Below are positions 1 to 64,000 of a DNA stretch of 64,000 bases, piece by piece. Every line of letters begins with the position of its first letter. Position 1 is the first letter of the stretch. A program made the translations under genes and the position numbers. The stretch spans positions 930,001-994,000 of the forward strand of contig NZ_CP035807.1 in NCBI RefSeq assembly GCF_008329945.1, written 5' to 3'. Below the pieces are notes generated by a model. That model saw only the letters and a program-made list of their open reading frames with translations, did not search any database and had not been told where the DNA came from. Source of the DNA: Thiospirochaeta perfilievii. GTDB taxonomy: Bacteria; Spirochaetota; Spirochaetia; DSM-2461.

Positions 1-389
1 TTTAAAATAGATGAAAAGAGTGTGCGTAGGGCTGGCCTTGACTACTGGGATAAACTTGGAGTTAAGTTATATAAAAACCTTGATGATTTCTTCTTAAAAA
101 ATCCAGATGGTCAATATGTTTTTGGGACAACAAAGGCTAAAAAAAATCACACAGAGATAGATTACTCAAAAAAGTGTTATATTTTTTTGGAAAAGAGTCT
201 AAGGGGTTGCCGGAAGATCTGTTAAAAAAACACCCAGAAGGCTGTGTTAGAATTCCCATGAAAAGTGAGTTACGTTCTTTAAACCTGTCTAATAGTGTGG
301 CTGTTATGGTATATGAAGCTTTAAGACAAAACAGTTTTGAATCCCTTAGTTCTCAAGGGGATCTGCATAATTTAAGTTGGGATGAGTAG
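1..389 (+). CDS. trmL: tRNA (cytidine/uridine(34)-2'-O)-methyltransferase TrmL, 5'-partial and frameshifted
   Basis: SPOUT-family methylase that 2'-O-methylates the wobble base of certain tRNA-Leu species. The gene enters from the left edge. The first frame reads RAGLDYW, a TrmL hallmark; the second gives [10 protein letters not shown] and [19 protein letters not shown], the SAM-binding knot motifs in normal order. The two frames join at a run of seven T at 182-188: one more T would read Y-I-F-F-G-K-E-S without a break. There is no other damage and the C-terminus is complete, so a sequencing or assembly indel is likelier than a decayed gene. The stop TAG shares one base with the GTG of the next gene. 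Family call is sure; whether the break is real is not. Confidence 0.85.
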
Positions 390-1396
390 TGAGAAAAATA
401 GTTCTGTTTTTCTTAATCTCTACCTCGTATATCTTTGCAATTGACTATACAACTATACCTGATGATGAGTTAGTTGAGTTAGCTAAAGATGGGGATGTAG
501 AAGCCCAATACAGTTTAGCAATACTATTAGATCAACTGAAATATGAAAAAAACAGTCAGAGATTAGACTATTTAGAGAGAGATAGCTTTAAATGGTATGA
601 GTTAGCAGCCCAAAATGGGCATCCTAAGTCTATTACAAAAGTTGCCCTGGAGTATTTAAGTGAGTTTGGTCAATATAAAGTCAAGGATTATAAAAAGTGT
701 ATAAATCTCTTAACCCAATCTGCAGCAGAGGACCGGGAAGCAGCACTCTACCTATCAATAATGTACTATTTTGGTCTCGGAGTGGAAAAAAATAGTCAAA
801 GTTCCCTTGAATATCTTATTCAATCACAAAAAAACTTCTATAGGTTAAGACCACTAATTTATCTAGAAAAAGAGCTTATTTCTATGGTGAGGGATCTGGT
901 TAAACAAGAGAACCCCTATGCACTTTTTATACTTGGAGACTTCTACTATTATGGAAAGACAGGGGCTTATAACCAGGATTACAAAAAAGCCTATAGGGTG
1001 TATAGAAAAGCTGCCGATTTAGGAAATGTCTCTGCAATATATATGGTAGGTTTAATGAACTATAATGGTATTGGTATACTTAAAGATCTTCATGAAGCAT
1101 ATAACTGGATAATAAAAGCCGCTGAAAATAATATAATAGATGCTATTTCTAAAGCTGGTATTATGAACTATTTTGGAGAAGGAACAGTAATAAACTACGA
1201 ATTAGCCCACTCTCTCTTTCTAAAGGCCTCTGAGGGAGGAGAATCCCTATCACAGTATTTTTTAGGCGTTATGTACTATAAGGGAGAAGGGTGCCAAAAG
1301 GATAGGGATCTATCTAGAAAGTGGATAAAGGAGGCCTATTTAAATGGCTCAACTTCTGCTAAGAAATTCTGGGAAACAAAAGAGCTGTGGAAATAA
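389..1396 (+). CDS. Secreted Sel1-repeat (SLR) protein
   Basis: 335 residues. Residues 1-17 form a signal peptide (MRKIVLFFLISTSYIFA) and the rest is a string of Sel1-like helical repeats: a clear one around residues 106-134 (AAEDREAALYLSIMYYFGLG), then AADLGNVSAIYMVGLMNYNG, and a last one ending in YKGEGCQKDRDLSRKWIKEA. Sel1 repeats are protein-binding scaffolds; no catalytic domain is visible. GTG start overlaps the trmL stop by one base, suggesting translational coupling. The 3' end overlaps the convergent DJ-1 gene by 38 bases. Likely a periplasmic adaptor; its partner cannot be named. Confidence 0.8.
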   Translation: MRKIVLFFLISTSYIFAIDYTTIPDDELVELAKDGDVEAQYSLAILLDQLKYEKNSQRLDYLERDSFKWYELAAQNGHPKSITKVALEYLSEFGQYKVKDYKKCINLLTQSAAEDREAALYLSIMYYFGLGVEKNSQSSLEYLIQSQKNFYRLRPLIYLEKELISMVRDLVKQENPYALFILGDFYYYGKTGAYNQDYKKAYRVYRKAADLGNVSAIYMVGLMNYNGIGILKDLHEAYNWIIKAAENNIIDAISKAGIMNYFGEGTVINYELAHSLFLKASEGGESLSQYFLGVMYYKGEGCQKDRDLSRKWIKEAYLNGSTSAKKFWETKELWK

Positions 1397-1919
1397 TATC
1401 AGCTTTCTCTTTAGAAATTAGGTAACTTACAATAGCTAATGAGAACTCCATTGCAGTACCAGGACCTCTACTTGTTATAATGTTATCTGATACAACAACA
1501 CTCTGTTCTAGAAAAATACCACCTTCTACCCTATCTTCAAAACTTGGATAACATGTAAAATCTCTATTAACCAAAAGACCTAAAGAACCTAATACAACTC
1601 CTGGAGAAGCACATATAGCAGCAACAAGACAATTTTTATTATAAGTTTTCTCTACTATTTTAATAGCAGCAGTTGAATTAACAATATTTGTAGCTCCAGG
1701 CATACCACCAGGAATAACGATACCTTCTACATCATCTACATCTATATAATCATCAATTAAAAAATCGGTCTCAATAACAATATTATGGCTTCCTTTAACA
1801 CTTGTTGATCCAATACCAAGGGTAATAACTTCTAGTCCAGACCTTCTTAATATATCTATAGGTGTTATAGCCTCGATCTCTTCAAACCCAGGGGAGATTA
1901 TGATTCCAATTTTTTTCAT
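1359..1919 (-). CDS. DJ-1/PfpI (ThiJ/YajL) family protein
   Basis: 186 residues, the usual size for single-domain DJ-1 proteins. The conserved Glu lies in PGFEEIEAITP (about residues 13-16) and the reactive nucleophile-elbow Cys is C103 in AAICASPGVVLGSLGLL. Family members act as glyoxalases or deglycases, redox-sensing chaperones or proteases; the EEIEA/ICASP combination is closest to the YajL/DJ-1 branch. The start ATG overlaps the pcnB stop (ATGA), so the two are translationally coupled. Cytoplasmic. The exact substrate is unknown. Confidence 0.87.
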   Translation of the reverse strand: MKKIGIIISPGFEEIEAITPIDILRRSGLEVITLGIGSTSVKGSHNIVIETDFLIDDYIDVDDVEGIVIPGGMPGATNIVNSTAAIKIVEKTYNKNCLVAAICASPGVVLGSLGLLVNRDFTCYPSFEDRVEGGIFLEQSVVVSDNIITSRGPGTAMEFSLAIVSYLISKEKADIISTALLFPRIS

Positions 1920-3037
1920 TTATCTAGCTTCCTTATTTTTTTAAATTTATTAAATGAAGGTCTTCCTCCATTCTTTGAATATCTTCTTTTTCCATTTATT
2001 TTAATATTTTTTCTTTTTAACAGTATTCTAGCTGCACTTTCTACATCCACATTTGGAGCAATTAGTGGTTTTAAACTAGTTTTAATATTATGAACAAAGT
2101 CTTTCATAACAATATTTTTAGTTGAAAATGTTCCTAACCCTGTTAGATATGCATCTAAAAGGTAGGAGAGAGCCAAGGCTTTACTCTTCTCAACACCCCT
2201 ATAAAGTTTTTTATCCAATTTATCTAAATCCCTAAAAAATTGCTTTTTAAACTCTTTTCTATTTTTACCTATTATTGGGTCATTTATTTCTGGGAAAAGA
2301 TATGAAAAAAGCCCATACTTAATAAAGTCATTCATAATTATCATAGATTTTCCAGAGAGAAGTATTTTAAAAACCTCTTCAGTTAATCTTGAAATAGATA
2401 CATCATTAAGTAGATGGACATCCTTTTTCATCTGCATTCTAAGTTTAAATGGTATTTTAAGCTTGGAGATATTACTATATTTAATACCACGAATAATTCG
2501 TACTGGATCTTCATGAAATGTAGTATCCAAATCTATAATAGATCTTAATCTCTTATTTCTTAAATCCTTAACACCACCAATATAATCAATTACTTGATTC
2601 TCTGAAGGAGAGTAGTAGAGAGCATTTATAGAGAAGTCCCTTCTTAAAACATCCTCTTCTATACCTCCATAATCATTATGATTATTTGTAGATTCTAAGG
2701 ATCTAAAGGTAGCAACCTCAAATATTTTAGCCCCAAAATATATATGAACTAGTTTAAATCTTCTACCAATAATTCTTGAATTTCTAAAAATCTTTTTTAC
2801 ATCTTCAGGTAGTGCATCTGTAACAATATCAAAATCCTTTGGTTCACGTTTTGACATGAGATCCCTTACAGCACCACCAACTATATATGCTTGAAAACCA
2901 CGTCTATTTAATTTCTCGATTACAGTAATAGCGTCTTTGTCTATATATGATCTATTTATATTATGTTCTTTAGCTTGGTACACTTCAGCCTGTTTTTGGG
3001 GCCTTCCCTTTTTATCAGTTGTATAACGAATTAACAT
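1916..3037 (-). CDS. pcnB: Poly(A) polymerase I / CCA-adding-type nucleotidyltransferase
   Basis: 373 residues, class II nucleotidyltransferase. The palm has IVGGAVRDL (53-60), the catalytic pair DFD (68-70), then RNSRIIGRRFKLVHIYF, the motif that separates bacterial poly(A) polymerases from CCA enzymes; next RRDFSINALYY and EDPVRIIRGIKY (ATP-binding region). The C-terminus is a basic tail (GKRRYSKNGGRP and on), typical of PcnB RNA-binding ends. Expected role: adding 3' poly(A) tails that promote RNA decay. CCA addition cannot be excluded from sequence alone. First gene of a two-gene minus-strand unit with the DJ-1 gene, divergent from the phosphatase gene. Confidence 0.83.
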   Translation of the reverse strand: MLIRYTTDKKGRPQKQAEVYQAKEHNINRSYIDKDAITVIEKLNRRGFQAYIVGGAVRDLMSKREPKDFDIVTDALPEDVKKIFRNSRIIGRRFKLVHIYFGAKIFEVATFRSLESTNNHNDYGGIEEDVLRRDFSINALYYSPSENQVIDYIGGVKDLRNKRLRSIIDLDTTFHEDPVRIIRGIKYSNISKLKIPFKLRMQMKKDVHLLNDVSISRLTEEVFKILLSGKSMIIMNDFIKYGLFSYLFPEINDPIIGKNRKEFKKQFFRDLDKLDKKLYRGVEKSKALALSYLLDAYLTGLGTFSTKNIVMKDFVHNIKTSLKPLIAPNVDVESAARILLKRKNIKINGKRRYSKNGGRPSFNKFKKIRKLDK

Positions 3038-3098
3038 AATAAGAAATGTACTCTAAAATCACCCTAAATACAACCATAAAGAAATCAGATTATCCTAG

Positions 3099-3118
3099 AC
3101 ATCAGCACAACCTGATGT
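3099..3118. promoter_or_regulatory. Inverted repeat in the pcnB / phosphatase divergent region
   Basis: ACATCAG-CACAAC-CTGATGT is a perfect 7-bp inverted repeat with a 6-base spacer, midway in the 157-bp gap between the divergent pcnB and phosphatase genes. No T-run follows on either strand, so it looks more like an operator or a 5'-leader hairpin than a terminator. No other feature was seen in the gap. Confidence 0.35.
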
Positions 3119-3194
3119 TATATTTATATTTATTTTTAATAGATTATAAGTCGATAATATAAAAATATATAGTTCCAGAGTTCAAGGATATAAA

Positions 3195-5339
3195 ATGCGA
3201 ATTAGAAATAAACTTATAACAGTACAGCTAATAATGACAATAACTCTATTTTTATCTATATTAATCTTCTCATTACACATGAATAAATATGTTTCCATAA
3301 ATGATGCGGAAATAACTCTTGGACATTTAGATTCGGATATCTATCGTTTTAGTTTTTTTACTAATACAGCAGCTAATAAACGTTTAAGTCCAACAGATTT
3401 AGAAAATGAGCTAATAGAAAACTTCAATATTCATAAGGATAAGTTAGATTTTCTTCAAAGATCAACTCTTTTTAATACACAGAGCTTAAAAGAGTCATCT
3501 AAAAACATAAGGCTCTCCTATATACTTATTAGTAGTAAATCTATGCAGGACCTAAAAAGATTATTAGATAGTATAAAGGGTAGCAACACAGAAAAGATAA
3601 TAACGGAATACGGGGTTAAAGAAGCATTACGTTTATCCCAATTATCACCGCCTAAAATCCTTAAAGATCAGACAGATAGAGATGAGATAATTGATAATCT
3701 AAATAAAGTTTACAAGGCTGAATTAGAACTAATAGATCAGTACACCCTTTATCAAAATCAATGGAATGAGTCTAAAAATAATTTTTATATAAGATTAGAT
3801 GCACTAAAAAAGAGATCTCTTGGAATAACAATCTTTCTTTTAATTATTGTTATTCTGTTATCTTTTTATATTGGATACTCTATTACTAATGTTATAACAG
3901 TTAACCTAAATCAAGTTAATGACTCTCTATTTAAGATGACAAATGGTGACTTTACTTCAAGTTTACATATTGCAGCTGGAGATGAATTTGGGGACCTATC
4001 TAGGAATTTTAATAACTTTATTGAGCAGCTTTGGAAAAAGTTAGACTCTATGAATGTTATTATGAATGATATTGGCCACGCTATGAACGAGGACCTTGAT
4101 TTTAGTAAAATACAAGGAAACATTCTCTCAAATGTAACTAATCACATCCATACTGATGCTTCTGCAATTTTTAGTTTAAAAAATGGCGAGCTACTGTTAA
4201 CAGCATCAAAAGGACATTTTCCTCCATTCTATCCTATAGAAGAGGATCTATCTAATGATAGACCTAAAGCTGCCAGATATTTATCAGAGAACAATATACC
4301 TCTAGATTCTATAATTGTTAACGAGTGTATTGAAAAGAGAGAGCCTATTCTAATTAGGGAGTGTTTTAAACATCCGGACTTCCCCCAATGTAGAAACCCT
4401 AAATCAGCTCTATATATAAGTTCTTTAATGATGGTTCCCCTTATAAACTCGGGTAATATCATTGGGATTTTTGTTGTGTTAAGAACAACCAGTAAAAAAT
4501 CCTTCTCGGATTTAGACTTCTCAAACTTTTCTTCCTTTAGTGATTATGCTGCCCTAACCATTGATACTCTAGAAAAGTATAATGAACTAATTGAAAAATT
4601 CGAGATGCAAAAAGAGATTGGAGTTGCTGCTGATATTCAACAGAGTTTAGTACCAACTAAGATGCCAAAGATACAGGGTCTTACCTCAAGTGCCTATACC
4701 CTTGCAGCAAAGGGAGTAAGTGGAGATTATTACGACTTTTTTAGAATGAATAAATATACTATTGGTGCAACAGTTTGCGACGTAGCTGGAAAAGGTGTAC
4801 CTGCATCCCTTGTAATGGTTATGATTAGAACAATTTTAAGGCTTGTATCCTCTCCTGCAAGGGGAGCAGCTGAGACTCTAACAATGTTAAACCGAAGTAT
4901 AAGTGGTAAAATAGATGTTGATAGATATGCAACTATGGCTTTTTTTAAGATTGATCTACAAAACATGAAATTAAACTACTCAAATGCTGCCCACCACCCT
5001 ATCCAGATATTTAGGCAATCAACCCAGAAGTTCTATGCAATAGATAGCCCAGGACTTCCTATTGGTATAGATAGGGATGCTACTTTTATGGAAAAAAGGA
5101 TATCTTTATACCCGGGTGATATAATTTTTATGTATACCGATGGTTTTCCTGAAGCTAGAAACCACGATGGGGACGAGTATTCCACAAACCGAATGTTACG
5201 GGAGATAAGACTTCACTGTAACCAGAATGCAAATAAAATATTAGATAGTGTAGTTGAAGATATGCAAAAGTTTACAGCAAGAGCAAGCCAACATGATGAC
5301 CAGACAATTTTAATTATTAAAATTGATGAGGAGAAATAA
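3195..5339 (+). CDS. Membrane RsbU-type PP2C phosphatase (periplasmic sensor, HAMP, GAF, SpoIIE domain)
   Basis: 714 residues. TM1 is at about 8-28, followed by a periplasmic sensor region to about 205, TM2 about 210-232, HAMP about 233-285, a GAF-like domain about 295-455 and a C-terminal SpoIIE/PP2C phosphatase about 485-712. Metal-binding motifs are intact: SGDYYDFF (507), VCDVAGKGVPASLVM, TDGFPEA, HDDQTILII. The family dephosphorylates STAS-type anti-anti-sigma factors, turning an outside signal into partner switching. The next gene (3 bases on) is a full-length paralogue, so the pair arose by tandem duplication and is surely one operon. The partner STAS protein is not adjacent. Confidence 0.9.
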   Translation: MRIRNKLITVQLIMTITLFLSILIFSLHMNKYVSINDAEITLGHLDSDIYRFSFFTNTAANKRLSPTDLENELIENFNIHKDKLDFLQRSTLFNTQSLKESSKNIRLSYILISSKSMQDLKRLLDSIKGSNTEKIITEYGVKEALRLSQLSPPKILKDQTDRDEIIDNLNKVYKAELELIDQYTLYQNQWNESKNNFYIRLDALKKRSLGITIFLLIIVILLSFYIGYSITNVITVNLNQVNDSLFKMTNGDFTSSLHIAAGDEFGDLSRNFNNFIEQLWKKLDSMNVIMNDIGHAMNEDLDFSKIQGNILSNVTNHIHTDASAIFSLKNGELLLTASKGHFPPFYPIEEDLSNDRPKAARYLSENNIPLDSIIVNECIEKREPILIRECFKHPDFPQCRNPKSALYISSLMMVPLINSGNIIGIFVVLRTTSKKSFSDLDFSNFSSFSDYAALTIDTLEKYNELIEKFEMQKEIGVAADIQQSLVPTKMPKIQGLTSSAYTLAAKGVSGDYYDFFRMNKYTIGATVCDVAGKGVPASLVMVMIRTILRLVSSPARGAAETLTMLNRSISGKIDVDRYATMAFFKIDLQNMKLNYSNAAHHPIQIFRQSTQKFYAIDSPGLPIGIDRDATFMEKRISLYPGDIIFMYTDGFPEARNHDGDEYSTNRMLREIRLHCNQNANKILDSVVEDMQKFTARASQHDDQTILIIKIDEEK

Positions 5340-5342
5340 TAG

Positions 5343-7484
5343 ATGAAAATACGTACAAAAATTACATATATTCAGCTTACAACAGTTTTTTGCATCTTAC
5401 TCTCTATTGGAGTTTTATATAGATCTTTTACAGATATAGAGGAGTTAAAACAGCTACAGGTTAACTTTAATAGATTGATAGACATCGAATATAACGTTAA
5501 TGATATGCTTTATAACTCGTTATATATTAATGAGAACATAGTTGAGTTTGGTATAGAAGTAACAAATAAATTTAATGCTCTTATCTCCCTTGTTGATTTT
5601 ATGTATAAGGATATAACTAAAAATCATAAGTATTTAGATGCTAACTTTAAACAGTTTTACTATCAGTGGCACCAAAAGAACTCAAATTACTACCTGCCTT
5701 TAGCCCAAAACTTTAGGGAGTATGTATCCCCCACTAAGGGATGGATACCTATTATTAGTAATCATGGACTATTAAAAGGTTATGATATACTACTTGATGA
5801 AGAGTCAAAGGGTCTTGGTGATGAAGCTAGGATAAAACAACTCAAGTCTACAATTGACCTTATAAAAAATAATAAGCTAAGCCAAAAGGTAATTGAAGAT
5901 CAAATTAAAATTGTACAGGAGGATCTTCAATACAACATTAATGTAAGTATTGCAGGGAATTCACTTCTTTTAATAATTTTGCTGATATTTATTGTAACTG
6001 CAGCTACAATGATGAGTTCAAGAATATCTAAAAGTTTAATAAAGAAAGTTCATAACGTAGAGACATCCCTTGAGAAGATAGCAGAAGGGGACTTATCTAG
6101 CCAGGTTATTGATAACTCTGGTGATGAGTTTACCGATTTAGCCAAGAGTTTTAATACCTTATCAACTATGTTAATTGGTAAAACTGCATCAATGAAAGAG
6201 ATAATGAATGAGATTAGTGAAATTATCTCCAAGGATGTTAATATAGATGCTCTATTAATTAAGATAACAGAGCTTGCAAAACAGTCTTCTAAGGCTGATG
6301 CTGCAACTATTTTATTAGTAGATAAATTCTCTGATATTTTAAGGGTAGAACACTTAGAAGGATTTTTTCCACCACCCTACTCTGTATCCATATCTGTAAA
6401 ATCTAAAAGAAGTCTAATAGAGGAGAAATTTAAATCAACCCCTATTCCCTTTCATAGTAGTTATTTAACTAAAGAGAGTGTTTTAAAGGGTGAACCACTA
6501 TTTGTAAAGGATAGTGAGGAGGAGAGTGATAAACTTCCATTTAACTCAAACCCCCAGGATATTCTTTTTATTAAATCAAGTATGACAATACCTCTTGTTG
6601 TTTCTAATAAACTTTTAGGAGTTATATCTTTAGCAAAAACCAATAGAGAAGAGACCTTCTCGGATTTAGACTTCTCAAATATGGTATCCTTTGTAGAGTA
6701 TGTATCCCTTACTATAGATAACCTTTATAAGTATATGGAGTTATTGGAAAAGAGTGAGATGAAAAGGGAGATGAACATCGCTTCTGAGATTCAAACCCAA
6801 CTACTTCCTAAAAAAATACCAGTACTTCCTAATGTTGATATCTCTGCATTTTCTGATAGTGCTAGGGGTATAAGTGGAGACTATTACGATATTTATAAAA
6901 TAAGTAAGGATAAGAGTGTTGCAACAGTTTGTGATGTAGCAGGTAAGGGGATTGCAGCGGCATTAGTTCTAGTAATTATTAGAACAATTTTGCAACTAGC
7001 ATCAAACTCTAAATCTACAGCTAAAGACCTATTAACTTTTTTAAATAAGAGTATTTCCGACAGGGTTAAAACTGATTATTTTGCTACCTTATCTGTACTT
7101 GTATATGATAATAGTAATAATAGCATAACACTCTCTATAGCTGGGGATACTCCAGTTTTAATTTATAGAAGTAAAGAACAGGTTGTAGAGAGAATTACCC
7201 ATAGTGATGTACCAGTTGGTATTGATAATACTACAATATACTCTAATAAAAGTATCTCTCTAAATGAAGATGATGTTCTCTATATGTTTTCAGATGGACT
7301 ACTAGAGGTAAGAAATGACTTTAATGATGTATTCTCAATTAACGAACTGGAATCATTTATATTAGAGCACTCTAATAACAGAACTGAGACTATAACAGTT
7401 CTATTAAAGGACTACCTAAATGAGTTTAGAGGAGCCCAAAATAGAATTGATGATGAGACTGTAATCGTATTTAAGAAGATTTAG
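5343..7484 (+). CDS. Second membrane RsbU-type PP2C phosphatase, tandem paralogue
   Basis: 713 residues with the same layout as its neighbour: TM1 about 9-28, periplasmic region to about 198, TM2 about 203-225, HAMP with SGDEFTDLAKSFN, GAF about 290-455, and PP2C with SGDYYDIY (509), VCDVAGKGIAAALVL, SDGLLEV and DDETVIVF. The GAF-PP2C linker (FSDLDFSNMVSF) is nearly identical to FSDLDFSNFSSF in the first copy, while the periplasmic parts have diverged, which suggests two stimuli feeding one output type. The 3' end overlaps the convergent DUF308 gene by 14 bases. Confidence 0.9.
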   Translation: MKIRTKITYIQLTTVFCILLSIGVLYRSFTDIEELKQLQVNFNRLIDIEYNVNDMLYNSLYINENIVEFGIEVTNKFNALISLVDFMYKDITKNHKYLDANFKQFYYQWHQKNSNYYLPLAQNFREYVSPTKGWIPIISNHGLLKGYDILLDEESKGLGDEARIKQLKSTIDLIKNNKLSQKVIEDQIKIVQEDLQYNINVSIAGNSLLLIILLIFIVTAATMMSSRISKSLIKKVHNVETSLEKIAEGDLSSQVIDNSGDEFTDLAKSFNTLSTMLIGKTASMKEIMNEISEIISKDVNIDALLIKITELAKQSSKADAATILLVDKFSDILRVEHLEGFFPPPYSVSISVKSKRSLIEEKFKSTPIPFHSSYLTKESVLKGEPLFVKDSEEESDKLPFNSNPQDILFIKSSMTIPLVVSNKLLGVISLAKTNREETFSDLDFSNMVSFVEYVSLTIDNLYKYMELLEKSEMKREMNIASEIQTQLLPKKIPVLPNVDISAFSDSARGISGDYYDIYKISKDKSVATVCDVAGKGIAAALVLVIIRTILQLASNSKSTAKDLLTFLNKSISDRVKTDYFATLSVLVYDNSNNSITLSIAGDTPVLIYRSKEQVVERITHSDVPVGIDNTTIYSNKSISLNEDDVLYMFSDGLLEVRNDFNDVFSINELESFILEHSNNRTETITVLLKDYLNEFRGAQNRIDDETVIVFKKI

Positions 7485-7971
7485 TTAAGTTATTTATTGA
7501 TAATAATAAGTATAGAGATAGTCCTATTAAAGATCCACCTATGATTCTAGTTATTAAATTAGAAACTCCTAGGGGAAATAGGGCTATTAAAAGACCTAAA
7601 ACAATAAGAATTATACCAGCAGAAGTCTCCTTTACCCTAATAATAGCCATAACCCCAATAAAAAAGATAAGTAGACCAATTATTACAAAGACCAAACTAG
7701 ATATTGTAACTGCTATTTTACCAGTGTTAAAAACAAGAACTATTCCCGCTATAAGTAAAATGGCAGCTTTTACACCATCATATACCCAACCCTTTCTAAA
7801 TTTAATAAGAATTACAGAAGAAATTAAAGAGTTAAAACCTATGATGATAAAATAAAACCCTAGTATAAAAAGCAGTATAGATAGTAGTGAAGTTGGATTT
7901 ATAACTAAAACCAATCCTAAAATAAGCATGATAGAGAATTTAATATTTTTTAGTACAATATCATTATTCAT
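7471..7971 (-). CDS. HdeD/DUF308-family small integral membrane protein
   Basis: 166 residues, nearly all hydrophobic, with about six membrane segments in three pairs (SIMLILGLVLVINPTSLLSI; AAILLIAGIVLVFNTGKIAV; AGIILIVLGLLIALFPLGVS), the internal threefold repeat of DUF308/HdeD proteins. HdeD is linked to acid resistance in E. coli; the function here is unknown. RBS AAGGAG lies 8 bases before ATG. A long leader with two hairpins and a near-consensus promoter lies upstream, so expression looks regulated. Confidence 0.8.
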   Translation of the reverse strand: MNNDIVLKNIKFSIMLILGLVLVINPTSLLSILLFILGFYFIIIGFNSLISSVILIKFRKGWVYDGVKAAILLIAGIVLVFNTGKIAVTISSLVFVIIGLLIFFIGVMAIIRVKETSAGIILIVLGLLIALFPLGVSNLITRIIGGSLIGLSLYLLLSINNLTKSS

Positions 7972-8008
7972 TATTTATCTCCTTAAGTTGTTAACATTAT
8001 AATTATAC

Positions 8009-8037
8009 AAAAAAAGCAGTAATCCGGTGATTACTGT
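8009..8037 (-). terminator. Leader hairpin 2 before the DUF308 gene
   Basis: GCAGTAATC-cggt-GATTACTGT, an 8-bp stem with a 4-base loop, preceded on the plus strand by seven A, hence seven U after the stem on the minus-strand RNA. This is an intrinsic-terminator shape inside the 5' leader of the DUF308 gene. Near-copy of the hairpin at 8055-8083. Could instead be one of two operators with sequence GTAATC-N4-GATTAC. Confidence 0.5.
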
Positions 8038-8054
8038 ATTACAATCTCATTTAT

Positions 8055-8083
8055 AAAAAAAGCAGTAATCACTTGATTACTGC
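8055..8083 (-). terminator. Leader hairpin 1 before the DUF308 gene
   Basis: GCAGTAATC-actt-GATTACTGC, a perfect 9-bp stem, with seven A before it on the plus strand (U7 on the minus-strand RNA). A transcript from the promoter at 8152-8179 would run about 90 bases and meet this hairpin first. That fits a small RNA or an attenuated leader. Centre-to-centre distance to its twin is 46 bp. Confidence 0.5.
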
Positions 8084-8151
8084 AACAACAAATCTAAAAA
8101 CATAACTGCGAGGTTTATGATTTTTTACATTTGGAAAAACTATACGTTTAC

Positions 8152-8179
8152 ATAATAACCTAGAATTCAGCATTGTCAA
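8152..8179 (-). promoter_or_regulatory. Sigma-70-type promoter for the DUF308 leader
   Basis: Minus strand: TTGACA (8174-8179), 16-base spacer, TATTAT (8152-8157). Predicted start near 8145, giving about 175 bases of leader before the DUF308 ATG. Divergent from the ROK promoter 22 bases away. Confidence 0.6.
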
Positions 8180-8201
8180 CTTTTTTTCCCCTAAGGCACT
8201 A

Positions 8202-8229
8202 TTGCCATATTGTAATAATGGGCTATAAT
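8202..8229 (+). promoter_or_regulatory. Promoter of the ROK regulator gene
   Basis: TTGCCA (8202-8207), 16-base spacer, TATAAT (8224-8229). The ATG at 8238 is only 8 bases after the -10 box and no Shine-Dalgarno fits between, so the transcript should be leaderless or nearly so. Confidence 0.55.
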
Positions 8230-8237
8230 CTTAAGTT

Positions 8238-9334
8238 ATGAATATGACCGAAAAAATGATACTAAATCTAATCCGTAAAAAAATAAATTATCTAATACAG
8301 AGATTACAAAAATAACAGGAAAACATAAGTCTACAATATCCCCCTGTATACAATCGCTTATTAATGAAGATTTTTTAATTACAGCAGGTACAGGTTCATC
8401 AACTAAAAAAGGTGGAAAGCCACCTCTATTCTTAGAATTAAACCCAGATAAACTTTATACAATCGGTTTAAGTATAGAACCTGAAAAAATAACAGCTATT
8501 ATAAATAACTTTGCTGGTAAAATTATACAGACCCATTACGCTTCTTATTCGGATAAAAACTCTACAGCAGCTGTAATAATGGATATAAAAGATGTCATTG
8601 ATCAAATCATATTAAAAGAGTCTATTCCTGTTGATAAAATTGCAGGTATTGGAATTGGAATATCAGCCCAAGTAGATAGTGATAGTGGAATAATATATAA
8701 GTGTGAGGGAATTAAGTTAACTAAAGTACACTTAAAGGATGAAATTTCAAAATACTTTCCCTACCCTATATCCATTATAAACGATGTTAATGCCTCACTT
8801 CTTGCAGAAAAATGGTTTGTACATGATCCCCATGATATAAAGTATGAAAATTTTATGTATCTACTAATTGGGTCAACCCTACAAAACATGGGTCTTGGTC
8901 TATATCTAAATAATCAACTATACGAGGGTAGTAATCACCATGCAGGAGAGATGTACTACTACTTAACAGATAAGAGGTTAAAAAGCTCACTTCCTCCGGA
9001 AGAGGAGTTATTAGACTTTACAATCGATAAGGTTAAAGACTTCTTAAATGATGACTATGAACCTGTTAAAAAGTTATTAGCAATTTACACAGATATAATA
9101 TCCGAGAAGATGATTCATAGTATAGAGTTATTAAATCCCCAAAAATTAATAATTGGTGGTAATGTTATTAATGCAGAGGAAGAGTTTTTAAACCCACTTA
9201 TTGATGCAATAAAAAGTAAGACAGATGAATTCTTTGAGGATTTTTTACAGATAGAGATAAGTAAATCTGAACTTGATGAACTGGCTACACCAATGGGAGC
9301 AACAACTCTTATTATGGCCAAGTACTTTAAATAG
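8238..9334 (+). CDS. ROK-family transcriptional regulator, frameshifted near the N-terminus
   Basis: Most of the protein reads in one frame from about 8284: a winged-helix N-terminus (NTEITKITGKHKSTISPCIQ, then GGKPPLFLELNPDKL) and the ROK sugar-kinase-like domain (IAGIGIGISAQVD; HHAGEMYYYL; PQKLIIGGNVI). The natural start ATGAATATGACC at 8238 lies in another frame; seven A at 8277-8283 would need to be eight to join MNMTEKMILNLIRKK to NKLSNTEI. As sequenced, only an ATG at 8579 could start a 251-residue product lacking the DNA-binding domain. The ROK domain lacks the Cys-rich zinc motif of true kinases, as regulators often do. The next gene is a dehydrogenase 7 bases on; ligand unknown, probably a sugar. 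Confidence 0.82.
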
Positions 9335-9341
9335 GAGTTTT

Positions 9342-10295
9342 ATGAATTTAGCAATTTTAGATGCAGCTACTTTGGGGATGGACCTGGATTTAACCCCATT
9401 TAATAAGTTTGGTGATGTTACCATATATCAATCAACAAGTAACCAAGAGTTAGTAAGTCATGGATACAATGCAGATATATTAATATTAAATAAATTTGTA
9501 TTAGGTGAAGAGGAGTTTAAAAAACTTCCAAATCTAAAACTAGTTTGCCTAACTGCTACTGGATATAATAATATTGATGTAGAGAAGGCTAAAATCTACA
9601 ATATCAGGGTTACCAATGTTGAGGGCTACTCAACAAATTCCGTTGCCCAACACACTTTTAGTATGCTTTTATACCAACTTCAACACCTAAAATATTATGA
9701 TGAATATATTAAGAGTGGAAGCTACCAGGGTTCTAAAACATTTACCCATATAGAGAGAAGTTGGACGGAAATTTCAGGTAAAACTTGGGGTATAATTGGT
9801 CTTGGAAATATAGGCCGCAGTGTAGCTAAAATAGCCAAATCCTTTGGTGCAAATGTAATTTATACATCTACAAGTGGTGTTAAAAGGGAAGAGGAATATA
9901 CAGAGGTAACTTTAAAGGAGCTATTAACAAAGTCAGATATTATATCAATCCATGCACCACTTAATAGCAAAACTGATAACCTAATATCAATTAAAGAGTT
10001 TTTACTTGTTAAAAAGAATTTAATTATATTAAACCTAGGTCGTGGTGGAATAATAAATGAGAAAGCCTTAGCCCATGCTATTGATAATGGACTAATTAGT
10101 GGAGCTTGTATTGATGTTTTAACATCAGAGCCGGTAAAGGATGATAATCCCCTTGTTAATCTAAAAAATAAAGATAAACTTTTTATTACCCCTCATATTG
10201 CCTGGGCAAGTATTGAGGCTAGAAACAGAGTAGTTAGCGAAATATGTGAAAATATTACTTCTTTTTTAAATGGAGAGGAGAGAAACTGGGTTTAA
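9342..10295 (+). CDS. NAD-dependent D-2-hydroxyacid dehydrogenase
   Basis: 317 residues. The Rossmann motif GLGNIGRSVAKIAKSFGA is followed by catalytic Arg in LGRGGIINEKAL, Glu in DVLTSEPVKDDNPL and His in TPHIAWAS, the complete triad of the family. The family reduces 2-keto acids (glycerate, lactate, phosphoglycerate dehydrogenases); the GYSTNSVAQHTFSMLL segment resembles glycerate/hydroxypyruvate-type enzymes. ATG at 9342 is chosen because it follows TAGGAG; a longer reading upstream lies inside the ROK gene. Sits 7 bases after the ROK gene, so likely in its operon. Confidence 0.87.
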   Translation: MNLAILDAATLGMDLDLTPFNKFGDVTIYQSTSNQELVSHGYNADILILNKFVLGEEEFKKLPNLKLVCLTATGYNNIDVEKAKIYNIRVTNVEGYSTNSVAQHTFSMLLYQLQHLKYYDEYIKSGSYQGSKTFTHIERSWTEISGKTWGIIGLGNIGRSVAKIAKSFGANVIYTSTSGVKREEEYTEVTLKELLTKSDIISIHAPLNSKTDNLISIKEFLLVKKNLIILNLGRGGIINEKALAHAIDNGLISGACIDVLTSEPVKDDNPLVNLKNKDKLFITPHIAWASIEARNRVVSEICENITSFLNGEERNWV

Positions 10296-11323
10296 CCCTT
10301 AAAAGACTCTATAAAGTACATATTTGTAAGCCCCTTACCCTTAACTTCTAGAGGTTCTCTTTTATTACAATTAAACGAGTCTTTAACTCTGTTAAAAGTA
10401 TCTTCTGAAATATTTATACACATAGGTTTAGAGTTAGACTCCATTCTAGAGGCTATATTTACAGTATCTCCAAAAATATCATAGATATACTTCTTTTTAC
10501 CTACAATTCCTCCTACGATATCCCCAGAGTGAATACCTATTCTAACTTCCCATTTATATTCTGAACTCTTATTATAATCCTCTATATAATTTATCATTTG
10601 GGTTGCAGCCTTTGAAATTTTATATGCGTGGTTACTAGTATGATTAGGAACTCCACAAATACCTAGATAGGCATCTCCAATGGTCTTTATTCTTTCACAC
10701 CCATTATTTTCCATTATATCATCAAATTTTGTAAACATTGTATTTAACTCACTAATTAAAGTTATTGGATCTAACTCCCCTGAGTATTTTGTAAAATTAA
10801 CAATATCTGAGAACAGAACACTTACATCCTTAAAGTTTTGAGGAAGACTGACACCGGTCTCTTTTAACTCATTTGCAACAGAAAGTGGAAGCACATTTTG
10901 AAGAAGTTTCTCGGACTTCTCCCTTTCAACCTCTATATCCTTTAATGCTGTTCTTAGTTTTAAGTGAGTTGTAACCCTAGCTATAACTTCTTCTTTTTGA
11001 AAGGGTTTAGAGACATAGTCTACAGCCCCTGACTTAAACCCCTTTACCTTATCCTCAATTTGATTAAGGGCAGAGATAAATATTACCGGAATATCCACAG
11101 TTTCAAGATCGTTTTTTAATATAGATATAGTCTCAAAACCATCCATACCAGGCATCTGTATATCTAAAAGAATAAGATCTGGTTTAGCTTTTTTAGCAAT
11201 CTGTATAGCTCTCTCTCCACTCTTTGCCTGAAGAGGATGAAACCCCTGCTGAGTTAGAGTCTCTGTTAGAACCTTTAAATTCTCTTCAACATCATCTACA
11301 ATTAGTATTCTTGACTTTTCCAT
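10292..11323 (-). CDS. Response regulator with class III adenylate cyclase output
   Basis: 343 residues. Receiver domain 1-120 with acidic pocket VDD (10-11) and phospho-acceptor D54 in LLDIQMPGMDG; a short coiled linker; then a class III cyclase domain about 160-340. SDIVNF carries metal Asp 1, GDAYL carries metal Asp 2, and base-selecting residues are Lys in RIKTIGDAYL and Asp in YDIFGDTVNIA, the pattern for ATP rather than GTP. Expected product: cAMP in response to phosphorylation. The hybrid kinase gene ends 3 bases upstream, making it the obvious phospho-donor. Overlaps the convergent dehydrogenase stop by 4 bases. Confidence 0.9.
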   Translation of the reverse strand: MEKSRILIVDDVEENLKVLTETLTQQGFHPLQAKSGERAIQIAKKAKPDLILLDIQMPGMDGFETISILKNDLETVDIPVIFISALNQIEDKVKGFKSGAVDYVSKPFQKEEVIARVTTHLKLRTALKDIEVEREKSEKLLQNVLPLSVANELKETGVSLPQNFKDVSVLFSDIVNFTKYSGELDPITLISELNTMFTKFDDIMENNGCERIKTIGDAYLGICGVPNHTSNHAYKISKAATQMINYIEDYNKSSEYKWEVRIGIHSGDIVGGIVGKKKYIYDIFGDTVNIASRMESNSKPMCINISEDTFNRVKDSFNCNKREPLEVKGKGLTNMYFIESFKG

Positions 11324-11326
11324 AAA

Positions 11327-14110
11327 CTACTCTTTATCCTGTTTTTTTATTTTTTCTATTAGTGTTATTAAGCTATCATCATCAAAGTTATTTGTAAAAA
11401 ACTCTACAATATTAACAAAATCCAATAGAGCTTCACTCCCCTTTAAGGTTTCTAATACACCCTTAATAGCAACAAAATCATTTATTAATATATAGTCGTC
11501 TAACTTTTCAATTATATCACCGGTTAGCTCTCGACTAATAGTTTTTATATCTAAATTATCTATAGAGATCTCTTCTTTCTGCTCTTTAGCAGTTTTCTCA
11601 TAGGTAAATTGAATATGGCTATTTTGACTGATTAAATTAAAGAGAGAACTTAACTTAAAGGGTTTTGCAATAAATCCATCAAAGCCTGAGGCTAAAATAC
11701 TCTTCTCATCATGCTTAAAAGCACTGGCTGTTAGGGCAAAAACAGGGATGTGTTTAATTAAATCATCAGCCTTCATAAGTTTTACAGATTCATAACCATC
11801 CATAACAGGCATTTTTATATCCATAAATACTAACTCAGGTTTAAACTCTCTAACTCTCTCTAAGGCATCTTTACCATTAACAGCCTCTATAGTAACAAAA
11901 CCTACCCTCTCTAACATCTCTTTTAATATTAGTCTGTTATTTATTTTATCATCTACAATAATTACTGTAGGATGCCTGTCTCCTTCAATACCAATAACAG
12001 TTCCAATATCTTCCTCAACATTATCAGCCTTAGCTGCATATTCAAAATCAATAGAGAAGGAGAAGTTACTTCCAACACCCTCTTTACTCTCAATTTCTAG
12101 TTTCCCACCTAACATCTGAATAAAACTGTTTGTTATAGCTAACCCTAAACCTGTTCCTCCCTCATTATCTGTAATACTAGACTGGGTAAATGGCTGAAGA
12201 ATAGACTCAATCTCACTCTCGGGGATTCCCTTTCCTGTATCATTTATTGAAAATCGTAGCTTTCCAGACTGAATACCTACAACTATGGAGATGCCCCCAT
12301 CATTGGTAAATTTAATAGCATTACCTAAAATGTTTATTAAAATTTGTCTCAACTTTCCTAAATCACTCTTTAGATAAACAGGAAGAGGATCTACATACTC
12401 TACATAAAGTGCTAGCCCCTTATTTTTACACCGTAAATCAAACATCTCTTTTAAGTCTTGGGTAAACTCTTTTAAATTAAAGACAGACTCGTGTAGTTCT
12501 ATTTTCCCTGCCTCTATTTTTGAGATATCTAAAATATCATTTATTAATCCTAAAAGATGTTCTCCACTTCTTGATATAATATTTAATTTTTCAACCTGGT
12601 TATCTGTTAAATTCCTATCACTATTTAGTAGCTGTGTAAATCCTAAGACTGCATTAAGAGGGGTTCTAAGTTCATGGCTCATATTTGCTAAAAATTCACT
12701 TTTAAGCCTATTAGCCCTCTCTGCAGCCTTTCTTGCATCTTGCAGACTCTGTTCAAATAGAATTTGTTTGGAAATATCCCTTATTATGGCAGTATGAATT
12801 GTTCCATCGGGAGTAGAACTTTTACTAAAGTTTGCTTCAAAATCAATACTAACTCCCCCCTTTGTTCTTCCTCTATATCTTTTTAACCTGTTTTTACTAT
12901 CTGTAATATCCTTTACAAATCGTTTGTTATCTGTCCCACAGGTTTTACAAAACTCCTCTTCCTGGTCAAATAAGGATGAAAAAGAGCTTCCATTTATCTC
13001 TTCCCTACTCCAACCAAAGAGTTTCTCGGCTGCTGGATTAAATATAAAAATATGTCCATCATCATTAAAGGAGATAATTGGATCTGCTGCGTTATCAATT
13101 ACAGTGTGTAAACGCTCCCTACTGTTCTCTAACTCGGACTGTTGCTTAACTATTAATTTATTAATATTACCATATATTTTACTAAACTCATTATTATCAA
13201 CAATTTCAATCTGAGCTGTGTTTGATGCGTTACTAGATGTTAACTTTTCCAGTCTACCCTCAACTGTTTCTAGGGGATTTTTTATCTGATTCTTTAATAA
13301 AACCAAAATTCTAAATGATAAAAAGAGATAAAAGAATATTTTTAATCCTATAACATCTAATATATCTTCAATCTCTTTATGGCTACGTCCACTCTTAGAT
13401 AGTAACATCTCAGGAGACATATCCATCTTAGCCCCTACCCTAGGTATAAATAGATCCTGAAGGTTACCTGAAAAAACAGAGTAAAAATCTGATGCTATAG
13501 TAAATACCTGGAAACCTAAAAAAGTTATTAAAAGTATTACAACATAACTCATCTGTTTATAATAGGATCTAAATTTTGGTTCTAATGTAGGAGGATCTAT
13601 CATTAAAGCACTTTTAATTGGGAAATAGATGTTTTCTAGGCTCATATTTATAAATATGGATGTAAAGAGACCGGTAATAATACCTTCTAACATATTATAA
13701 AAAGTGGGAAGAAGATCTTGATAATTATTGTAATACTCAAATGAGGAGTAGACAGTGCCTAAAACAAAGGCAACAACACTCATAAGTGTTATTTTTTTTC
13801 CTAGACTATTAAAAATAGAGATAACCCTATTCTTTTCATCCATACTTACTGGAATATTCCTATTAAATTTCTGCCAAAAATGGAATATTGGAAATAGAAG
13901 ATGCATTATCATAAAGTTAAAAAAAAGTATTAAAAGTAGTGGAAATATAGAATTAGGAAAATCTACTACTGAATAGAAACTATTAAAAAAGGCATCCTTT
14001 AATGTTTTACCTTTAAAGGATATTAAAAATAGGACAAAAAATGGAACAAGAATTGTCACCATTAGAGTTTTTCTTAAAAGTTTTTTCCCACACTTATCCA
14101 TTAAAACCAC
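11327..14110 (-). CDS. Membrane hybrid sensor histidine kinase (PAS, HisKA, HATPase, REC)
   Basis: 927 residues. Several membrane segments fill the first 270 residues (TLMVTILVPFFVLFLISF; FPLLLILFFNFMIMHLLF; others about 110, 190 and 255). Then PAS about 335-455, whose inserted EEEFCKTCG carries a Cys pair; HisKA with SHELRTPLNAVLGF (His about 477); HATPase with NILGNAIKFT, DTGKGI and GGTGLGLAI; and a receiver about 718-840 with MDIKMPVMDG (Asp about 763). The last 90 residues are a poorly conserved tail that could be a divergent Hpt or docking part. Start could be the ATG three codons in. Partner of the downstream cyclase response regulator. Confidence 0.9.
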   Translation of the reverse strand: MVLMDKCGKKLLRKTLMVTILVPFFVLFLISFKGKTLKDAFFNSFYSVVDFPNSIFPLLLILFFNFMIMHLLFPIFHFWQKFNRNIPVSMDEKNRVISIFNSLGKKITLMSVVAFVLGTVYSSFEYYNNYQDLLPTFYNMLEGIITGLFTSIFINMSLENIYFPIKSALMIDPPTLEPKFRSYYKQMSYVVILLITFLGFQVFTIASDFYSVFSGNLQDLFIPRVGAKMDMSPEMLLSKSGRSHKEIEDILDVIGLKIFFYLFLSFRILVLLKNQIKNPLETVEGRLEKLTSSNASNTAQIEIVDNNEFSKIYGNINKLIVKQQSELENSRERLHTVIDNAADPIISFNDDGHIFIFNPAAEKLFGWSREEINGSSFSSLFDQEEEFCKTCGTDNKRFVKDITDSKNRLKRYRGRTKGGVSIDFEANFSKSSTPDGTIHTAIIRDISKQILFEQSLQDARKAAERANRLKSEFLANMSHELRTPLNAVLGFTQLLNSDRNLTDNQVEKLNIISRSGEHLLGLINDILDISKIEAGKIELHESVFNLKEFTQDLKEMFDLRCKNKGLALYVEYVDPLPVYLKSDLGKLRQILINILGNAIKFTNDGGISIVVGIQSGKLRFSINDTGKGIPESEIESILQPFTQSSITDNEGGTGLGLAITNSFIQMLGGKLEIESKEGVGSNFSFSIDFEYAAKADNVEEDIGTVIGIEGDRHPTVIIVDDKINNRLILKEMLERVGFVTIEAVNGKDALERVREFKPELVFMDIKMPVMDGYESVKLMKADDLIKHIPVFALTASAFKHDEKSILASGFDGFIAKPFKLSSLFNLISQNSHIQFTYEKTAKEQKEEISIDNLDIKTISRELTGDIIEKLDDYILINDFVAIKGVLETLKGSEALLDFVNIVEFFTNNFDDDSLITLIEKIKKQDKE

Positions 14111-14184
14111 CTATACTATAAAATGTAACTTATATAAAATATAATACCTTTTTATATTAATACGTGCAAATATGGAGATTTTAT

Positions 14185-15558
14185 TTGAAAAAGATTGTTG
14201 TTAAATTTGGGGGATCAAACTTAAAGACCCCAGAAGATATTAAAAATATTATTAAAGTAGTTAAATCCTACAACAGACCCTTGGTTATAGTAGTTTCAGC
14301 TTTTTTTGGGGTTACAAACTATCTAATAGATGGGATTTCTAAGGTTCAAACTTCTATAAACCATATAGATGAGATAAACAGTTTTATTAAAGGAATTAAA
14401 AAAGAGGCTATTAATCAACATATAGAAAAAAAAATTCTACAAGATGAGGTTTTTACAAAAATAGAGGAACGGCTTCTGGAACTTGAGAACTGCCTAAGGG
14501 GTATTCACTATATTGGAGATGTTCCAGACTTTGTAGAAGATAAAGTTCTAAGTTTTGGAGAGAAGTTATCCTCCCTACTCTTAACAGCTATTTTTAAACA
14601 TAACGGAATAGATGCAGAAGAGAGACTTCCTGAAGATATGGGTTTTACTACCTTTGGAACATTTAGGAACGCTTCAATTGATTATGAAGTATCTATGGAG
14701 GGGGTTAATAGTGCCCTTAAAGAGGATAAGGTTTATATTGTTCCCGGCTTCTATGGAATCTCCCCAAAGGGAAGAATAACCCTATTAGGTAGAGGAGGTA
14801 GTGACTACTCAGCCGCAAGTTTTGCAAACTTAATAGATGCCGAATCCCTTGATATATGGAAGGATGTTGATGGCTATTTAAGTTCTGACCCTAAACTAAT
14901 AGAGAAGCCTGTTAAAATAAAAAATCTATCATATAGGGAGGCTGCAGAGCTCTCCTACTTTGGGGCTAAGATTCTTCACCCTAGAACAGTTGAGCCACTA
15001 ATGAAGAAGTCTATTCCAATACGTATTTTTAATATAACAAAGGAGAATCCAACACTTATACCCCTTTCAATAATAAGTCATGAGGAGAAGATTCTAGACT
15101 CTGTGATAAAGAGTGTAACATATAGTGATAACTTCTCAGTTTTAAAACTAAATGGTCCTGGTGTGGGAAATAAGCCTGGAATTCTAGGAAGAGTTACAAC
15201 ACTATTAGATGATCACGATATTAATATCTTATCAGTAGTTACTTCTGGTACATCTATAAACATATACTTAGAAGATATCGATTTAAAAGAAGCGACTCTA
15301 TTAGTTGAGAAAGCTAACTTTCACACTATAACCAATATAAAACCTATGGATGACCTATCTATTGTGGCTATAGTGGGAGAGGGAATTCTACAACATCACG
15401 GTCTTGTTTATAAAATGTTATCCTCAATGAACAAAGAGGGGATTAATGCAAAAATTATATCTGGAGGCGCATCTGAAGTAGCAGCGTATGTTGTTATAGA
15501 GACTAAATTTAGAAATAAAACAATTAAAGTCATTCATGATGGATTTTTTTATAAATGA
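14185..15558 (+). CDS. lysC: Aspartate kinase
   Basis: 457 residues from TTG 14185. First step of the Asp-derived amino acids (Lys, Thr, Met): phosphorylates aspartate. Signature KFGGSNLKTPEDI, then VVSAFFGVTNYL, FGEKLSSLLL, GRGGSDYSAASFANLI and DVDGYLSSDP; the regulatory ACT pair begins about residue 300 (GKPGILGRVTTLLDDHDINI-type strand pattern). Start choice: TTG 14185 follows GGAGA with 6 bases between, and the product begins MKKIVVKFGG; an upstream GTG at 14164 has no RBS. No homoserine dehydrogenase fusion. Overlaps the next gene by ATGA. Confidence 0.87.
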   Translation: MKKIVVKFGGSNLKTPEDIKNIIKVVKSYNRPLVIVVSAFFGVTNYLIDGISKVQTSINHIDEINSFIKGIKKEAINQHIEKKILQDEVFTKIEERLLELENCLRGIHYIGDVPDFVEDKVLSFGEKLSSLLLTAIFKHNGIDAEERLPEDMGFTTFGTFRNASIDYEVSMEGVNSALKEDKVYIVPGFYGISPKGRITLLGRGGSDYSAASFANLIDAESLDIWKDVDGYLSSDPKLIEKPVKIKNLSYREAAELSYFGAKILHPRTVEPLMKKSIPIRIFNITKENPTLIPLSIISHEEKILDSVIKSVTYSDNFSVLKLNGPGVGNKPGILGRVTTLLDDHDINILSVVTSGTSINIYLEDIDLKEATLLVEKANFHTITNIKPMDDLSIVAIVGEGILQHHGLVYKMLSSMNKEGINAKIISGGASEVAAYVVIETKFRNKTIKVIHDGFFYK

Positions 15559-17090
15559 TTATAACCTCTATCAATCTTAGTATAATATTAATACTCCTTG
15601 GCATAACCACACTATCCCTCTCTATATGGGCTTTTAACAAAAGAGAGTTACACTCAGCTCTAGAGTTCTCTCTTTTTATGTTTAGTGTAGCTATCTACGC
15701 CTTTGGGTACGCTTTAGAAATTTCTAGGACTGATATAGAAGGAATATTAAAGGCGATAAAATTTGAGTATACAGGAATTCCATATATATCCTATTTTGCA
15801 GTTCTATTCTCATATAGGTATACATCTGGTAAACCACTAAATAGATTATTAACTATTATTATGTTAATTATTCCTGTGACCTCAACTCTTTTAGCATATA
15901 CTGTGGAGTATCACACACTTTTATACATAAACCCCCATGTGGATATGACTGGGTTCTTTCCAACATTGGATTTTGAAAAGGGGATATTCTATATAATTAG
16001 AATTATATACCAGCAATTAATATCTCTAATCTGTATTATCTACTTAATATTTAATCTAAATAAGGTTTCAAAAGTAAAAAGATTACAGCTATGGGCCCTA
16101 ATTATGGCTCAACTTATACCCTGGATAATCCTTATATTCTATGTGTGTGGTTTTATACCAGGGAATATTGATATAAACCCATTCTCTTCATTTGTAGTAG
16201 GAATTATCTTTAGTATAGCAATACTAAAACTAAAACTATTTAAATTAATACCCTATGGAAGGGATATAGCAATTGATTCTGTAGATGAAGCCTTTATTTT
16301 AATTGATAAAAAAAGAGTAGTATTAGATTTTAATAGTGCAGCAACGTCCCTTGAATTCATTAATTTAGAGAAGGGATATAAACTCCCAACTTTTAATATA
16401 TTTTCTAAACATCTTCATAAAGCTATTGATGATAGTCTATCAAATTTTGACTTCTCCTATACCTCAAACTCTATGGATATTTTTTATTATAAAGTAAATA
16501 TTTACAATTTCAAATCCACTTTTAATAGGGATATAGGAAGAGTTATACTTATAAATAACGTAACTGATATTAAAAAACTTATGAAAGAGTTGGAACATAG
16601 GGCAAGTTATGACTATCTAACTAGACTTAATAATAGAAGATCCATTATGGAGCTTGGATCTAGGGAAGTGTCTATCTGTTATAGAAGTAAAAAACCCCTT
16701 AGTTTTATAATGGTTGATATAGATAGATTTAAAGATATAAATGATACCTATGGCCATAAAATTGGTGATCAGATATTAATACTGGTATCAAAGAGTCTAA
16801 AGGAGAACCTAAGAGATATTGATATTATTGGAAGGTATGGGGGAGAAGAGTTTTTAATTATATGTCCAAATACCACAGAAGATGAAGGTTTTAATACAGC
16901 GGAAAGGTTAAGAGAGTCAATTGATAATTTAAATATTAAAATAGAAGATAATTTAATAAATACTACAATCAGTTTAGGACTATATACTTACAACGTAGAT
17001 AATGAAGAGAGACTAGAGAAACTAATAGATCGTAGTGATAAAGCCCTTTATAGGGCTAAAAATAGTGGAAGAAATAGGGTTTCTAAATAG
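15555..17090 (+). CDS. Membrane diguanylate cyclase (7TM sensor, PAS-like, GGDEF)
   Basis: 511 residues. The N-terminal 225 hold seven membrane segments with the pattern of the histidine-kinase-type 7TM sensor (FSLFMFSVAIYAFGYALE; EYTGIPYISYFAVLFSYRY), followed by a short PAS-like stretch (DEAFILIDKKRVVLDFN) and a GGDEF domain about 345-510. The active site is intact as RYGGEEF (about 427), with DIDRFKDINDTYGH before it. Product: c-di-GMP from two GTP. Coupled by a 4-base overlap to aspartokinase, an unusual partner with no obvious functional link. Confidence 0.9.
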   Translation: MIITSINLSIILILLGITTLSLSIWAFNKRELHSALEFSLFMFSVAIYAFGYALEISRTDIEGILKAIKFEYTGIPYISYFAVLFSYRYTSGKPLNRLLTIIMLIIPVTSTLLAYTVEYHTLLYINPHVDMTGFFPTLDFEKGIFYIIRIIYQQLISLICIIYLIFNLNKVSKVKRLQLWALIMAQLIPWIILIFYVCGFIPGNIDINPFSSFVVGIIFSIAILKLKLFKLIPYGRDIAIDSVDEAFILIDKKRVVLDFNSAATSLEFINLEKGYKLPTFNIFSKHLHKAIDDSLSNFDFSYTSNSMDIFYYKVNIYNFKSTFNRDIGRVILINNVTDIKKLMKELEHRASYDYLTRLNNRRSIMELGSREVSICYRSKKPLSFIMVDIDRFKDINDTYGHKIGDQILILVSKSLKENLRDIDIIGRYGGEEFLIICPNTTEDEGFNTAERLRESIDNLNIKIEDNLINTTISLGLYTYNVDNEERLEKLIDRSDKALYRAKNSGRNRVSK

Positions 17091-17093
17091 AGT

Positions 17094-17837
17094 CTACCCT
17101 CTTTTTCTCCAAGTTGTTGACATTAGACATATCTCTTTATCAGTTTTTTTATTTACAAAGGAGTGTAATGCTTTAAAACCATTAAAAGAGGTTTTTAAGG
17201 ATAAGTTATCCCCTAAAATACTCTCTCCTCTATATGAAATATTTACAAGCTCTAGCTCCATATCATCTATGTAATTATCGTCTAAATAGGTAAACAACCA
17301 TTTTAAGTATCTAATATTACTTACATGATTATTTATATCTAAGTCACTTTTATTAACAGTAATTTCTGAGACACTATTATAATCACCAATAAGTTTATCA
17401 AATTTACCAGGTATTATATCAGTAAAAACATGGTTATCTTCTTCAAGTTTTATATTATTATTTAGGGATTCAAGTTTAATAGGTCTTCTTGAGTCAATAT
17501 CTAAAAGAGCCCAAATACTACTTCCTTCTATAACACTTAAATTATCCTCATTAAAAAGCTGATAATCTCTTAAAGCTTTAAATCCTTTAAAACTCTTAGT
17601 CCATGTATCTATTTTAACATTGGTAGGCCATGTTGGATACTCATTAAACTTAAGTGCTATTCCTGTTAAGACCCATGTTAAGTTTTTCTCTCTTATTAAT
17701 GTTGGGGAATCTAAACTATATTGAAGGCAATCTCTTCCTGCACTCTCTTGAAAAAGATCTAATACTGAAGAAGCCTCTAACTTTAAATATTTATCACAAT
17801 CTGATGTCCTAACTTTTAACTCTTCTCTATGGGCCAT
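17094..17837 (-). CDS. Acyl-ACP thioesterase
   Basis: 247 residues, the bacterial FatA/FatB-like size with two hotdog domains. The first hotdog includes the conserved LTWVLTGIALKF and TWTKSFKGFKALRDY, the second the catalytic SDLDINNHVSNIRYLKW (Asp, Asn and His of the plant-type thioesterase). It releases fatty acids from acyl-ACP, setting chain length or making free fatty acids. RBS AAGGAT precedes ATG. 3' end is 3 bases from the convergent diguanylate cyclase stop. Same strand as the SRAP gene, which ends 10 bases upstream. Confidence 0.87.
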   Translation of the reverse strand: MAHREELKVRTSDCDKYLKLEASSVLDLFQESAGRDCLQYSLDSPTLIREKNLTWVLTGIALKFNEYPTWPTNVKIDTWTKSFKGFKALRDYQLFNEDNLSVIEGSSIWALLDIDSRRPIKLESLNNNIKLEEDNHVFTDIIPGKFDKLIGDYNSVSEITVNKSDLDINNHVSNIRYLKWLFTYLDDNYIDDMELELVNISYRGESILGDNLSLKTSFNGFKALHSFVNKKTDKEICLMSTTWRKRG

Positions 17838-17847
17838 TTAATATCCT

Positions 17848-18471
17848 TTAGTTTGGTGATTTCTCTATAGCTTTTAAATCATCATATTTAGGTTTTATTT
17901 TTTTAATTACCTCCCCATATGGTATATTAGAATCTAACCAGATGTCTATATCACTCCCATCAACAAAAAAGGGCATCCTCTGTTTACTATTGTGTACTTC
18001 AGCCATTATACCCTGTGCATCTGTTGTTATTAATGAGAATGTATTCACCCCACCCCATGGGGATAGCAGACCAAGGGCTAAAAGTGGTTTCCCCTGGTTA
18101 TGGGAGATATAAAATGGAGTTTTACTACTACCCTCATCCTTCCACTCATAAAAGCCATCAAATATTATTAAAATTCTCCCATGTTCAACAGACCCTTTAA
18201 ATGATGGTTTCTCCCTTAGAGTTTCAATCCTTGCATTTAATGTATATTTAACTATCTCTTCAGATTTTTTACACTCCCTAACCCAGCTAGGAATAAGACC
18301 CCATTTCCCAAGGCTAAGTACCCTATTTTCAAGAATTATTGGTAAAAATGGATGGGTGAAGGCTACCTTATACTCCCCATACCCTACATATTTAAAATCA
18401 TTACTAACCCTTAGATTATACTCCTTTTGAGCAACCTCTAGAGGGGTCATTATTGTTGCATTAAAACACAT
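17848..18471 (-). CDS. SRAP-domain abasic-site crosslinking protein (YedK/HMCES family)
   Basis: 207 residues. The family shields abasic sites in single-stranded DNA by a thiazolidine crosslink through the N-terminal Cys exposed after Met removal. This fixes the start: ATG 18471 gives MCFNATIM with Cys at 2 and has AGAGGT seven bases upstream; a 20-residue-longer reading would bury the Cys. Other motifs: NARIETL, FDGFYEWKDEG (catalytic Glu region), FSLITTDAQ and VHNSKQRMPFF (active-site His). Divergent from the DNA polymerase IV gene, a sensible DNA-damage pairing. Confidence 0.9.
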   Translation of the reverse strand: MCFNATIMTPLEVAQKEYNLRVSNDFKYVGYGEYKVAFTHPFLPIILENRVLSLGKWGLIPSWVRECKKSEEIVKYTLNARIETLREKPSFKGSVEHGRILIIFDGFYEWKDEGSSKTPFYISHNQGKPLLALGLLSPWGGVNTFSLITTDAQGIMAEVHNSKQRMPFFVDGSDIDIWLDSNIPYGEVIKKIKPKYDDLKAIEKSPN

Positions 18472-18516
18472 ATTTATACCTCTATTAATTTTAACTTTAA
18501 AAACACTACTAATCAA

Positions 18517-18545
18517 TGTACAAAACAACATAATATTTGTATAGT
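18517..18545 (+). promoter_or_regulatory. dinB promoter with overlapping inverted repeat (candidate damage-response operator)
   Basis: TGTACA (18517-18522), 17-base spacer, TATAGT (18540-18545), then only 6 bases to the ATG at 18552. The half-sites TGTACAAA (18517-18524) and TTTGTATA (18536-18543) form an inverted repeat with one mismatch and an 11-base spacer covering both promoter boxes, the position expected for a repressor site. Confidence 0.4.
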
Positions 18546-18551
18546 GGTTTT

Positions 18552-19667
18552 ATGGCTTTAAAGAAGATTATACATGTGGATATGGATGCATTTTTTGCAG
18601 CTGTAGAACAGAGGGATCATCCAGAATATAGGGGAAAGCCCTTAATTATTGGAGGGGATCCAAAGAGTAGAGGTGTCGTATCAACATGCTCCTATGAAGC
18701 TAGAAAATATGGTATACACTCGGCAATGCCAACTGCTACTGCTTATAAACTATGTCCCCAGGGGATTTTTGTTGGATGTAATTTTGAAAGAATAAAAGAG
18801 GCATCGACCCAGGTTCATGAAATATTTCATAAGTATACAGATATAGTAGAGCCCCTTAGTTTAGATGAAGCTTATTTAGATGTTACAAATAATAAGATTG
18901 GTGAACCTTCGGCTACAAAAATAGCTCAAATGATTAGAAGGGATATATATCAAAAAACCAAACTTACAGCATCCGCTGGTGTATCTTACAATAAATTTAT
19001 AGCAAAAGTAGCCTCTGATTTTAATAAACCTAATGGGATTACTGTAGTTCCTCCAGAGAAAGCTAGCGAGTTTATCCTAAACCTCCCTATTAGAAAATTC
19101 TGGGGTGTTGGTAAAGTTACAGAAAAAAAAATGTTGAAACTTGGCATAAAAACTGGTCATGACCTAATAAAATACAAAAGATATGAGTTAATTGAACTTT
19201 TTGGAAAATCTGGACCATTCTTTTACGATATTGTTAGGGGAATAGATAATAGAGAGGTTGAAACACACCGTATAAGAAAGTCTATTGGAAGGGAGAATAC
19301 ATTTAAAGAGGATATTTTAGATAGTATAAGGCTTATAGAGTTTTTAGAAAGTGTAGCTACAAGGGTTGAAACAGATCTAAAAAAAGAGGGTAAAAAAGCG
19401 CTAACAATAACCCTAAAAGTTACTTACCACGACTTTACAAAGATTACTAGAAGCATAACAGCGCCAACCTACATATATAGGGCTAAGGATATTATATTAT
19501 ATATTAAATCCCTTATACCTAAAACTTTAATTGGTCAAAAAGCTGTTAGGCTCCTAGGTATTTCAACATCTAACTTTCAGGGTGAGGAGGAGGATAAATA
19601 CGGTTTACGTCAATATTGGCTTCCATTTAAACCTGAAGAGATTGCCCCTAGAATTGATTTTTTATAA
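18552..19667 (+). CDS. dinB: DNA polymerase IV (Y-family)
   Basis: 371 residues from ATG 18552. Translesion polymerase. Catalytic Asp in HVDMDAFFAAVEQRD, Asp-Glu in PLSLDEAYLDVT; also YEARKYGIHSAMP and SAGVSYNKFIAKVASDFNKP. The thumb has a helix-hairpin-helix (LPIRKFWGVGKVTEKKMLKLG) and the little-finger domain follows (RKSIGRENTFKEDI). No beta-clamp-binding peptide is obvious at the very end. An upstream TTG at 18537 is in frame but lacks an RBS; the -10 box lies just before the ATG, so the message is probably leaderless. Divergent from the SRAP gene. Confidence 0.92.
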   Translation: MALKKIIHVDMDAFFAAVEQRDHPEYRGKPLIIGGDPKSRGVVSTCSYEARKYGIHSAMPTATAYKLCPQGIFVGCNFERIKEASTQVHEIFHKYTDIVEPLSLDEAYLDVTNNKIGEPSATKIAQMIRRDIYQKTKLTASAGVSYNKFIAKVASDFNKPNGITVVPPEKASEFILNLPIRKFWGVGKVTEKKMLKLGIKTGHDLIKYKRYELIELFGKSGPFFYDIVRGIDNREVETHRIRKSIGRENTFKEDILDSIRLIEFLESVATRVETDLKKEGKKALTITLKVTYHDFTKITRSITAPTYIYRAKDIILYIKSLIPKTLIGQKAVRLLGISTSNFQGEEEDKYGLRQYWLPFKPEEIAPRIDFL

Positions 19668-19736
19668 TCTATTTACATAATAAAATAGTATTCCATAATT
19701 ATTTATATATAATTAAAGTCTAAAGGGAGATGATAT

Positions 19737-20102
19737 ATGCCAACTATATTAATAATTGACGATGAAGAGTCAATAAGGTTTACATTAGAATCCTTATTAG
19801 AAGATGAGGGTTATATTATATTAAAAGCAGAGAGTGCTACTGTTGCGTTACAAACCATTAAGGATAACAAAGTTGACTTAGCTATAGTGGATCTCCACAT
19901 TCCGGATATGAATGGAGAGGAGTTAGTTAAGAAAATTTATACAACCAACAATAATATAAAGTTTATAATGCATACTGGTCAAAATGATTATAGGTTAAAT
20001 GATTATCTAAAGAGCATTGGTATGGATAGTGAAAATGTCCTATTTAAGCCTATTCTAGATTTAGAAGTATTAATAAGTAAACTAAAAAATATTTTAGATT
20101 AA
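19737..20102 (+). CDS. Stand-alone CheY-like response regulator
   Basis: 121 residues, one receiver domain and no output domain. Acidic pocket IIDDEES (residues 7-9), phospho-acceptor in AIVDLHIPDMNGEEL (about residue 52), Thr/His switch in MHTGQND, Lys in LFKPILDLEVL. RBS GGGAGA is 7 bases before ATG. No kinase is adjacent. Could be a motility or phosphorelay component. Confidence 0.85.
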   Translation: MPTILIIDDEESIRFTLESLLEDEGYIILKAESATVALQTIKDNKVDLAIVDLHIPDMNGEELVKKIYTTNNNIKFIMHTGQNDYRLNDYLKSIGMDSENVLFKPILDLEVLISKLKNILD

Positions 20103-20155
20103 TTGGAAGAGAGATGTGACTGAGGGACGAAATATAACGGTAGTGGTTTAATTGT

Positions 20156-20216
20156 AGAGTTAACTCTCCTATTGATAATAGTTACTAATAAGATTATTAT
20201 TATGAATAATAGGAGA
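20156..20216 (+). promoter_or_regulatory. selO promoter with two inverted repeats
   Basis: TTGATA (20172-20177), 17-base spacer, TATTAT (20195-20200). Just upstream is a perfect 12-bp palindrome AGAGTTAACTCT (20156-20167). Around the promoter TCTCCTATT (20165-20173) pairs with AATAGGAGA (20208-20216), which holds the selO Shine-Dalgarno. On read-through transcripts from upstream this hairpin could hide the ribosome site; on DNA it could be a repressor site. Confidence 0.4.
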
Positions 20217-20223
20217 TTAAAAG

Positions 20224-21603
20224 ATGTTTAACTTTGATAATATATATAAAACTCTACCTAGTAGTCTGTTTACAATACAAGACCCTATACCTGTAAAAAA
20301 ACCTAAGCTTATAATAAAAAATAGAGAATTAATAAAAGAGTTAGGAGTAGATAACATTGATTTTACCCAGACTCTATCTGGAAATAAAATCCCTAACGGT
20401 GCAGAGCCAATTGCCCAGGCCTACTCTGGACACCAGTTTGGTCACCTAAATACCCTTGGAGATGGTAGAGCCATACTATTAGGGGAACACGTTTTAAGTA
20501 GTGGTCAAAGATTTGATATTCAACTTAAGGGATCAGGGAGAACCCCCTACTCTAGGGGTGGTGATGGCAGGGCAACACTATACTCAATGTTAAGGGAGTA
20601 CCTTATAAGCTACGCTATGGAGAAGCTAAATATTCCAACAACTAGAAGCCTGGCTGTAGTTTCCACTGGGGAAGATGTATATAGGGATATGGCTGAGATG
20701 GGTGGTATATTAACTAGAGTAGCATCAAGCCATATACGAGTTGGAACTTTTCAATATGTAGCTATGTTAGGTAACCTAGAAACCTTGAAAATATTTACAG
20801 ATTATGTAATTAATAGACACTACCCGGAACTAAAAAGTGATATTAATCCATATCTAGCTCTACTTAAAAATGTAATGAATAAACAGATAGATTTAATAGT
20901 AGATTGGTATAGGGTTGGGTTTATCCATGGAGTTATGAATACAGACAACGTCTCAATTTGTGGGGAGACTATTGATTATGGACCATGTGCTTTTATGGAT
21001 ATATATAATCCTAAAACAGTTTTTAGCAGTATTGATAGGTTTGGAAGATACTCCTTCGAGAACCAAAAAAATATTGGTGGCTGGAATATGGCCAGATTTG
21101 CAGAGACCCTAATTCCCCTAGTCGATAATAACCAGGATGTATCCCTTAGCCTTATTAATGAAGTTTTAAGTGAGTATAAGGCACTATTTGAAGATAGGTG
21201 GAATGTAATGATGGCTTCTAAAATTGGAATATCTAATCCTACAGATAGTGATTTCCAATTAATAAGTAGTCTATTAAACATTATGGAGGATAATCGATTA
21301 GATTATACAAAGACCTTTAGAAATCTTATATTAAAAGATGAACCTTTACTTAAAGATTGGTACAAAAAGTGGGAGTTAAGAGATATAAATAAGGATCTAA
21401 TAATAGAGAGTAATCCAGCTATTATTCCAAGGAATTTTATTGTTGAGCATGTATTAAAGGAGGCTGCAACTTACAACAACCTTAACCCATTAAATGACTT
21501 TTTAGAAGTATTAGAAAACCCATACTCAGATGATGTTTTAGATTATTATAAAAACCCACCAGAAAGAGTTGATGAGAACTACAAAACTTTCTGTGGGACT
21601 TAA
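20224..21603 (+). CDS. selO: SelO/YdiU-family protein adenylyltransferase (pseudokinase fold)
   Basis: 459 residues. SelO proteins transfer AMP to Ser/Thr/Tyr of target proteins and act in redox stress. Motifs in order: AYSGHQFGHLNTLGDGRAIL, the Gly-rich LKGSGRTPYSRGGDGRATL, TTRSLAVVSTGE, SHIRVGTFQYVA, HGVMNTDNVSICGE and DYGPCAFMD (inverted ATP and metal site). The C-terminus ends FCGT: Cys at the place where animal SelO has selenocysteine, encoded by TGT, so no UGA recoding. Monocistronic by appearance, with RBS AGGAG. Confidence 0.92.
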   Translation: MFNFDNIYKTLPSSLFTIQDPIPVKKPKLIIKNRELIKELGVDNIDFTQTLSGNKIPNGAEPIAQAYSGHQFGHLNTLGDGRAILLGEHVLSSGQRFDIQLKGSGRTPYSRGGDGRATLYSMLREYLISYAMEKLNIPTTRSLAVVSTGEDVYRDMAEMGGILTRVASSHIRVGTFQYVAMLGNLETLKIFTDYVINRHYPELKSDINPYLALLKNVMNKQIDLIVDWYRVGFIHGVMNTDNVSICGETIDYGPCAFMDIYNPKTVFSSIDRFGRYSFENQKNIGGWNMARFAETLIPLVDNNQDVSLSLINEVLSEYKALFEDRWNVMMASKIGISNPTDSDFQLISSLLNIMEDNRLDYTKTFRNLILKDEPLLKDWYKKWELRDINKDLIIESNPAIIPRNFIVEHVLKEAATYNNLNPLNDFLEVLENPYSDDVLDYYKNPPERVDENYKTFCGT

Positions 21604-21614
21604 AATAGGGGAGT

Positions 21615-23222
21615 TTAGTTATTATTACTAAAAATTAAATTCCCACCTTCAACAGAGATAGAAAAGTCTAATGAACTCTTTATAACATCCATATCATGTT
21701 CACCTAAAGACTCTCTAGGAAGAAACAAATATGGATTTATAGATGTTTTAATTCTATAACCTTTTAAGAGTTTTTTAGGGTAACCATTTGGATAGTAGTT
21801 TATTTCATAGGATAGGTGTGGACCAGTAGATCTTCCTGTTGATCCAACATCTCCTATATGGAAACCCTTTGTTATTTTAGATCCTACTGTAACTAAAACC
21901 TTATCCAAGTGGGCATAGGTTGAGAAGAGATTATCCCGATGTTTTACAACAATATAGTTCCCATACTCTTCTGGATCATAGTCAATAACTACCACTTCCC
22001 CTGCTCCTGTTGAGTATATAGGTTCACCTTTTTTAAAAGCCATATCTACAGCTGGGTGGAATATAAATTCACTTCCAAAAGGATCCATAACAAGCCCCCA
22101 CGGAAGAGTAATTCTAAATGATTTTAAAGGGGATCCAAGGGGATAGTCATCCCTAAAATCTGATATAGATCTTATTATATCAGTAAACTGATAAGCCTTT
22201 GTATAGGATGTTAAAAGTGCTCCACCATCCTTACTCTCATCAAGAAAATCTTCAAATAGTGTTTTATTCAAAACTACTTCACCAGAATAGACTTTAACTG
22301 GATATATCCCAACTGTTAATAATATTAGTGATGTAATTATAACACTTTTATATCTATTTAAACCTTTAGGATCCATCTTTACTCCTAATAATAAATTTTT
22401 TACTCTCTTCTTTATTGTTGACTCTTTACAAATACCAGCACATATAACACTGTTTTTACCAGTTTTGTTACTTGATATATTATTTAAAAGGGTTGTTGTA
22501 TAATCTAAATAATTAATGTTTTTTACACTAATTTCATCACATAACAACTCTCTTAAAATTTCTCCATAATAATTTAAAAAGTAATAATATGGATTAAACC
22601 AAAATATTTTTTTAAGAAGTACCTCAAAATTCAACCAAATTAAATGACAATTTCGTATGTGATTCAACTCATGTTCAATGATAATATCTTCATCTGTTTT
22701 TATTAATCCAATTGGCATAAATATTACTGGCTTAATAATACCATGGGAAAATGGATGTTTTACTCTACTTGAGAACACAATTTTAATTCCATCAATATAT
22801 TTTCTATTTTGGGTTCCTTTTTTTAATTTATGCACATTAAAGACTTCTCTAATAATAGTAAAAAATAGAGATATAACTGTAATTAAAAGTATTATCTCTT
22901 TAAAAACAAAATAATTTTTACTCTTTTTTTCTAGTTTTGATATAGAGTTATCACTTTCAATTTTTTTATCTTGATAGATTTGAGGGATATTTGAGTCTAT
23001 CTCCAGTCTTTTATTTACCAAAACTGAGGCAAGGGTATTCTCATCAACAATACTACCTACAGGTTTTAATAATATTAAAGAAGGGATTATAAGTGTTAAA
23101 ATAAGTATTAATCTATGAATTACCCACTGATAGTTATGATTATTATATCTCTTTCTAAGAGAGCAGTATGATAAAAATAGTGGTAATAATAATATTTGAC
23201 TTATTATATATATTTTAATCAT
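21615..23222 (-). CDS. BlaR1/MecR1-like M56 metallopeptidase sensor with C-terminal M23-like domain
   Basis: 535 residues with BlaR1 topology: TM1 5-20, TM2 35-53, TM3 107-126, a cytoplasmic zinc protease loop with HELNH (184-188) and a downstream Glu near 230, TM4 291-313, then an outside C-terminal domain. In BlaR1 that outside part is a penicillin-binding domain; here it is a LytM/M23 fold (about 380-505) with HPAVD (389-393), YAHLD (438) and PHLSYE (468-473). The normal HLH is HLS, so one of three zinc ligands (position 471) is replaced by Ser; catalysis is doubtful and a peptidoglycan-binding sensor is likelier. Overlaps the upstream BlaI-type gene by 4 bases. Confidence 0.85.
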   Translation of the reverse strand: MIKIYIISQILLLPLFLSYCSLRKRYNNHNYQWVIHRLILILTLIIPSLILLKPVGSIVDENTLASVLVNKRLEIDSNIPQIYQDKKIESDNSISKLEKKSKNYFVFKEIILLITVISLFFTIIREVFNVHKLKKGTQNRKYIDGIKIVFSSRVKHPFSHGIIKPVIFMPIGLIKTDEDIIIEHELNHIRNCHLIWLNFEVLLKKIFWFNPYYYFLNYYGEILRELLCDEISVKNINYLDYTTTLLNNISSNKTGKNSVICAGICKESTIKKRVKNLLLGVKMDPKGLNRYKSVIITSLILLTVGIYPVKVYSGEVVLNKTLFEDFLDESKDGGALLTSYTKAYQFTDIIRSISDFRDDYPLGSPLKSFRITLPWGLVMDPFGSEFIFHPAVDMAFKKGEPIYSTGAGEVVVIDYDPEEYGNYIVVKHRDNLFSTYAHLDKVLVTVGSKITKGFHIGDVGSTGRSTGPHLSYEINYYPNGYPKKLLKGYRIKTSINPYLFLPRESLGEHDMDVIKSSLDFSISVEGGNLIFSNNN

Positions 23223-23617
23223 TTATCTTTCTCCTTTTGTAGCATTTCAATAAGTGTAGATAACTCATCCTTTGTAAGATCAGTATCCTTTACAAAGGCT
23301 GCAGCCATCTCTAATTTATTCCCTGAAAATAGATCCCCTAGAAGTTTCTTAAATTTACTGTGGGAGACTTCATCCTTATTTATTGTGGGAAAATAACTGT
23401 AAGATCGTCCATTTTTATGATGATTTACAAGGTTTTTCTCCTCCATTATCTGTAACTTTTTAAGAATAGTTGTATAACCAGGTTCTTTATCATCTAACCA
23501 GTTATCGATTATTCCTTGAACTTTTAATGGTTCATTTTTTCTCCATAAAACATTTAAAATCTTTAATTCTAATTCTGGAACATTAATTTTTTTCATTTTT
23601 ATAAAATCCTTTACCAT
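23219..23617 (-). CDS. BlaI/MecI-family repressor
   Basis: 132 residues. Winged-helix N-terminus (ELEILNVLW-type start: VPELELKILNVLWRKNEPLK; GYTTILKKLQIMEEKNLVNH) and a dimerisation/cleavage C-terminus with LLGDLFSGNKLEMAAAFV. In the known system the sensor protease triggers cleavage of the repressor and lifts repression of the operon. Here repressor and sensor form one operon with its own operator inside the promoter. No beta-lactamase or PBP gene lies nearby, so the regulon beyond the operon is unknown. Confidence 0.9.
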   Translation of the reverse strand: MVKDFIKMKKINVPELELKILNVLWRKNEPLKVQGIIDNWLDDKEPGYTTILKKLQIMEEKNLVNHHKNGRSYSYFPTINKDEVSHSKFKKLLGDLFSGNKLEMAAAFVKDTDLTKDELSTLIEMLQKEKDK

Positions 23618-23626
23618 GGTAATTGG

Positions 23627-23655
23627 ATCTTATTACGACAAGCGTCGTATGTCAA
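23627..23655 (-). promoter_or_regulatory. Promoter with BlaI-type operator in the spacer
   Basis: Minus strand: TTGACA (23650-23655), 17-base spacer, TAAGAT (23627-23632). The spacer holds TACGACGCTTGTCGTA (23634-23649), a perfect 6+6 inverted repeat with 4-base centre, filling almost the whole spacer. It keeps the TAC...GTA outer bases of BlaI/MecI sites. Strong candidate for autoregulation. Confidence 0.7.
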
Positions 23656-23656
23656 T

Positions 23657-23686
23657 AAAAAAAGAGACTATATATTTTACAGTCCC
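23657..23686 (-). terminator. Intrinsic terminator after the antiporter gene
   Basis: Minus strand: GGGACT ... AGTCTC stem (one G-U pair) with an 11-base AT loop, followed by seven T. It lies 20 bases past the antiporter stop and shields the BlaI promoter. Confidence 0.65.
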
Positions 23687-23705
23687 TTTATTTAAAGCAT
23701 ATATA

Positions 23706-25397
23706 TTATAGTGTTTCCATATCTTCTGCTTTTTTCTTTAATTCTACTAGCCTTCTAGATATAAATTGTTGCATTCTTCTGTTCTCTATCATACCTTCTA
23801 CTCTACCATCCTTATCTACAACAGGAATTGAAGGAACATGACTCTTATCAAAAAGACTATAGATATCAGAAGCTTGGCTATCTAGAGTTGTAGTATAGAG
23901 AATACTGTCCATAATATCGTGGGCTAATAAAAAGTCAGATAACTCAGAAGCGATAAAGGTATCCTTTAAATTTTCTATGGATAAAATACCAACTAGTTTA
24001 TTATCACTATTTACAACAGGATAGTAGAGGTTATCCCTTGAAGCAAAGATACTTAAGATGTTATTTAAATTCTCATTCTCTTTAATTAAAGGTATATTTT
24101 TATCAGCAAGATCTCTACCTCGGCTCTGTCTAATAAGGTCCTGGGCAGTAATATTAAGTCCAACTTCCCCACTTCTACTAACAGCAAACTTAACTGCTGT
24201 TGGACCTATTAGTTGTACAACAAATGTTGTGGCTGTAATAATTAAAACAATTGTCTCTCCAATTACACCATCAAAGGTATTTCCAGCTACAATTGATAAA
24301 CCAATAGCAACACCAGCCTGACTAAAAAGACAGAATGGCAGGTACTTTCTAACTGATGTTGGAGCTTTGGAAATAATTGCTCCTAAAATACTCCCAGCAG
24401 CCTTACCACCCATTCTACCAAATAGATATACTAGAGCCATAACAACTGTAACCTTGGTTAAACCACCAACATTAAGGGTTGCTCCTACCATTACAAAAAA
24501 CAGTATATATACTGGAGGTGTAAACTTTTCTACTAAATGAAATGTCTCTTCACTTCTTCTAGGTGCAAAGTTTGATATAAAAAATCCCATTGCCATTGTT
24601 GATAAAATAACATCAACACCTAATACCTGGGCTAGACCTATTAAAAGAAGTATTGCACCTATGGAGAAGGCTAAAATCTTATCTTCATCTACAAAATTCT
24701 TAATAATCCAGAATAGTAGAGCTCCAATTCCCACACCAAGGAAAACTGAAAGGCCAATCTCCCATATTAATGCTAATATACTTAGACCAAGGTTTGCTCC
24801 AGCTTGACCACTTAAAATACCAACAACACTAGATGCTATTGCAAATAGTAATAGAGATACTGCATCATCCATTGCTACAATTCCTAATATCATTGTTGTT
24901 AATGGGCCCCTAGTTTTATTTTCCCATAAAACATCTGTTGTTGCTGCAGGAGCTGTGGCAGATGAGATTGCACCTAATAATAGACCAAGGGATATTGCAA
25001 TTTTTATATCATGGAAAAAGAGGTATGAAGTAATTGAGATTAGGATAAATACAATAAAAAAGGCTCCTAAAGACTCCATTAGTAGTATGGTTAAAAACTG
25101 TTTACCATATTTTTTAATTGTTTTAAGTTTAAGTTCTCCACCTATCATAAAACCGATTAACCCTAGGGCAAAAGTACTAAAGGGTTGCAAATTAGTAAGT
25201 GTTTTAGAGTTTATTAGATTAAAGCCTGTTTGGCCTAAAACTAAACCAAGTCCTATATAACCAACTACTTGGGGTATTTTCCACTTTTGAAATAGTCGGC
25301 CAACTAAAGTTCCACCAAAAAGGATAACACCTAATAAAAGAATCATATTAAAGGAACTAAAATCTACATTTTCTGTAAAAATATCAAAAAATTTCAT
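23706..25397 (-). CDS. CPA2-family cation/proton antiporter with C-terminal CBS pair
   Basis: 563 residues. About 12 membrane segments to residue 390 (GVILFGGTLVGRLFQKW; QVVGYIGLGLVLGQTGF; SSATAPAATTDVLWENKT; MVGATLNVGGLTKV), the Kef/NhaS-like fold, with two CBS repeats from about 435 to 550 (LYYPVVNSDNKLVGILSIEN; HVPSIPVVDKDGRVEGMIEN) that usually bind adenine nucleotides. Likely Na+ or K+ / H+ exchange gated by nucleotide. Coupled to an EIIA protein gene directly upstream (one-base overlap), suggesting EIIA-dependent control. Confidence 0.88.
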   Translation of the reverse strand: MKFFDIFTENVDFSSFNMILLLGVILFGGTLVGRLFQKWKIPQVVGYIGLGLVLGQTGFNLINSKTLTNLQPFSTFALGLIGFMIGGELKLKTIKKYGKQFLTILLMESLGAFFIVFILISITSYLFFHDIKIAISLGLLLGAISSATAPAATTDVLWENKTRGPLTTMILGIVAMDDAVSLLLFAIASSVVGILSGQAGANLGLSILALIWEIGLSVFLGVGIGALLFWIIKNFVDEDKILAFSIGAILLLIGLAQVLGVDVILSTMAMGFFISNFAPRRSEETFHLVEKFTPPVYILFFVMVGATLNVGGLTKVTVVMALVYLFGRMGGKAAGSILGAIISKAPTSVRKYLPFCLFSQAGVAIGLSIVAGNTFDGVIGETIVLIITATTFVVQLIGPTAVKFAVSRSGEVGLNITAQDLIRQSRGRDLADKNIPLIKENENLNNILSIFASRDNLYYPVVNSDNKLVGILSIENLKDTFIASELSDFLLAHDIMDSILYTTTLDSQASDIYSLFDKSHVPSIPVVDKDGRVEGMIENRRMQQFISRRLVELKKKAEDMETL

Positions 25398-25852
25398 TAA
25401 AAATCCTCTACTTTTAAAACTTCAGTTATCTCACTACTATTTTTACATTCAAGAAGTCTTTTCTGGAATGCTCTATCCTTAATTTTTTTAACTAATAATG
25501 ATAATATTCTTAAATACTCTTTGTGTTGGTCAGCCCCTACTAATATCATAACTATTATTTTAACAATCTCACCATCTATAGACTCATAATCACTAATACC
25601 ACTTGGGCTTATTGCAATTGTAACAATAGGTTCTTTAATCCCTTCAAATCTAACATGGGGGATACCTATACCCTGGCCAATTCCGGTACTCATAATCTGT
25701 TCCCTATAAAAAATCTCTTTTTTGAGATTCTCCACATCGCTACACTGACTAGAATTTTCTATTACTTCAATAATCTCCAATAGTGATTCAGTCTTAGTTT
25801 TACTATTAAGAATTAGACAGTTTGAATCCTTTATTAACTTATTTATATTCAT
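25397..25852 (-). CDS. PTS EIIA domain protein (nitrogen/fructose type)
   Basis: 151 residues, a single EIIA fold. The phospho-acceptor is H66 in GIGQGIGIPHVRFEG; the following SISIAI-like strand (VTIAISPSGISDY) and MILVGADQHKEYLRILSLL are typical. No sugar-specific EIIB/EIIC is near, so it is a regulatory EIIA. Its stop overlaps the antiporter start, so the two are made together, presumably to control transport by phosphorylation state. Twin logic: the permease at 57.4 kb has an EIIA domain fused on. Confidence 0.87.
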   Translation of the reverse strand: MNINKLIKDSNCLILNSKTKTESLLEIIEVIENSSQCSDVENLKKEIFYREQIMSTGIGQGIGIPHVRFEGIKEPIVTIAISPSGISDYESIDGEIVKIIVMILVGADQHKEYLRILSLLVKKIKDRAFQKRLLECKNSSEITEVLKVEDF

Positions 25853-25870
25853 GGCAACCTCTTTAAAAAT

Positions 25871-25920
25871 CTTTTATTTCCTTTATATTCCTTTATATTC
25901 CTTTAAAAGTTCATTGTCAA
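25871..25920 (-). promoter_or_regulatory. Promoter with 10-bp tandem repeats ahead of the EIIA/antiporter operon
   Basis: Minus strand: TTGACA (25915-25920), 17-base spacer, TATAAA. The plus strand holds a tandem 10-bp unit, CTTTATATTC twice (25881-25900), flanked by near-copies CTTTTATTTC (25871-25880) and CTTTAAAAG. The repeat supplies a second TATAAA exactly 10 bases on, so copy-number slippage would move the start site by one helical turn. Confidence 0.45.
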
Positions 25921-25957
25921 CAGTATCACACCCCCATTACTACATATATATTCCTTA

Positions 25958-26767
25958 TTAATTATTGGAAGATAGATTCTTATCAATTGAGTAATAGACT
26001 CCAAACTTATTCATATAAGTAGTTTCCCGGTTATTTAAGTTTAAATCATTTTTGTAAAAGTCACTAACCCAATAATCAGCTTCTTTAAAAAAAAGTGTTG
26101 TACTAGAGAAATCCCAAATAGAGCCACCACCTTTTTCTAGTTTAGGTGTTTTAATATAGGCATCTGCAAACCCCTCTAAGATCCTAATTGCATTTAATAC
26201 AGCACCTCCGTAATGAACAAAATCTGAATTCGATTCATTATTTATTAGGGAGATATTAACACCAGGGTCAACTATAATTTTATTTGAGAGAGTTAATTTT
26301 GGTTTCCACCTCTGGTTATTTCTGTAGAGACCACGACCTTTTATGGCACTATATAAAATATCTTCAACAGGATTATATACCACACCAACTGTAGGAATTC
26401 CAGATTTTGATATAAGGGAAATTGAGACAGAGTATCCCTCATTGGAATAGATAAAGGATTTTGTTCCATCTAATGGATCTAAACATATAAAATACTCTTT
26501 TTCTAACCTACTTTTATCATCTTCCGCTTCTTCTGCTAAAAGACCAAGATCATATTTAGTAATTAGAGGACGTACTTTTTCTAAAATTATTTCTTGGGAT
26601 TTTAAATCAACTTCTGTTAATAAAGAGGATGCAATAGAGTTATTCATTTTATTCTCTTTTAGTTTAAAACCATTTTTTTTATATCTATTTATTATTTTTC
26701 CTGCATTTATTGAAGCCTCTATAAAAACATCCCTTATCTCTTTAAAGTTTGATGCTGTTAATTTCAT
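25958..26767 (-). CDS. Inositol monophosphatase / CysQ-type phosphatase family protein
   Basis: 269 residues. Mg-binding motifs are complete: [15 protein letters not shown] and, near the C-terminus, [14 protein letters not shown]. The family covers inositol phosphatases, 3'-phosphoadenosine-5'-phosphate phosphatase (CysQ) and related enzymes; DPLDGTKSF is more CysQ/histidinol-phosphatase-like than the classic DPIDGT. Coupled by a 4-base overlap to a small-molecule kinase gene, which may share its substrate (a polyol or nucleoside phosphate). Confidence 0.83.
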
Positions 26768-27738
26768 AAATCCTCCAGAACTCTTCTAGTTACCCTCTGG
26801 CTATAACTATTTATCTTCCAGTGTCCAGGACTCCAACCCTTTAAAAATCGATAAAAATCCGTCCATGCTACAGGGTATAGGAGTCTCCACTCCCTCTCTA
26901 GCTCTTTAAAATTTATAATAGAGTTTTCCTTTATAAGCTTTAACTTTAGAGATTTAAAATAATGATCTAATAACTCCTTCTCATACTTTTCACAATCTTC
27001 CTCGTAGAGACAACTACCTACAAAGTAGGCTAAATCCTTTACTCCAACTCCCCCTCCTACATACTGGAAATCAACTGCTGCAACATCCTTATTACTATTA
27101 GAAAAGCAGAAGTTTGCAAGTTTAGCATCCCCGTGGAGAATTGTTTTATATCTGGTATTTTCGAGTTTCTTATCAATTAAAGTTGCTGCTTCTTTTAACT
27201 CTGTATCCTTAAGAGCTTCTAGTTCATCTGGTCTAGTTTCAAGATGCCAATAGGTTCCCTTTTCCCATAAACCTTTAGGAGGGGTGTTAATAAATGTTCC
27301 ATGAAAATTTGCTAACCATGTTATACAGAGTTTAATATCATCTAAATCCACATCAGTTTTTCTCACTGAGTAACCGGATTGATTTAGATCTTCTAAAAGA
27401 ATTAATACCTCTTTATCATGCTCATTTATGTTTAAACACTTTGGAATCCTGCAATCAGGGGAACATTTATCCGCCCAGTTTTTATACCACTGGCACTCTA
27501 CCTCGTAGGATCTTATCTTTCTATTATGGGAGTTTGCACTATTCCAACCCCTAGGGTGTAAAGAACTACTTATTGGGAGTTTTACGTGTTTTAAAACAAT
27601 ACTACTATACTCTGAATCAATTAACTTATATCTTAAAATCTCTCCATAATTACTCCAAAGATTTTGTATAAGTTCCTTTTCTCCAAGGGATGATGCCCTT
27701 GTTACTCTTAATATCTGTTTCTTAAAATAATCATTCAC
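26764..27738 (-). CDS. Ecdysteroid/choline-kinase-like phosphotransferase
   Basis: 324 residues, protein-kinase-like fold of the EcKinase/aminoglycoside phosphotransferase group. Brenner-type catalytic loop [12 protein letters not shown] and metal motif [18 protein letters not shown]; hinge [13 protein letters not shown]; Lys in [10 protein letters not shown]. These kinases phosphorylate hydroxylated small molecules. GTG start lies directly against the T-run of the preceding terminator with no visible Shine-Dalgarno, so the start or a frameshifted N-terminus is uncertain. Operon with the phosphatase, whose ATG overlaps its stop. Confidence 0.78.
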
Positions 27739-27776
27739 AAAAAAGCCACCTGAAGAAATTATATCCCAGGTGAGCT
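27739..27776 (-). terminator. Terminator of the 27.8-30.6 kb amylase gene, with a TATAAT in the loop
   Basis: Minus strand: AGCTCACCTG pairs with CAGGTGGCT (one bulged base), followed by six T. The 14-base loop contains TATAAT, which could serve as the -10 of the downstream kinase gene (about 23 bases to its GTG). Confidence 0.6.
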
Positions 27777-27789
27777 TTATATTTAAAGG

Positions 27790-30573
27790 TTATTTTAATG
27801 TAATAACTGCTACATCATCCATTATTAATGGGGAGACACTACCATCTGCACCTCCAAAAACCCACTCATCACCATCTATAGTTAGATCTCTTAAGTTTCC
27901 AGAATCTTCATCCCAGGTTGTTATATATAATTTCCAACCTTTTAGGCTTTTAGGTGAACCTATAGATGCTGACGGAATGTATATTGATACAGTACTGTTT
28001 TCGTGGTCCACACTAGAAGTTGGTGATGGATTAATTATCTCTCCTAAACTATTTTCTATGGTTGAAGACCACCCTGCCATACTTACATAATAGTCCCAAG
28101 AGGTCATAGAGGAGGGAAGTTTTGCATTTAATCTAGGAAGTTCCACTATTTGACTATCACTACCCTCTTTTTGTAGAAATATATTAAAGAGAACATGGTC
28201 AAAATCATTTGTATTTGGTCCCCAAACATTTGTTGTTTTATTCATTTTTAAATCTAGTCTAATATCAGTTCCAGAGGTTAAAACATTAACTACATGAATA
28301 TCTTCCTGGCCTATAAATGACTCGTTTGTAGGTTGCGTATAGTTTTCATCATATTTCTCATCAACTACTTCTAACATTGGAACATATGGTTTTTGTACTT
28401 TAATAACTACAGGTTTTGAGTAGATATAGTTACTAATATCCTCTGCCTTTATATATGCTACAATTTCGTGTTCACCATTTGTTATTGATGTTAGATCTAT
28501 AGATGTAGACCAACTATCACTGGCACTAAACTCGGTAGCCTGTTTATAATTTCCGTCTAAAAATATCCCAACTGTGGATTTTTCACTTACATTACCAGTA
28601 ATTATTAGACTACTATCTGTTATATTCGACTTAAATGATGATGTAATATCTACACGACTACTACTATTTGAAACTTCATCCTCTACACTATCAAAAAGGT
28701 AGATTCCAAAGGACTCTTTTTCAACTGCAATTGTAATATTACCATTTTTATCTGCTAAAATACTCTTAGGCATAGAGTTAGAAGATGGTTCTAACAATTT
28801 AAAACTACTATTTGCCTTAAATCCACCATCAATGTCTATTCCCACCTTGCTTTGATTAGAGGTATTAAAAACAATTAAAGCTTCGCTACCTGTTTTATCT
28901 ACCATTTTATAGGCAAATAGGCCACTTCCAATAGTGTTATCTTTAATAATAGTTAATTCTCCATTTCTAAAAACAGGGTTATCCATTCTTAACTTAGTAA
29001 GAGCCTTTATATATCGATACCAGGGACTAGAGGTATCAAAATAGTCCATATCATTTGCGACCCCTTTACTCTTATAACCACCCTTAAACATCGCTCTCCT
29101 TCTTTCAGAAAAGTTTTGTTCGGTACCATAATATAGCTGAGGGATTCCAGGTATGGTCATAATAAAAGCGTAGGCTGATTTTACCATATTCTCTGTTGTA
29201 GATGTTATTAATCTCTCCATATCATGGTTATCAACAAAGGTTATTAATTTACTAGCATCTTGGTAACCAGCACTAAACCTATTATCTAAAACCTTTGATA
29301 ATTCATCTGTAGGGTTTCCATTTCCAAAAACATTTCGTATTGCAAAGTTAAGATTAAAATAGATAACAGAGTCTAACCTTTTCTCTCCATTTTTTCCTAA
29401 TGTATAGGACGCATTTAAATCCTCATCTTGATCCCATGACTCCCCAAAAAGTATAAAATCCTCTTTACCTAAACTCTTAGCATACTCTTTTACTCCATTA
29501 TTAGCAAAATCCTCAAAAAAATCCTGCTCTACATACTTAACAGTATCAACTCTGTAACCATCTATATCAACCTTATCAATCCAGTATGAGTAGTAGCCTT
29601 TTAGCAAATTTCTAACAACTGGATTTGTTGTTCTTATATCATCAAGGTTACTTAATTGGTAGGTAAGGAGTTGGGACTTATCATTAAAATCTGATATAGC
29701 AGGAGTCCAGTTATAAAATGAGTTATACTCCAACTCATCAGCTGTAAAAAGTTCTGGATTATTAAAACTCCAGGGTAGTTGCTCTGGAGTATTAGTTGGC
29801 AGAGTTCCACCTTTTAATGACCAACTCCCATCGCTTCTTGAAACATTGAAATAGTCCCCTACATGGTTAACAACAATATCCTGTATTACATAGAGGCCCT
29901 TTTTATGGGCTTCATCTACAAAGTTTTTATAATCTTCTAATGTCCCATAGTGGGGATCTACCTCTAAGAAGTTAGATGCCCAATAACCGTGGGAACCACC
30001 AAAATTTCCTTCGGACCACTCATTTTTAATTGGTGGTGTAATCCAAATTGCTGTAGCTCCAAGATTTTTAATATAGTCTAGTTTTTGGGTTAGCCCCTTA
30101 AAATCACCTCCACTAAACCATGTCTCTTCATCTACACTATTTTCATTAAAACCAAGATCATCATTACTCCTATCCCCATTTTCCATTCTATCTAAAAGGG
30201 CAAAATAGATAATCTGATCACTCCATACCGGAGATTTAGTATACTCATCTTTGTCTTTTTTAAAGTCAAAATCAAACATAGTCATAGCATTACTTGTACT
30301 TCCATCTCTTTTGTAAGCAACAGCTCTTAAAAGAGTTGGTTCATTTAAAGTAATTTTTCCACTATATTTTAAAGAGTTCTTAGTTGGTGTAGAACTGTCT
30401 ACACTATAATATACTCTATCCCCATGGTCTGATTTTATCGATACTTCTACCTGGGACTTGTACACACCTCCTATAGGTGAAAACTCTGGTTGTAAATAGA
30501 CTCTATCTTCTCCTGTTCTACACGATAGTAGTACAAATGAAATAAGAGTAAAAACTAAAATTTTGTTTCTCAT
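27790..30573 (-). CDS. GH13 alpha-amylase, lipoprotein, multidomain
   Basis: 927 residues. Lipoprotein signal with LLSC lipobox (Cys 18). Order: chitobiase-C-like fold about 28-105 (RVYYSVDSSTPTKNSLKYSG), GH13 barrel about 115-560 with DIVVNHVGDY, nucleophile Asp in GYRVDTVKYV (about 340), acid Glu in FGESWDQ (about 376) and FVDNHDM (about 449); an Ig-like linker 640-710; and a C-terminal domain about 715-925 resembling the glucodextranase C-terminal carbohydrate module (NDFDHVLFNIFLQ; GWKLYITTWD). Cleaves internal alpha-1,4 bonds outside the cytoplasm. Downstream of, and same strand as, the LuxR-type regulator; an 18-bp palindrome lies between them. Confidence 0.92.
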   Translation of the reverse strand: MRNKILVFTLISFVLLSCRTGEDRVYLQPEFSPIGGVYKSQVEVSIKSDHGDRVYYSVDSSTPTKNSLKYSGKITLNEPTLLRAVAYKRDGSTSNAMTMFDFDFKKDKDEYTKSPVWSDQIIYFALLDRMENGDRSNDDLGFNENSVDEETWFSGGDFKGLTQKLDYIKNLGATAIWITPPIKNEWSEGNFGGSHGYWASNFLEVDPHYGTLEDYKNFVDEAHKKGLYVIQDIVVNHVGDYFNVSRSDGSWSLKGGTLPTNTPEQLPWSFNNPELFTADELEYNSFYNWTPAISDFNDKSQLLTYQLSNLDDIRTTNPVVRNLLKGYYSYWIDKVDIDGYRVDTVKYVEQDFFEDFANNGVKEYAKSLGKEDFILFGESWDQDEDLNASYTLGKNGEKRLDSVIYFNLNFAIRNVFGNGNPTDELSKVLDNRFSAGYQDASKLITFVDNHDMERLITSTTENMVKSAYAFIMTIPGIPQLYYGTEQNFSERRRAMFKGGYKSKGVANDMDYFDTSSPWYRYIKALTKLRMDNPVFRNGELTIIKDNTIGSGLFAYKMVDKTGSEALIVFNTSNQSKVGIDIDGGFKANSSFKLLEPSSNSMPKSILADKNGNITIAVEKESFGIYLFDSVEDEVSNSSSRVDITSSFKSNITDSSLIITGNVSEKSTVGIFLDGNYKQATEFSASDSWSTSIDLTSITNGEHEIVAYIKAEDISNYIYSKPVVIKVQKPYVPMLEVVDEKYDENYTQPTNESFIGQEDIHVVNVLTSGTDIRLDLKMNKTTNVWGPNTNDFDHVLFNIFLQKEGSDSQIVELPRLNAKLPSSMTSWDYYVSMAGWSSTIENSLGEIINPSPTSSVDHENSTVSIYIPSASIGSPKSLKGWKLYITTWDEDSGNLRDLTIDGDEWVFGGADGSVSPLIMDDVAVITLK

Positions 30574-30656
30574 TTAAAATCTCCTAATTTATATTAAACC
30601 TGATATTCACCCTGAAATTCCAATTTAACAATAGGCAAATATGCTTAAATTAACCT

Positions 30657-30674
30657 CTAGGTATATATACCTAG
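30657..30674. promoter_or_regulatory. 18-bp perfect palindrome between regulator and amylase
   Basis: CTAGGTATATATACCTAG is symmetric over all 18 bases, overlaps the stop codon of the LuxR-type regulator and lies 84 bases upstream of the amylase ATG. LuxR-family dimers bind palindromes of this length, so it is a candidate site for the adjacent regulator. No T-run follows, which argues against a terminator. Confidence 0.45.
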
Positions 30675-32023
30675 CCTAGTTTTTTAATGATATTTATTAG
30701 TTCTATTCTATTTCTTGCATTTGATTTATGTAGTACATTGTAAACATGATTATCTACTGTTCTCTTAGAGATATTTAAGTTATCTGCAATCTCTTTATTT
30801 GAAAGTCCATCAATTATTTTTAATATAATATCCATCTCCCTAGCTGTAATACTAAATTTCTGTTCAAATAGAGTTAGATTAAGGGTATTATCTGTAGAAG
30901 AGTCACTTTTAAGTAGGGCGAATAAAAAAATAATAGTTAAAAATACTAAGAGTGTAATAATGTTAAACTTCATATAAAAATTTAATCTGTTAGACAAATT
31001 CTCAGCATAACAGATTCCAATAAAACCACTTATCTCATCTGTAATAATTACAGGGTAAATAAAACTATTTTTACCATTTAAATGGTAGCTGTTATATATA
31101 TTTTCATACTTAGACAACTTATAATTTAAAACATTTATACTATCTAGTCCCATAAGTTGTTTTTCAAAGAGGTCCCCATCAATAGGGGATAATGTTGATT
31201 CCTCACCTATCTTTTTATAGTCAGTAACTAGAAGGTTTCTCTCTAAGTCAAAATAATAAAGGGAGATATACCTAAAACGTTTTGATATATTTCTGATTCC
31301 AAGTTTATCCAACTTATACCATAAAAAATAGTTAAATGATCTATAGATATCCCTATTACTAATAATATCATTTTGTAAAATAGTTATTATGGATTTTGAA
31401 GTAAAAGTATAATTGATATTATTGTAATAGAGGGTAAAAAGTGAGAAAAGGATATTGGATATAAAGAGTAAAATAGATAATAAAAAGATAAACTGTTTAA
31501 GACCACCCTTAAAAACAAAGAGGTAGAATAGATAGGGAGCGATAATTATTAATAAAATATATATTATGTTTAGTATTATTGTTGTTATATTTTCATAACT
31601 CTTAACCATAATAAGGGAGTTAAAACTCTCCATACCATTATAGACCTGTCTGTAGGAGTCCTTATCTTGGCTCCAGATAGGTGTATCCCTACCCTCTATA
31701 TATACAGCAAACTTATACTGGTGCTCTCCTGGGGATAAAACAGTATCTATAGACCATCTATGATTTTGAGGATTTTCATCATCTGGAGTTAATATATAGT
31801 TTTCATTTCCTGGATCCCAGTCGGAAAAAAATCCTGTTAAAATAACCTTTGTTACCCTAGGATATGGATCGATTCCATATATTTTTGAGACATCATCTGG
31901 TAGTGGTAACTCAAAATCGATATTAACCCTGGATATATCTCTTAAATCAAGAACCTTTAGGACAGAGTAGGCCCCAATTAGTAATAATAATATAAGTACA
32001 AAGATTCCATAAAAAATTTTCAT
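30671..32023 (-). CDS. Membrane-anchored LuxR-type regulator with glycogen-binding-like sensor domain
   Basis: 450 residues. TM1 4-22; an outside E-set domain of AMPK/CBM48 type about 55-140 (VILTGFFSDWDPGNENY; SPGEHQYKFAVYIEG); TM2 146-170; TM3 176-200; a second outside region 201-345; TM4 346-368; and a cytoplasmic LuxR helix-turn-helix about 388-450 (LTAREMDII-type start SITAREMDIILKIIDGLSNK; KEIADNLNISKRTVDNHVYN). Four segments put both sensor regions outside and the DNA-binding end inside. Proposed: a one-component membrane regulator of the starch genes that feels glucan in the periplasm. Its own promoter carries the LacI-type operator. No kinase or receiver is involved. Confidence 0.85.
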   Translation of the reverse strand: MKIFYGIFVLILLLLIGAYSVLKVLDLRDISRVNIDFELPLPDDVSKIYGIDPYPRVTKVILTGFFSDWDPGNENYILTPDDENPQNHRWSIDTVLSPGEHQYKFAVYIEGRDTPIWSQDKDSYRQVYNGMESFNSLIMVKSYENITTIILNIIYILLIIIAPYLFYLFVFKGGLKQFIFLLSILLFISNILFSLFTLYYNNINYTFTSKSIITILQNDIISNRDIYRSFNYFLWYKLDKLGIRNISKRFRYISLYYFDLERNLLVTDYKKIGEESTLSPIDGDLFEKQLMGLDSINVLNYKLSKYENIYNSYHLNGKNSFIYPVIITDEISGFIGICYAENLSNRLNFYMKFNIITLLVFLTIIFLFALLKSDSSTDNTLNLTLFEQKFSITAREMDIILKIIDGLSNKEIADNLNISKRTVDNHVYNVLHKSNARNRIELINIIKKLG

Positions 32024-32033
32024 AATTCAGTCT

Positions 32034-32062
32034 ATATTGCAAACGTTTGCATGATATGTCAA
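32034..32062 (-). promoter_or_regulatory. Promoter-operator of the LuxR-type regulator
   Basis: Minus strand: TTGACA (32057-32062), 5 bases, perfect palindrome TGCAAACGTTTGCA (32038-32051), then AT. With a 17-base spacer the -10 would be CAATAT (32034-32039). Only 10 bases separate it from the ATG and no Shine-Dalgarno is visible. Same geometry as three other starch-gene promoters here. Confidence 0.7.
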
Positions 32063-32149
32063 TAAAAAATAGATAAAATAGAGTTATGCTTAACCTATAA
32101 CGGTTTACCACATAGGGGAACACTAATATAATGAGTCCTTGAGGTTTCT

Positions 32150-32983
32150 ATGATAAAAATTGGAAGATACAATAATTTAAAAATATCCAGGGTAGTAGAT
32201 ATGGGTCTATTTCTTACTGATTCAGAAAACAGTGAAGTTTTACTACCTAATAAATACTGTCCTATAGATTATAAAGTAGGTGATGAAATAAATGTTTTTA
32301 TCCACCTAGATAGGTCCGATAGAGTGGTTGCAACAAACCTAAGCCCTAAAATTAAGCTCTACGAGTTTGGTTTTTTAAGGGTAGAATCTGTAACTGATGC
32401 GGGGGCTTTCTTAGATTGGGGTATGGATAAACACCTATATCTTCCTAAAAGTGAGAGTAGAGATGGAGTTGAGGTTGGCCAGTGGCATATTGTCTATATG
32501 CTACAGGACGATAAAACAGAAAAACTATATGCTAGTAGAAAAGTTGAAAGATATTTACAGAATGATGACTTAACAGTAAAAGAGGGCGAAGAAGTAGATC
32601 TTCTTATCTACCAAGATGCAGGTTTTGGACTCTCTGTTATTATTAATAATCAACATAAAGGAATGGTTTATAATAATGAAAATTTCAAACCTCTTTCTAT
32701 TGGGGATAGGGTAAAGGGTTGGATAAAAACTGTAAGAGATGATAATAAATTAGATGTATCTTTGCAGCCAATTGGATATAAAAACTATATTGATCCAAAT
32801 AACAAACTTATTCTAGAAGAGATAGAGAGACACGGAGGTTTTATTCAATTAAATGATAAAAGCAAGCCAGAAGAGATCTATGAAACCTTTGGTATAAGTA
32901 AGAAGTTATTTAAAAAGTCTGTAGGATCACTTTTGAAAAACAGACAAATTATATTAGAGGATAATGGAATAAAAACAGTATGA
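32150..32983 (+). CDS. CvfB-family S1 RNA-binding protein
   Basis: 277 residues. Three S1-like OB folds (MIKIGRYNNLKISRVVDMG; FGFLRVESVTDAGAFLDWG; VDLLIYQDAGFGLSVIIN) and a C-terminal winged helix (IYETFGISKKLFKKSVGSLL). CvfB/YitL proteins bind RNA and affect virulence or expression in Firmicutes. RBS TTGAGGT precedes ATG. Overlaps the HAD gene by ATGA, so the two form an operon. Not evidently part of the starch system that surrounds it. Confidence 0.88.
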   Translation: MIKIGRYNNLKISRVVDMGLFLTDSENSEVLLPNKYCPIDYKVGDEINVFIHLDRSDRVVATNLSPKIKLYEFGFLRVESVTDAGAFLDWGMDKHLYLPKSESRDGVEVGQWHIVYMLQDDKTEKLYASRKVERYLQNDDLTVKEGEEVDLLIYQDAGFGLSVIINNQHKGMVYNNENFKPLSIGDRVKGWIKTVRDDNKLDVSLQPIGYKNYIDPNNKLILEEIERHGGFIQLNDKSKPEEIYETFGISKKLFKKSVGSLLKNRQIILEDNGIKTV

Positions 32984-33795
32984 ACAAAGATATTAAAATG
33001 ATAGTAATGGATCTAGATGATACTCTTTTAAACGATGACCTAGTTATTAGTGATTATACAAAACAGGTAATATTTAATGCCCAAAAAAAGGGAATTAAGA
33101 TTGTATTAGCATCAGGGAGACCAGCTCCTGCTATTGAAAAATACGCGAAAGAGTTAAAACTAAAAGAGAATAATGGATATGTAATATCCTACAATGGTGC
33201 TGTTTTAACAGAGATGAGTACTGGGACTATATTAAATAGAACAACTCTAACATTAGAGAACATAGATTTCTTATTAAAAACAGCTAAGGATAAAAACCTT
33301 TTTTTTCAGACTTATATTAATGGAAAAGTCGTAACAGATAGACATAATCAATATACGGATTTTGAAGGAGAATTAACAGGAATGCCTGTTATAAAAATAG
33401 AGAACCTTAAAGATGAAATAAAAGAGGAAGTTGTTAAAATAATTTTAATGGACGATCCTGATAGACTAAAACTAGTCGAAGAGGAATTAAAAACAGAAAT
33501 TGGCAATACAATGACTATGAATATATCAAAACCATTCTTTTTAGAGTTTACCAATACTTTAGTTGATAAGGATAAAACTATTACATATCTATGTAATAAA
33601 ATTGGTATAGATAAAGGGTCTGTTATGGCAATTGGAGATAGTTTTAATGACCTATCCATGATTAAAGGCTGCGGAATAGGCATTGTAATGTCAAACGGTC
33701 ACAACGATGTAAAAAAACACGCACACCATATTACCCACTGTAATAATACAGATGGTGTTGCTACTGCAATTAATAGGTTCGCCCTAGCAGTTTAA
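32980..33795 (+). CDS. Cof-type HAD-superfamily hydrolase
   Basis: 271 residues. HAD motif I DLDDTLLNDD (nucleophile Asp 11), motif II ASGRP, motif III Lys, and motif IV GDSFNDLSMIK; the C2-type cap between 85 and 190 marks the Cof/YidA group. These enzymes dephosphorylate sugar phosphates or nucleotide cofactors. Specificity cannot be read from sequence. Followed by a strong bidirectional hairpin. Confidence 0.88.
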   Translation: MNKDIKMIVMDLDDTLLNDDLVISDYTKQVIFNAQKKGIKIVLASGRPAPAIEKYAKELKLKENNGYVISYNGAVLTEMSTGTILNRTTLTLENIDFLLKTAKDKNLFFQTYINGKVVTDRHNQYTDFEGELTGMPVIKIENLKDEIKEEVVKIILMDDPDRLKLVEEELKTEIGNTMTMNISKPFFLEFTNTLVDKDKTITYLCNKIGIDKGSVMAIGDSFNDLSMIKGCGIGIVMSNGHNDVKKHAHHITHCNNTDGVATAINRFALAV

Positions 33796-33802
33796 ACTCT
33801 GT

Positions 33803-33830
33803 ATAAAGGGGGAACGTCCCCCTTTATTTT
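33803..33830. terminator. Bidirectional terminator between HAD and pullulanase genes
   Basis: ATAAAGGGGG-AACGT-CCCCCTTTAT, a 10-bp GC-centred stem, followed by TTTT on the plus strand; also works for the convergent pullulanase, whose stop codon lies inside the stem. Confidence 0.8.
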
Positions 33831-35872
33831 GCTAAAACAGTGGATGTATTTGAAGGAACAGAGACTATATTATTCTGAATTTTTACATCAGAATTTATAA
33901 TTGGATAAACTCCTGCACTACTCCCATCTACAATAATACTCCAATCATTTGGATTTAAAATATCATCACATTTTAAATTTAAAACTTCACTCCCTGCATT
34001 GTGAATTACTATTAGTTTCTTAAAATCTGTCTTACCACCACTCTCTAAACTGTTATCTAAGGTATAAGCAATAAAACTATTGACCCCATTTTGAGTATAG
34101 GTATCACCAAAAAAGATTAATCCTTTTCTAATATTATTAGAACTTTGGTATCTTAAACATGGAATAGACCTTCTTAACTTAATAAGCCCTTTAAAATAGT
34201 TATATAGTTTTGAGTAGTCAGGATCATCCTTCCTTTCCCATCTATACATATTAGTATAATCTGGGGACCTGTAGGAATTTTCATGGAAATGTACTCCAAA
34301 CCCCTCATCATAAACATTTTCACTATTTTTATTAATTCTATGGGGTTCTGCATCATTACTACTTAAGGGTTTAGTTCTAGCTATTTCAGATCCACCATGT
34401 ATTGCAATTTTCCCTTGGGATGTAAATAACATAGCAATTGCTTGCTTTACAGCCTTTAGTTTATCGCTTTTATCACCCTTATGACTTATATTAATCTTAT
34501 CCCACAGTGTAAACCCATCGTGTATCGACAAATATTGAAGTGTTTCATCTGGGTTTATCGCAAACCTATTATATGGGTCTGTATCAATATCTACATAAAA
34601 CCCAGAATTATCAAAATCTTTTATTCCCCCAATAATTCCAGCCTTACACCTGGGATTTTCAGAAAATACACCTTGCACAAAACCAGGATTATCCATCCGT
34701 CCTGCGTATGAGTCCCTACTTGTATCGTTAAAATATGCTAGATCATAAACTTCATGATGTTCTATATTTGTAATTCCCTTAACTGGTGCTTTCCCTGGTT
34801 CTAAATCCGTATAATTCCACGCCTCGCCATATAAAATGATATTATTACCAAGAACTTCTCTCGCCTTCTTCATGGTTTGATTATCTATAAATCCCATTAG
34901 ATCAAAACGAAAACCATCTATTCCAAACTCATCTACAAAGTATTTTAATGAGTCTACAATAAGTTCTCTAGCCATAGGTTTCTCCGATGCAAATGCTGGA
35001 TCACTTACTGGTTCTGTACCACCCTCTTTTCTGTAATATTCACTCTCTGCAATATTATGAAATATAAAGTTTTGATATGTGTGGTTATATACAACATCCA
35101 TTATTACACCAATACCATTATTATGAAGTGTCGTTACCAACTCTCTAAACTCTCGAATTCGACTATATGGGTCATCAGGGTCTGTAGAGTACCAACCATC
35201 TGGTGAGAAGTAGTTATGTGGGTCATAACCCCAGTTGTAATTAGTATTATGCCCCACTCCTTCTAGGCTGATACTTTTATCCTTTTCATTTACAGTATAA
35301 AAACTCTGTATTGGTAGAAGTTGAACATGGGTTATACCCAACTCTTTTAAATGTTCAATTCCTTTTTTAAAACTACTAAAACCCTTAAAAGTACCACTAT
35401 GGGGTTCATCTGTCCCTATAGTGAAATCCCTAATATGAACTTCGTAGGATATCATCTCCATTGGGCTTTCTAATTTATTTTTACCAATAGATATAGGTTT
35501 AATTCCTGCACTTTTGGAATTTATATCAATAATTGCAGCCTTACCTATCTTATCTTCTCCATCTGGAGAAAATGCAGCCATAGATTTAGCATAGGGGTCT
35601 AGCCCATATGTAACTTTACCATTGGTTATTATCTTATACTGGTAATAGTACCCATCAAGATTTTCTATATTACAATTTACCCTATTTAGGGTAATTTCCC
35701 AAAAGCCATTTTCCCCTCTTATCATCTCTACTTCTGGAGAAATTATTTTATCTGAATTACTTTTATTATAAATTTGAACAAAAAGCTCTGTAGCACTAGG
35801 AGACCAAACTCTTAACGTAGCACTACCATCACTATTTAATGTTGCACCTAACCTTTCTTTTCCCAATTTCAT
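33824..35872 (-). CDS. pulA: Type I pullulanase, cytoplasmic (GH13_14)
   Basis: 682 residues. No signal peptide. N-terminal CBM48 about 5-105 (SATLRVWSPSATELFVQIY), then the type I signature YNWGYDPHNYFSPDG (about 212) and GH13 barrel: DVVYNHT, nucleophile Asp in FRFDLMGF (about 322), acid Glu in YGEAWN (about 349) and LSIHDGFTLWD (about 448). Removes alpha-1,6 branches, here from imported oligosaccharides. ATG 35872 preferred over TTG 35881; GAGG lies close before it. Divergent from the barrel operon with LacI-type operators between; a secreted relative is encoded at 48.3-50.9 kb. Confidence 0.9.
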   Translation of the reverse strand: MKLGKERLGATLNSDGSATLRVWSPSATELFVQIYNKSNSDKIISPEVEMIRGENGFWEITLNRVNCNIENLDGYYYQYKIITNGKVTYGLDPYAKSMAAFSPDGEDKIGKAAIIDINSKSAGIKPISIGKNKLESPMEMISYEVHIRDFTIGTDEPHSGTFKGFSSFKKGIEHLKELGITHVQLLPIQSFYTVNEKDKSISLEGVGHNTNYNWGYDPHNYFSPDGWYSTDPDDPYSRIREFRELVTTLHNNGIGVIMDVVYNHTYQNFIFHNIAESEYYRKEGGTEPVSDPAFASEKPMARELIVDSLKYFVDEFGIDGFRFDLMGFIDNQTMKKAREVLGNNIILYGEAWNYTDLEPGKAPVKGITNIEHHEVYDLAYFNDTSRDSYAGRMDNPGFVQGVFSENPRCKAGIIGGIKDFDNSGFYVDIDTDPYNRFAINPDETLQYLSIHDGFTLWDKINISHKGDKSDKLKAVKQAIAMLFTSQGKIAIHGGSEIARTKPLSSNDAEPHRINKNSENVYDEGFGVHFHENSYRSPDYTNMYRWERKDDPDYSKLYNYFKGLIKLRRSIPCLRYQSSNNIRKGLIFFGDTYTQNGVNSFIAYTLDNSLESGGKTDFKKLIVIHNAGSEVLNLKCDDILNPNDWSIIVDGSSAGVYPIINSDVKIQNNIVSVPSNTSTVLAK

Positions 35873-35887
35873 AAACCTCAATTACTA

Positions 35888-35917
35888 CAGAATGCAACCG
35901 ATTGCAAGATTTGTCAA
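35888..35917 (-). promoter_or_regulatory. Promoter-operator of cytoplasmic pullulanase
   Basis: Minus strand: TTGACA (35912-35917), 5 bases, TGCAATCGGTTGCA (35893-35906), followed by a poor -10 (CATTCT). The operator sits across the spacer and the -10, same geometry as the other starch promoters. Confidence 0.65.
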
Positions 35918-35966
35918 ATAAAAAAAATCTAGTGGAAATATATATTTTTTTTTGAAAAATATTTTC

Positions 35967-35995
35967 TTGACAGATCCTGCAAACGCTTGCAAGAT
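35967..35995 (+). promoter_or_regulatory. Promoter-operator of the barrel/lipoprotein operon
   Basis: TTGACA (35967-35972), 5 bases, perfect palindrome TGCAAACGCTTGCA (35978-35991), -10 about CAAGAT (35990-35995). Repressor binding would cover the -10. Confidence 0.7.
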
Positions 35996-36010
35996 AGATA
36001 AAGCAGGAGT

Positions 36011-36058
36011 TGCAATCGCTTGCATTTAGATCCTCCAGTTTAGTGTTAGCGTTTGCAT
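36011..36058. promoter_or_regulatory. Two auxiliary LacI-type sites in the barrel operon leader
   Basis: TGCAATCGCTTGCA (36011-36024) and the half-degenerate TTAGCGTTTGCATA (about 36045-36058) lie downstream of the predicted start. With the sites at 35893 and 35978 this makes four sites in about 165 bp, centre spacings of 85, 33 and 34 bp, the last two near three helical turns and suited to looping or cooperative binding. Confidence 0.55.
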
Positions 36059-36094
36059 AATTTCCCAACTTTAATAATTTCACAGGAGGTAAAT

Positions 36095-38062
36095 GTGAAG
36101 AAACGATTTTTGATTACAATGATCATAATGTTTTTTGTTACTCTTAATAATTTTGCAGATGTAGCAGTTAAAGACATAGATGGTACAAATGTTGAAATCA
36201 TAATTACACACAAAGATGATGAATTAACGGAACTCAATGTTATTGGTTCTTTTAATAACTGGATAGAGCCAGGAACACCAATGGAAAAGGGTGAAAATGG
36301 CCTTTGGGAGTTAAGATTTAATGCAAATATCGAAGATGAAATTGTTTATAAATTTTTCTTAGATGGTAACTATATTCCTGATGAAAATGCACCTGATACT
36401 AAGGATGATGGTTTTGCAGGATTTAATGGATTAATAATTGTATCTGATCTATTAACACAACAAGCAGCATCCGAAGCAGTTGCAGCAGGGGAGAAACCAG
36501 CACCAGTTGAATATAAAAGCAAATTAAACTTTGGTATGTATACAATTGTTGGGGCTAAATCCACATTTGTTACCCAAGGATTAGTTGATAAAACAGTTAA
36601 AGGCTTAGAGACTGATACTGCAGGACTTAGTGGAAAATCATACTGGAAGATGGGTGGGACAATAGTACCTGATGTAAATGCATGGTTTGAACTAAAGGTT
36701 TTTGATTCCTACCAACCTTTTTGGGCTCAGGATGCTACTGGTCTAGTATCTCCAGATTTAGAAACAGGTCTAGCATCTTCCTTAGGTGGTTTATTAATTA
36801 ATCCTGTAAACTATATAGGTGGAGACAATCCATCCCTAAACTCTGTTAAGTTTGGAATTGAATCAGAAGTTGTTAATTGGGAAACTGGATACGGTTATGC
36901 AAAACCCCAGGGTAGAACAGCCCTTTTATGGGAAACTCTTGGAGAAAAAGACGGAAATAACGGTTATATGAGGTTTGATCTTGGCTCAAAGTATGAACAA
37001 ATGGGGCCAGCTAAAATTGAATTAACAGTTATGCCAAATGTAATGACTGAGAATTATGCTTTACTCTCCTTTTTAGGTGCTACTATAGGTAAAACAAAAA
37101 TAGACTTTCAATACGATATGAAATCTGCGGCAACTAATGATTTATCAGCAATTTTTGACAAGCTTTACCACCAAGATTTTATTTTTGGTGTTTCTACAAA
37201 AGTTGGGAAATATGATTTAACTGCCCAGTCTATGATAAATTTATTTAGTGAAGAAGATTTTAACATTAAGGATCAGTTAGCTGGTGAAGTTAAAATATCA
37301 GGAGCATTAGGAAGTAAATTAGGAACCCATATAGGATATAGATATACAGGTTCTAGCTCTGAAATGTTATTTGGTAACAACGATAGTATTGGAGATAAAG
37401 GAACACAGAGGATCTCTGCAGAACTATACTCTAAGGGGATAAAAAACCTTAAAGTTGGTTTATACTCATCACTTATTTTAGCTGAGACAAGATCAACAGA
37501 TGTTTTTGATCAGTTATACTTCTACCCATACACAGATATAGACCTTCCTAGTTTAGATGGGACCTTAAAGTTTAATGGAAAATTTAGCTACACCTTAGAA
37601 GACAACTGGATATATAAAGCTAGTAAAGAGAAGTATCTCTTCTCTGAGTTTGGTGCCAACCTTAATATTAATAACCCAACAGATAACATAGATAATATCG
37701 ATTTTAAATACGGTTTAAATAACCATGATGAAGATAAAATATTTAATACACTAATAACTTCTTTAAGAATGCCAAACAACTTAACTGCCGAGATTGGCTT
37801 AGGAGTAAGAACTGTAAAAGAGAGTGCTTCTCAGTCTATTAAAGATGAGAATAATCTTATTGGTTTTTCAGTTGGAGGTTCTTGGAAAGTTCCAGTTAGA
37901 AAAATTAAATCTCCACTTTTATATGGTGCATTTGTTTACAACATGGATCCCTATGATGACGAGAGCAATAATTTAGCTATGGATGGTTATACAACTACAG
38001 ATGGTGTTTCCAAAAGTGATGGTTATGCACAATTCCGTATAATGATGAAGTGGGACTTCTAA
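36095..38062 (+). CDS. Outer-membrane barrel-like protein with N-terminal glycogen-binding domain (copy 1)
   Basis: 655 residues from GTG 36095, chosen for AGGAGGT four bases upstream. Signal peptide 1-21 (ends NNFA). Residues 24-115 form an AMPK/CBM48-type E-set domain (LNVIGSFNNWIEPGTPM; EIVYKFFLDGNYIPDE) with the aromatic sugar-binding pattern. After a Pro/Ala-rich linker (115-140) come about 500 residues of alternating beta strands ending in a terminal Phe (FRIMMKWDF), the usual outer-membrane barrel ending. Proposed: a maltodextrin or starch porin with its own tethered glycan-binding domain in the periplasm. First gene of the operon; copy 2 lies two genes on. Confidence 0.78.
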   Translation: MKKRFLITMIIMFFVTLNNFADVAVKDIDGTNVEIIITHKDDELTELNVIGSFNNWIEPGTPMEKGENGLWELRFNANIEDEIVYKFFLDGNYIPDENAPDTKDDGFAGFNGLIIVSDLLTQQAASEAVAAGEKPAPVEYKSKLNFGMYTIVGAKSTFVTQGLVDKTVKGLETDTAGLSGKSYWKMGGTIVPDVNAWFELKVFDSYQPFWAQDATGLVSPDLETGLASSLGGLLINPVNYIGGDNPSLNSVKFGIESEVVNWETGYGYAKPQGRTALLWETLGEKDGNNGYMRFDLGSKYEQMGPAKIELTVMPNVMTENYALLSFLGATIGKTKIDFQYDMKSAATNDLSAIFDKLYHQDFIFGVSTKVGKYDLTAQSMINLFSEEDFNIKDQLAGEVKISGALGSKLGTHIGYRYTGSSSEMLFGNNDSIGDKGTQRISAELYSKGIKNLKVGLYSSLILAETRSTDVFDQLYFYPYTDIDLPSLDGTLKFNGKFSYTLEDNWIYKASKEKYLFSEFGANLNINNPTDNIDNIDFKYGLNNHDEDKIFNTLITSLRMPNNLTAEIGLGVRTVKESASQSIKDENNLIGFSVGGSWKVPVRKIKSPLLYGAFVYNMDPYDDESNNLAMDGYTTTDGVSKSDGYAQFRIMMKWDF

Positions 38063-38085
38063 CAATAAAAGTGAGGATAGATTTT

Positions 38086-38568
38086 ATGAATAAAAAAATT
38101 AAACTAGCTGCGCTTTTGGCGTTAGTAGTATTTACACTTATGGGTTGCGACAACGCACTACATAATGGAACAGAGATGGCAATATCTAAGGTAACTGTAA
38201 CTGGTCTACCTAGTGATACTTATCCAGAAGGAAAAGAGATGGTTTTCTCATATAACAGATCATCAACAGATGATGACTGGATACATGATGATGATCTTTT
38301 TACAGACCCCTACTATTCAGGGACTGTAAATGCAGAGGGGACTTTAACATTTAATTTTAGCCCCGCATTAGAGTTAACTACTCCAAAATTAGTATTTTTA
38401 ATTATTGATCCCGATAAAACCTGGGCTATTAAAATTGCGAGTAACCACAGTCTTGATGGTGGTAGTAATGTAGAACTTGACAATACTTGGGCTGGTGCTT
38501 TAAACCCGGAAGAAGTAGAAGGTGTTGTTGATGGTGACTCTGTTAACTGGGATTACAAGGTAGATTAG
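38086..38568 (+). CDS. Small lipoprotein of the starch operon
   Basis: 160 residues from ATG 38086 (GAGGAT upstream). Lipoprotein signal with lipobox LMGC (MNKKIKLAALLALVVFTLMG then Cys). The mature part has no family I recognise; it is acidic and beta-rich (DTYPEGKEMVFSYNR; LVFLIIDPDKTWAIKI), in the style of small carbohydrate-binding folds. Lies 23 bases after barrel copy 1 and 7 before copy 2, so it is probably a partner of the barrels. Confidence 0.7.
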   Translation: MNKKIKLAALLALVVFTLMGCDNALHNGTEMAISKVTVTGLPSDTYPEGKEMVFSYNRSSTDDDWIHDDDLFTDPYYSGTVNAEGTLTFNFSPALELTTPKLVFLIIDPDKTWAIKIASNHSLDGGSNVELDNTWAGALNPEEVEGVVDGDSVNWDYKVD

Positions 38569-38575
38569 GAGAGAT

Positions 38576-40462
38576 ATGATGTTAGATAAAATTATTTACG
38601 GCATAACAATACTTTTTTTCCTTACAGGTGTAGCTTTTGCAGATGTAACTGTAAAAGATCTTGGTAATGGTCAAGCAGAGATAACCTTTTTATACCAAGA
38701 TGATGCCGCGGAAGAGATGAACGTTATAGGGTCATTTAATAACTGGATAGAACCAGGCGATGTTATGACTAAAAATGCTGCAGGTTTATGGGAATTTAAG
38801 TTTGTTACATTTTCAGATGATGAAATTGTATACAAATTTTTTGATGGTACATATATTTCAGATGAGAATGCTCCGGATGAAAAAGATGATGGTTTTGCAG
38901 GTATGAACGGTCTTATTATAGTTGCTGATCTACTATTAGAAGAGTCTCCAGCTACTCCTAATGATCCAACAAAGCCTGTAGTTCAAGCTAGGAAAAAAGT
39001 TACTTTTGGTACAGATACTTATATAGAGAGTGATACATCATTTAATACAGATGGAGATTTTAAGGCTGTTGATTCAACTATAAATGCTAAATCTGTATGG
39101 AAATTTGATGGTGACCTTGTAAAAAATATGCCAGGTTATATGGAATTAACTTTCTTTGATGGTAATCCAACAGTATGGAGTGATGGAAGCGTAGAAGTCT
39201 TAGACGGTCTAGAAGCACTTTCATCAGGCTTTATTTTTAATCCAGCTTACTATTTAAGCAGTGATAAAAAACCTTCTGTAGATAACTTCAAATTTGGTTT
39301 TGATACCAAGTATATATCCTACGAAACAGGATATGGTAGTGCAAACTTACCAGGACATGACTCACTTTTATGGGAAACGGTTGATGCAGATGGAATTAGT
39401 GCAGGAGATGGTTATTCAGCATTTAGCTCAAAGATAGATTTAGAGTCTGCTGGATTAACAATAGATACAAAATTTGTTCCAAATAAAAGTATTGGTGATA
39501 AATATGGTATGTATTTTGATCTAGATATGACTTTAGCAGGTTTAAGAGCTGATATTCAGTATGAAATGACATCTAGTTCAACTAGTGATATACAAGCAAT
39601 ATTTGAAAATATTCCCCGACAGGATTTAATTATCGGTCTTGGGTATAAAATGGATAAAGTCTCCATAAATACACAGATATTAAACTCTATGTATGTAGCA
39701 GGAGGAACAACAATGGCTAGGCCTGCAAAAGATAGAGTTGGTGCTGAAGTTAAAGTTTCTTATGCAGATGAAGACCTTATGGGATTAGATATTTCTTATA
39801 AATTAAGAGGAGCTGTTGCAAACTTTATCTACGCTACAACAGAGGATATTTTAGGTGATGAAGATACCCAGGGGGTGAATTTAAGTGGTTTTTACAAACT
39901 TAATAAAGCAGTTACTCCTAAGATGGATTTTTCAGCAACAATGTTAAATGAAGATCCATTAAATAGTAACATTGAGCTTACTGTAAAACCTGGTGCAACT
40001 TTTGATTTATCAGAACAAATAGGTAAAACAACTACAGGAGATATCTATGTAAGTGTTGGGCTTAATAGTAAACCAGCCGACGGAGATAAACCTTCTATAT
40101 CTGTAGGTGCTACAGCAACTATGGAGAATTTAACAATCAACTACGGTTATAACGGAACTAATGCTGACCAAGTTTTTAACTCATTACTATTAAAAGCTGA
40201 ACTTGAAAATGATTTAACAGCAGAATTAGGTATTGGATTAAGAAGTGGAAACGCTGTAATTAACCCATTTGCTCTATGTATAGGTGGTTCTTGGAAGGTT
40301 CCAGCACCAAAAGCTAAAACACCATTAATCTATGCAAACTTTACTTACAACATGGATCCATACGAAACAGGTGAAACTACTGCTACTCTTACTGATTATC
40401 AACTAGAGGATAATTCAGAAACAGAAGCAGCATTTAGACTAGGTATTGTTTGGAGTTATTAA
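38576..40462 (+). CDS. Outer-membrane barrel-like protein with N-terminal glycogen-binding domain (copy 2)
   Basis: 628 residues. Signal peptide 1-22 (ends AFA), glycogen-binding E-set about 24-110 (MNVIGSFNNWIEPGDVM; EIVYKFFDGTYISDENAP), Pro-rich linker, then a long barrel-like region ending FRLGIVWSY with an aromatic last residue. The E-set is closely matched to copy 1 (GSFNNWIEPG identical), while the barrel parts are more diverged, which suggests two pores with different cargo sizes. RBS AGGAGA. Confidence 0.78.
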   Translation: MMLDKIIYGITILFFLTGVAFADVTVKDLGNGQAEITFLYQDDAAEEMNVIGSFNNWIEPGDVMTKNAAGLWEFKFVTFSDDEIVYKFFDGTYISDENAPDEKDDGFAGMNGLIIVADLLLEESPATPNDPTKPVVQARKKVTFGTDTYIESDTSFNTDGDFKAVDSTINAKSVWKFDGDLVKNMPGYMELTFFDGNPTVWSDGSVEVLDGLEALSSGFIFNPAYYLSSDKKPSVDNFKFGFDTKYISYETGYGSANLPGHDSLLWETVDADGISAGDGYSAFSSKIDLESAGLTIDTKFVPNKSIGDKYGMYFDLDMTLAGLRADIQYEMTSSSTSDIQAIFENIPRQDLIIGLGYKMDKVSINTQILNSMYVAGGTTMARPAKDRVGAEVKVSYADEDLMGLDISYKLRGAVANFIYATTEDILGDEDTQGVNLSGFYKLNKAVTPKMDFSATMLNEDPLNSNIELTVKPGATFDLSEQIGKTTTGDIYVSVGLNSKPADGDKPSISVGATATMENLTINYGYNGTNADQVFNSLLLKAELENDLTAELGIGLRSGNAVINPFALCIGGSWKVPAPKAKTPLIYANFTYNMDPYETGETTATLTDYQLEDNSETEAAFRLGIVWSY

Positions 40463-40476
40463 AAAATAAATTATGA

Positions 40477-40507
40477 CCGGGGACTCGCTGATATTATCAG
40501 TGGCCGG
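40477..40507 (+). other. GC-rich intergenic hairpin
   Basis: CCGG (40477-40480) pairs with CCGG (40504-40507), and CGCTGAT with ATCAGTG inside. No T-run follows, so it is not a classic terminator. Position between barrel copy 2 and the abundant-looking lipoprotein gene fits an RNA-processing or mRNA-stabilising stem that adjusts relative dosage in the operon. Its GC content stands out against the AT-rich surroundings. Confidence 0.45.
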
Positions 40508-40531
40508 CATAAAATATAAGGAGATTTTATA

Positions 40532-41716
40532 ATGAAGAAAATTTTACAATTATTAACATCTTTATTGTTGTTAGTTGCTATGTTCAGTTGTGATAACAGC
40601 ACATCTGGTACTACTTTTGATTCCACATCTGACTGGTGGGTAAAAGGGTCATTTGATGGATGGAAAGATTCAGTTGATGATGAAACAAGACACTTTTTTA
40701 CTATAGATGAAGTTGATAACAACATATTAACATATGAAGTTACAGGTCTTTACACTTTAGATTATGAGTTTGTATTAGTAGATGCAGCTGGAACAGAATG
40801 GAAAGCACCTACAGCGACTACAGCAGTATCTGATACAGCACTAACTTTTGTTTCAGCTGAAAATGCTAATGCAACATTTACAGCTGCATTTACAACTTAT
40901 ACTATAAAAGTTGATATTACAGATGCTGAAGCTCCATCAGTTACTATTGAGGCCGGTTCAACAGCAGCAACAGCTCCTACTTTTGAAGTTTTAGCTGACA
41001 ATTTAATATTTAAAGGTGGAATATTTGATTCTAACTGGACAGCTCAGACAGGTGTTCTTGATGCAACAGCAAAAACTGTAACTTATGATGATTTAACTAT
41101 TGTTTCTAATAGTGGTGAATTTGGTATAGATGGTATTGATGGGTGGTTCGAAGGTCTTACTATCGATTCTCCAACTGTTGAGGGTGAAAGTACTACACCT
41201 GCAAACTTCCTAAAATCTGGTGGGAACTCAAAACTAATAAATGTTCCAAAAGTTGATTCTGTTTATACTGTTGTTATTACAATTGATCCTGAAGCAACTA
41301 ATATAGAAGAAAAATACTCAATAGCCTTTACTCTTAAAACTTTAGGTACTGAAGATTGGGTAATTGACTTTGCATGGTTAGCACCTAGAACTAAAATTAA
41401 AGGTGATTTATTTGATATTGGTTGGACTGCAACTGCAGGTACTGTAAACGCTACTGCTAAAACTGTAACTTATGAGGTAACTATTGATAATGCATCAGGT
41501 TCATTTGGTTTTGAAATATTTGATGGAGGAGGATGGGCTACTATTGAAGATCCTCTAGCATCAGGTGATGCTGCAGTTGAAATAATATCAAATGCAAATG
41601 GAAATGGTCAGTTCTCAGATGCTGCTGTAGATGATGTATATACAGTAGTTGTTACAATAGATGATACTGTTGCACTTGATGCCGGTAGATATATGTTATC
41701 AATTAGTAAAAACTAA
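40532..41716 (+). CDS. Repeat-containing starch-binding-type lipoprotein (SusE/SusF-like)
   Basis: 394 residues. Lipobox MFSC (Cys 20). The first module (about 30-125: WWVKGSFDGWKDS, YEFVLVDAAGTEWKAP) resembles the SusE/SusF-type starch-binding fold. Two further modules of about 110 residues repeat each other: IFKGGIFDSNWTAQTGVLDA / TKIKGDLFDIGWTATAGTVN, each followed by TAKTVTY and a DSVYTVVITID / DDVYTVVVTID strand. Suggests three glucan-binding beta-sandwich modules on the cell surface or in the periplasm. Last gene before a strong terminator. Binding is inferred from form and context. Confidence 0.7.
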   Translation: MKKILQLLTSLLLLVAMFSCDNSTSGTTFDSTSDWWVKGSFDGWKDSVDDETRHFFTIDEVDNNILTYEVTGLYTLDYEFVLVDAAGTEWKAPTATTAVSDTALTFVSAENANATFTAAFTTYTIKVDITDAEAPSVTIEAGSTAATAPTFEVLADNLIFKGGIFDSNWTAQTGVLDATAKTVTYDDLTIVSNSGEFGIDGIDGWFEGLTIDSPTVEGESTTPANFLKSGGNSKLINVPKVDSVYTVVITIDPEATNIEEKYSIAFTLKTLGTEDWVIDFAWLAPRTKIKGDLFDIGWTATAGTVNATAKTVTYEVTIDNASGSFGFEIFDGGGWATIEDPLASGDAAVEIISNANGNGQFSDAAVDDVYTVVVTIDDTVALDAGRYMLSISKN

Positions 41717-41737
41717 AAATAATTTATACAAGTTATT

Positions 41738-41764
41738 AACCGTCTTTTTTAAGACGGTTTTTTT
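41738..41764 (+). terminator. Terminator of the barrel/lipoprotein operon
   Basis: AACCGTCTT-tttt-AAGACGGTT, a 9-bp stem followed by further T. Separates the operon from the CotH gene 16 bases on. Confidence 0.8.
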
Positions 41765-41779
41765 ATAAATGAGGGAATT

Positions 41780-43057
41780 ATGAAACGTTTTAAAAAAGTA
41801 ATAATTTTATTATCATTAATAAATATATCAACAATTATATTTGGAAACAATTTTAATAAAATCTTTGACCATACTGTCATCCACGAAATAGAGATACAGA
41901 TATCCCAGAGTGAGTGGGATGGTATTTTATCTGATATGGCTATTAATAAAAGAACAGGAAACTACAGAGAAGCAAAATTTATATATCGTGGACTAGCAGG
42001 TGATGAAGTAATTGATATTGTAGGTTTTAGAACAAGGGGTAATACAACAAGAAGGTATCCTGAAGTTAATGGGAAATACCAAAGAGCCCACTTTAAAATA
42101 AACTTTGATAAAAAATTTCATGGCTTATCTAAATTGAACCTAAAATGGAACTATAATAAGGACCCATCCCAAATTAGGGAGTTATATAGCTACGATATGT
42201 TAAATAAAGCTGGAGTTTTTGCCCCTAAAACAGGTTCAGCAAAACTATATATTAAAATAGGAGATAAAAAAAGAGTAGACTTTGGAATATATACCCTTAT
42301 AGAACCAATTGATAAATCATTTTTAAAAAGAAGATTTGGGTCAGATGCTAATGATGGAAACCTATACAAGTGCCTATGGCAACAAGGGGGATCTGCTACA
42401 CTCTATGGGAATATAACTAAAAAGATAGGTGTAAAGGATTGGACTATAGATTACAGACCTAGTTATGATAGAAAAACCAATGAAGAAGATACCGACTACT
42501 CAGATCTAATTAACTTTGCCAAAAATATAAGTAGATTAAAAGATAGTGAATATAAAGAGTATATGGAAGATCACTTCGAGATAGATAGGTTTTTACGTTA
42601 CCAGGCTATGGCTATGTTGTTAGGTATGCCCGATGACTACTGGGCAATGGGAAATAACTACTATCTCTATTTTAATAATATAACAGGTAAAATTGATTTT
42701 ATCCCCTACGATTACGACCATGGATTAGGTGGGGGTTGGGAAGGTATGAAGGGGTATAAAGCGATACAGGAAGCAGATATTTATACTTGGTTATCTAATA
42801 GATCTGTTAAACCACTATTAAGGTTATTAGACTTCCCTGAATACAAAGAGTTATACGAAGGGTATTTAAAAGAGTTTATACAAGAAGGTGGAATCTTCTC
42901 ATTTACTACTTTTAAAGAAAAGTATGATCAGCAGTATAAACTCTACTTCCCCCTACTAGTTAATGATATGCACGAAGGGGAAGATATGGAACTTAAAAAA
43001 TATATCCCTGAATATTTTGAAAATAAGTTGAAATCTATTACAAGTCAACTTAAATAA
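41780..43057 (+). CDS. Secreted CotH-family kinase-like protein
   Basis: 425 residues. Signal peptide 1-22 (ends TIIFG). CotH fold: early IEIQISQSEWDGIL, GFRTRGNTTRRYP (Gly/Arg loop), KFHGLSKLNLKWN, GIYTLIEPIDKSFLKRRFG and metal motif FIPYDYDHGLGGG (the usual P-[WY]-D-x-D). CotH proteins are atypical kinases that phosphorylate secreted or coat proteins. Starts right after the operon terminator (RBS GAGGGA) with no clear promoter of its own, so expression may come from read-through. The link to starch proteins is only positional. Confidence 0.85.
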   Translation: MKRFKKVIILLSLINISTIIFGNNFNKIFDHTVIHEIEIQISQSEWDGILSDMAINKRTGNYREAKFIYRGLAGDEVIDIVGFRTRGNTTRRYPEVNGKYQRAHFKINFDKKFHGLSKLNLKWNYNKDPSQIRELYSYDMLNKAGVFAPKTGSAKLYIKIGDKKRVDFGIYTLIEPIDKSFLKRRFGSDANDGNLYKCLWQQGGSATLYGNITKKIGVKDWTIDYRPSYDRKTNEEDTDYSDLINFAKNISRLKDSEYKEYMEDHFEIDRFLRYQAMAMLLGMPDDYWAMGNNYYLYFNNITGKIDFIPYDYDHGLGGGWEGMKGYKAIQEADIYTWLSNRSVKPLLRLLDFPEYKELYEGYLKEFIQEGGIFSFTTFKEKYDQQYKLYFPLLVNDMHEGEDMELKKYIPEYFENKLKSITSQLK

Positions 43058-43061
43058 TTCA

Positions 43062-43631
43062 TTATTTCATTTTGTAACTATACGTTATCTCCCCAAATTG
43101 ATTGATATGTTCTTTTTTTAATTTATATCCCTCACCTTTAGCTCTAATGCTGCTCTGAGGGATAAAAAAAGCTGTGTATTGAGATTTATCATTAAAACCA
43201 TAACGTATATCTACATATCCTGTTTTAGTAATATTAAGTGGAACAAAAAAAGATAAGATCATAACTACATCAACTTTATCTATAACAGCTTTAAAACTAA
43301 CAGGTTCTGGGTTTTCTATTAATTTATCATTTATATAAAAATAGGTATAATAATTAGAATCTACAATATTATCAAAATATTTAATCTTTAGTTCTAAGGC
43401 TTCATCAGCGGAAAACTCCATATTATTATCTATATCGTAATTATAGATCAGTTGAGAACTAAACATAGGGTCATATTCCCACTGCATATATACACCTTGT
43501 AATCCATTTTCATTGAAATAGTTATAAGAATAAGCCTGTATTTTCATATGTGGGTGAGCGTAAAGGGATAAGGAACTAATAAAAATTAGGAGTAGAAATA
43601 AGTTTTGTTTTTTTAAAATAGTATAGGCCAT
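43062..43631 (-). CDS. DUF1007-family periplasmic protein
   Basis: 189 residues. Signal peptide ending LYAHPHM; the mature N-terminal His-Pro-His is the DUF1007 hallmark and a likely metal site. Other family pieces: VYMQWEYDPMFSSQLIYNYD and DIDNNMEFSADEA. DUF1007 genes are often next to NicO/RcnA-type nickel/cobalt carriers, as here. Start ATG 43631 has GGAGGAAG upstream and overlaps the restored end of the NicO gene by 19 bases. Probable role: delivering or sensing a divalent metal. Confidence 0.82.
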   Translation of the reverse strand: MAYTILKKQNLFLLLIFISSLSLYAHPHMKIQAYSYNYFNENGLQGVYMQWEYDPMFSSQLIYNYDIDNNMEFSADEALELKIKYFDNIVDSNYYTYFYINDKLIENPEPVSFKAVIDKVDVVMILSFFVPLNITKTGYVDIRYGFNDKSQYTAFFIPQSSIRAKGEGYKLKKEHINQFGEITYSYKMK

Positions 43632-44237
43632 AAAGCTCTTCCTCCATTAAAGATAAACATAATTCCAATAAGTAGTAGAAGAAACTCCCCTATACTATGG
43701 AAAACTTTAGAAATATTATTACTTTTTTATTAATTTTCCCATGAGACTTAGAAGCTAATAAAGCTATAAAATAGAGAACAATGGTCATAGCAATAGTTAA
43801 CGAGACCACAGAAGAAAATCCTACCCAAAATATCCCATAAATAATAGATGTAGACATAATTGTTAAGGATAGTGGACAAGGTACTATACCAACAGACAAT
43901 GCAACAGGAATATTTCTTAAAATAATATTTTTACTACTTAAGACGTTAACTTTATACTCTTTATGATGTCTAAAAATTAGGTATATAGAAATACCAACAA
44001 TAAGTAGACCGGATAACATAGTAAAAGAGTACTGTATAGCTAATAAAATGGCTCCAGATGAGTGTATTATTGGGATCATTATGGATAGAACAACCGTATC
44101 CCACTTAGTAGTCTCCTCAGATATAAAATAAGAGAATATAATCATTTTACCATGGCCGGGCCCTAGGGTGTGGAGTACCCCATATATAAAAGAGAAGAAA
44201 ATAACTATAATGTTACATATAAAAGTATTTTTTTCAT
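43613..44237 (-). CDS. NicO/RcnA-type metal transporter, with one or two frameshifts
   Basis: Core frame carries the family motif GVLHTLGPGHGKMIIFSYFI and HSSGAILLAI, VGIVPCPLSLTIM: a six-TM nickel/cobalt carrier. As sequenced it runs 43690-44274 from an implausible TTG (MPKVLSRRHNTYYEKN). Adding one base to seven T (plus strand 44228-44234) gives a clean start at ATG 44237, MKKNTFICNIIVIFF. Adding one base to six T (43723-43728) replaces the early stop by the missing last membrane segment SIGEFLLLLIGIMFIFNGG, ending at 43613 against DUF1007. Both repairs improve the protein, so indels are favoured over decay. Confidence 0.75.
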
Positions 44238-44420
44238 AATAGGTATTATGACGCCTACTTAGTACTTTTGGCAACTAAATATCGTTTTATTTTAAAATTT
44301 CATGAAAATATATGTAATAAAAATCAGTGTTACATTTTAGATATAAACTAACTAGCTCCCAGATGCTTTAAACTATGTGTAAAGCCTTACTTTTTTTATT
44401 TGTTATATATAGAATTACAA

Positions 44421-44449
44421 TTGTTTTAATACTAAATGCTATATATAAT
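44421..44449 (+). promoter_or_regulatory. Promoter of the Rpn-family gene
   Basis: TTGTTT (44421-44426), 17-base spacer, TATAAT (44444-44449), 6 bases to ATG 44456; no Shine-Dalgarno. Points to a leaderless message. Confidence 0.55.
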
Positions 44450-44455
44450 TTTCTT

Positions 44456-45346
44456 ATGGTACAAAAGCATGACCAACGATATAAGAAAATTTTCTCTAAC
44501 CCTATTTTTATTGAAAAACTACTTGTTTCATTTGTTAATGAAAAATTTATCAAAGATTTAGATTTTACTAATATGGAAAGGCTCGATAAAAGTTTTGTAG
44601 ATAGCAAAATGAAAAAAAGAGAGTCCGATATTATCTATAAAATAAATTTCAAAGGCAAACCTATTTATATTTATCTATTATTAGAGTTTCAATCTTCAGT
44701 TGATCAAACTATGCCTTTAAGATTTTTAAGATATATACTAGAATTATCCGAGAGTTTTGGTAAAGACAAAGATACGAAGTTTTATCCGGCGGTATTCCCC
44801 CTTTTGCTTTATAATGGTGAAGATAAGTGGACAGCTGAAATTAATCCTAAAGAGTTATATTCAAAAACAATACCAGAGAAGTTTATTCCTAGCTTCGAAT
44901 ATTACCCAATTATTATTAACAAGATAGAGAAAAAAACACTACTTAAAATACATAATGTTGTATCTGCAATATTTTTTTTAGAAAACACATCTTTAAATGA
45001 GATGCATAAAGCTTTTGATGATTTAATTATCCTTTTAAAAGATTCATCTCCTGTTGAAGTTAATGGATTTAAAGTTTGGTTAAATAGTCTTTTAAAAGAT
45101 AGAAACATCGATATTGATGAAGATAAATTACAACAATTAGAATCGCCACAGGAGGTATTACCAATGTTTGCAGCGACATTAGATAAAATGGAAGAAGAAT
45201 TTACCTATAAAGGGAAACTCGAAGGAAAACTTGAAGAAAAAAAAGAAATTGCAATAAACCTATTAAAATCTTCATTTGGATTTGAAAATACTTCAAAGAT
45301 AACAGGTTTAACTATTGATGAACTTAAACAATTAAAGTTGGATTAA
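44456..45346 (+). CDS. Rpn-family recombination-promoting nuclease / putative transposase (PF04754 type)
   Basis: 296 residues from ATG 44456. PD-(D/E)XK nuclease core: YKKIFSNPIFIEKLLVSFV, RESDIIYKINFKGKPIYIYL, then LLEFQSSVDQTMPLRFLRYI (catalytic Asp...Glu-x-Gln); followed by FPLLLYNGEDKW, the family hallmark, and a C-terminal helical tail with KGKLEGKLEEKKE and a TGLTIDELKQL ending. These proteins cleave DNA in vitro and occur in many copies in some genomes; roles in phage defence or recombination are proposed. No terminal repeats or target-site duplication were found, so it is not an obvious mobile element. Confidence 0.87.
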   Translation: MVQKHDQRYKKIFSNPIFIEKLLVSFVNEKFIKDLDFTNMERLDKSFVDSKMKKRESDIIYKINFKGKPIYIYLLLEFQSSVDQTMPLRFLRYILELSESFGKDKDTKFYPAVFPLLLYNGEDKWTAEINPKELYSKTIPEKFIPSFEYYPIIINKIEKKTLLKIHNVVSAIFFLENTSLNEMHKAFDDLIILLKDSSPVEVNGFKVWLNSLLKDRNIDIDEDKLQQLESPQEVLPMFAATLDKMEEEFTYKGKLEGKLEEKKEIAINLLKSSFGFENTSKITGLTIDELKQLKLD

Positions 45347-45450
45347 CTTGTAAAAAGATATCTTATTTTGATAAATAGGATGTTGTACAATAATGTTAAA
45401 TCAAGCAAAAATATTTTAAGTATTATTCAGGATAACTAACAACTAACTAC

Positions 45451-45472
45451 CTCCATAAATTATTTTATGGAG
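45451..45472 (+). other. Hairpin after the Rpn-family gene
   Basis: CTCCATAAA-TTAT-TTTATGGAG, a perfect 9-bp stem with a 4-base loop between the convergent Rpn gene and the amylase remnant. No T-run on either strand; perhaps a weak terminator or the end scar of an insertion. Confidence 0.35.
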
Positions 45473-45491
45473 ATAATGTTATTAGTATGTC

Positions 45492-46325
45492 TTAATCTAA
45501 TAGAGTAAAAAAACACTCCTTATTAATCCAGTTAAAATCTATTTTGTAGCTACCAGATGTTGAAATTGTTTTAACAAGATTACCTCCTGATGATAATGGA
45601 TAATGAGTTAGTGCCCAATCTATATCAGAAACAGCAAATTTGAACTCATATTCTCCTGCTGTTAAGAACTTAGTAACACTCCAAGTGTAACTCTCAACAT
45701 GGGTCATTTCTAATCCATTATTATCTGCCCAACCATTTGTACCTGCTATCTCACCACGAATATATGTCTGATCATAGGCCTTATACCCTTCATTCTCCAT
45801 GTATAAATTATCCACTAATGTAGACCCATTGTTAAAATTCCAGTATATATATTTACTATCTTCTGTATCTGCCCAGTAATATGCATGTTTCTCACCATCA
45901 AAAGTGTAATAATACCTTAAATCATCAGGTCCATCGGTTCCAAATTCATGGGTGTATGTAAGAAAATTAACACTTGTATAATCCATGTCAAATTCACCTA
46001 CACTACTCCAAACATCATCATCTTCCCGCTCTATAACGATAGTAACAGGAGTACTATTCTCTTCTGTTTCAACACGGAACATTATACTGTAATTTGCTTC
46101 AGGAACAGGAGTATCATTAAAAAAGTGTTCCATTGGATTATCACCCTTGTAAAAGACTCTTGATGTTAGTGGTGTTATCTCTGTTAAATCATCACTACCT
46201 AATAGTATATTCCAACTTCCAGGTGTTGAGTCGTAGGGACTTAAATCTAAGGTAAATTCTTCTATTCCCTCATTTAAATTAGTTAAAAATAACAGTGTCT
46301 CTTCTCCATTACTAAATGTATAAAA
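45492..46325 (-). pseudogene. 5'-truncated remnant of a starch-acting protein
   Basis: The open frame reads from inside the upstream terminator to 45492 without an acceptable start until ATG 46133. Before that ATG the frame reads like the end of a GH13 enzyme (FYTFSNGEETLLFLTNLNEG; GSWNILLGSDDLTEITPLTS); after it comes an unknown beta region and a last module with IRGEIAGTNGWADNNGLEMT and AGEYEFKFAVSDIDWALTHY, the form of starch-binding modules found on amylopullulanases. Catalytic parts are missing. Most likely the tail of a former large amylase cut off by recombination; a short secreted protein from another start cannot be excluded, though no signal peptide is seen. Confidence 0.5.
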
Positions 46326-46357
46326 AAAGCCTTTAGAAACTGAAACTAAAGGCTTTT
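46322..46357 (-). terminator. Terminator of the 46.4-48.2 kb amylase gene
   Basis: Minus strand: AAGCCTTTAG-TTTCAGTTT-CTAAAGGCTT and T7. The A/T flanks make it usable on the plus strand too. Confidence 0.75.
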
Positions 46358-46377
46358 AAATTTAATCTAAGACCTAA

Positions 46378-48213
46378 TTATCTAAGTTGTAAAATTAATG
46401 TAGTTGTAGTTGGTATAGGGATAACTTCATCCAATTCATACTCAGTACCAGTTATTAAGTCTGTAACATTTGCAGGAATTGTAACTGTTTTAGACTCATT
46501 ATTATAATTATGAATAACTAGTATTTTTGAAGCTTCTGTTTTTACTTCATAAGAGTAAAGATCTTCTGACAATTCAACTTTTGTATAGTTTTCACTGCAA
46601 AAGAATTCTGGGTTTGATTTTCTTATCTCAATTAGTTTTTTATAATGCTCTAAAGTTGAACCCTCTACACCAACCTGCTCTTCATAGGAGATACCATCAT
46701 TAGCCTTTGTATATAACATAGAGTTGTAAAAACCACCCTTACTCATGGTAGTCATGCCCTCACCTTTAGCAGACTGATACCAGTCCATTGGCTCTCTAAT
46801 ATTATCATCAGGTTTTTTTCCTAACATACCAAGCTCTTCTCCGTAGTATAAAAATGGAGTCCCGGGTAGAGTTAATAAAATTGAAGCAGCAAACTTCTCC
46901 TTAGTTTTATTACCACCTAATACAGATGCGACCCTATCCTGATCATGATTAGTAATAAATGTTGCATCAATAAAATTAGGGTTATACTTAGCATAAGCTC
47001 TGTGAATACTTCCAAGGGTTCCTAATAGATCAACTTTTTTACCTCTAGACATCTCTAAAATGTTATTAGCAAAACTAAAGTTAAATGAAGCCTCTAAATC
47101 TTCAAAAAATGACGCCATCTGATTTGTAGATGCCCAGTTTTCACCAACAAGTAGAGCATTTGGGTTAACAGATTTAACATGGGTATTAAACTCCTGCCAC
47201 CAATTATGGGAAACATCCTTATCTGTATCATCAATATGTAGTGCTGCATCTAATCTAAAACCATCTACACCCATATTTAACCAGAAAGAAGCTATATCTT
47301 TAAATTCATCCCTTACTTTCTTATTTCTAAGGTTCATATCCGGCATACCTGACCAAAAGACACCATTATAATAACCAGTATTACTCTTATGCCACTGATT
47401 CCCACCAAAAGGACCGCTCTTTTTAATATTATCAGTAGCATCAGCCCAGTCATAATAGTCCCGGTACTCACTATCTACAGAACTTGCAGCATTCTGAAAC
47501 CATGGGTGCTCTGTGGAACTGTGATTAATAACTAAGTCCATAATAATTTTGATACCATTAGCATGAGCTTCATTTAAAAGATCTTTAAACTCATCTAGGG
47601 TTCCATAATCCATCTCAACATCATAGTAGTCATAAACATCGTACCCGTGGTAACTTGGGGATTGATTTATTGGCATTAACCATAGGGCATCTATACCTAA
47701 CTCTTTTAGATATGGGATCTTATTTTTTAGGCCTATAAAATCACCAATTCCATCACCATTGCCATCACTAAAACTTCTAACAAAAATCTCGTAAAAAACT
47801 GCTTTAGAACCCCATGCAGGAACTTCCCAGTTATTTGTATTTCCAAGTTTTGTAAAGGATATAATATTTGACTTAACAGACTTTTTATCTCTTTTAGCTA
47901 CAATTTGATAGAAGTACTCTCTATTTGCTTCTAGGTTAGATATCTCAAGGCCTCTAGTTCCAACTAAAACATCCTCTTGAACAAGTTTTAAGTTATCTTT
48001 TGACTCTCCAATGTAAAAATCAACTAAGTCTCCTCTTAAAGCCTTAAATAAAAACTTTACAGTTGAATCATCAATATCTATATAACTATCTTGGTCAAAA
48101 ATAGCTAACTCTTCTAATACTACGGGTTTAATCTTTTTAGTGCTTCTGTTTTCTGTAGTAGCACACCCTACAAGTAACAGTAAAGTAACTAAACTTAACA
48201 ATATTTTTTTCAT
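46378..48213 (-). CDS. GH13 alpha-amylase, lipoprotein
   Basis: 611 residues. Lipobox LVGC (MKKILLSLVTLLLLVG then Cys). A short Ig-like domain to about 120, then GH13: FYEIFVRSFSDGNGDGIGDF, LVINHSSTEHPWF, nucleophile Asp in GFRLDAALHI (about 317), acid Glu in VGENW (about 356), and ITNHDQDRV (about 421). QpDLN-like region MPDMNLRN places it with the intermediary amylase/oligosaccharide subfamilies. Acts outside the cytoplasm on maltodextrins. Preceded by the pullulanase gene on the same strand, with a terminator and a possible promoter between them. Confidence 0.92.
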   Translation of the reverse strand: MKKILLSLVTLLLLVGCATTENRSTKKIKPVVLEELAIFDQDSYIDIDDSTVKFLFKALRGDLVDFYIGESKDNLKLVQEDVLVGTRGLEISNLEANREYFYQIVAKRDKKSVKSNIISFTKLGNTNNWEVPAWGSKAVFYEIFVRSFSDGNGDGIGDFIGLKNKIPYLKELGIDALWLMPINQSPSYHGYDVYDYYDVEMDYGTLDEFKDLLNEAHANGIKIIMDLVINHSSTEHPWFQNAASSVDSEYRDYYDWADATDNIKKSGPFGGNQWHKSNTGYYNGVFWSGMPDMNLRNKKVRDEFKDIASFWLNMGVDGFRLDAALHIDDTDKDVSHNWWQEFNTHVKSVNPNALLVGENWASTNQMASFFEDLEASFNFSFANNILEMSRGKKVDLLGTLGSIHRAYAKYNPNFIDATFITNHDQDRVASVLGGNKTKEKFAASILLTLPGTPFLYYGEELGMLGKKPDDNIREPMDWYQSAKGEGMTTMSKGGFYNSMLYTKANDGISYEEQVGVEGSTLEHYKKLIEIRKSNPEFFCSENYTKVELSEDLYSYEVKTEASKILVIHNYNNESKTVTIPANVTDLITGTEYELDEVIPIPTTTTLILQLR

Positions 48214-48236
48214 ACTAAATCCTTATAAATAATAAA

Positions 48237-48270
48237 ACTCCCCACAGTACAATTATATACAATGGGGAGT
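48237..48270 (-). terminator. Terminator of the lipoprotein pullulanase, loop contains TATAAT
   Basis: Minus strand: ACTCCCCA ... TGGGGAGT, an 8-bp stem with an 18-base loop, followed by TTTTATT. The loop holds TATATAAT, which could be the -10 for the amylase gene about 30 bases on. Confidence 0.6.
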
Positions 48271-48283
48271 AAAAGAAAACAAA

Positions 48284-50925
48284 CTACTCTTTTATTATTA
48301 ATGCTGTTAACGCATCAATTTTAATTTTATCACTACTTAGTGTAAATCCAGAAATCTCTTTAACTGGCTCTACACCACTCTCATCAGAATCTACTAAAAC
48401 GATTCCATTGGTTAAATCAACTTCTAAGCCAAGTTCTCTAGATACATCATCTGCATTAATAAATACATAGTATGAATCACCATCTGTGGATATTGCTTTA
48501 TATACAATTATATTATCCTGGGGTTTTATACCCGCTGCTTTAACAAGCGATACATTCTTTTTAACTAAATCCGCATCTCCTAATCTAAAAGCGTCGGTAG
48601 ATCTTCTAAGTTTAATTAAACCAGTTGTGTAGTCTATAGTATTTTTCGGTAGACCTTCTGACTCAATTTTTTCCCAATCTATCATATTAATAGCATCTGA
48701 GGAGTCATAGGAGTCATGTACAAACCACGGGTAATCAAAACCTTTAACTTCAGTTCCTTTAACGCTTGGCTTACCAGCTGCTCTCCACTGTTTAGTTCTA
48801 CCGTACTCCTGACCTGCGTGTAAAAATGCAGTTCCCTGACTTGTTAAAATCATAGTATTAGATAGTCTTATTCTTTTCTGAATCTCTTCCTCATGGTGGT
48901 CTGGATCTTTATTTATTGATTGAGCAATAACATCATGTAACGGTAGGTTGTCATGGGCAGCAACATACTGAACCACATCACCTGGATCGTCTAATGTCAT
49001 ATTACTTGGACGTCCAGCAACATTGTTGAAAATAAGGTTAATATCCCTTTTCCCACCAGTCATAAACCGTGGTTGCCCCTCTGAACCAAAACCAGACTTT
49101 AACTCATTTCTCATCTCATCTGAGAAACTTCCAGCAGCATCTGTTTGGGCCATCCAACTCTGGTCAGCAGGAGTTCTAGAGTCCCCATCATCTCCGGCGT
49201 AGGTTCTCCAACCCTCACCAATCATAATAATATTAGGATTAACTTCCCTACTCTTATCAAAAGCCATTTGTACAGTCTCAGCATCTAGATCACCCATTAA
49301 GTCATATCTAAAACCGTCTACCTTATACTCATTAACCCAGTGTAAAACAGAATCAACAACTAACTTTCTAGACATAAAGTGGGTTGTACCTACTCTACCA
49401 CCACCATAACTTGACTTAGGTTTCCCATCAACATCCATAAAATGATAATAACCAGGAATAATATCTTCTAAAATAGAGATTTTAGCAGTGTGGTTATATA
49501 CAGCATCTAAAATAACACCCATTCCACTTTTATGTATTGCATCAATTAACTCTTTTAGTTCCTTAACCCTAAGTTCAGGATCCCTAGGGTTCTCAGAATA
49601 CATTCCCTCTGGAGAGAAGTAGTTATGTGGATCGTATCCCCAGTTATATGTATTTGGACCAGCTGAATAATCAAGTTCTCTTGTCCCATTATCTAACTCA
49701 TTACCAAAGTAATAGTTCATAACAGGTAATAATTGAACATGGGTTACACCTAGAGACTTAATATAGTCTAACTTCTCAATAAACGCTTTATAAGTACCAA
49801 ATTGGGATTTTGTTTCTAAACTTGGATCAGATGTAAAATCCCTAACATGGATCTCCCATATTATAGCGTCTTCTCTTTTTGTATACCCTTCAATGTTAGC
49901 AAAATCTAGCTTTGGTCCAATTGATTTAAGATCTACAACAGCAGCCCTACCAACTTTTTCCTTACTCTCATTAAATGCAGCCATAGATTTAGCATATGGG
50001 TCTAAAACCCTTTTTGTTCTACCAGCATTAGTTACATCATAGGTATAAAAATAACCCTTTAAATCTTCTTTAATAACAATGGACCAAACACCCTTATCTC
50101 CTAGGGTTAAATCAGCCTCTTTATAGATAGTATCATCTGTTCCATCTTTATAAATTGTTAATTTTATATTAGATGCTAAAGGAGACCAAAGTTTAAACTC
50201 TGTACCACTTTTACTATATATTGCACCTAGTTCTCCATCGTAGGAAAATGTACTATCAATGCTCTCCCAAGAGAAATTAACCTTTTTTGATAATGCTCCA
50301 CTTTTAACAACATATACACTTAAGGGATTTAATGGTTCTTTAGCTGTAATATATCCTAAACGTCCGTTTTTTATCTCCCAAGACTCAAGCTCCACAGGAA
50401 CTCCATCTAGTTCAAGGGTTAACTCTTTATCTGTTTTCATTCTAAATTTTAACTTTATCTGTTTATCAGTAACAGCTACTGCAGATAATATTTTATTATT
50501 TAGGCTGGAGTCAGCGTCCTTGAAAGTTAAATACTCAGTATCATCCCCAGATATTGCCCAATACTCATTATTAGAGTCTAGTTTTGGAAATGTTCTATCC
50601 CCATCGGGATCTTTATTATCACCGTTATGAATAATAAAGTTAAGTTCACCTTCTCCACTATATGGAATATCCCAATAAACACCAAAGGAGCTCTCTCCTG
50701 TAACAGGTAAAGCTGCTTCCCATTTAACTTCAGGTCCATTGTAACCTGCACCCCAAACATGAATACCCCAACCGGAGTAGTTTTTATCAAATCTGTGATA
50801 GTTTAACCTAACCATACCCTTAGGAACAGCAGGAGTATCACCCTTATCACTACCTGAAGAGACGCTTGCACAGGATGCAAGCGTTACCACAAGAAGAACT
50901 AAAAAATATTTAGTATCTTTCTCAT
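48284..50925 (-). CDS. Type I pullulanase, lipoprotein (PUD/CBM41, CBM48, GH13), with N-terminal frameshift
   Basis: About 880 residues. The frame open as sequenced gives MMFSNRRLNEKDTKYFLVLL, but ATG 50925 with TAGGAGA upstream gives MRKILNIF; one added base in six A (plus strand 50901-50906) joins it to LVLLVVTLASCASVSS, a textbook lipoprotein signal. Domains: pullulanase-associated PUD/CBM41 about 40-140 (GWGIHVWGAGYNGPEVKW), a linker, CBM48 about 225-320 (GTEFKLWSPLASNIKL), and GH13_14 with YNWGYDPHNYFSPEG (about 425), FRYDLMGD (about 540), IGEGW (about 570) and AHDNLPLHD (about 655). Debranches glucan outside. Eleven bases after the PUD lipoprotein gene, so in the same operon. Confidence 0.88.
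50862..50884. repeat. Inverted repeat of operator half-sites inside the pullulanase signal-peptide codons
   Basis: ACGCTTGCA-CAGGA-TGCAAGCGT, perfect 9-bp arms. The arms are the half-site of the LacI-type operators in the window but turned outward. It codes for the TLASCASV lipobox. In RNA it forms a very stable stem near the translation start; in DNA it could be a weak extra repressor site. Confidence 0.5.
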
Positions 50926-50936
50926 TTAATCTCCTA

Positions 50937-51365
50937 TTACTGAACATCATCTAGAGATGTATATAGTACTGAATCTCCTGAAAGTGCCCAAAATTCGTTA
51001 ATTGTTTCTACGCCTTCAAATGTTCTATCACCATCTGGGTCTTTTTCATCACCATTATGAATAATGAAATTTAGCTCATCTTCACCAAAATAAGGGATAT
51101 CCCAGTAAGCTCCAAAATCATCAAAACCTGTTGGCTCTACAGCTGCGGCCCAATCTACAGTATCTCCTGCATATCCTGCACCCCAAATATGTAAACCCCA
51201 ACCTTCATAATTGTCATCCATTCTCTGGTAGTGTAATCTTACGTTCCCATCTTCAATAGCACCTGCTTCCACCATATCTTTAGTATTAGCTTCTGGTGCT
51301 GTTGTTAAACAACCAGCTGTTAATAATAACATTGCAATTACAAATAAATTAATAATTTTCTTCAT
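50937..51365 (-). CDS. Stand-alone PUD/CBM41 starch-binding lipoprotein
   Basis: 142 residues. Lipobox TAGC (Cys 19). The mature protein is little more than one pullulanase-associated domain: VRLHYQRMDDNYEGWGLHIW, YWDIPYFGEDELNFIIHNGD, KDPDGDRTFEG. It closely matches the N-terminal domain of the pullulanase encoded next (DELNFIIHNGD versus GELNFIIHNGD), so it arose by duplication of that domain. Proposed: a surface glucan-holding protein for the enzyme. First gene after a promoter with a LacI-type operator. Confidence 0.85.
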   Translation of the reverse strand: MKKIINLFVIAMLLLTAGCLTTAPEANTKDMVEAGAIEDGNVRLHYQRMDDNYEGWGLHIWGAGYAGDTVDWAAAVEPTGFDDFGAYWDIPYFGEDELNFIIHNGDEKDPDGDRTFEGVETINEFWALSGDSVLYTSLDDVQ

Positions 51366-51385
51366 TTCTATCTCCTATAACATAT

Positions 51386-51414
51386 ATAATGCAAGCGTTT
51401 GCAATACCTGTCAA
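51386..51414 (-). promoter_or_regulatory. Promoter-operator of the PUD lipoprotein-pullulanase operon
   Basis: Minus strand: TTGACA (51409-51414), 5 bases, perfect palindrome TGCAAACGCTTGCA (51390-51403), -10 CATTAT (51386-51391). Operator covers the spacer and -10. Confidence 0.72.
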
Positions 51415-51431
51415 CAAAAATATTTACAAAT

Positions 51432-53747
51432 TTATTCTATCGGTAAAATATATAGATTACCAAGCTCCGCATTATTAATTTCTATATTCATATTTTGATC
51501 ATCATTAGCGTAAAATAGAGCTAAGGAGTGCTTTCCACTATCTAGAAGTAGCTCTATACTGTTTGAATAACCTACTTTTTTATTAAGTCCCCCTCTTTGT
51601 GGAAAAATAAATTTCCCAACAAACTCACCATCTAGTTCCGCCGATCGAATAGCACATTTATTCTCTGTACTAACATGTCCATTATTATTTATATAGTCGA
51701 ATCTAATTAGATATAAACCCTTCTTCCCAACTTCAAAATCTAATTCAACCCTATCATCTTTAGAATTCCTAATGGCAATATAGTTATCAAATGTTCTACT
51801 GCTCCTTGGGTTTTTAACTAGTCTATCATCTAAATATTTTCCACTTTCTACAGGAATTGTTAGACTACCACCACTATAATTTGTTACAACATAGTTACTA
51901 TAACCAGATTCAATACCATTTTCAGAGTATGCAAGAACTGAATAAATAGACGTTTTATCACTATCTAAATTATCAGTATAGGTTAAATCTTCAACTATTT
52001 TAGTTAACTCACCGTTTTTAAATATTCCATATTTATACCCCTCTGACACTGGTCTCCATTTAAGAACTACTTTATTATCCTCAATACTATATTTTAATTG
52101 GGGAACCCCAGGACTCTCGATACCGCTGTTTACAACATTTATTTTACTATTTATCTCATCAGATTCTAAAATTATTTCTACTGTATGATCTCCTATTAGA
52201 TCGTAGGGAAGAGTATTACTAAGATAAGTTTCCCCGTCTAAGTTAAAACTTTTAACTTTAGACCCATGCCCACTAATTGAGATATCCAAAACAGCTTCCC
52301 TTAGTCTAAAATTAGATAAATTTAACTCTCCTTCAATCCAACTAGGAACCATTGGATTAAACTCTAAACCAGCTGAAGTCCACTCCATTCCAAACAGATC
52401 CCTGTAAATTAGGGAGAGATAACCTGCCACAGACCATAATTGTCTTGAAGAGTTTATCTCTGTTCCACTATTATGCCCATTATCATAAACCATATTTTCA
52501 TAGTTACTTAAAAATAGAGCAGAGGCTCTAGTTAGGCTTTTAAGACCATAATCCACAACTTCCATATTTTTAGTTTTACTTCCAGCCCATGTAAAGTATG
52601 CTGTAACAAATGGCCAAATACCTCTATTGTGGTAGGGTCTAATCCCCTTAATCTGTGGATGGAGACTTGGAACACCAAATTCTACTACAGGTAAATTCTC
52701 AACTAACTCTGTAGCCCTATTATCAGAGACAACCCCCTGAATAACAGCAAGAGATTCTCCTAAAGAGTCTGTCTTTTTAGATAATACTCCACCCATAATA
52801 TTAGGATACATAAAGGAACTAAAGTACCCCTTCTCTTCTAACCATAAATTAGAATTAATACTACTTTTAAGCTTATTAGCTTCATATTCCCAACTTACTG
52901 CTTCATCCTTTAAACCTAGCTCTTTTGCCATTAAACTTAATATTTTCCTAGAGCTATAATGGGCTACATTGGTACTTATTGACTTACTCTCACCAATTTC
53001 TGTTGGTCCCATCCACTTAGGGTAACTCTGCTCTCTCCAATCCATAAAACTAGATTCACCCTTAAACAGACCAGTTTTTTTATCAAATGATGTTTTATTA
53101 TCTCTAAGAACACTCCTTTCTATTATATTGTAGCTATACTCTAACCATAAATTATCACCTGTTACTTTATATACCTCCCAGGCAGCAAGAGCCCAGACAA
53201 CCCTATCAGTAGATATTGGCCATGAACCACCAGTTCCTGTATCCTGAATTATTACTCCATTATTATTAACCTTAGCTTCTAGAGATGTTTTAGAAACCTC
53301 AGGATATATCATAGCTAGTGCAAGATGTATTGAGTATGAAATATCCCTAGTCCAAACTCCTTTCCACTTCTCCCCTGCCATAAAAGCCATAGAATCTTTA
53401 AGAATATCTAACTTACTCTCTTCTAAAGCCATGTTATATAGAGCTTCTAGTAGAGGAAATCCTGGGGCCTTTAACTTTGGTTTATCTTCAATACTCTCCT
53501 GTAGTTTCCAGGATTTTTCATTTTTATAATAGGTAGATCTAATCTCAGTTGGACTTATAACCCATGCTTTTTTATCACTCCCTTGAATAACCATATTAGG
53601 TAAAATTTTAAATTCCTCTCCTACGGGGTACTCTTTTTTCGGTCTTTTAACTATATTTTTCGTATCTATAGTTACTTTGGTCGTATTACATGACAAAACT
53701 AACAATAAAAAAGCTAAAAAAATAGATTTTACATTTTTCTTAAGCAT
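51432..53747 (-). CDS. Six-hairpin glycoside hydrolase, lipoprotein, with accessory domains
   Basis: 771 residues. Lipobox VLSC (Cys 20). Residues about 95-470 form an (alpha/alpha)6-barrel-type glycosidase: KWKGVWTRDISYSIHLALAM, GGSWPISTDRVVWALAAWEV, FMDWREQSYPKW, RPYHNRGIWPFVTAYFTWAG and GTEINSSRQLWSVAGYLSLI. Then a beta-sandwich to about 550, a fibronectin-III-like stretch about 555-640, and a C-terminal CBM-like beta-sandwich (VELDFEVGKKGLYLIRFDYI). The exact GH family is not clear to me; glucosidase, trehalase-like or debranching action are all possible. Context argues for an alpha-glucan substrate. Confidence 0.72.
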   Translation of the reverse strand: MLKKNVKSIFLAFLLLVLSCNTTKVTIDTKNIVKRPKKEYPVGEEFKILPNMVIQGSDKKAWVISPTEIRSTYYKNEKSWKLQESIEDKPKLKAPGFPLLEALYNMALEESKLDILKDSMAFMAGEKWKGVWTRDISYSIHLALAMIYPEVSKTSLEAKVNNNGVIIQDTGTGGSWPISTDRVVWALAAWEVYKVTGDNLWLEYSYNIIERSVLRDNKTSFDKKTGLFKGESSFMDWREQSYPKWMGPTEIGESKSISTNVAHYSSRKILSLMAKELGLKDEAVSWEYEANKLKSSINSNLWLEEKGYFSSFMYPNIMGGVLSKKTDSLGESLAVIQGVVSDNRATELVENLPVVEFGVPSLHPQIKGIRPYHNRGIWPFVTAYFTWAGSKTKNMEVVDYGLKSLTRASALFLSNYENMVYDNGHNSGTEINSSRQLWSVAGYLSLIYRDLFGMEWTSAGLEFNPMVPSWIEGELNLSNFRLREAVLDISISGHGSKVKSFNLDGETYLSNTLPYDLIGDHTVEIILESDEINSKINVVNSGIESPGVPQLKYSIEDNKVVLKWRPVSEGYKYGIFKNGELTKIVEDLTYTDNLDSDKTSIYSVLAYSENGIESGYSNYVVTNYSGGSLTIPVESGKYLDDRLVKNPRSSRTFDNYIAIRNSKDDRVELDFEVGKKGLYLIRFDYINNNGHVSTENKCAIRSAELDGEFVGKFIFPQRGGLNKKVGYSNSIELLLDSGKHSLALFYANDDQNMNIEINNAELGNLYILPIE

Positions 53748-53814
53748 ATACTCTCCTTAAATATTTAGTACAAATTAGTCTACCATGGAGTATTACAGTG
53801 TCAATAAATATTTG

Positions 53815-53872
53815 TTGACATTTTACCTAACTGGATTTAACATAATTTATAAAAATAATGCAAACGCTTGCA
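53815..53872 (+). promoter_or_regulatory. Promoter and downstream LacI-type operator of the TIG lipoprotein gene
   Basis: TTGACA (53815-53820), 17-base spacer, TAACAT (53838-53843). The perfect operator TGCAAACGCTTGCA (53859-53872) lies after the predicted start, 18 bases before the ATG and just before the AAGGAAGG ribosome site: a roadblock rather than a promoter-occluding position. A divergent TTGACA for the six-hairpin hydrolase lies at 53799-53804 (minus strand). Confidence 0.6.
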
Positions 53873-53889
53873 TTACAAAGGAAGGAATA

Positions 53890-54726
53890 ATGTCAAAATT
53901 TAGTCAATTAGTAGTTTTATCCCTACTTATAACTACACTATTATTTTCATGTGCTTCTACACCTAAAGTTGTAAAAACAACAATTATTGGTGATAGTGCA
54001 GTAGATCTATCTGCAGCTGAGATCTATTCAGTTAGTCCAACGGTTGTTTTACCAGGGACATTAATGAGTATTACAGGTGCAGGTTTTGGTGAAGACGCTG
54101 GAATTATAAATATTGGTGGCGTTGATGTAACAACTTTTCTTGGTTGGGAAGACGATGTAATTTGGTTTAGAGTTCCAGAAGGTATTGCAGATGATGCAGA
54201 GATTCAAGTTGGATACGAATACGCGGAACCATATATAACAACTGCACCAGAGGGAAGTATTACTGTAAAATGGATTATTGATGCTGCTGCCACTCAAGAG
54301 ATGGTAAACGTTAAATATACCCAATACAAATTAGATAAGGCTCCTAAATGGGTTGCTCCACTACATATTAAAGGTCAATGGTCCAAGAGTGAAGGTACTT
54401 ATGGATTAAAAGATGACGGTTGGGATGGTGGTTCCCGACAGTTAATGTATAATATTCCAGGGACTGATACATGGGTTACAGAAGCAGTATTTACTCCAGA
54501 AGCAATGAATAGTTTTGCAAAGACTAGTATGAAGTTTGCAGTAGAGGATGGAGATGATGAGTTTAGAAACCTATCTTCTTTTGAAAGTGACTTCGCTTAT
54601 ATTATTAAGAGTAGATGGGCAGGAGAGTTAGGTCTAAGTGGTGATCCAGCTTTTAAAATAGATGAAGAGAATAAAAACTTCGACCCAGAAACAAGAACAA
54701 TAACAGTTAAATATCCAATCCAATAG
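53890..54726 (+). CDS. IPT/TIG-domain lipoprotein of the starch regulon
   Basis: 278 residues from ATG 53890 (AAGGAAGG upstream; a longer reading to 53785 runs through the operator). Lipobox LFSC. An IPT/TIG immunoglobulin-like fold about 42-120 (VSPTVVLPGTLMSITGAGFG; VTTFLGWEDDVIWFRVPEGI), as used by surface glycan-binding proteins such as SusF/SGBP types; then a region with PLHIKGQWSKSEGTYGLKDD and WDGGSRQLMYNIPG that resembles a starch-binding beta-sandwich. Followed by a terminator, then the debranching enzyme gene. Likely an alpha-glucan-binding surface lipoprotein. Confidence 0.75.
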   Translation: MSKFSQLVVLSLLITTLLFSCASTPKVVKTTIIGDSAVDLSAAEIYSVSPTVVLPGTLMSITGAGFGEDAGIINIGGVDVTTFLGWEDDVIWFRVPEGIADDAEIQVGYEYAEPYITTAPEGSITVKWIIDAAATQEMVNVKYTQYKLDKAPKWVAPLHIKGQWSKSEGTYGLKDDGWDGGSRQLMYNIPGTDTWVTEAVFTPEAMNSFAKTSMKFAVEDGDDEFRNLSSFESDFAYIIKSRWAGELGLSGDPAFKIDEENKNFDPETRTITVKYPIQ

Positions 54727-54733
54727 ACTCCTT

Positions 54734-54758
54734 ACCCGGATTTAATCCGGGTTTTTTT
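54734..54758 (+). terminator. Terminator after the TIG lipoprotein gene
   Basis: ACCCGGATT-t-AATCCGGGT and T7; perfect stem. Splits the TIG lipoprotein from the debranching enzyme, whose ATG follows 22 bases on. Confidence 0.85.
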
Positions 54759-54780
54759 ATTTATAAACAAAAGGAATAAT

Positions 54781-57306
54781 ATGAAAATCTACTTACCAGC
54801 AATAATTATACTAATAGCTTTATCCCTGTTTAATTGTACTTCAATACCTAATCCAGATACAAAAATGGAATTTACCATGGAGGATATCCAAATGAAAGAG
54901 AGGATAGAAAATCAAGAAATAACTAATTTTTTTACAAATATGGGTATTAAAGTTAACAATAGAGAGAAGGCTCAATTTATTGTTGGTGACAATATAGATG
55001 GTTATTACGAGGGTTATACTAACTCCTATGTTCAGGGTAATGGATATTTAATGGGTTCTAGAACTATATACAAAAATTTTAAATCCTTTATTAATGGTGT
55101 TTTCCTAGACAGAAAGAGTCAAACAATATCTCAAACTGTCCTACCCTATGGAACTATAATTGAACTTAACAACAATATAAAAGAAGAGTTTGCTCTACAC
55201 TCTAAAACAAGATCACTCTCTATGGCTGTAAACACAGAAACTCTAGGTTTATTAGGAGTTTATCCAATTATAAATGGTGACTTTAAAGATTATGAATATA
55301 TTAATAACAATAAGGAGTTATATCTTAAGGATGGTAATTCTATAATTGTATTTACAGCTAACCAACCCTACAAGTTCAAAGATGGACTTTTTACATCCAT
55401 AAACAAAACAGATAATTTTATTTTATACATGGCCTTTGCAGATAGTGAAGTCGAGGCTCAAAAAAAAGCTAAAGAATTAAGGGAGATAGAAGCCCATAGT
55501 TATGAAAAAAAGAAAATATACAATCTTTTAACTAACTCTTATATCAAAACCGATGACCTAGAGTTTAACAAAGCAGTAAACTGGGCAAAGTACTCTGCCT
55601 ACACTATGGTGGTAGAGGAGTTTGGTAAGGGTATATGGGCAGGACTTCCATGGTTTAAAGATAACTGGGGAAGGGATACATTTATAGCTCTTCCCGGAAC
55701 ACTCCTAGTTTCTGGTAATTTTTCTGAAGCTAAGGAAGTTCTAAATAACTTTATTAAATTGCAAAATATTGGTAATCCACAATTAGTAATAGAGTTACAA
55801 AATATAGAAGTTTACTCTAACATTAAAAGGTTCCTTAAAACCCAAGGGTTAAAGATAAAAAGGAATGATAATAACTATACAGTACCACTAACAAAGGATT
55901 ATATATTAGATAAAGCTAAAGCAAAAACAGTTCTAGACACCATAATAGAAGAGAATCATGGAGTAAGTGGAAGGTTTGAAATAGTAAAAGATGAATCCTA
56001 TGGAAGGGTACCAAACAGGGTAACCTCGTTAGATAATATAATTTATAATACAACCGATGGCACACCATGGTTAATAAGAGAGATATATGAATATATTAGT
56101 TATACTGGAGACCTAGATTATGGTCGAGAGATATTTCCATTTATAATAACAGCAATGGATGGTGTAATTCAGAACTTTTTAGATAAAGACTCATTTATGA
56201 CCCACGATGATGCAGATACCTGGATGGATGCAAGAATTAATAATGACAAACCTTGGTCAGCTAGAGGATCAAGGGCAGTAGAGATACAAGTTTTATGGTA
56301 CTCCATGCTGCAGATATCATCCTATTTGGCTACTATAAATAATAGGGATGATTTAAGTCAAAAATGGCAGTTAATTGCAGATAGATTAAAATATAGTTTT
56401 AATGATAAGTTTTGGGATGAAGATAATAAAAGGATTGCTGATCGATTAAGAGAAGATGACACACCAGATTTTAAAGCAAGACCAAACCAATTAATGGCAA
56501 TTTCTATCCCCTTAATATCCCCTATCATAGATAGTTTAAAAGAGGCATACATAGTAAAAAACAGTACAACTGATCTACTATATCAATATGGGATAGCATC
56601 ACTTAGCGAGGATGAGGAGTACTTTCATCCATATCATGAGAACCTAAGATATAACCATAAGGATGCAGCCTATCACAATGGGGTTATTTGGGGCTGGAAT
56701 GCAGGACTTATTGTTGAAGGTTTAACAAAATATGGATATAACGACCTTTCATATAGTCTAACAAAAAACCTTTCAAGACAGATATTAACAATGGGTACTT
56801 TAGGGTCCATGAGCGAAAACTTAAGTGTATACCCTGATAAACGTGGAAACTTAATATTGTCAGGAACTTATAGCCAAGCATGGAGTGTATCTGAGTTTTC
56901 CAGAAATGCTTATCAGAACTATATAGGTTTTAATCCCAGGTTAATAGATAATACAATTGAGTTTACCCCATCCTTCCCTAATATATGGAGCTTAATAGAT
57001 GTAAAACTACCATTTGGAGTTGATGAATATATCTATATTAACGGAGTAAAAAAAGATGATATATGGGAATTTAAGTTAGACCTTATTTCTAATGACTCAA
57101 AAACCTTAATATGGGATGGGGCAAAGTTTGTAATAGAACCAGGAAAAACAGTATTTAACTGGAATCCTACAAAATCTTTAAGTAATAGATATAAAGAGAT
57201 TATTGGACCCCTTAAGTTTAGAGAGATTAATCTAGAGAGGGAATTTCCTATGTATGAAAAAAAGAATAAACTTCAGGAAATTATAAATAAGGATGAATAT
57301 AGATAA
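54781..57306 (+). CDS. Glycogen-debranching-type amylo-alpha-1,6-glucosidase, lipoprotein
   Basis: 841 residues. Lipobox LFNC (Cys 19), so it is exported, unlike the cytoplasmic glycogen debranching enzymes of this fold. The N-terminal third is the beta-rich GDE_N-like part (YYEGYTNSYVQGNGYLMGSR), and the C-terminal two thirds the (alpha/alpha)6 GDE_C catalytic domain: GLPWFKDNWGRDTFIALPGT (about 286-305), DDADTWMDARIN, RGSRAVEIQVLWYSMLQISS, YHNGVIWGWNAGLI and SGTYSQAWSVSEFSRN. It should release glucose from alpha-1,6 branch stubs. Starts right after a terminator, so some read-through or a weak promoter is implied. Confidence 0.87.
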   Translation: MKIYLPAIIILIALSLFNCTSIPNPDTKMEFTMEDIQMKERIENQEITNFFTNMGIKVNNREKAQFIVGDNIDGYYEGYTNSYVQGNGYLMGSRTIYKNFKSFINGVFLDRKSQTISQTVLPYGTIIELNNNIKEEFALHSKTRSLSMAVNTETLGLLGVYPIINGDFKDYEYINNNKELYLKDGNSIIVFTANQPYKFKDGLFTSINKTDNFILYMAFADSEVEAQKKAKELREIEAHSYEKKKIYNLLTNSYIKTDDLEFNKAVNWAKYSAYTMVVEEFGKGIWAGLPWFKDNWGRDTFIALPGTLLVSGNFSEAKEVLNNFIKLQNIGNPQLVIELQNIEVYSNIKRFLKTQGLKIKRNDNNYTVPLTKDYILDKAKAKTVLDTIIEENHGVSGRFEIVKDESYGRVPNRVTSLDNIIYNTTDGTPWLIREIYEYISYTGDLDYGREIFPFIITAMDGVIQNFLDKDSFMTHDDADTWMDARINNDKPWSARGSRAVEIQVLWYSMLQISSYLATINNRDDLSQKWQLIADRLKYSFNDKFWDEDNKRIADRLREDDTPDFKARPNQLMAISIPLISPIIDSLKEAYIVKNSTTDLLYQYGIASLSEDEEYFHPYHENLRYNHKDAAYHNGVIWGWNAGLIVEGLTKYGYNDLSYSLTKNLSRQILTMGTLGSMSENLSVYPDKRGNLILSGTYSQAWSVSEFSRNAYQNYIGFNPRLIDNTIEFTPSFPNIWSLIDVKLPFGVDEYIYINGVKKDDIWEFKLDLISNDSKTLIWDGAKFVIEPGKTVFNWNPTKSLSNRYKEIIGPLKFREINLEREFPMYEKKNKLQEIINKDEYR

Positions 57307-57341
57307 GAATAAATAAAATACTATTGTTACAGTTTTTTAAT

Positions 57342-57369
57342 TTGTTGAAAAATAAAATTAGAGTATAAT
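57342..57369 (+). promoter_or_regulatory. Promoter of the APC permease gene
   Basis: TTGTTG (57342-57347), 16-base spacer, TATAAT (57364-57369), 6 bases to ATG 57376; no Shine-Dalgarno. Leaderless layout. Confidence 0.55.
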
Positions 57370-57375
57370 CTAATC

Positions 57376-59262
57376 ATGGAATTGAAGAAATCACTTAAAA
57401 CATACGACGTATTTAGTTTAGCAGCAGGAGCGATGATAAGTTCAGGACTGTTTATTTTACCCTCTGTAGCATATAAAGAGGCGGGAAGTTGGGCAATATT
57501 ATCCTACTTTTTAGCAGGAATTTTAATGATACCAGCCCTAATATCCCAATTAGAGTTGGCAACAGCACTACCAAAGGCTGGAGGAACCTACTTTTATATA
57601 GAGAGAATATTAGGTAGCTCTTCTGGTATGGCAGCAGGCTTTGCAAACTGGTTTTCTATCGCTTTAAAAAGTGCTTTAGCACTAGTTGGTATTGGATTTT
57701 TTGCTAATCTAATATTTCCTAACCTAACCCCATTTCAGTTAAAACTTATTTCTGCAGGGGCATGTGTACTCTTCTCACTAATTAATATTTTCTCTGCAGA
57801 ATCAGCAGGGCATAGTCAGGGTATCCTTGTAGTTGTTCTACTGATAATATTAACACAATTTGTATTAGTAGGTTATCGAGAGGCGGATTTAAACCTAATA
57901 GTTCAGGGAGCACAAGTCTTCGACTGGGGTAGCATAATATCAGTTACAGGGATGGTTTTTATATCCTATGGAGGTTTAACTAAAGTTGCCAGTGTTGCTG
58001 AAGAGGTAAAAGATCCCGGAAAGTCCCTTGTTAGGGGGAGTTTTATAGCCTTCTTAATTGTTCAATCCCTCTATGTTCTAATTGTTACAATAATAAGTGG
58101 AGTATTATCTGGAGAGGAGTTTTCATTATCCCTAGCCCCTCTATCCGATGCGGCACAAAAAATATTTACGAACCCAATTATTAAATGGACCGAGGTCATA
58201 CTTCTCTCTCTAGCTGCAATAATTGCATTTATTACAACAGCAAATGCGGGAATAATGGCAGCTTCTAGAGTACCTTTAGCTATGAGTCGGGATAAAATGC
58301 TACCAAAGGTTATGGGTCGAGTATCTAAACGAGGAACCCCTGTAAACTCTATACTATTTACATCCATATTTATTCTTATACTTATCTTTGCCCTAGACCT
58401 AAAGGATCTAGCTAAAATTGCATCTCTATTTATGTTATTACTATTTATTTTGGTCAACATCTCTGTAATTGTAATTAGAAAAACAAATATGAGTAATTAT
58501 AGACCTACTTTTAAATCCCCGTTTTTTCCCCTGTTACAAATTATAGGAGTTATTTTCTACACAGTTTTAATTCTAAATATGGGAATTAAACCAATAATTA
58601 CAGCAATTATATTTCTTTTTGTATCCGTTTTATGGTACTACATCTTTGTTAATAAACATGTAAATAGAACTTCAGCTTTAGTCTACATGATAGAGAGAGT
58701 TGCAAAAAAAGAGATTTTAACTTCTATGGAGGATTTAGAAGAGGAACTTTTAGGGATTCTTTTAGAGAGGGATGAGGTTAAAGAGGATAGATTTAGTAAT
58801 ATAATAAGACAATCTATTGTTTTAGACTTTAATAAAGAGTTAAACAGAGATGAACTATTTAGTGAAATATCCAAGGAAGTATCTAAAAGATGGAGTATAG
58901 ATGCTGATAAATTTATGAAAAAACTTAATATTAGGGAGAATGATTCTGAAACACTAGTATATCCAGGTGTTGCAGTTCCCCATGCTATTCCCCACGTTAT
59001 TGTAGAGGGAGAAAACATTTTTGATATACTTCTAGTCAGGGATAAAAATGGAATAATTTGGAACGATGAAGGAACTATAGTACATACTGTTTTTTGCCTT
59101 ATAGGAAGTAAGGATGAGAGGGATTTCCATTTAAAGGCTCTTATGTCTATAGCTCAAATATTACAAAGTCCAGGTTTTATAGAGGATTGGGAAAATGCCG
59201 AAACCCCAGAAGAGCTAAGAACAGTTATGTTATTAGCTAAACGGAGGTTTTTAGAAGTTTAA
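57376..59262 (+). CDS. APC-family amino-acid permease fused to a PTS EIIA domain
   Basis: 628 residues. About 12 membrane segments to residue 430, opening with [20 protein letters not shown] (the APC GxxIGxGIF-like loop) and [16 protein letters not shown]; then a linker, and an EIIA nitrogen/fructose-type domain about 480-625 with its phospho-His at H536 in [14 protein letters not shown] and [20 protein letters not shown]. The substrate is probably an amino acid or amine. The fusion suggests direct control of uptake by PTS phosphorylation. 4-base overlap with the convergent cheB. Confidence 0.88.
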
Positions 59263-60317
59263 ACCTTTGATAAAATATGCCCCGCTATTCTCTCTAATGA
59301 CATGATAGAACAGTGGGCATCCCTTTTTATGGCCTCTTTTGGCATACCAAAAACAACACAACTAGCTTCATCCTGGGCTACGGTATATGAGCCAGCAGAC
59401 TTCATCTCTAATAGACCCTCTGCTCCATCATCCCCCATTCCTGTCATTATAACACCTATAGCATTTTTACCTGCATATCTAGCAGTGGACCTAAAAAGAA
59501 CATCTACAGATGGTCTATGTCTAGAGACTAGGGGGCCATCCTTAATTTCAACATAATAACGGCTACCACTTCTTTTAAGCAGTGTATGTTTATTACCAGG
59601 GGCTATAAGGGCAGTTCCCCGTAAAACCGAATCATTGTTTTCTGCTTCCTTTACCTGAATAACACAGGACTCATTTAACCTTTTAGCAAAAGCAGCTGTA
59701 AAATTCTCTGGCATATGCTGGACAATTACAACACCAGGAGTATCAATAGGCAGGGATTCTAAAAATATTTTAAGAGCAACAGTTCCACCAGTAGATGCTC
59801 CTACAACAATAAGTTTCTCTGTAGTATCTATAGAGTGGAAGTTAGTTGGTTTTGACATTATAACATCAGCACTTAGCTTAGGCTGAGCAACAATCTGCTT
59901 ACTAACCTTTTTGGGACTACTTTGTGCCGCAGCTCTAATTGCATCACAGATAATATTTCTTGACTCTTCTAAAAATACCTTTGTCCCCATTTGGGGTTTT
60001 TTAATAATATCTACAGCTCCATATTCTAGGGCCCGTAAGGCGTTAGCTGAACCATCCTCACTCTTACTACTACAGATAATAACAGGTATTGGGTGCTGCA
60101 GCATTAGTTTCTTTAAAAAAGTTAACCCATCCATACGAGGCATCTCTATATCCAGAATAATAACATCTGGAACCATCTCTTTTAATTTTTTAGCAGCAAT
60201 ATATGGGTCTGCTGCTGTACACAGAAGGTTTATATCACTCTCCTTTGAAATAAGATCTGTAAGAGTACTTCTAACAACAGCAGAGTCATCAACAATCATA
60301 ACATTTATACTACTCAT
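59259..60317 (-). CDS. cheB: Chemotaxis response regulator protein-glutamate methylesterase CheB
   Basis: 352 residues. Receiver 1-120 with D56 in [12 protein letters not shown]; linker with many Lys/Ser; methylesterase domain about 165-350 with Ser in [12 protein letters not shown], His in [11 protein letters not shown], and Asp in [14 protein letters not shown]. Removes methyl groups from chemoreceptors (adaptation). Overlaps the cheR stop by 8 bases. Last gene of the run cheW-STAS-cheA-cheR-cheB. Confidence 0.95.
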
Positions 60318-61143
60318 TTATCACTTTCTCCTTTTTAACATAGATAGATGCTCCAACTCGTTTAAATGGAAGAGAACTATTAGGTAAATTTTCTGAATGA
60401 CCTAAAAAGAGATAACCCTCTGGATGAAGATGGGTATATAGATTACTTAAAATTTTATTTTGAATTTCCTTATTAAAATATATCATAACATTTCTTAGGA
60501 AAATAATATGGTATAACTTTTTTATCTTGTATGAGTCAGTAATTAAATTTATATGTTTAAATAAAACCTTTTTTCTTAAATCCTTTTTAATCCGTATAGT
60601 TGGTTCATCCTTGTTTTTACTTAATAAACAGTATTTTTTCTTATAATTTAGTGGTATTGGCTCACTATCTGCTAGGGAGTAAACAGCATTCTGTCCCTCC
60701 GCCAATACTTTCTCAGATATATCTGTTGCTAATATTTTATAACTTTTATTTGGGTTTTCTTGAATAAACTCTTCTAAAAACATTGCCATGGTATAAGCTT
60801 CCTCCCCTGTAGAAGAAGCTGCAGACCATAACCTTATCTCACCCCTTGGTTCAAGATTTCCTATTTCCGGTAATACATGACTCTTTAAATAGTTAAAATG
60901 ATCAACTTCTCTAAAAAAATCTGTTTTATTAGTAGTTATACACTCTATAAAACGGGGAATCTCCTCTTTTTGACCTAATGGACTAAAAAAATACTTTGCA
61001 TACTCTTCATAAGTAGATATTTCTAGGGCTCTTAATCTTCTTAATAATCTGGATTCTACCATTATTTTCTTAGCATCAGGCATAGAGATTCCTATTTGTC
61101 CCTGTATATAGTCTCGAAACTTATAGAAAGTCTCTTTTTTCAT
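60310..61143 (-). CDS. cheR: Chemotaxis protein methyltransferase CheR
   Basis: 277 residues from ATG 61143. N-terminal helical domain ([20 protein letters not shown]), SAM-binding fold with [44 protein letters not shown] and FLRNVMIYF. Methylates receptor glutamates. Start uncertain: ATG 61143 lacks a ribosome site, while an in-frame TTG at 61170 has GAGGAAA seven bases upstream and would overlap the cheA stop, allowing coupling; the product would gain nine residues. Confidence 0.93.
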
Positions 61144-61159
61144 ACTTTTTGATTCTGAG

Positions 61160-63223
61160 CTAATTTCCAACTGATATTTCCTCAAAGTCTTGAACAACAC
61201 GAACTAGTTGTTCTATATCAAAAACAAGGGCGACAGAACCATCACCTAATATAGCAGCACCTGAAATCTCCTTAATATGACGATACATAGAACCTAGAGA
61301 TTTAATTACAGTTTGATTCCCTCCAATAACATTATCAACTAATAATCCAATTTGAGAGCTATTACTATTTACAATTACTATCTGTTCTATATCTCTTCTA
61401 CGACCTTCTACTTCAAAAAATGTTCTTAGATCTATATATGGTACAAGTTTTTCCCTAAAAGTTATAACGTTCTTACCAGATTTATGGTCCTTGTTCTCTT
61501 CCTTAAGTTCCACACAAGCTTCCACAGTACTAAGGGGAATGACATAGGAATCCCCACCGATATTTACTAATAATCCTTCAATTATAGCAAGGGTTATAGG
61601 CAGTGTTAGTGTTATCCTTGTATATTTACCCTCTTCACTTGTTATTGCAACACTTCCTTTTAACTCTTCAATCTGTTTTTTTACAACATCAAGACCTACA
61701 CCTCGTCCAGAAACGTTGGTAATACTAGCAGCAGTAGAGAAACCAGGAGCAAAAATAAGATTAAATAGATCATCATCTAATATCTCTTCACCATCCCGAA
61801 TTAATCCTCGGGCTATCCCTTTAGATCTAATCTTCTCCCTATTTAATCCTCCACCATCATCTTGGATAACTATTTGTACCGAAGCCCCTGCATGTATAGC
61901 TGATAACTTAATTGTTCCTGTTTCATCCTTTCCATTAGCTTTACGAACTGTAGGACTCTCAATCCCATGGTCAATACAGTTTCTAATAATGTGAACTAAT
62001 GGGTCATGTAACTGCTCAATAACATTTTTATCTAGCTCAGTTTCAGCACCCTCAGTAACAAGCTCAATTTTTTTACCTAACTCACTAGATAGATCCCTAA
62101 CTAATCGTCTAAACCTAGAAAAGGTGGATCCAATAGGTAACATTCTCATACTCATAGAGTTATCCCGTAACTCCTCGGTTAAAAGACCAAATCTCTCAAT
62201 TATAGAGATTAATTTACTGTCATTTGTATCATGACTAAGCTGTAACATCTGGGCATAAATAGTAACAATCTCCCCGACTAAATCGATTAAACTATCTAGT
62301 TTATTAGAGTTTATTCTAATGCTATCATTTGCTGGAGCTGCAGCCTCAATCTTCTTAGTTTTAGTTTTATTTATATAAGTTTGGGCTTTTAGAGCATTCT
62401 TTATCTCATGTTCAGACAACATGCTCTCTTTAACTAAGATTTCACCTAACTTATGTTGTTCCTTTAAAGCCTTATCTAACTCTTCTTTTTTTAAACTACC
62501 TCGTTTAACTAGGAGATCTCCAAGTTTTTCAGGTATTGGCTCTTCACTGTTTAGTTCCCACTCTTCTATTGTTACCTCAGAAGGGGCGTCTACAAAAATA
62601 AAGATATCGTGTATTTTATTAACACTTTTTTGTGTAGTAATATAAATTTCCCAATAGACATAACACTCTTCTGTATTAAGGTTTGATAATTTTGGTATTT
62701 TTTCATAATAAGGAATTACTAATCCATCACCTAATTCCAATACTTCGTGGACCATCATTAAGGGATTTGTGCCAGTAAAAAACATTTTTGGTTCAGGCTT
62801 AAAGATAACTCTATAAGTGATACTCTCTTTATTATCATCTGGGGAGATATAGTTTTCATTTAAGGCATTTTTGAAATCAACAAAAAAAGCCTCTTGATCA
62901 TCTATTCTATACTCGGGATCATTTATCATTGAGAGTATAATATCCCTAGATCTAAGGGTATAATCGATAAACCCTTTACTAACCTTAATATCTCCCGATC
63001 TTACTGATTCTAAAATAGACTCTACCTCGTGGGTAAATTTAGATATTAGATCTAAACCAACCATACCAGCTGACCCCTTAACTGTATGCATTACTCTAAA
63101 TACAGCAGAAATTAGATCTTCATCATCTGGAGATGATTCTAATTCTAAAAGAGAATCTTCTAAATGGCCTAGTAATTCTAATGCTTCTTCTTTAAATATT
63201 TTTATAAAGTTGTCATCTTCCAT
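61160..63223 (-). CDS. cheA: Chemotaxis histidine kinase CheA
   Basis: 687 residues. Hpt domain with H46 in VMHTVKGSAGMVGL; a P2-like region; a two-repeat helical insert about 235-290 (LGDLLVKRGSLKKEELDKAL; LGEILVKESMLSEHEIKNAL), resembling the MshEN/GspE-N module found in CheA of spirochaetes and deltaproteobacteria; dimerisation; HATPase with NCIDHGIESP, DDGGGL and GRGVGLDVVKKQIEELKG; and C-terminal CheW-like domain. Autophosphorylates at His and passes phosphate to CheY and CheB. Overlaps no neighbour; STAS gene lies 8 bases upstream. Confidence 0.95.
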   Translation of the reverse strand: MEDDNFIKIFKEEALELLGHLEDSLLELESSPDDEDLISAVFRVMHTVKGSAGMVGLDLISKFTHEVESILESVRSGDIKVSKGFIDYTLRSRDIILSMINDPEYRIDDQEAFFVDFKNALNENYISPDDNKESITYRVIFKPEPKMFFTGTNPLMMVHEVLELGDGLVIPYYEKIPKLSNLNTEECYVYWEIYITTQKSVNKIHDIFIFVDAPSEVTIEEWELNSEEPIPEKLGDLLVKRGSLKKEELDKALKEQHKLGEILVKESMLSEHEIKNALKAQTYINKTKTKKIEAAAPANDSIRINSNKLDSLIDLVGEIVTIYAQMLQLSHDTNDSKLISIIERFGLLTEELRDNSMSMRMLPIGSTFSRFRRLVRDLSSELGKKIELVTEGAETELDKNVIEQLHDPLVHIIRNCIDHGIESPTVRKANGKDETGTIKLSAIHAGASVQIVIQDDGGGLNREKIRSKGIARGLIRDGEEILDDDLFNLIFAPGFSTAASITNVSGRGVGLDVVKKQIEELKGSVAITSEEGKYTRITLTLPITLAIIEGLLVNIGGDSYVIPLSTVEACVELKEENKDHKSGKNVITFREKLVPYIDLRTFFEVEGRRRDIEQIVIVNSNSSQIGLLVDNVIGGNQTVIKSLGSMYRHIKEISGAAILGDGSVALVFDIEQLVRVVQDFEEISVGN

Positions 63224-63231
63224 ATACGCCT

Positions 63232-63545
63232 CTATATCCCATCCTCAATAAAACTTTGCAGTTCACTCCCATTACTTATTATATTAGGAGAAAAACAAAT
63301 TTTATTTAGATCCTGGGAGAAGTTACTTTTAAACTCCCCAATAAATAAATAATCTTTTTTAATTCCTTTAACTCAGCAACAATACTAATTAGCAGTTGTA
63401 GTCCTGATATATCAATTTTTTCTACACTTGATAGATCTATTGTTATATCACCCTTAACGTCTAATTTTCTAAGTAGCTCATCTTTTATATCCTCAACATT
63501 GTGTATCTTTAAATCCTTATCTAGAATGATATTGCTACTCACCAC
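63232..63545 (-). CDS. STAS-domain protein of the chemotaxis operon, frameshifted
   Basis: About 104 residues when restored. Core ITIDLSSVEKIDISGLQLLI is the STAS/anti-anti-sigma motif, with the phosphorylatable Ser in DISGLQ. As sequenced, the frame ends early (stop near 63306); adding one base to six T (plus strand 63355-63360) gives KKDYLFIGEFKSNFSQDLNK and a natural end at 63232, eight bases before cheA. GTG start lies inside the 3' end of cheW. Such STAS proteins in che operons are thought to link receptor arrays to other switches; RsbU-type phosphatases at 3-7.5 kb could act on it, but that is speculative. Confidence 0.78.
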
Positions 63546-64000
63546 TAGGAACCTCTGTTTTAGTTCTAATTATATGAAGGTCCTTAGTATTAAGGATTTT
63601 ATTAATATTTAAGAGAATAATAAACTCTTCATCAACCTTTCCCATACCGTGTATAAACTCAGTATTTATCGGTATCCCTATTTTTGGAGCTGCTTCAATA
63701 TCCTCAGGCTCTATTGTTAATACTTTTTGCACAGAGTCTGTATAAATTCCTATAGTTAATTTTCCATCACCACCATCTAAATCATCAACCTCTGTAACAA
63801 TAATATTATTTCTAATACTACCAATACCATCATCCATCTTAAATTTTGACTTTAAATCCAGTACAGGGACAACACTACCCCTTAGATTTATTACCCCACA
63901 CATAAACTCAGGCATTCTAGGGACTCTAGTTAGCTCAGTGGCCTCTAAAACTTCCCTAGTATTTACAATATTTATGCCGTACTTCTCTTTACCTAGAGTA
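63535..64000 (-). CDS. cheW: Chemotaxis coupling protein CheW, partial (5' end beyond the window)
   Basis: The frame is open to the right edge: YGINIVNTREVLEATELTRV, then MPEFMCGVINLRGSVVPVLD, the CheW core, and KLTIGIYTDSVQKVLTIEPE. It links CheA to receptors. The C-terminus is complete (EVPSGE) and overlaps the STAS start by 11 bases. ATG 63915 is an internal Met, not the start. Confidence 0.92.
   Translation of the reverse strand, partial: TLGKEKYGINIVNTREVLEATELTRVPRMPEFMCGVINLRGSVVPVLDLKSKFKMDDGIGSIRNNIIVTEVDDLDGGDGKLTIGIYTDSVQKVLTIEPEDIEAAPKIGIPINTEFIHGMGKVDEEFIILLNINKILNTKDLHIIRTKTEVPSGE

Follow-up and report, generated by a model that had tools for sequence, protein, structure and literature searches.

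A BlaR1/BlaI-type operon of Thiospirochaeta perfilievii whose membrane protease carries an M23 domain with one zinc-ligand residue replaced

In a window of 64,000 nucleotides from Thiospirochaeta perfilievii (contig NZ_CP035807.1, positions 930,001 to 994,000 of the forward strand), we identified an operon in which a BlaI-type repressor is paired with a membrane protein, here called P0001, that joins an M56 protease of the BlaR1 kind to a C-terminal M23 (LytM-type) domain from which one zinc-ligand residue has been lost, and in which the promoter encloses an operator-like inverted repeat. This anatomy is read directly from the DNA. Our preferred reading, to which we give an even chance, is that P0001 and its repressor form a BlaR1/BlaI-type switch in which the periplasmic M23 fold, probably zinc-free and non-cutting, serves as a cell-wall sensor.

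The sensor gene and its parts are as follows:

21615..23222, minus strand: P0001, the M56-M23 protein, a single open reading frame of 535 residues
22392..23207, minus strand: M56 domain, residues 6-277 (Pfam Peptidase_M56, E 7.3e-26)
22659..22673, minus strand: HELNH, residues 184-188, with H, E and H invariant across five M56 proteins
22536..22550, minus strand: ELLCD (ExxxD), residues 225-229, with E and D invariant across five M56 proteins
22905..23063, minus strand: putative outer loop, residues 54-106, placed by hydropathy and comparison with EL1 of BlaR1
21795..22061, minus strand: M23 domain, residues 388-476 (Pfam Peptidase_M23, E 2.4e-25; AlphaFold2; Foldseek)
21810..21812, minus strand: Ser471 (TCC), replacing the zinc-ligand His of HxH that is present in 92 of 93 M23 segments

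Both domains score above the curated Pfam cut-offs. A hydropathy script found four hydrophobic stretches (residues 1-23, 31-60, 102-131 and 291-318), in agreement with the four transmembrane segments of the original prediction, and placed the predicted HELNH protease loop, together with ELLCD, between the third and fourth of them. The resulting segment order, as judged by hydropathy order only, is that of BlaR1, i.e., protease loop inside and sensor outside; BlaR1 itself has both its N and C termini outside (PMC9834060). The loop between stretches 2 and 3 would occupy the place of EL1, which in BlaR1 comprises residues 56-96 (PMC9834060). As a lone query the M56 part of P0001 matched no solved structure, whereas a profile of five M56 proteins with P0001 leading matched full-length BlaR1 (8exs, E 8.6e-26); AlphaFold2, working from a thin alignment, modelled this part poorly. 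D210 of BlaR1 is described as near strictly conserved (PMC9834060), and its place is occupied by His in P0001, in L038 (the related protein described below) and in L080 and L081 of the Flavobacteriaceae. Pfam found no penicillin-binding domain in P0001, the C-terminal sensor being an M23 domain instead. PADLOC gave no defence-system match, and Rfam gave no RNA-element match within the window.

The M23 fold with HPAVD, YAHLD and an HLS at residue 471, as originally predicted, is borne out by the Pfam match and by the motifs themselves, which lie at residues 389-393 (HPAVD), 436-440 (YAHLD) and 469-471 (H469-L470-S471), so that H389, D393, H438 and H469, four of the five M23 site residues, are retained. 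The second His of HxH is a zinc ligand in LytM-type M23 domains (PMC9662197, section 8), and the claim that one zinc ligand has been lost is therefore correct for P0001; the first His of HxH is the catalytic one and, with another His some 30 residues nearer the N terminus, is believed to activate the water (PMC9662197). Since His codons (CAY) and the TCC at position 471 are two base changes apart, one sequencing error does not explain the replacement. Using one regular expression over the DNA examined, which strongly degenerate domains escape, we found His at the second HxH place in 92 of 93 distinct M23 segments, the sole exception being the Ser of P0001. In the 80 loci kept from a scan of viral contigs, a pattern open to either His or Ser at this place matched 79 times, always with His, and the four that were fetched of the six other M23 places in the same genome all read HLH. 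AlphaFold2 modelled the domain with blocks at pLDDT 92-98, and a Foldseek search with this model returned LytM domains, with DipM first, then ShyA and EnpA, and with LytM, lysostaphin and EnvC among the lower-ranked matches. As for what such a replacement does, a single His-to-Ser change at another ligand abolishes zinc in SpoIIQ of C. difficile, and Ser is natural at that ligand in SpoIIQ of B. subtilis (PMC4982068); degenerate LytM folds are described as acting by binding, mostly through protein-protein contacts (PMC9662197). The M23 domain of P0001 is probably without zinc. In a tree of M23 domains it falls outside a 23-row clade (support 97/98) that holds the nearest M23 relative in its own genome, although it sits on long branches and its place there is ambiguous.

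The repressor gene and the control region lie immediately upstream of the sensor gene:

23219..23596, minus strand: BlaI-type repressor gene (Penicillinase_R, E 8.3e-24), likely start Met8, with the reading frame open from 23617
23627..23655, minus strand: promoter TTGACA-17-TAAGAT enclosing TACGACGCTTGTCGTA, matching 10 of 12 consensus positions
23634..23649, no strand assigned: operator-like perfect inverted repeat TACGACGCTTGTCGTA, with the same layout at the L038 locus
23661..23689, minus strand: terminator-like hairpin at the end of the upstream antiporter transcript, with 12 pairs and a T-run (0.0 expected in shuffles)

The predicted pairing with a BlaI-type repressor thus stands, the stop codon of blaI overlapping the ATG of the sensor gene by 4 bases. 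We chose Met8 as the start of blaI by the AAAGGA ahead of its ATG. MecI is among the solved relatives of this repressor, and in the alignment with MecI a Phe is kept at the P1′ place, where BlaI is cut before Phe102. The hairpin ahead of the operon, and the SelO gene that converges on it beyond the sensor gene, indicate that the operon seems limited to these two genes. Just upstream, at 23706-25852 on the minus strand and beside a PTS IIA-like gene, is a cation/proton antiporter gene with two CBS domains, apparently on a separate transcript.

The operator-like site is a 16-bp perfect 6-4-6 inverted repeat between the -35 and -10 elements. The mec operator of S. aureus is TACTACATATGTAGTA, from which the frame of the pattern TACNACNNNNGTNGTA was drawn, and this pattern occurs once in the window against 0.03 expected. 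BlaI and MecI operators carry TACA/TGTA and those of CopY carry RNYKACANNTGTMRNY (PMC7253601); the site in the P0001 operon departs from TACANNTGTA, and the same paper cautions that bare palindromes are not to be trusted as operators. A search of the whole genome found no further exact copy of TACGACGCTTGTCGTA. Since the sole exact operator sits at the operon's own promoter, the operon probably controls itself. Relaxed operator searches matched 43 places, fewer than the 76 of the reversed-pattern control, and as a set these matches are therefore meaningless. The relaxed form TACTACNNNNGTAGTA has two intergenic sites, neither of which we take as a target. One of them, TACTACTTAAGTAGTA (L087 2208-2223, G000:C1:3420207), has a PEGA-domain gene on one side and signal-peptidase genes on the other and was considered as a possible second repressor site; it is unsupported, and it is missing before the homologous signal-peptidase gene (48% identity) of the congener G001. 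Exact and relaxed operator searches of the genome thus established no target beyond the operon itself. No beta-lactamase or PBP gene adjoins the operon, and the genome's one match to the class A beta-lactamase model PF13354 scores 27.4 bits and looks, on inspection of its sequence, like a D-Ala-D-Ala carboxypeptidase.

The nearest relative of the P0001 system combines the same arrangement with another sensor. L038, from a genome of another genus of the same family (G020), is the sister of P0001 in the M56 tree (support 98/92), its BlaI aligns with that of the P0001 operon over almost the whole length, and its blaI promoter, TTGACA-TACGAAAGATTTCGTAA, has the same layout. The pattern TACGAMNNNNKTCGTA matches only at the operon's own promoter both in the P0001 genome and in G020. 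Across eight genomes this pattern has 0-3 matches and its reversed-pattern controls likewise 0-3, so that chance alone would supply one match per genome, and the information lies in where that match falls. At the G020 locus (L197 4210-9448, G020:C20) the BlaI gene is followed by the gene for an M56 protein fused to a solute-binding protein, and then by two ABC permease genes; the fused domain fits this operon content, and the M56 protein may be both the binding protein of the transporter and its regulator.

Our class survey detected PF05569 above its cut-off in 12 of 394 genomes. Four of the proteins (L039-L042) were set aside as being, by eye, other membrane proteases with HExxH, leaving eight, and a phylum draw with hits in 4 of 392 genomes at E 1e-10, two of the four new, brought the total to 10 M56 proteins. 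A BlaI-type gene adjoins nine of these; at L178 none was seen in the stretch examined, part of which is masked. The outer part is an M23 domain in three of the ten (P0001, L037 and L033), DJ-1/PfpI in L035, a solute-binding protein in L038 and a region with weak TPR matches in L032, and those of L034, L036, L177 and L178 gave no Pfam match. Among these loci, the M56 protein with the DJ-1/PfpI outer domain (L035 1438-3048, G104) has an adjoining blaI gene, L177 (G442) has almost no outer domain and a BlaI gene next door, L033 (G167) has a fully degenerate M23 domain and again a BlaI gene next door, and the gene of L037 overlaps an alpha/beta-hydrolase gene that comes after it. A check suggested with the original prediction was whether HLS is conserved among M56-M23 proteins, and it is not: L037 keeps the full M23 site (HLHFE), and L033 has lost all motifs, passing the Pfam M23 cut-off narrowly (29.1 against 28.7 bits) and aligning to M23 with an hhalign probability of 76.9%, while a probable remnant in G001 reads HLN.

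In the M56 tree the three M56-M23 proteins occupy three places. AU tests rejected P0001, L037 and L033 as one clade (p 0.0009), as well as the pairs P0001 with L037 (p 0.007), P0001 with L033 (p 0.00002) and L037 with L033 (p 0.024), these groupings having been set by domain content after the tree was seen, and with L037 and P0001 on long branches. Since the M56 domains of the three do not form one clade, M23 was probably joined to M56, by fusion or swap, more than once. L037, with its intact HLH, is by the same test not an orthologue of P0001 (p = 0.007), so that it is not the counter-evidence that an orthologue with intact HLH and muralytic activity would have been. Beyond the phylum, a two-row M56 alignment against genome contigs gave four loci, none M56-M23 by eye; no plasmid record had one place covering 80% of P0001; a first viral scan gave no M56-M23 protein, and later ones recovered M23 domains, no M56 of the Flavobacteriaceae type, and M56 at four loci where inspection by eye showed no M23.

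PF05569 found no M56 protein in the congeners G001 and G002 (81% and 71% complete). The sole TACGAMNNNNKTCGTA match of G001 is intergenic and lies about 90 bases ahead of DNA encoding an M23 remnant of 67 residues, with 48% identity to residues 437-502 of P0001 (E 1e-13) and with no visible start codon. P0001 is the best match of this remnant against 115 M23-like open reading frames, and the match spans the C-terminal extension of P0001, whereas the other M23 proteins of the genus align over 38 residues only; L105, L130 and L120, from viral contigs, also align over 62-67 residues, more weakly. The codon positions match P0001 at 35, 45 and 28 of 66 (first, second and third), a pattern of past selection on the protein. 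The locus (L194 1501-1810, G001:C120) carries the operator-like site and the M23 remnant without blaI or M56, and a frame that resembled an M56 start proved to be another frame of the same remnant DNA. This locus is probably the wreck of a P0001-type M23 domain, although it could be an effect of draft assembly, and the remnant together with the missing M56 in both congeners suggests that an M56-M23 system was probably once present in the genus and was lost at least once. The remnant has Gln for the His of YAHLD, and the ligand place has changed there too, with HLN for the HLS of P0001, a change for which decay could be responsible.

The P0001 genome has three FlaA-family matches, against none in 14 control genomes, which fits a spirochaete, FlaA being typical of that group. 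Taking these observations together with the work on BlaR1, where the antibiotic takes the place of the outer loop in the groove of the sensor, the sensor shifts toward the membrane and cleavage of BlaI by the protease follows (PMC9834060), we propose the following. In a two-membrane cell of the spirochaete kind the M23 domain of P0001 would be periplasmic and adjacent to the peptidoglycan, and its groove may bind a ligand derived from the cell wall, i.e., a peptidoglycan stem, a cross-bridge, a released muropeptide or a nascent strand. Binding would drive sensor and outer loop against the membrane, in the manner of BlaR1, and the activated M56 domain would cleave BlaI, in which the P1′ Phe is kept, derepressing the P0001/blaI operon. 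With no exact operator except its own, the operon would show its output mainly as a changed level of sensor and repressor themselves, and weaker operator sites may carry further output. A second input is possible at the repressor, as a peptidoglycan dipeptide binds BlaI/MecI directly (PMC3305447). We count the zinc loss in SpoIIQ (PMC4982068) in favor of a zinc-free sensor, and likewise L033, which is without motifs and still matches M23, and the altered ligand place of the probable G001 remnant. On the other side we count L037, whose intact M23 site means that cutting may matter in some of these proteins, the His at the D210 place, though it is common to L038, L080 and L081, and the lack of a target beyond the operon together with the apparent loss of the system in G001.

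The dead M23 domain might instead read a partner protein (an amidase, a divisome or an envelope protein), as in EnvC, NlpD and DipM, with M56 and BlaI working as proposed. That degenerate LytM folds act mostly through protein-protein contacts (PMC9662197), and that DipM and the EnvC-AmiB complex are among the Foldseek matches, agrees with this explanation, but the operon holds no partner gene and four of five site residues are kept, for which a surface that only docks proteins would have no use; we regard it as unlikely, if still worth serious attention. The M23 domain could also be, or recently have been, a working hydrolase, an effector under its own control whose dose is all that M56 and BlaI set. 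H438 and H469 are kept, the site of L037 is intact and the operon has no visible output other than the protein itself, yet P0001 is without one zinc ligand, SpoIIQ lost its zinc through a change of this kind, and L033 has no site at all, which makes this explanation rather improbable.

A relic, i.e., a horizontally gained regulator that is losing its function and whose missing ligand is decay, would be in keeping with the patchy spread of the system, the wreck in G001 and the failure to find M56 in two congeners; it is hard to reconcile with an intact frame of 535 codons, a strong promoter, a perfect repeat and an intact BlaI, and the codon positions of the G001 remnant show past selection on the protein, so that we give it little credence. 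Lower still we place a beta-lactam response system that senses the effect of the drug on the wall: the ancestry of BlaI and M56 suggests it, and beta-lactams raise wall fragments while a peptidoglycan dipeptide binds BlaI (PMC3305447), but P0001 has no penicillin-binding domain, the genome has no second exact operator, and the sole PF13354 match reads as a carboxypeptidase. The original prediction was of a sensor of peptidoglycan state rather than of antibiotics. That P0001 is a sensor but no receptor for beta-lactams has good support in the missing penicillin-binding domain, the missing ligand, the motif-less L033 and the solute-binding protein in the related system; that the signal is peptidoglycan is suggested by the fold.

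Antibiotics are what BlaR1 is known to sense, and should its M56 module often be fused to other outer domains, resistance sensing would be one application of a broader signalling architecture. We suggest, tentatively and with somewhat less than even confidence, that the BlaR1-type protease is a general chassis that takes on different outer sensors and retains its repressor and operator, and that here a zinc-free LytM groove reports the state of the peptidoglycan across the membrane by having the repressor cut, in a one-step wall-sensing circuit that regulates itself and is independent of beta-lactams. If the chassis idea is true, the signal of each M56 protein could be guessed from the domain fused to it, and a dead LytM domain on an M56 protease would be a direct reader of wall state. 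Such a reader would matter where the molecule that signals envelope stress is missing, as it is for many responses and, according to PMC3305447 (section 14), still for B. subtilis.

The M56-M23 architecture is already in print, without a function. Section 10 of PMC9662197 names M56 among other catalytic domains found with M23, together less than 1% of hits and with no function shown; these InterPro proteins resemble P0001 in having both domains in one protein, and that section merely lists them, without the state of the site, repressor, operator or function. No study of an M56-M23 protein was found in open-licence PMC, as judged by titles and the starts of abstracts. Compared with BlaR1/MecR1 and BlaI/MecI, the P0001 operon shares the M56 domain with HExxH and ExxxD, the four hydrophobic stretches, the BlaI-type repressor, the putative operator inside the promoter and the outer C-terminal sensor, and it differs in that this sensor is an M23 fold, that no beta-lactamase or PBP gene is adjacent and that His stands at the D210 place. 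The G020 system (L038/L197) is closer, with the nearest M56, a BlaI similar along its length and the same promoter-operator layout, but it differs in the solute-binding protein domain that closes its outer part and in the two ABC permease genes that follow. Like the degenerate LytM proteins EnvC, NlpD, DipM and SpoIIQ of B. subtilis, P0001 has an M23 fold with a damaged site of the kind thought to serve binding, whereas those proteins have neither a protease nor a repressor coupled to them, and SpoIIQ lost a different ligand (motif 1). With active M23 peptidases, finally, P0001 shares the H(x)nD motif, the catalytic His and the first His of HxH, and it departs from them in carrying Ser471 as the second.

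Follow-up and report, generated by a model that had tools for sequence, protein, structure and literature searches.

Bacterial starch sensing, where it has been studied well, depends on small products such as the maltose recognized through SusR. The locus described here raises the question of whether a bacterial regulator might read the polymer directly, by means of an extracytoplasmic glycogen-binding module with the same fold as the glycogen sensor of AMPK. The window, i.e., the whole stretch of 64,000 nucleotides of Thiospirochaeta perfilievii that was analysed (coordinates below are positions within it), encodes a protein that a sequence-only reading had described as an anchored LuxR regulator carrying an outside glucan-binding-type domain and linked to an amylase. 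Support for this reading comes from the profile match of that domain and the contact residues it keeps, from an amylase that occurs strictly together with the regulator, and from a conserved intergenic block, while glucan binding and regulation stay predictions. We consider it rather likely that the regulator is a membrane-anchored one-component sensor of alpha-glucan that would activate the adjacent amylase lipoprotein gene.

Architecture of the regulator

The regulator gene (30671..32023, minus strand, as are all its features) was found where the sequence-only reading had placed it, running from an ATG start to a TAG stop and encoding 450 amino acids. Hydropathy analysis and Pfam also bore out the four TM segments and the C-terminal LuxR helix-turn-helix described there. 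From the N-terminus the order is TM1 (residues 7-25; 31949..32005), an E-set domain of AMPK1_CBM type detected with Pfam and hhalign (about residues 55-142; 31598..31861), TM2 and TM3 (residues 153-171 and 178-196; together 31436..31567), a second extracytoplasmic domain (about residues 203-350; 30974..31417), TM4 (residues 353-371; 30911..30967) and a LuxR-type (GerE) helix-turn-helix (residues 392-444; 30692..30850). GerE (PF00196) was matched at E 1.5e-16, with 60.2 bits against a curated cut-off of 23.5. Both motifs quoted for the first outside domain occur in the translation, and the second outside region is present between TM3 and TM4 (residues 197-352).

The short, positively charged, cytoplasmic loop between TM2 and TM3 has six residues, of which two to three are K/R and at most one is acidic in three orthologues, and basic K/R residues are also found at the N-terminus of these proteins. 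This pattern supports a topology with the N-terminus inside, the E-set and the second domain outside, and the LuxR domain inside. Pfam gave no match to the receiver domain (Response_reg) in the regulator, and none to a Trans_reg_C-type winged helix. A model of the whole protein was of poor quality (pLDDT 50) and was set aside.

Other anchored LuxR proteins were seen in spirochaetes (L015, L036), with a large N-terminal ectodomain that is BatD-like by eye, one TM segment and a C-terminal LuxR domain.

The E-set domain and its putative glucan-contact residues

The AMPK1_CBM match in the regulator (residues 58-129, E 2e-4) scored 21.9 bits and thus under the Pfam cut-off of 26.8 bits, so that Pfam by itself makes no call. 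All three aligned orthologues were matched as well, with a best E of 1.2e-5. A profile-profile comparison of the three orthologue E-sets with six AMPK1_CBM-type domains by hhalign gave 99.3% and E 2.5e-20, and the six domains themselves matched structures of the AMPK beta CBM (E 2.6e-16); phmmer with a single E-set against the PDB returned weak matches only. Given the orthologue matches and the profile-profile value, the similarity is not a chance match, and by these comparisons the E-set appears to be a true homologue of AMPK1_CBM-type domains.

W69, K104, W117 and N135 of the regulator, which are invariant among its orthologues, align with W100, K126, W133 and N150 of AMPK, the last of which we take to be a glycogen-contact position. 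Glycogen binding by AMPK is lost with W100G or K126Q and reduced with W133L (PMC6274970). Across the eight heads that were compared, including those on other outputs described below, W69 was kept in all eight and K104, W117 and N135 in seven each, with all four together in seven of the eight. The most divergent head (G401) has W117 and N135 replaced and K104 changed to R. This retention across outputs is the best evidence that the E-set would have a binding role.

AMPK1_CBM-type domains were also noticed in other settings. ParA-type ATPases of Desulfobacteraceae and Phycisphaerales (L054, L055) carry one fused at the C-terminus, and a protein of Gemmatimonadota (L051:5590-6255) combines a cytoplasmic N-terminus, one TM segment and an outside AMPK1_CBM-type domain in an anti-sigma-like layout.

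The second outside domain

For residues about 203-350 there was no Pfam match and no significant sequence match in the PDB, where the KinD sensor, a domain of the class that the structural comparison also brought up, appeared at E 0.28 amid chance matches. An AlphaFold model built from four sequences was of middling confidence (pLDDT 61, pTM 0.63) and consists of a long helix, a helix, two strands, helices and a long two-stranded hairpin. Foldseek found no significant match to it, none being below 0.008. Extracytoplasmic PAS/Cache sensor domains filled almost all the top rows from VIA-align: LuxQ (Z 8.9, superposed with an rmsd of 3.5 over 123 residues), PctD (8.6), WalK/YycG (8.5), CusS (8.3), KinD (7.7) and CpxA (7.5). 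Since Z values of 7-8 often arise by chance, the assignment leans on the consistency of the list, the topology and the presence of HAMP behind TM4 in relatives. The model points to a likely PAS/Cache-like sensor domain. Left undiscussed in the sequence-only reading, this domain may transmit or even receive the signal, because it lies directly before TM4 and the helix-turn-helix.

It is conceivable, though in our judgement unlikely, that the ligand is a small molecule, for instance maltose or some other sugar or a metabolite of a different kind, and is received by the PAS/Cache-like domain. The amylase would still be controlled, and the E-set would merely position the protein on polysaccharide or glucan proteins, or aid dimerisation. 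The PAS/Cache-like domain stands immediately ahead of TM4 and the output, an order also seen in WalK, CusS, KinD and LuxQ, and HAMP follows it in the kinase and phosphatase relatives; a functional precedent exists in SusR of Bacteroides, which responds to periplasmic maltose (PMC3878776). However, no other part of the head is conserved as poorly as the Cache-like domain, in which only a P and a G are invariant in seven sequences; the contact residues of the E-set, by contrast, persist from one output to another.

Distribution and the amylase partner

Orthologues of the regulator were found in four of 26 family genomes, namely the window's genome, G001 of the same genus (full-length, 43%), G009 (43%) and G004, where the orthologue is split over two contigs. 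The other 22 family genomes contained no full-length orthologue, and neither did the rest of the 395 class genomes searched. Scanning genome contigs with the single regulator protein yielded no relative, and with the alignment it yielded two orthologues, both from spirochaetes, together with five E-set proteins that are unrelated. Most matches of whole-protein searches were rejected as orthologues, being 6-7-TM LuxR proteins, kinases and response regulators aligned over TM4 and the LuxR domain only.

The presumed target encodes a GH13 alpha-amylase lipoprotein (P0002; 27790..30573, minus strand) with CHB_HEX_C_1 and Glucodextran_C domains by Pfam; the lipobox, read by eye, is LLSC, MFGC or LSSC. 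As had been claimed, the regulator lies directly upstream of the amylase gene, on the same strand and with a gap of 97 bp. Within the 26 family genomes, orthologues of the amylase (60%) are confined to the same four that have the regulator, and in each of them the amylase gene follows the regulator gene directly and in the same orientation. The window's genus has kept a wider neighbourhood too (CvfB gene, kinase-like gene and IMPase gene); in the second genus (G009, G004) the regulator-amylase pair alone is kept, with flanking genes that differ between the genera.

Candidate operator between regulator and amylase

A block of 45 bp starting from the regulator stop codon aligns without gaps among the window, G009 and G001, the three independent sequences by which it is defined. 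The pairwise identities of 34/45, 27/45 and 26/45 were reached in 0-1 of 300 dinucleotide shuffles. Box 1 is a perfect 18-bp palindrome, CTAGGTATATATACCTAG, at the stop codon (30657..30674, minus strand), and box 2, AGCATATTTGCCTA (30632..30645, minus strand), is located 27 bp away, centre to centre. In the aligned gaps box 2 runs straight into TTG, which in the window begins the TTGTTA hexamer of a possible amylase promoter, TTGTTA-17 bp-GAATAT (30603..30631, minus strand). The hexamers are weak in the window, matching at 4/6 and 3/6 positions; those of G009 are TTGCCG-17-GATAAT, and the -10 fit is weak elsewhere. If the promoter is read correctly, the boxes would centre at about -42.5 and -69.5. 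LuxR-type activators work from positions of this kind.

A sequence model of the block was searched in six genomes, including two relatives without the regulator-amylase pair. Each of the four regulator genomes gave one strong copy, and nothing comparable turned up elsewhere in them or in the two relatives. With one copy per genome, the regulator appears to be dedicated to a single promoter, and the conserved block is a candidate operator of a dedicated amylase switch. A lone conserved candidate operator beside one amylase gene also offers a clean reporter test.

There is a smaller chance that the block is an RNA element or processing hairpin in a transcript spanning regulator and amylase, or a site for some other factor. 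The boxes of G009 can pair as a strong hairpin (z -4.4), and the palindrome was also flagged as terminator-like. The fold is unfavoured in the window (z -0.3) and in G001 (z -0.5), though the DNA boxes are conserved there, and promoter-like hexamers with 17-bp spacing come after the block. A conserved RNA fold in the gap was rejected on these values.

LacI-type operators

Upstream of the regulator gene, a pattern search located the LacI-type operator GCAAACGTTTGC (32039..32050, minus strand), 6 bp after a TTGACA that lies 36-39 bp from the start codon, so that the regulator mRNA would be nearly leaderless if TTGACA belongs to the promoter. Before the regulator, the operator GCAANCGNTTGC stands at this distance from TTGACA in two genomes, that of the window and G001; in the second genus, G009 and G004 both lack it at that place. 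The arrangement TTGACA-6-GCAANCGNTTGC also precedes the CBM48-barrel gene, the pullulanase gene and the group of PUD-protein, pullulanase and GH13 genes. In the window, pattern searches placed three LacI-type operators (35894, 35979 and 36012) in the pullulanase/CBM48-barrel intergenic region (35894..36023) and one (51391..51402, minus strand) before the PUD-protein/pullulanase/GH13 group (46378-51365). GH13 genes have further copies of GCAANCGNTTGC, as does the interval separating a LacI gene from a beta-phosphoglucomutase-like gene, the genome-wide counts deriving from pattern searches alone. Because the regulator, pullulanase and CBM48-barrel genes have this operator in common, the sensor seems to belong to an alpha-glucan regulon under a LacI-type repressor, in which the amylase would have an extra layer of control.

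Several neighbouring features were recorded in addition. A candidate repressor gene (L098:2350-3360) is divergent from the beta-phosphoglucomutase-like gene, with the operator between them. Two large proteins (36095-38062 and 38576-40462, both plus strand) have an N-terminal CBM48-like domain (8.5e-5, above the cut-off, and 0.027, weak, respectively) followed by an apparent outer-membrane barrel, and are possible glucan porins or anchors; a CotH kinase-family protein (41780-43057, plus strand) adjoins their genes. An amino-acid permease encoded at 57376-59262 (plus strand) has a fused C-terminal PTS EIIA type 2 domain.

The sensory head on other outputs

A search with the head only, covering 393 genomes across the phylum Spirochaetota, recovered a fifth LuxR-type protein (G461, 499 aa) and several proteins with other outputs. 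A protein of G501 (1165 aa) joins the head to HAMP-HisKA-HATPase-REC-SpoIIE. HAMP-GAF-SpoIIE follows the head in a group of about 954-991 aa, assigned by Pfam in G473 and by similar sequence in G477, G454 and a second G501 protein. In G401 the head is attached to HAMP-SpoIIE, and in G413 a frame of 792 residues includes the head at full length. All aligned heads share TM1, the E-set, TM2, TM3, the second domain and TM4, and in the kinase and phosphatase relatives HAMP comes after TM4. In G473, G477 and G454 the next gene after the SpoIIE-type receptor encodes a 779-aa TPR protein with several AMPK1_CBM/CBM48 repeats (L108:8280-10619, L109:8504-10843 and L110:1137-3476; E 2.3e-24 in G473), and a protein with CBM21 starch-binding domains (E 1.7e-30) is encoded near the kinase form of G501.

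Since it recurs in other spirochaetes on quite different outputs, the head looks like a carbohydrate-sensing module with interchangeable outputs, apparently unnoted before in the literature examined. In that literature we found no description of an AMPK/CBM48-LuxR fusion, which does not prove that none exists. We see about even prospects that Spirochaetota possess modular polysaccharide receptors, in which one 4-TM head on LuxR, on a SpoIIE-type phosphatase or on a histidine kinase-receiver-phosphatase would use its AMPK-like carbohydrate module to sense the polymer itself outside the membrane. Four kinds of output carry the head, and a single ectodomain assay would be informative for the whole receptor family.

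Proposed mechanism

As an alpha-glucan sensor, the regulator could have glycogen, starch, pullulan or larger fragments as ligands, met at the outer face of the cytoplasmic membrane. Relief of the LacI-type repressor, whose operator is present, would allow the sensor to be made along with the pullulanases and the CBM48-barrel protein. The E-set, with its conserved contact residues, would then bind the polysaccharide, and binding would alter the PAS/Cache-like domain or its dimer, sending the signal through TM4, as the domain order and the HAMP after TM4 in relatives suggest. Paired LuxR domains on the two boxes would finally recruit RNA polymerase and activate the amylase gene. The sensory head may be an evolutionary unit in its own right, coupled in other spirochaetes to a phosphatase or kinase output.

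That the E-set has lost carbohydrate binding for a structural or protein-protein role, with an unrelated signal (envelope state, redox) and an amylase pairing inherited incidentally, is quite improbable, for although its Pfam score is sub-threshold and E-set domains are structurally versatile, the invariant contact residues, the strict co-occurrence, the intergenic block and the shared LacI-type operator all point to alpha-glucan use.

Comparison with known systems

The ToxR/CadC-like logic suggested by the sequence-only reading holds as regards the anchored one-component layout, with the sensor outside and the DNA-binding domain inside, but not as regards the features of that family. CadC and ToxR proteins have an N-terminal winged helix of OmpR type and a single TM segment, whereas the helix-turn-helix of the regulator is LuxR-type, C-terminal and placed behind four TM segments.

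The 10-12-TM LuxR regulators DadR, CadR and HcdR of Eggerthella lenta are similar in being membrane-spanning LuxR-type activators with a nearby catabolic enzyme gene and a substrate response, and an anchored LuxR regulator of Eggerthella was shown to activate a nearby catabolic gene on its substrate (PMC9734109). The DadR type is a bundle of 10-12 TM helices, in contrast to the four TM segments and two folded outside domains of the regulator, and the LuxR domain alone is common to both. SusR of Bacteroides thetaiotaomicron senses a periplasmic starch product and activates amylase genes (PMC3878776, PMC11633381), and resembles the regulator in its one-component logic and in putative tandem DNA boxes. 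Its boxes are 67-77 bp apart, in contrast to the 27 bp found here, and its DNA-binding domain has been described as unlike other known regulators (PMC3878776), while the output of the regulator is an ordinary GerE domain. The regulator thus resembles SusR and the 10-12-TM LuxRs in logic and, differing from the former in output domain and from the latter in TM number, belongs to neither.

Spirochaete 6-7-TM LuxR proteins (e.g., L012, L013 and L014) also have a TM segment followed by the LuxR domain and are the nearest outside matches over TM4 and the helix-turn-helix (37-43% identity), although they are without an E-set or a Cache-like ectodomain. Given this proximity, the regulator probably arose when an existing sensory head was joined to a local TM-LuxR output. 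The head shares E-set homology and the W/K/W/N glucan-contact residues with the AMPK beta CBM/CBM48 domains. In AMPK the CBM makes a cytosolic kinase signalling protein a glycogen sensor, whereas here the domain belongs to a bacterial receptor and lies outside the membrane. The LuxR placement, which the sequence-only reading had considered unusual, has precedents among membrane-spanning LuxR regulators; what is unusual is the head, which is also found on other outputs. Anchored one-component regulation through LuxR domains is already known, and it is the type of sensory head that is new as far as the examined literature goes.
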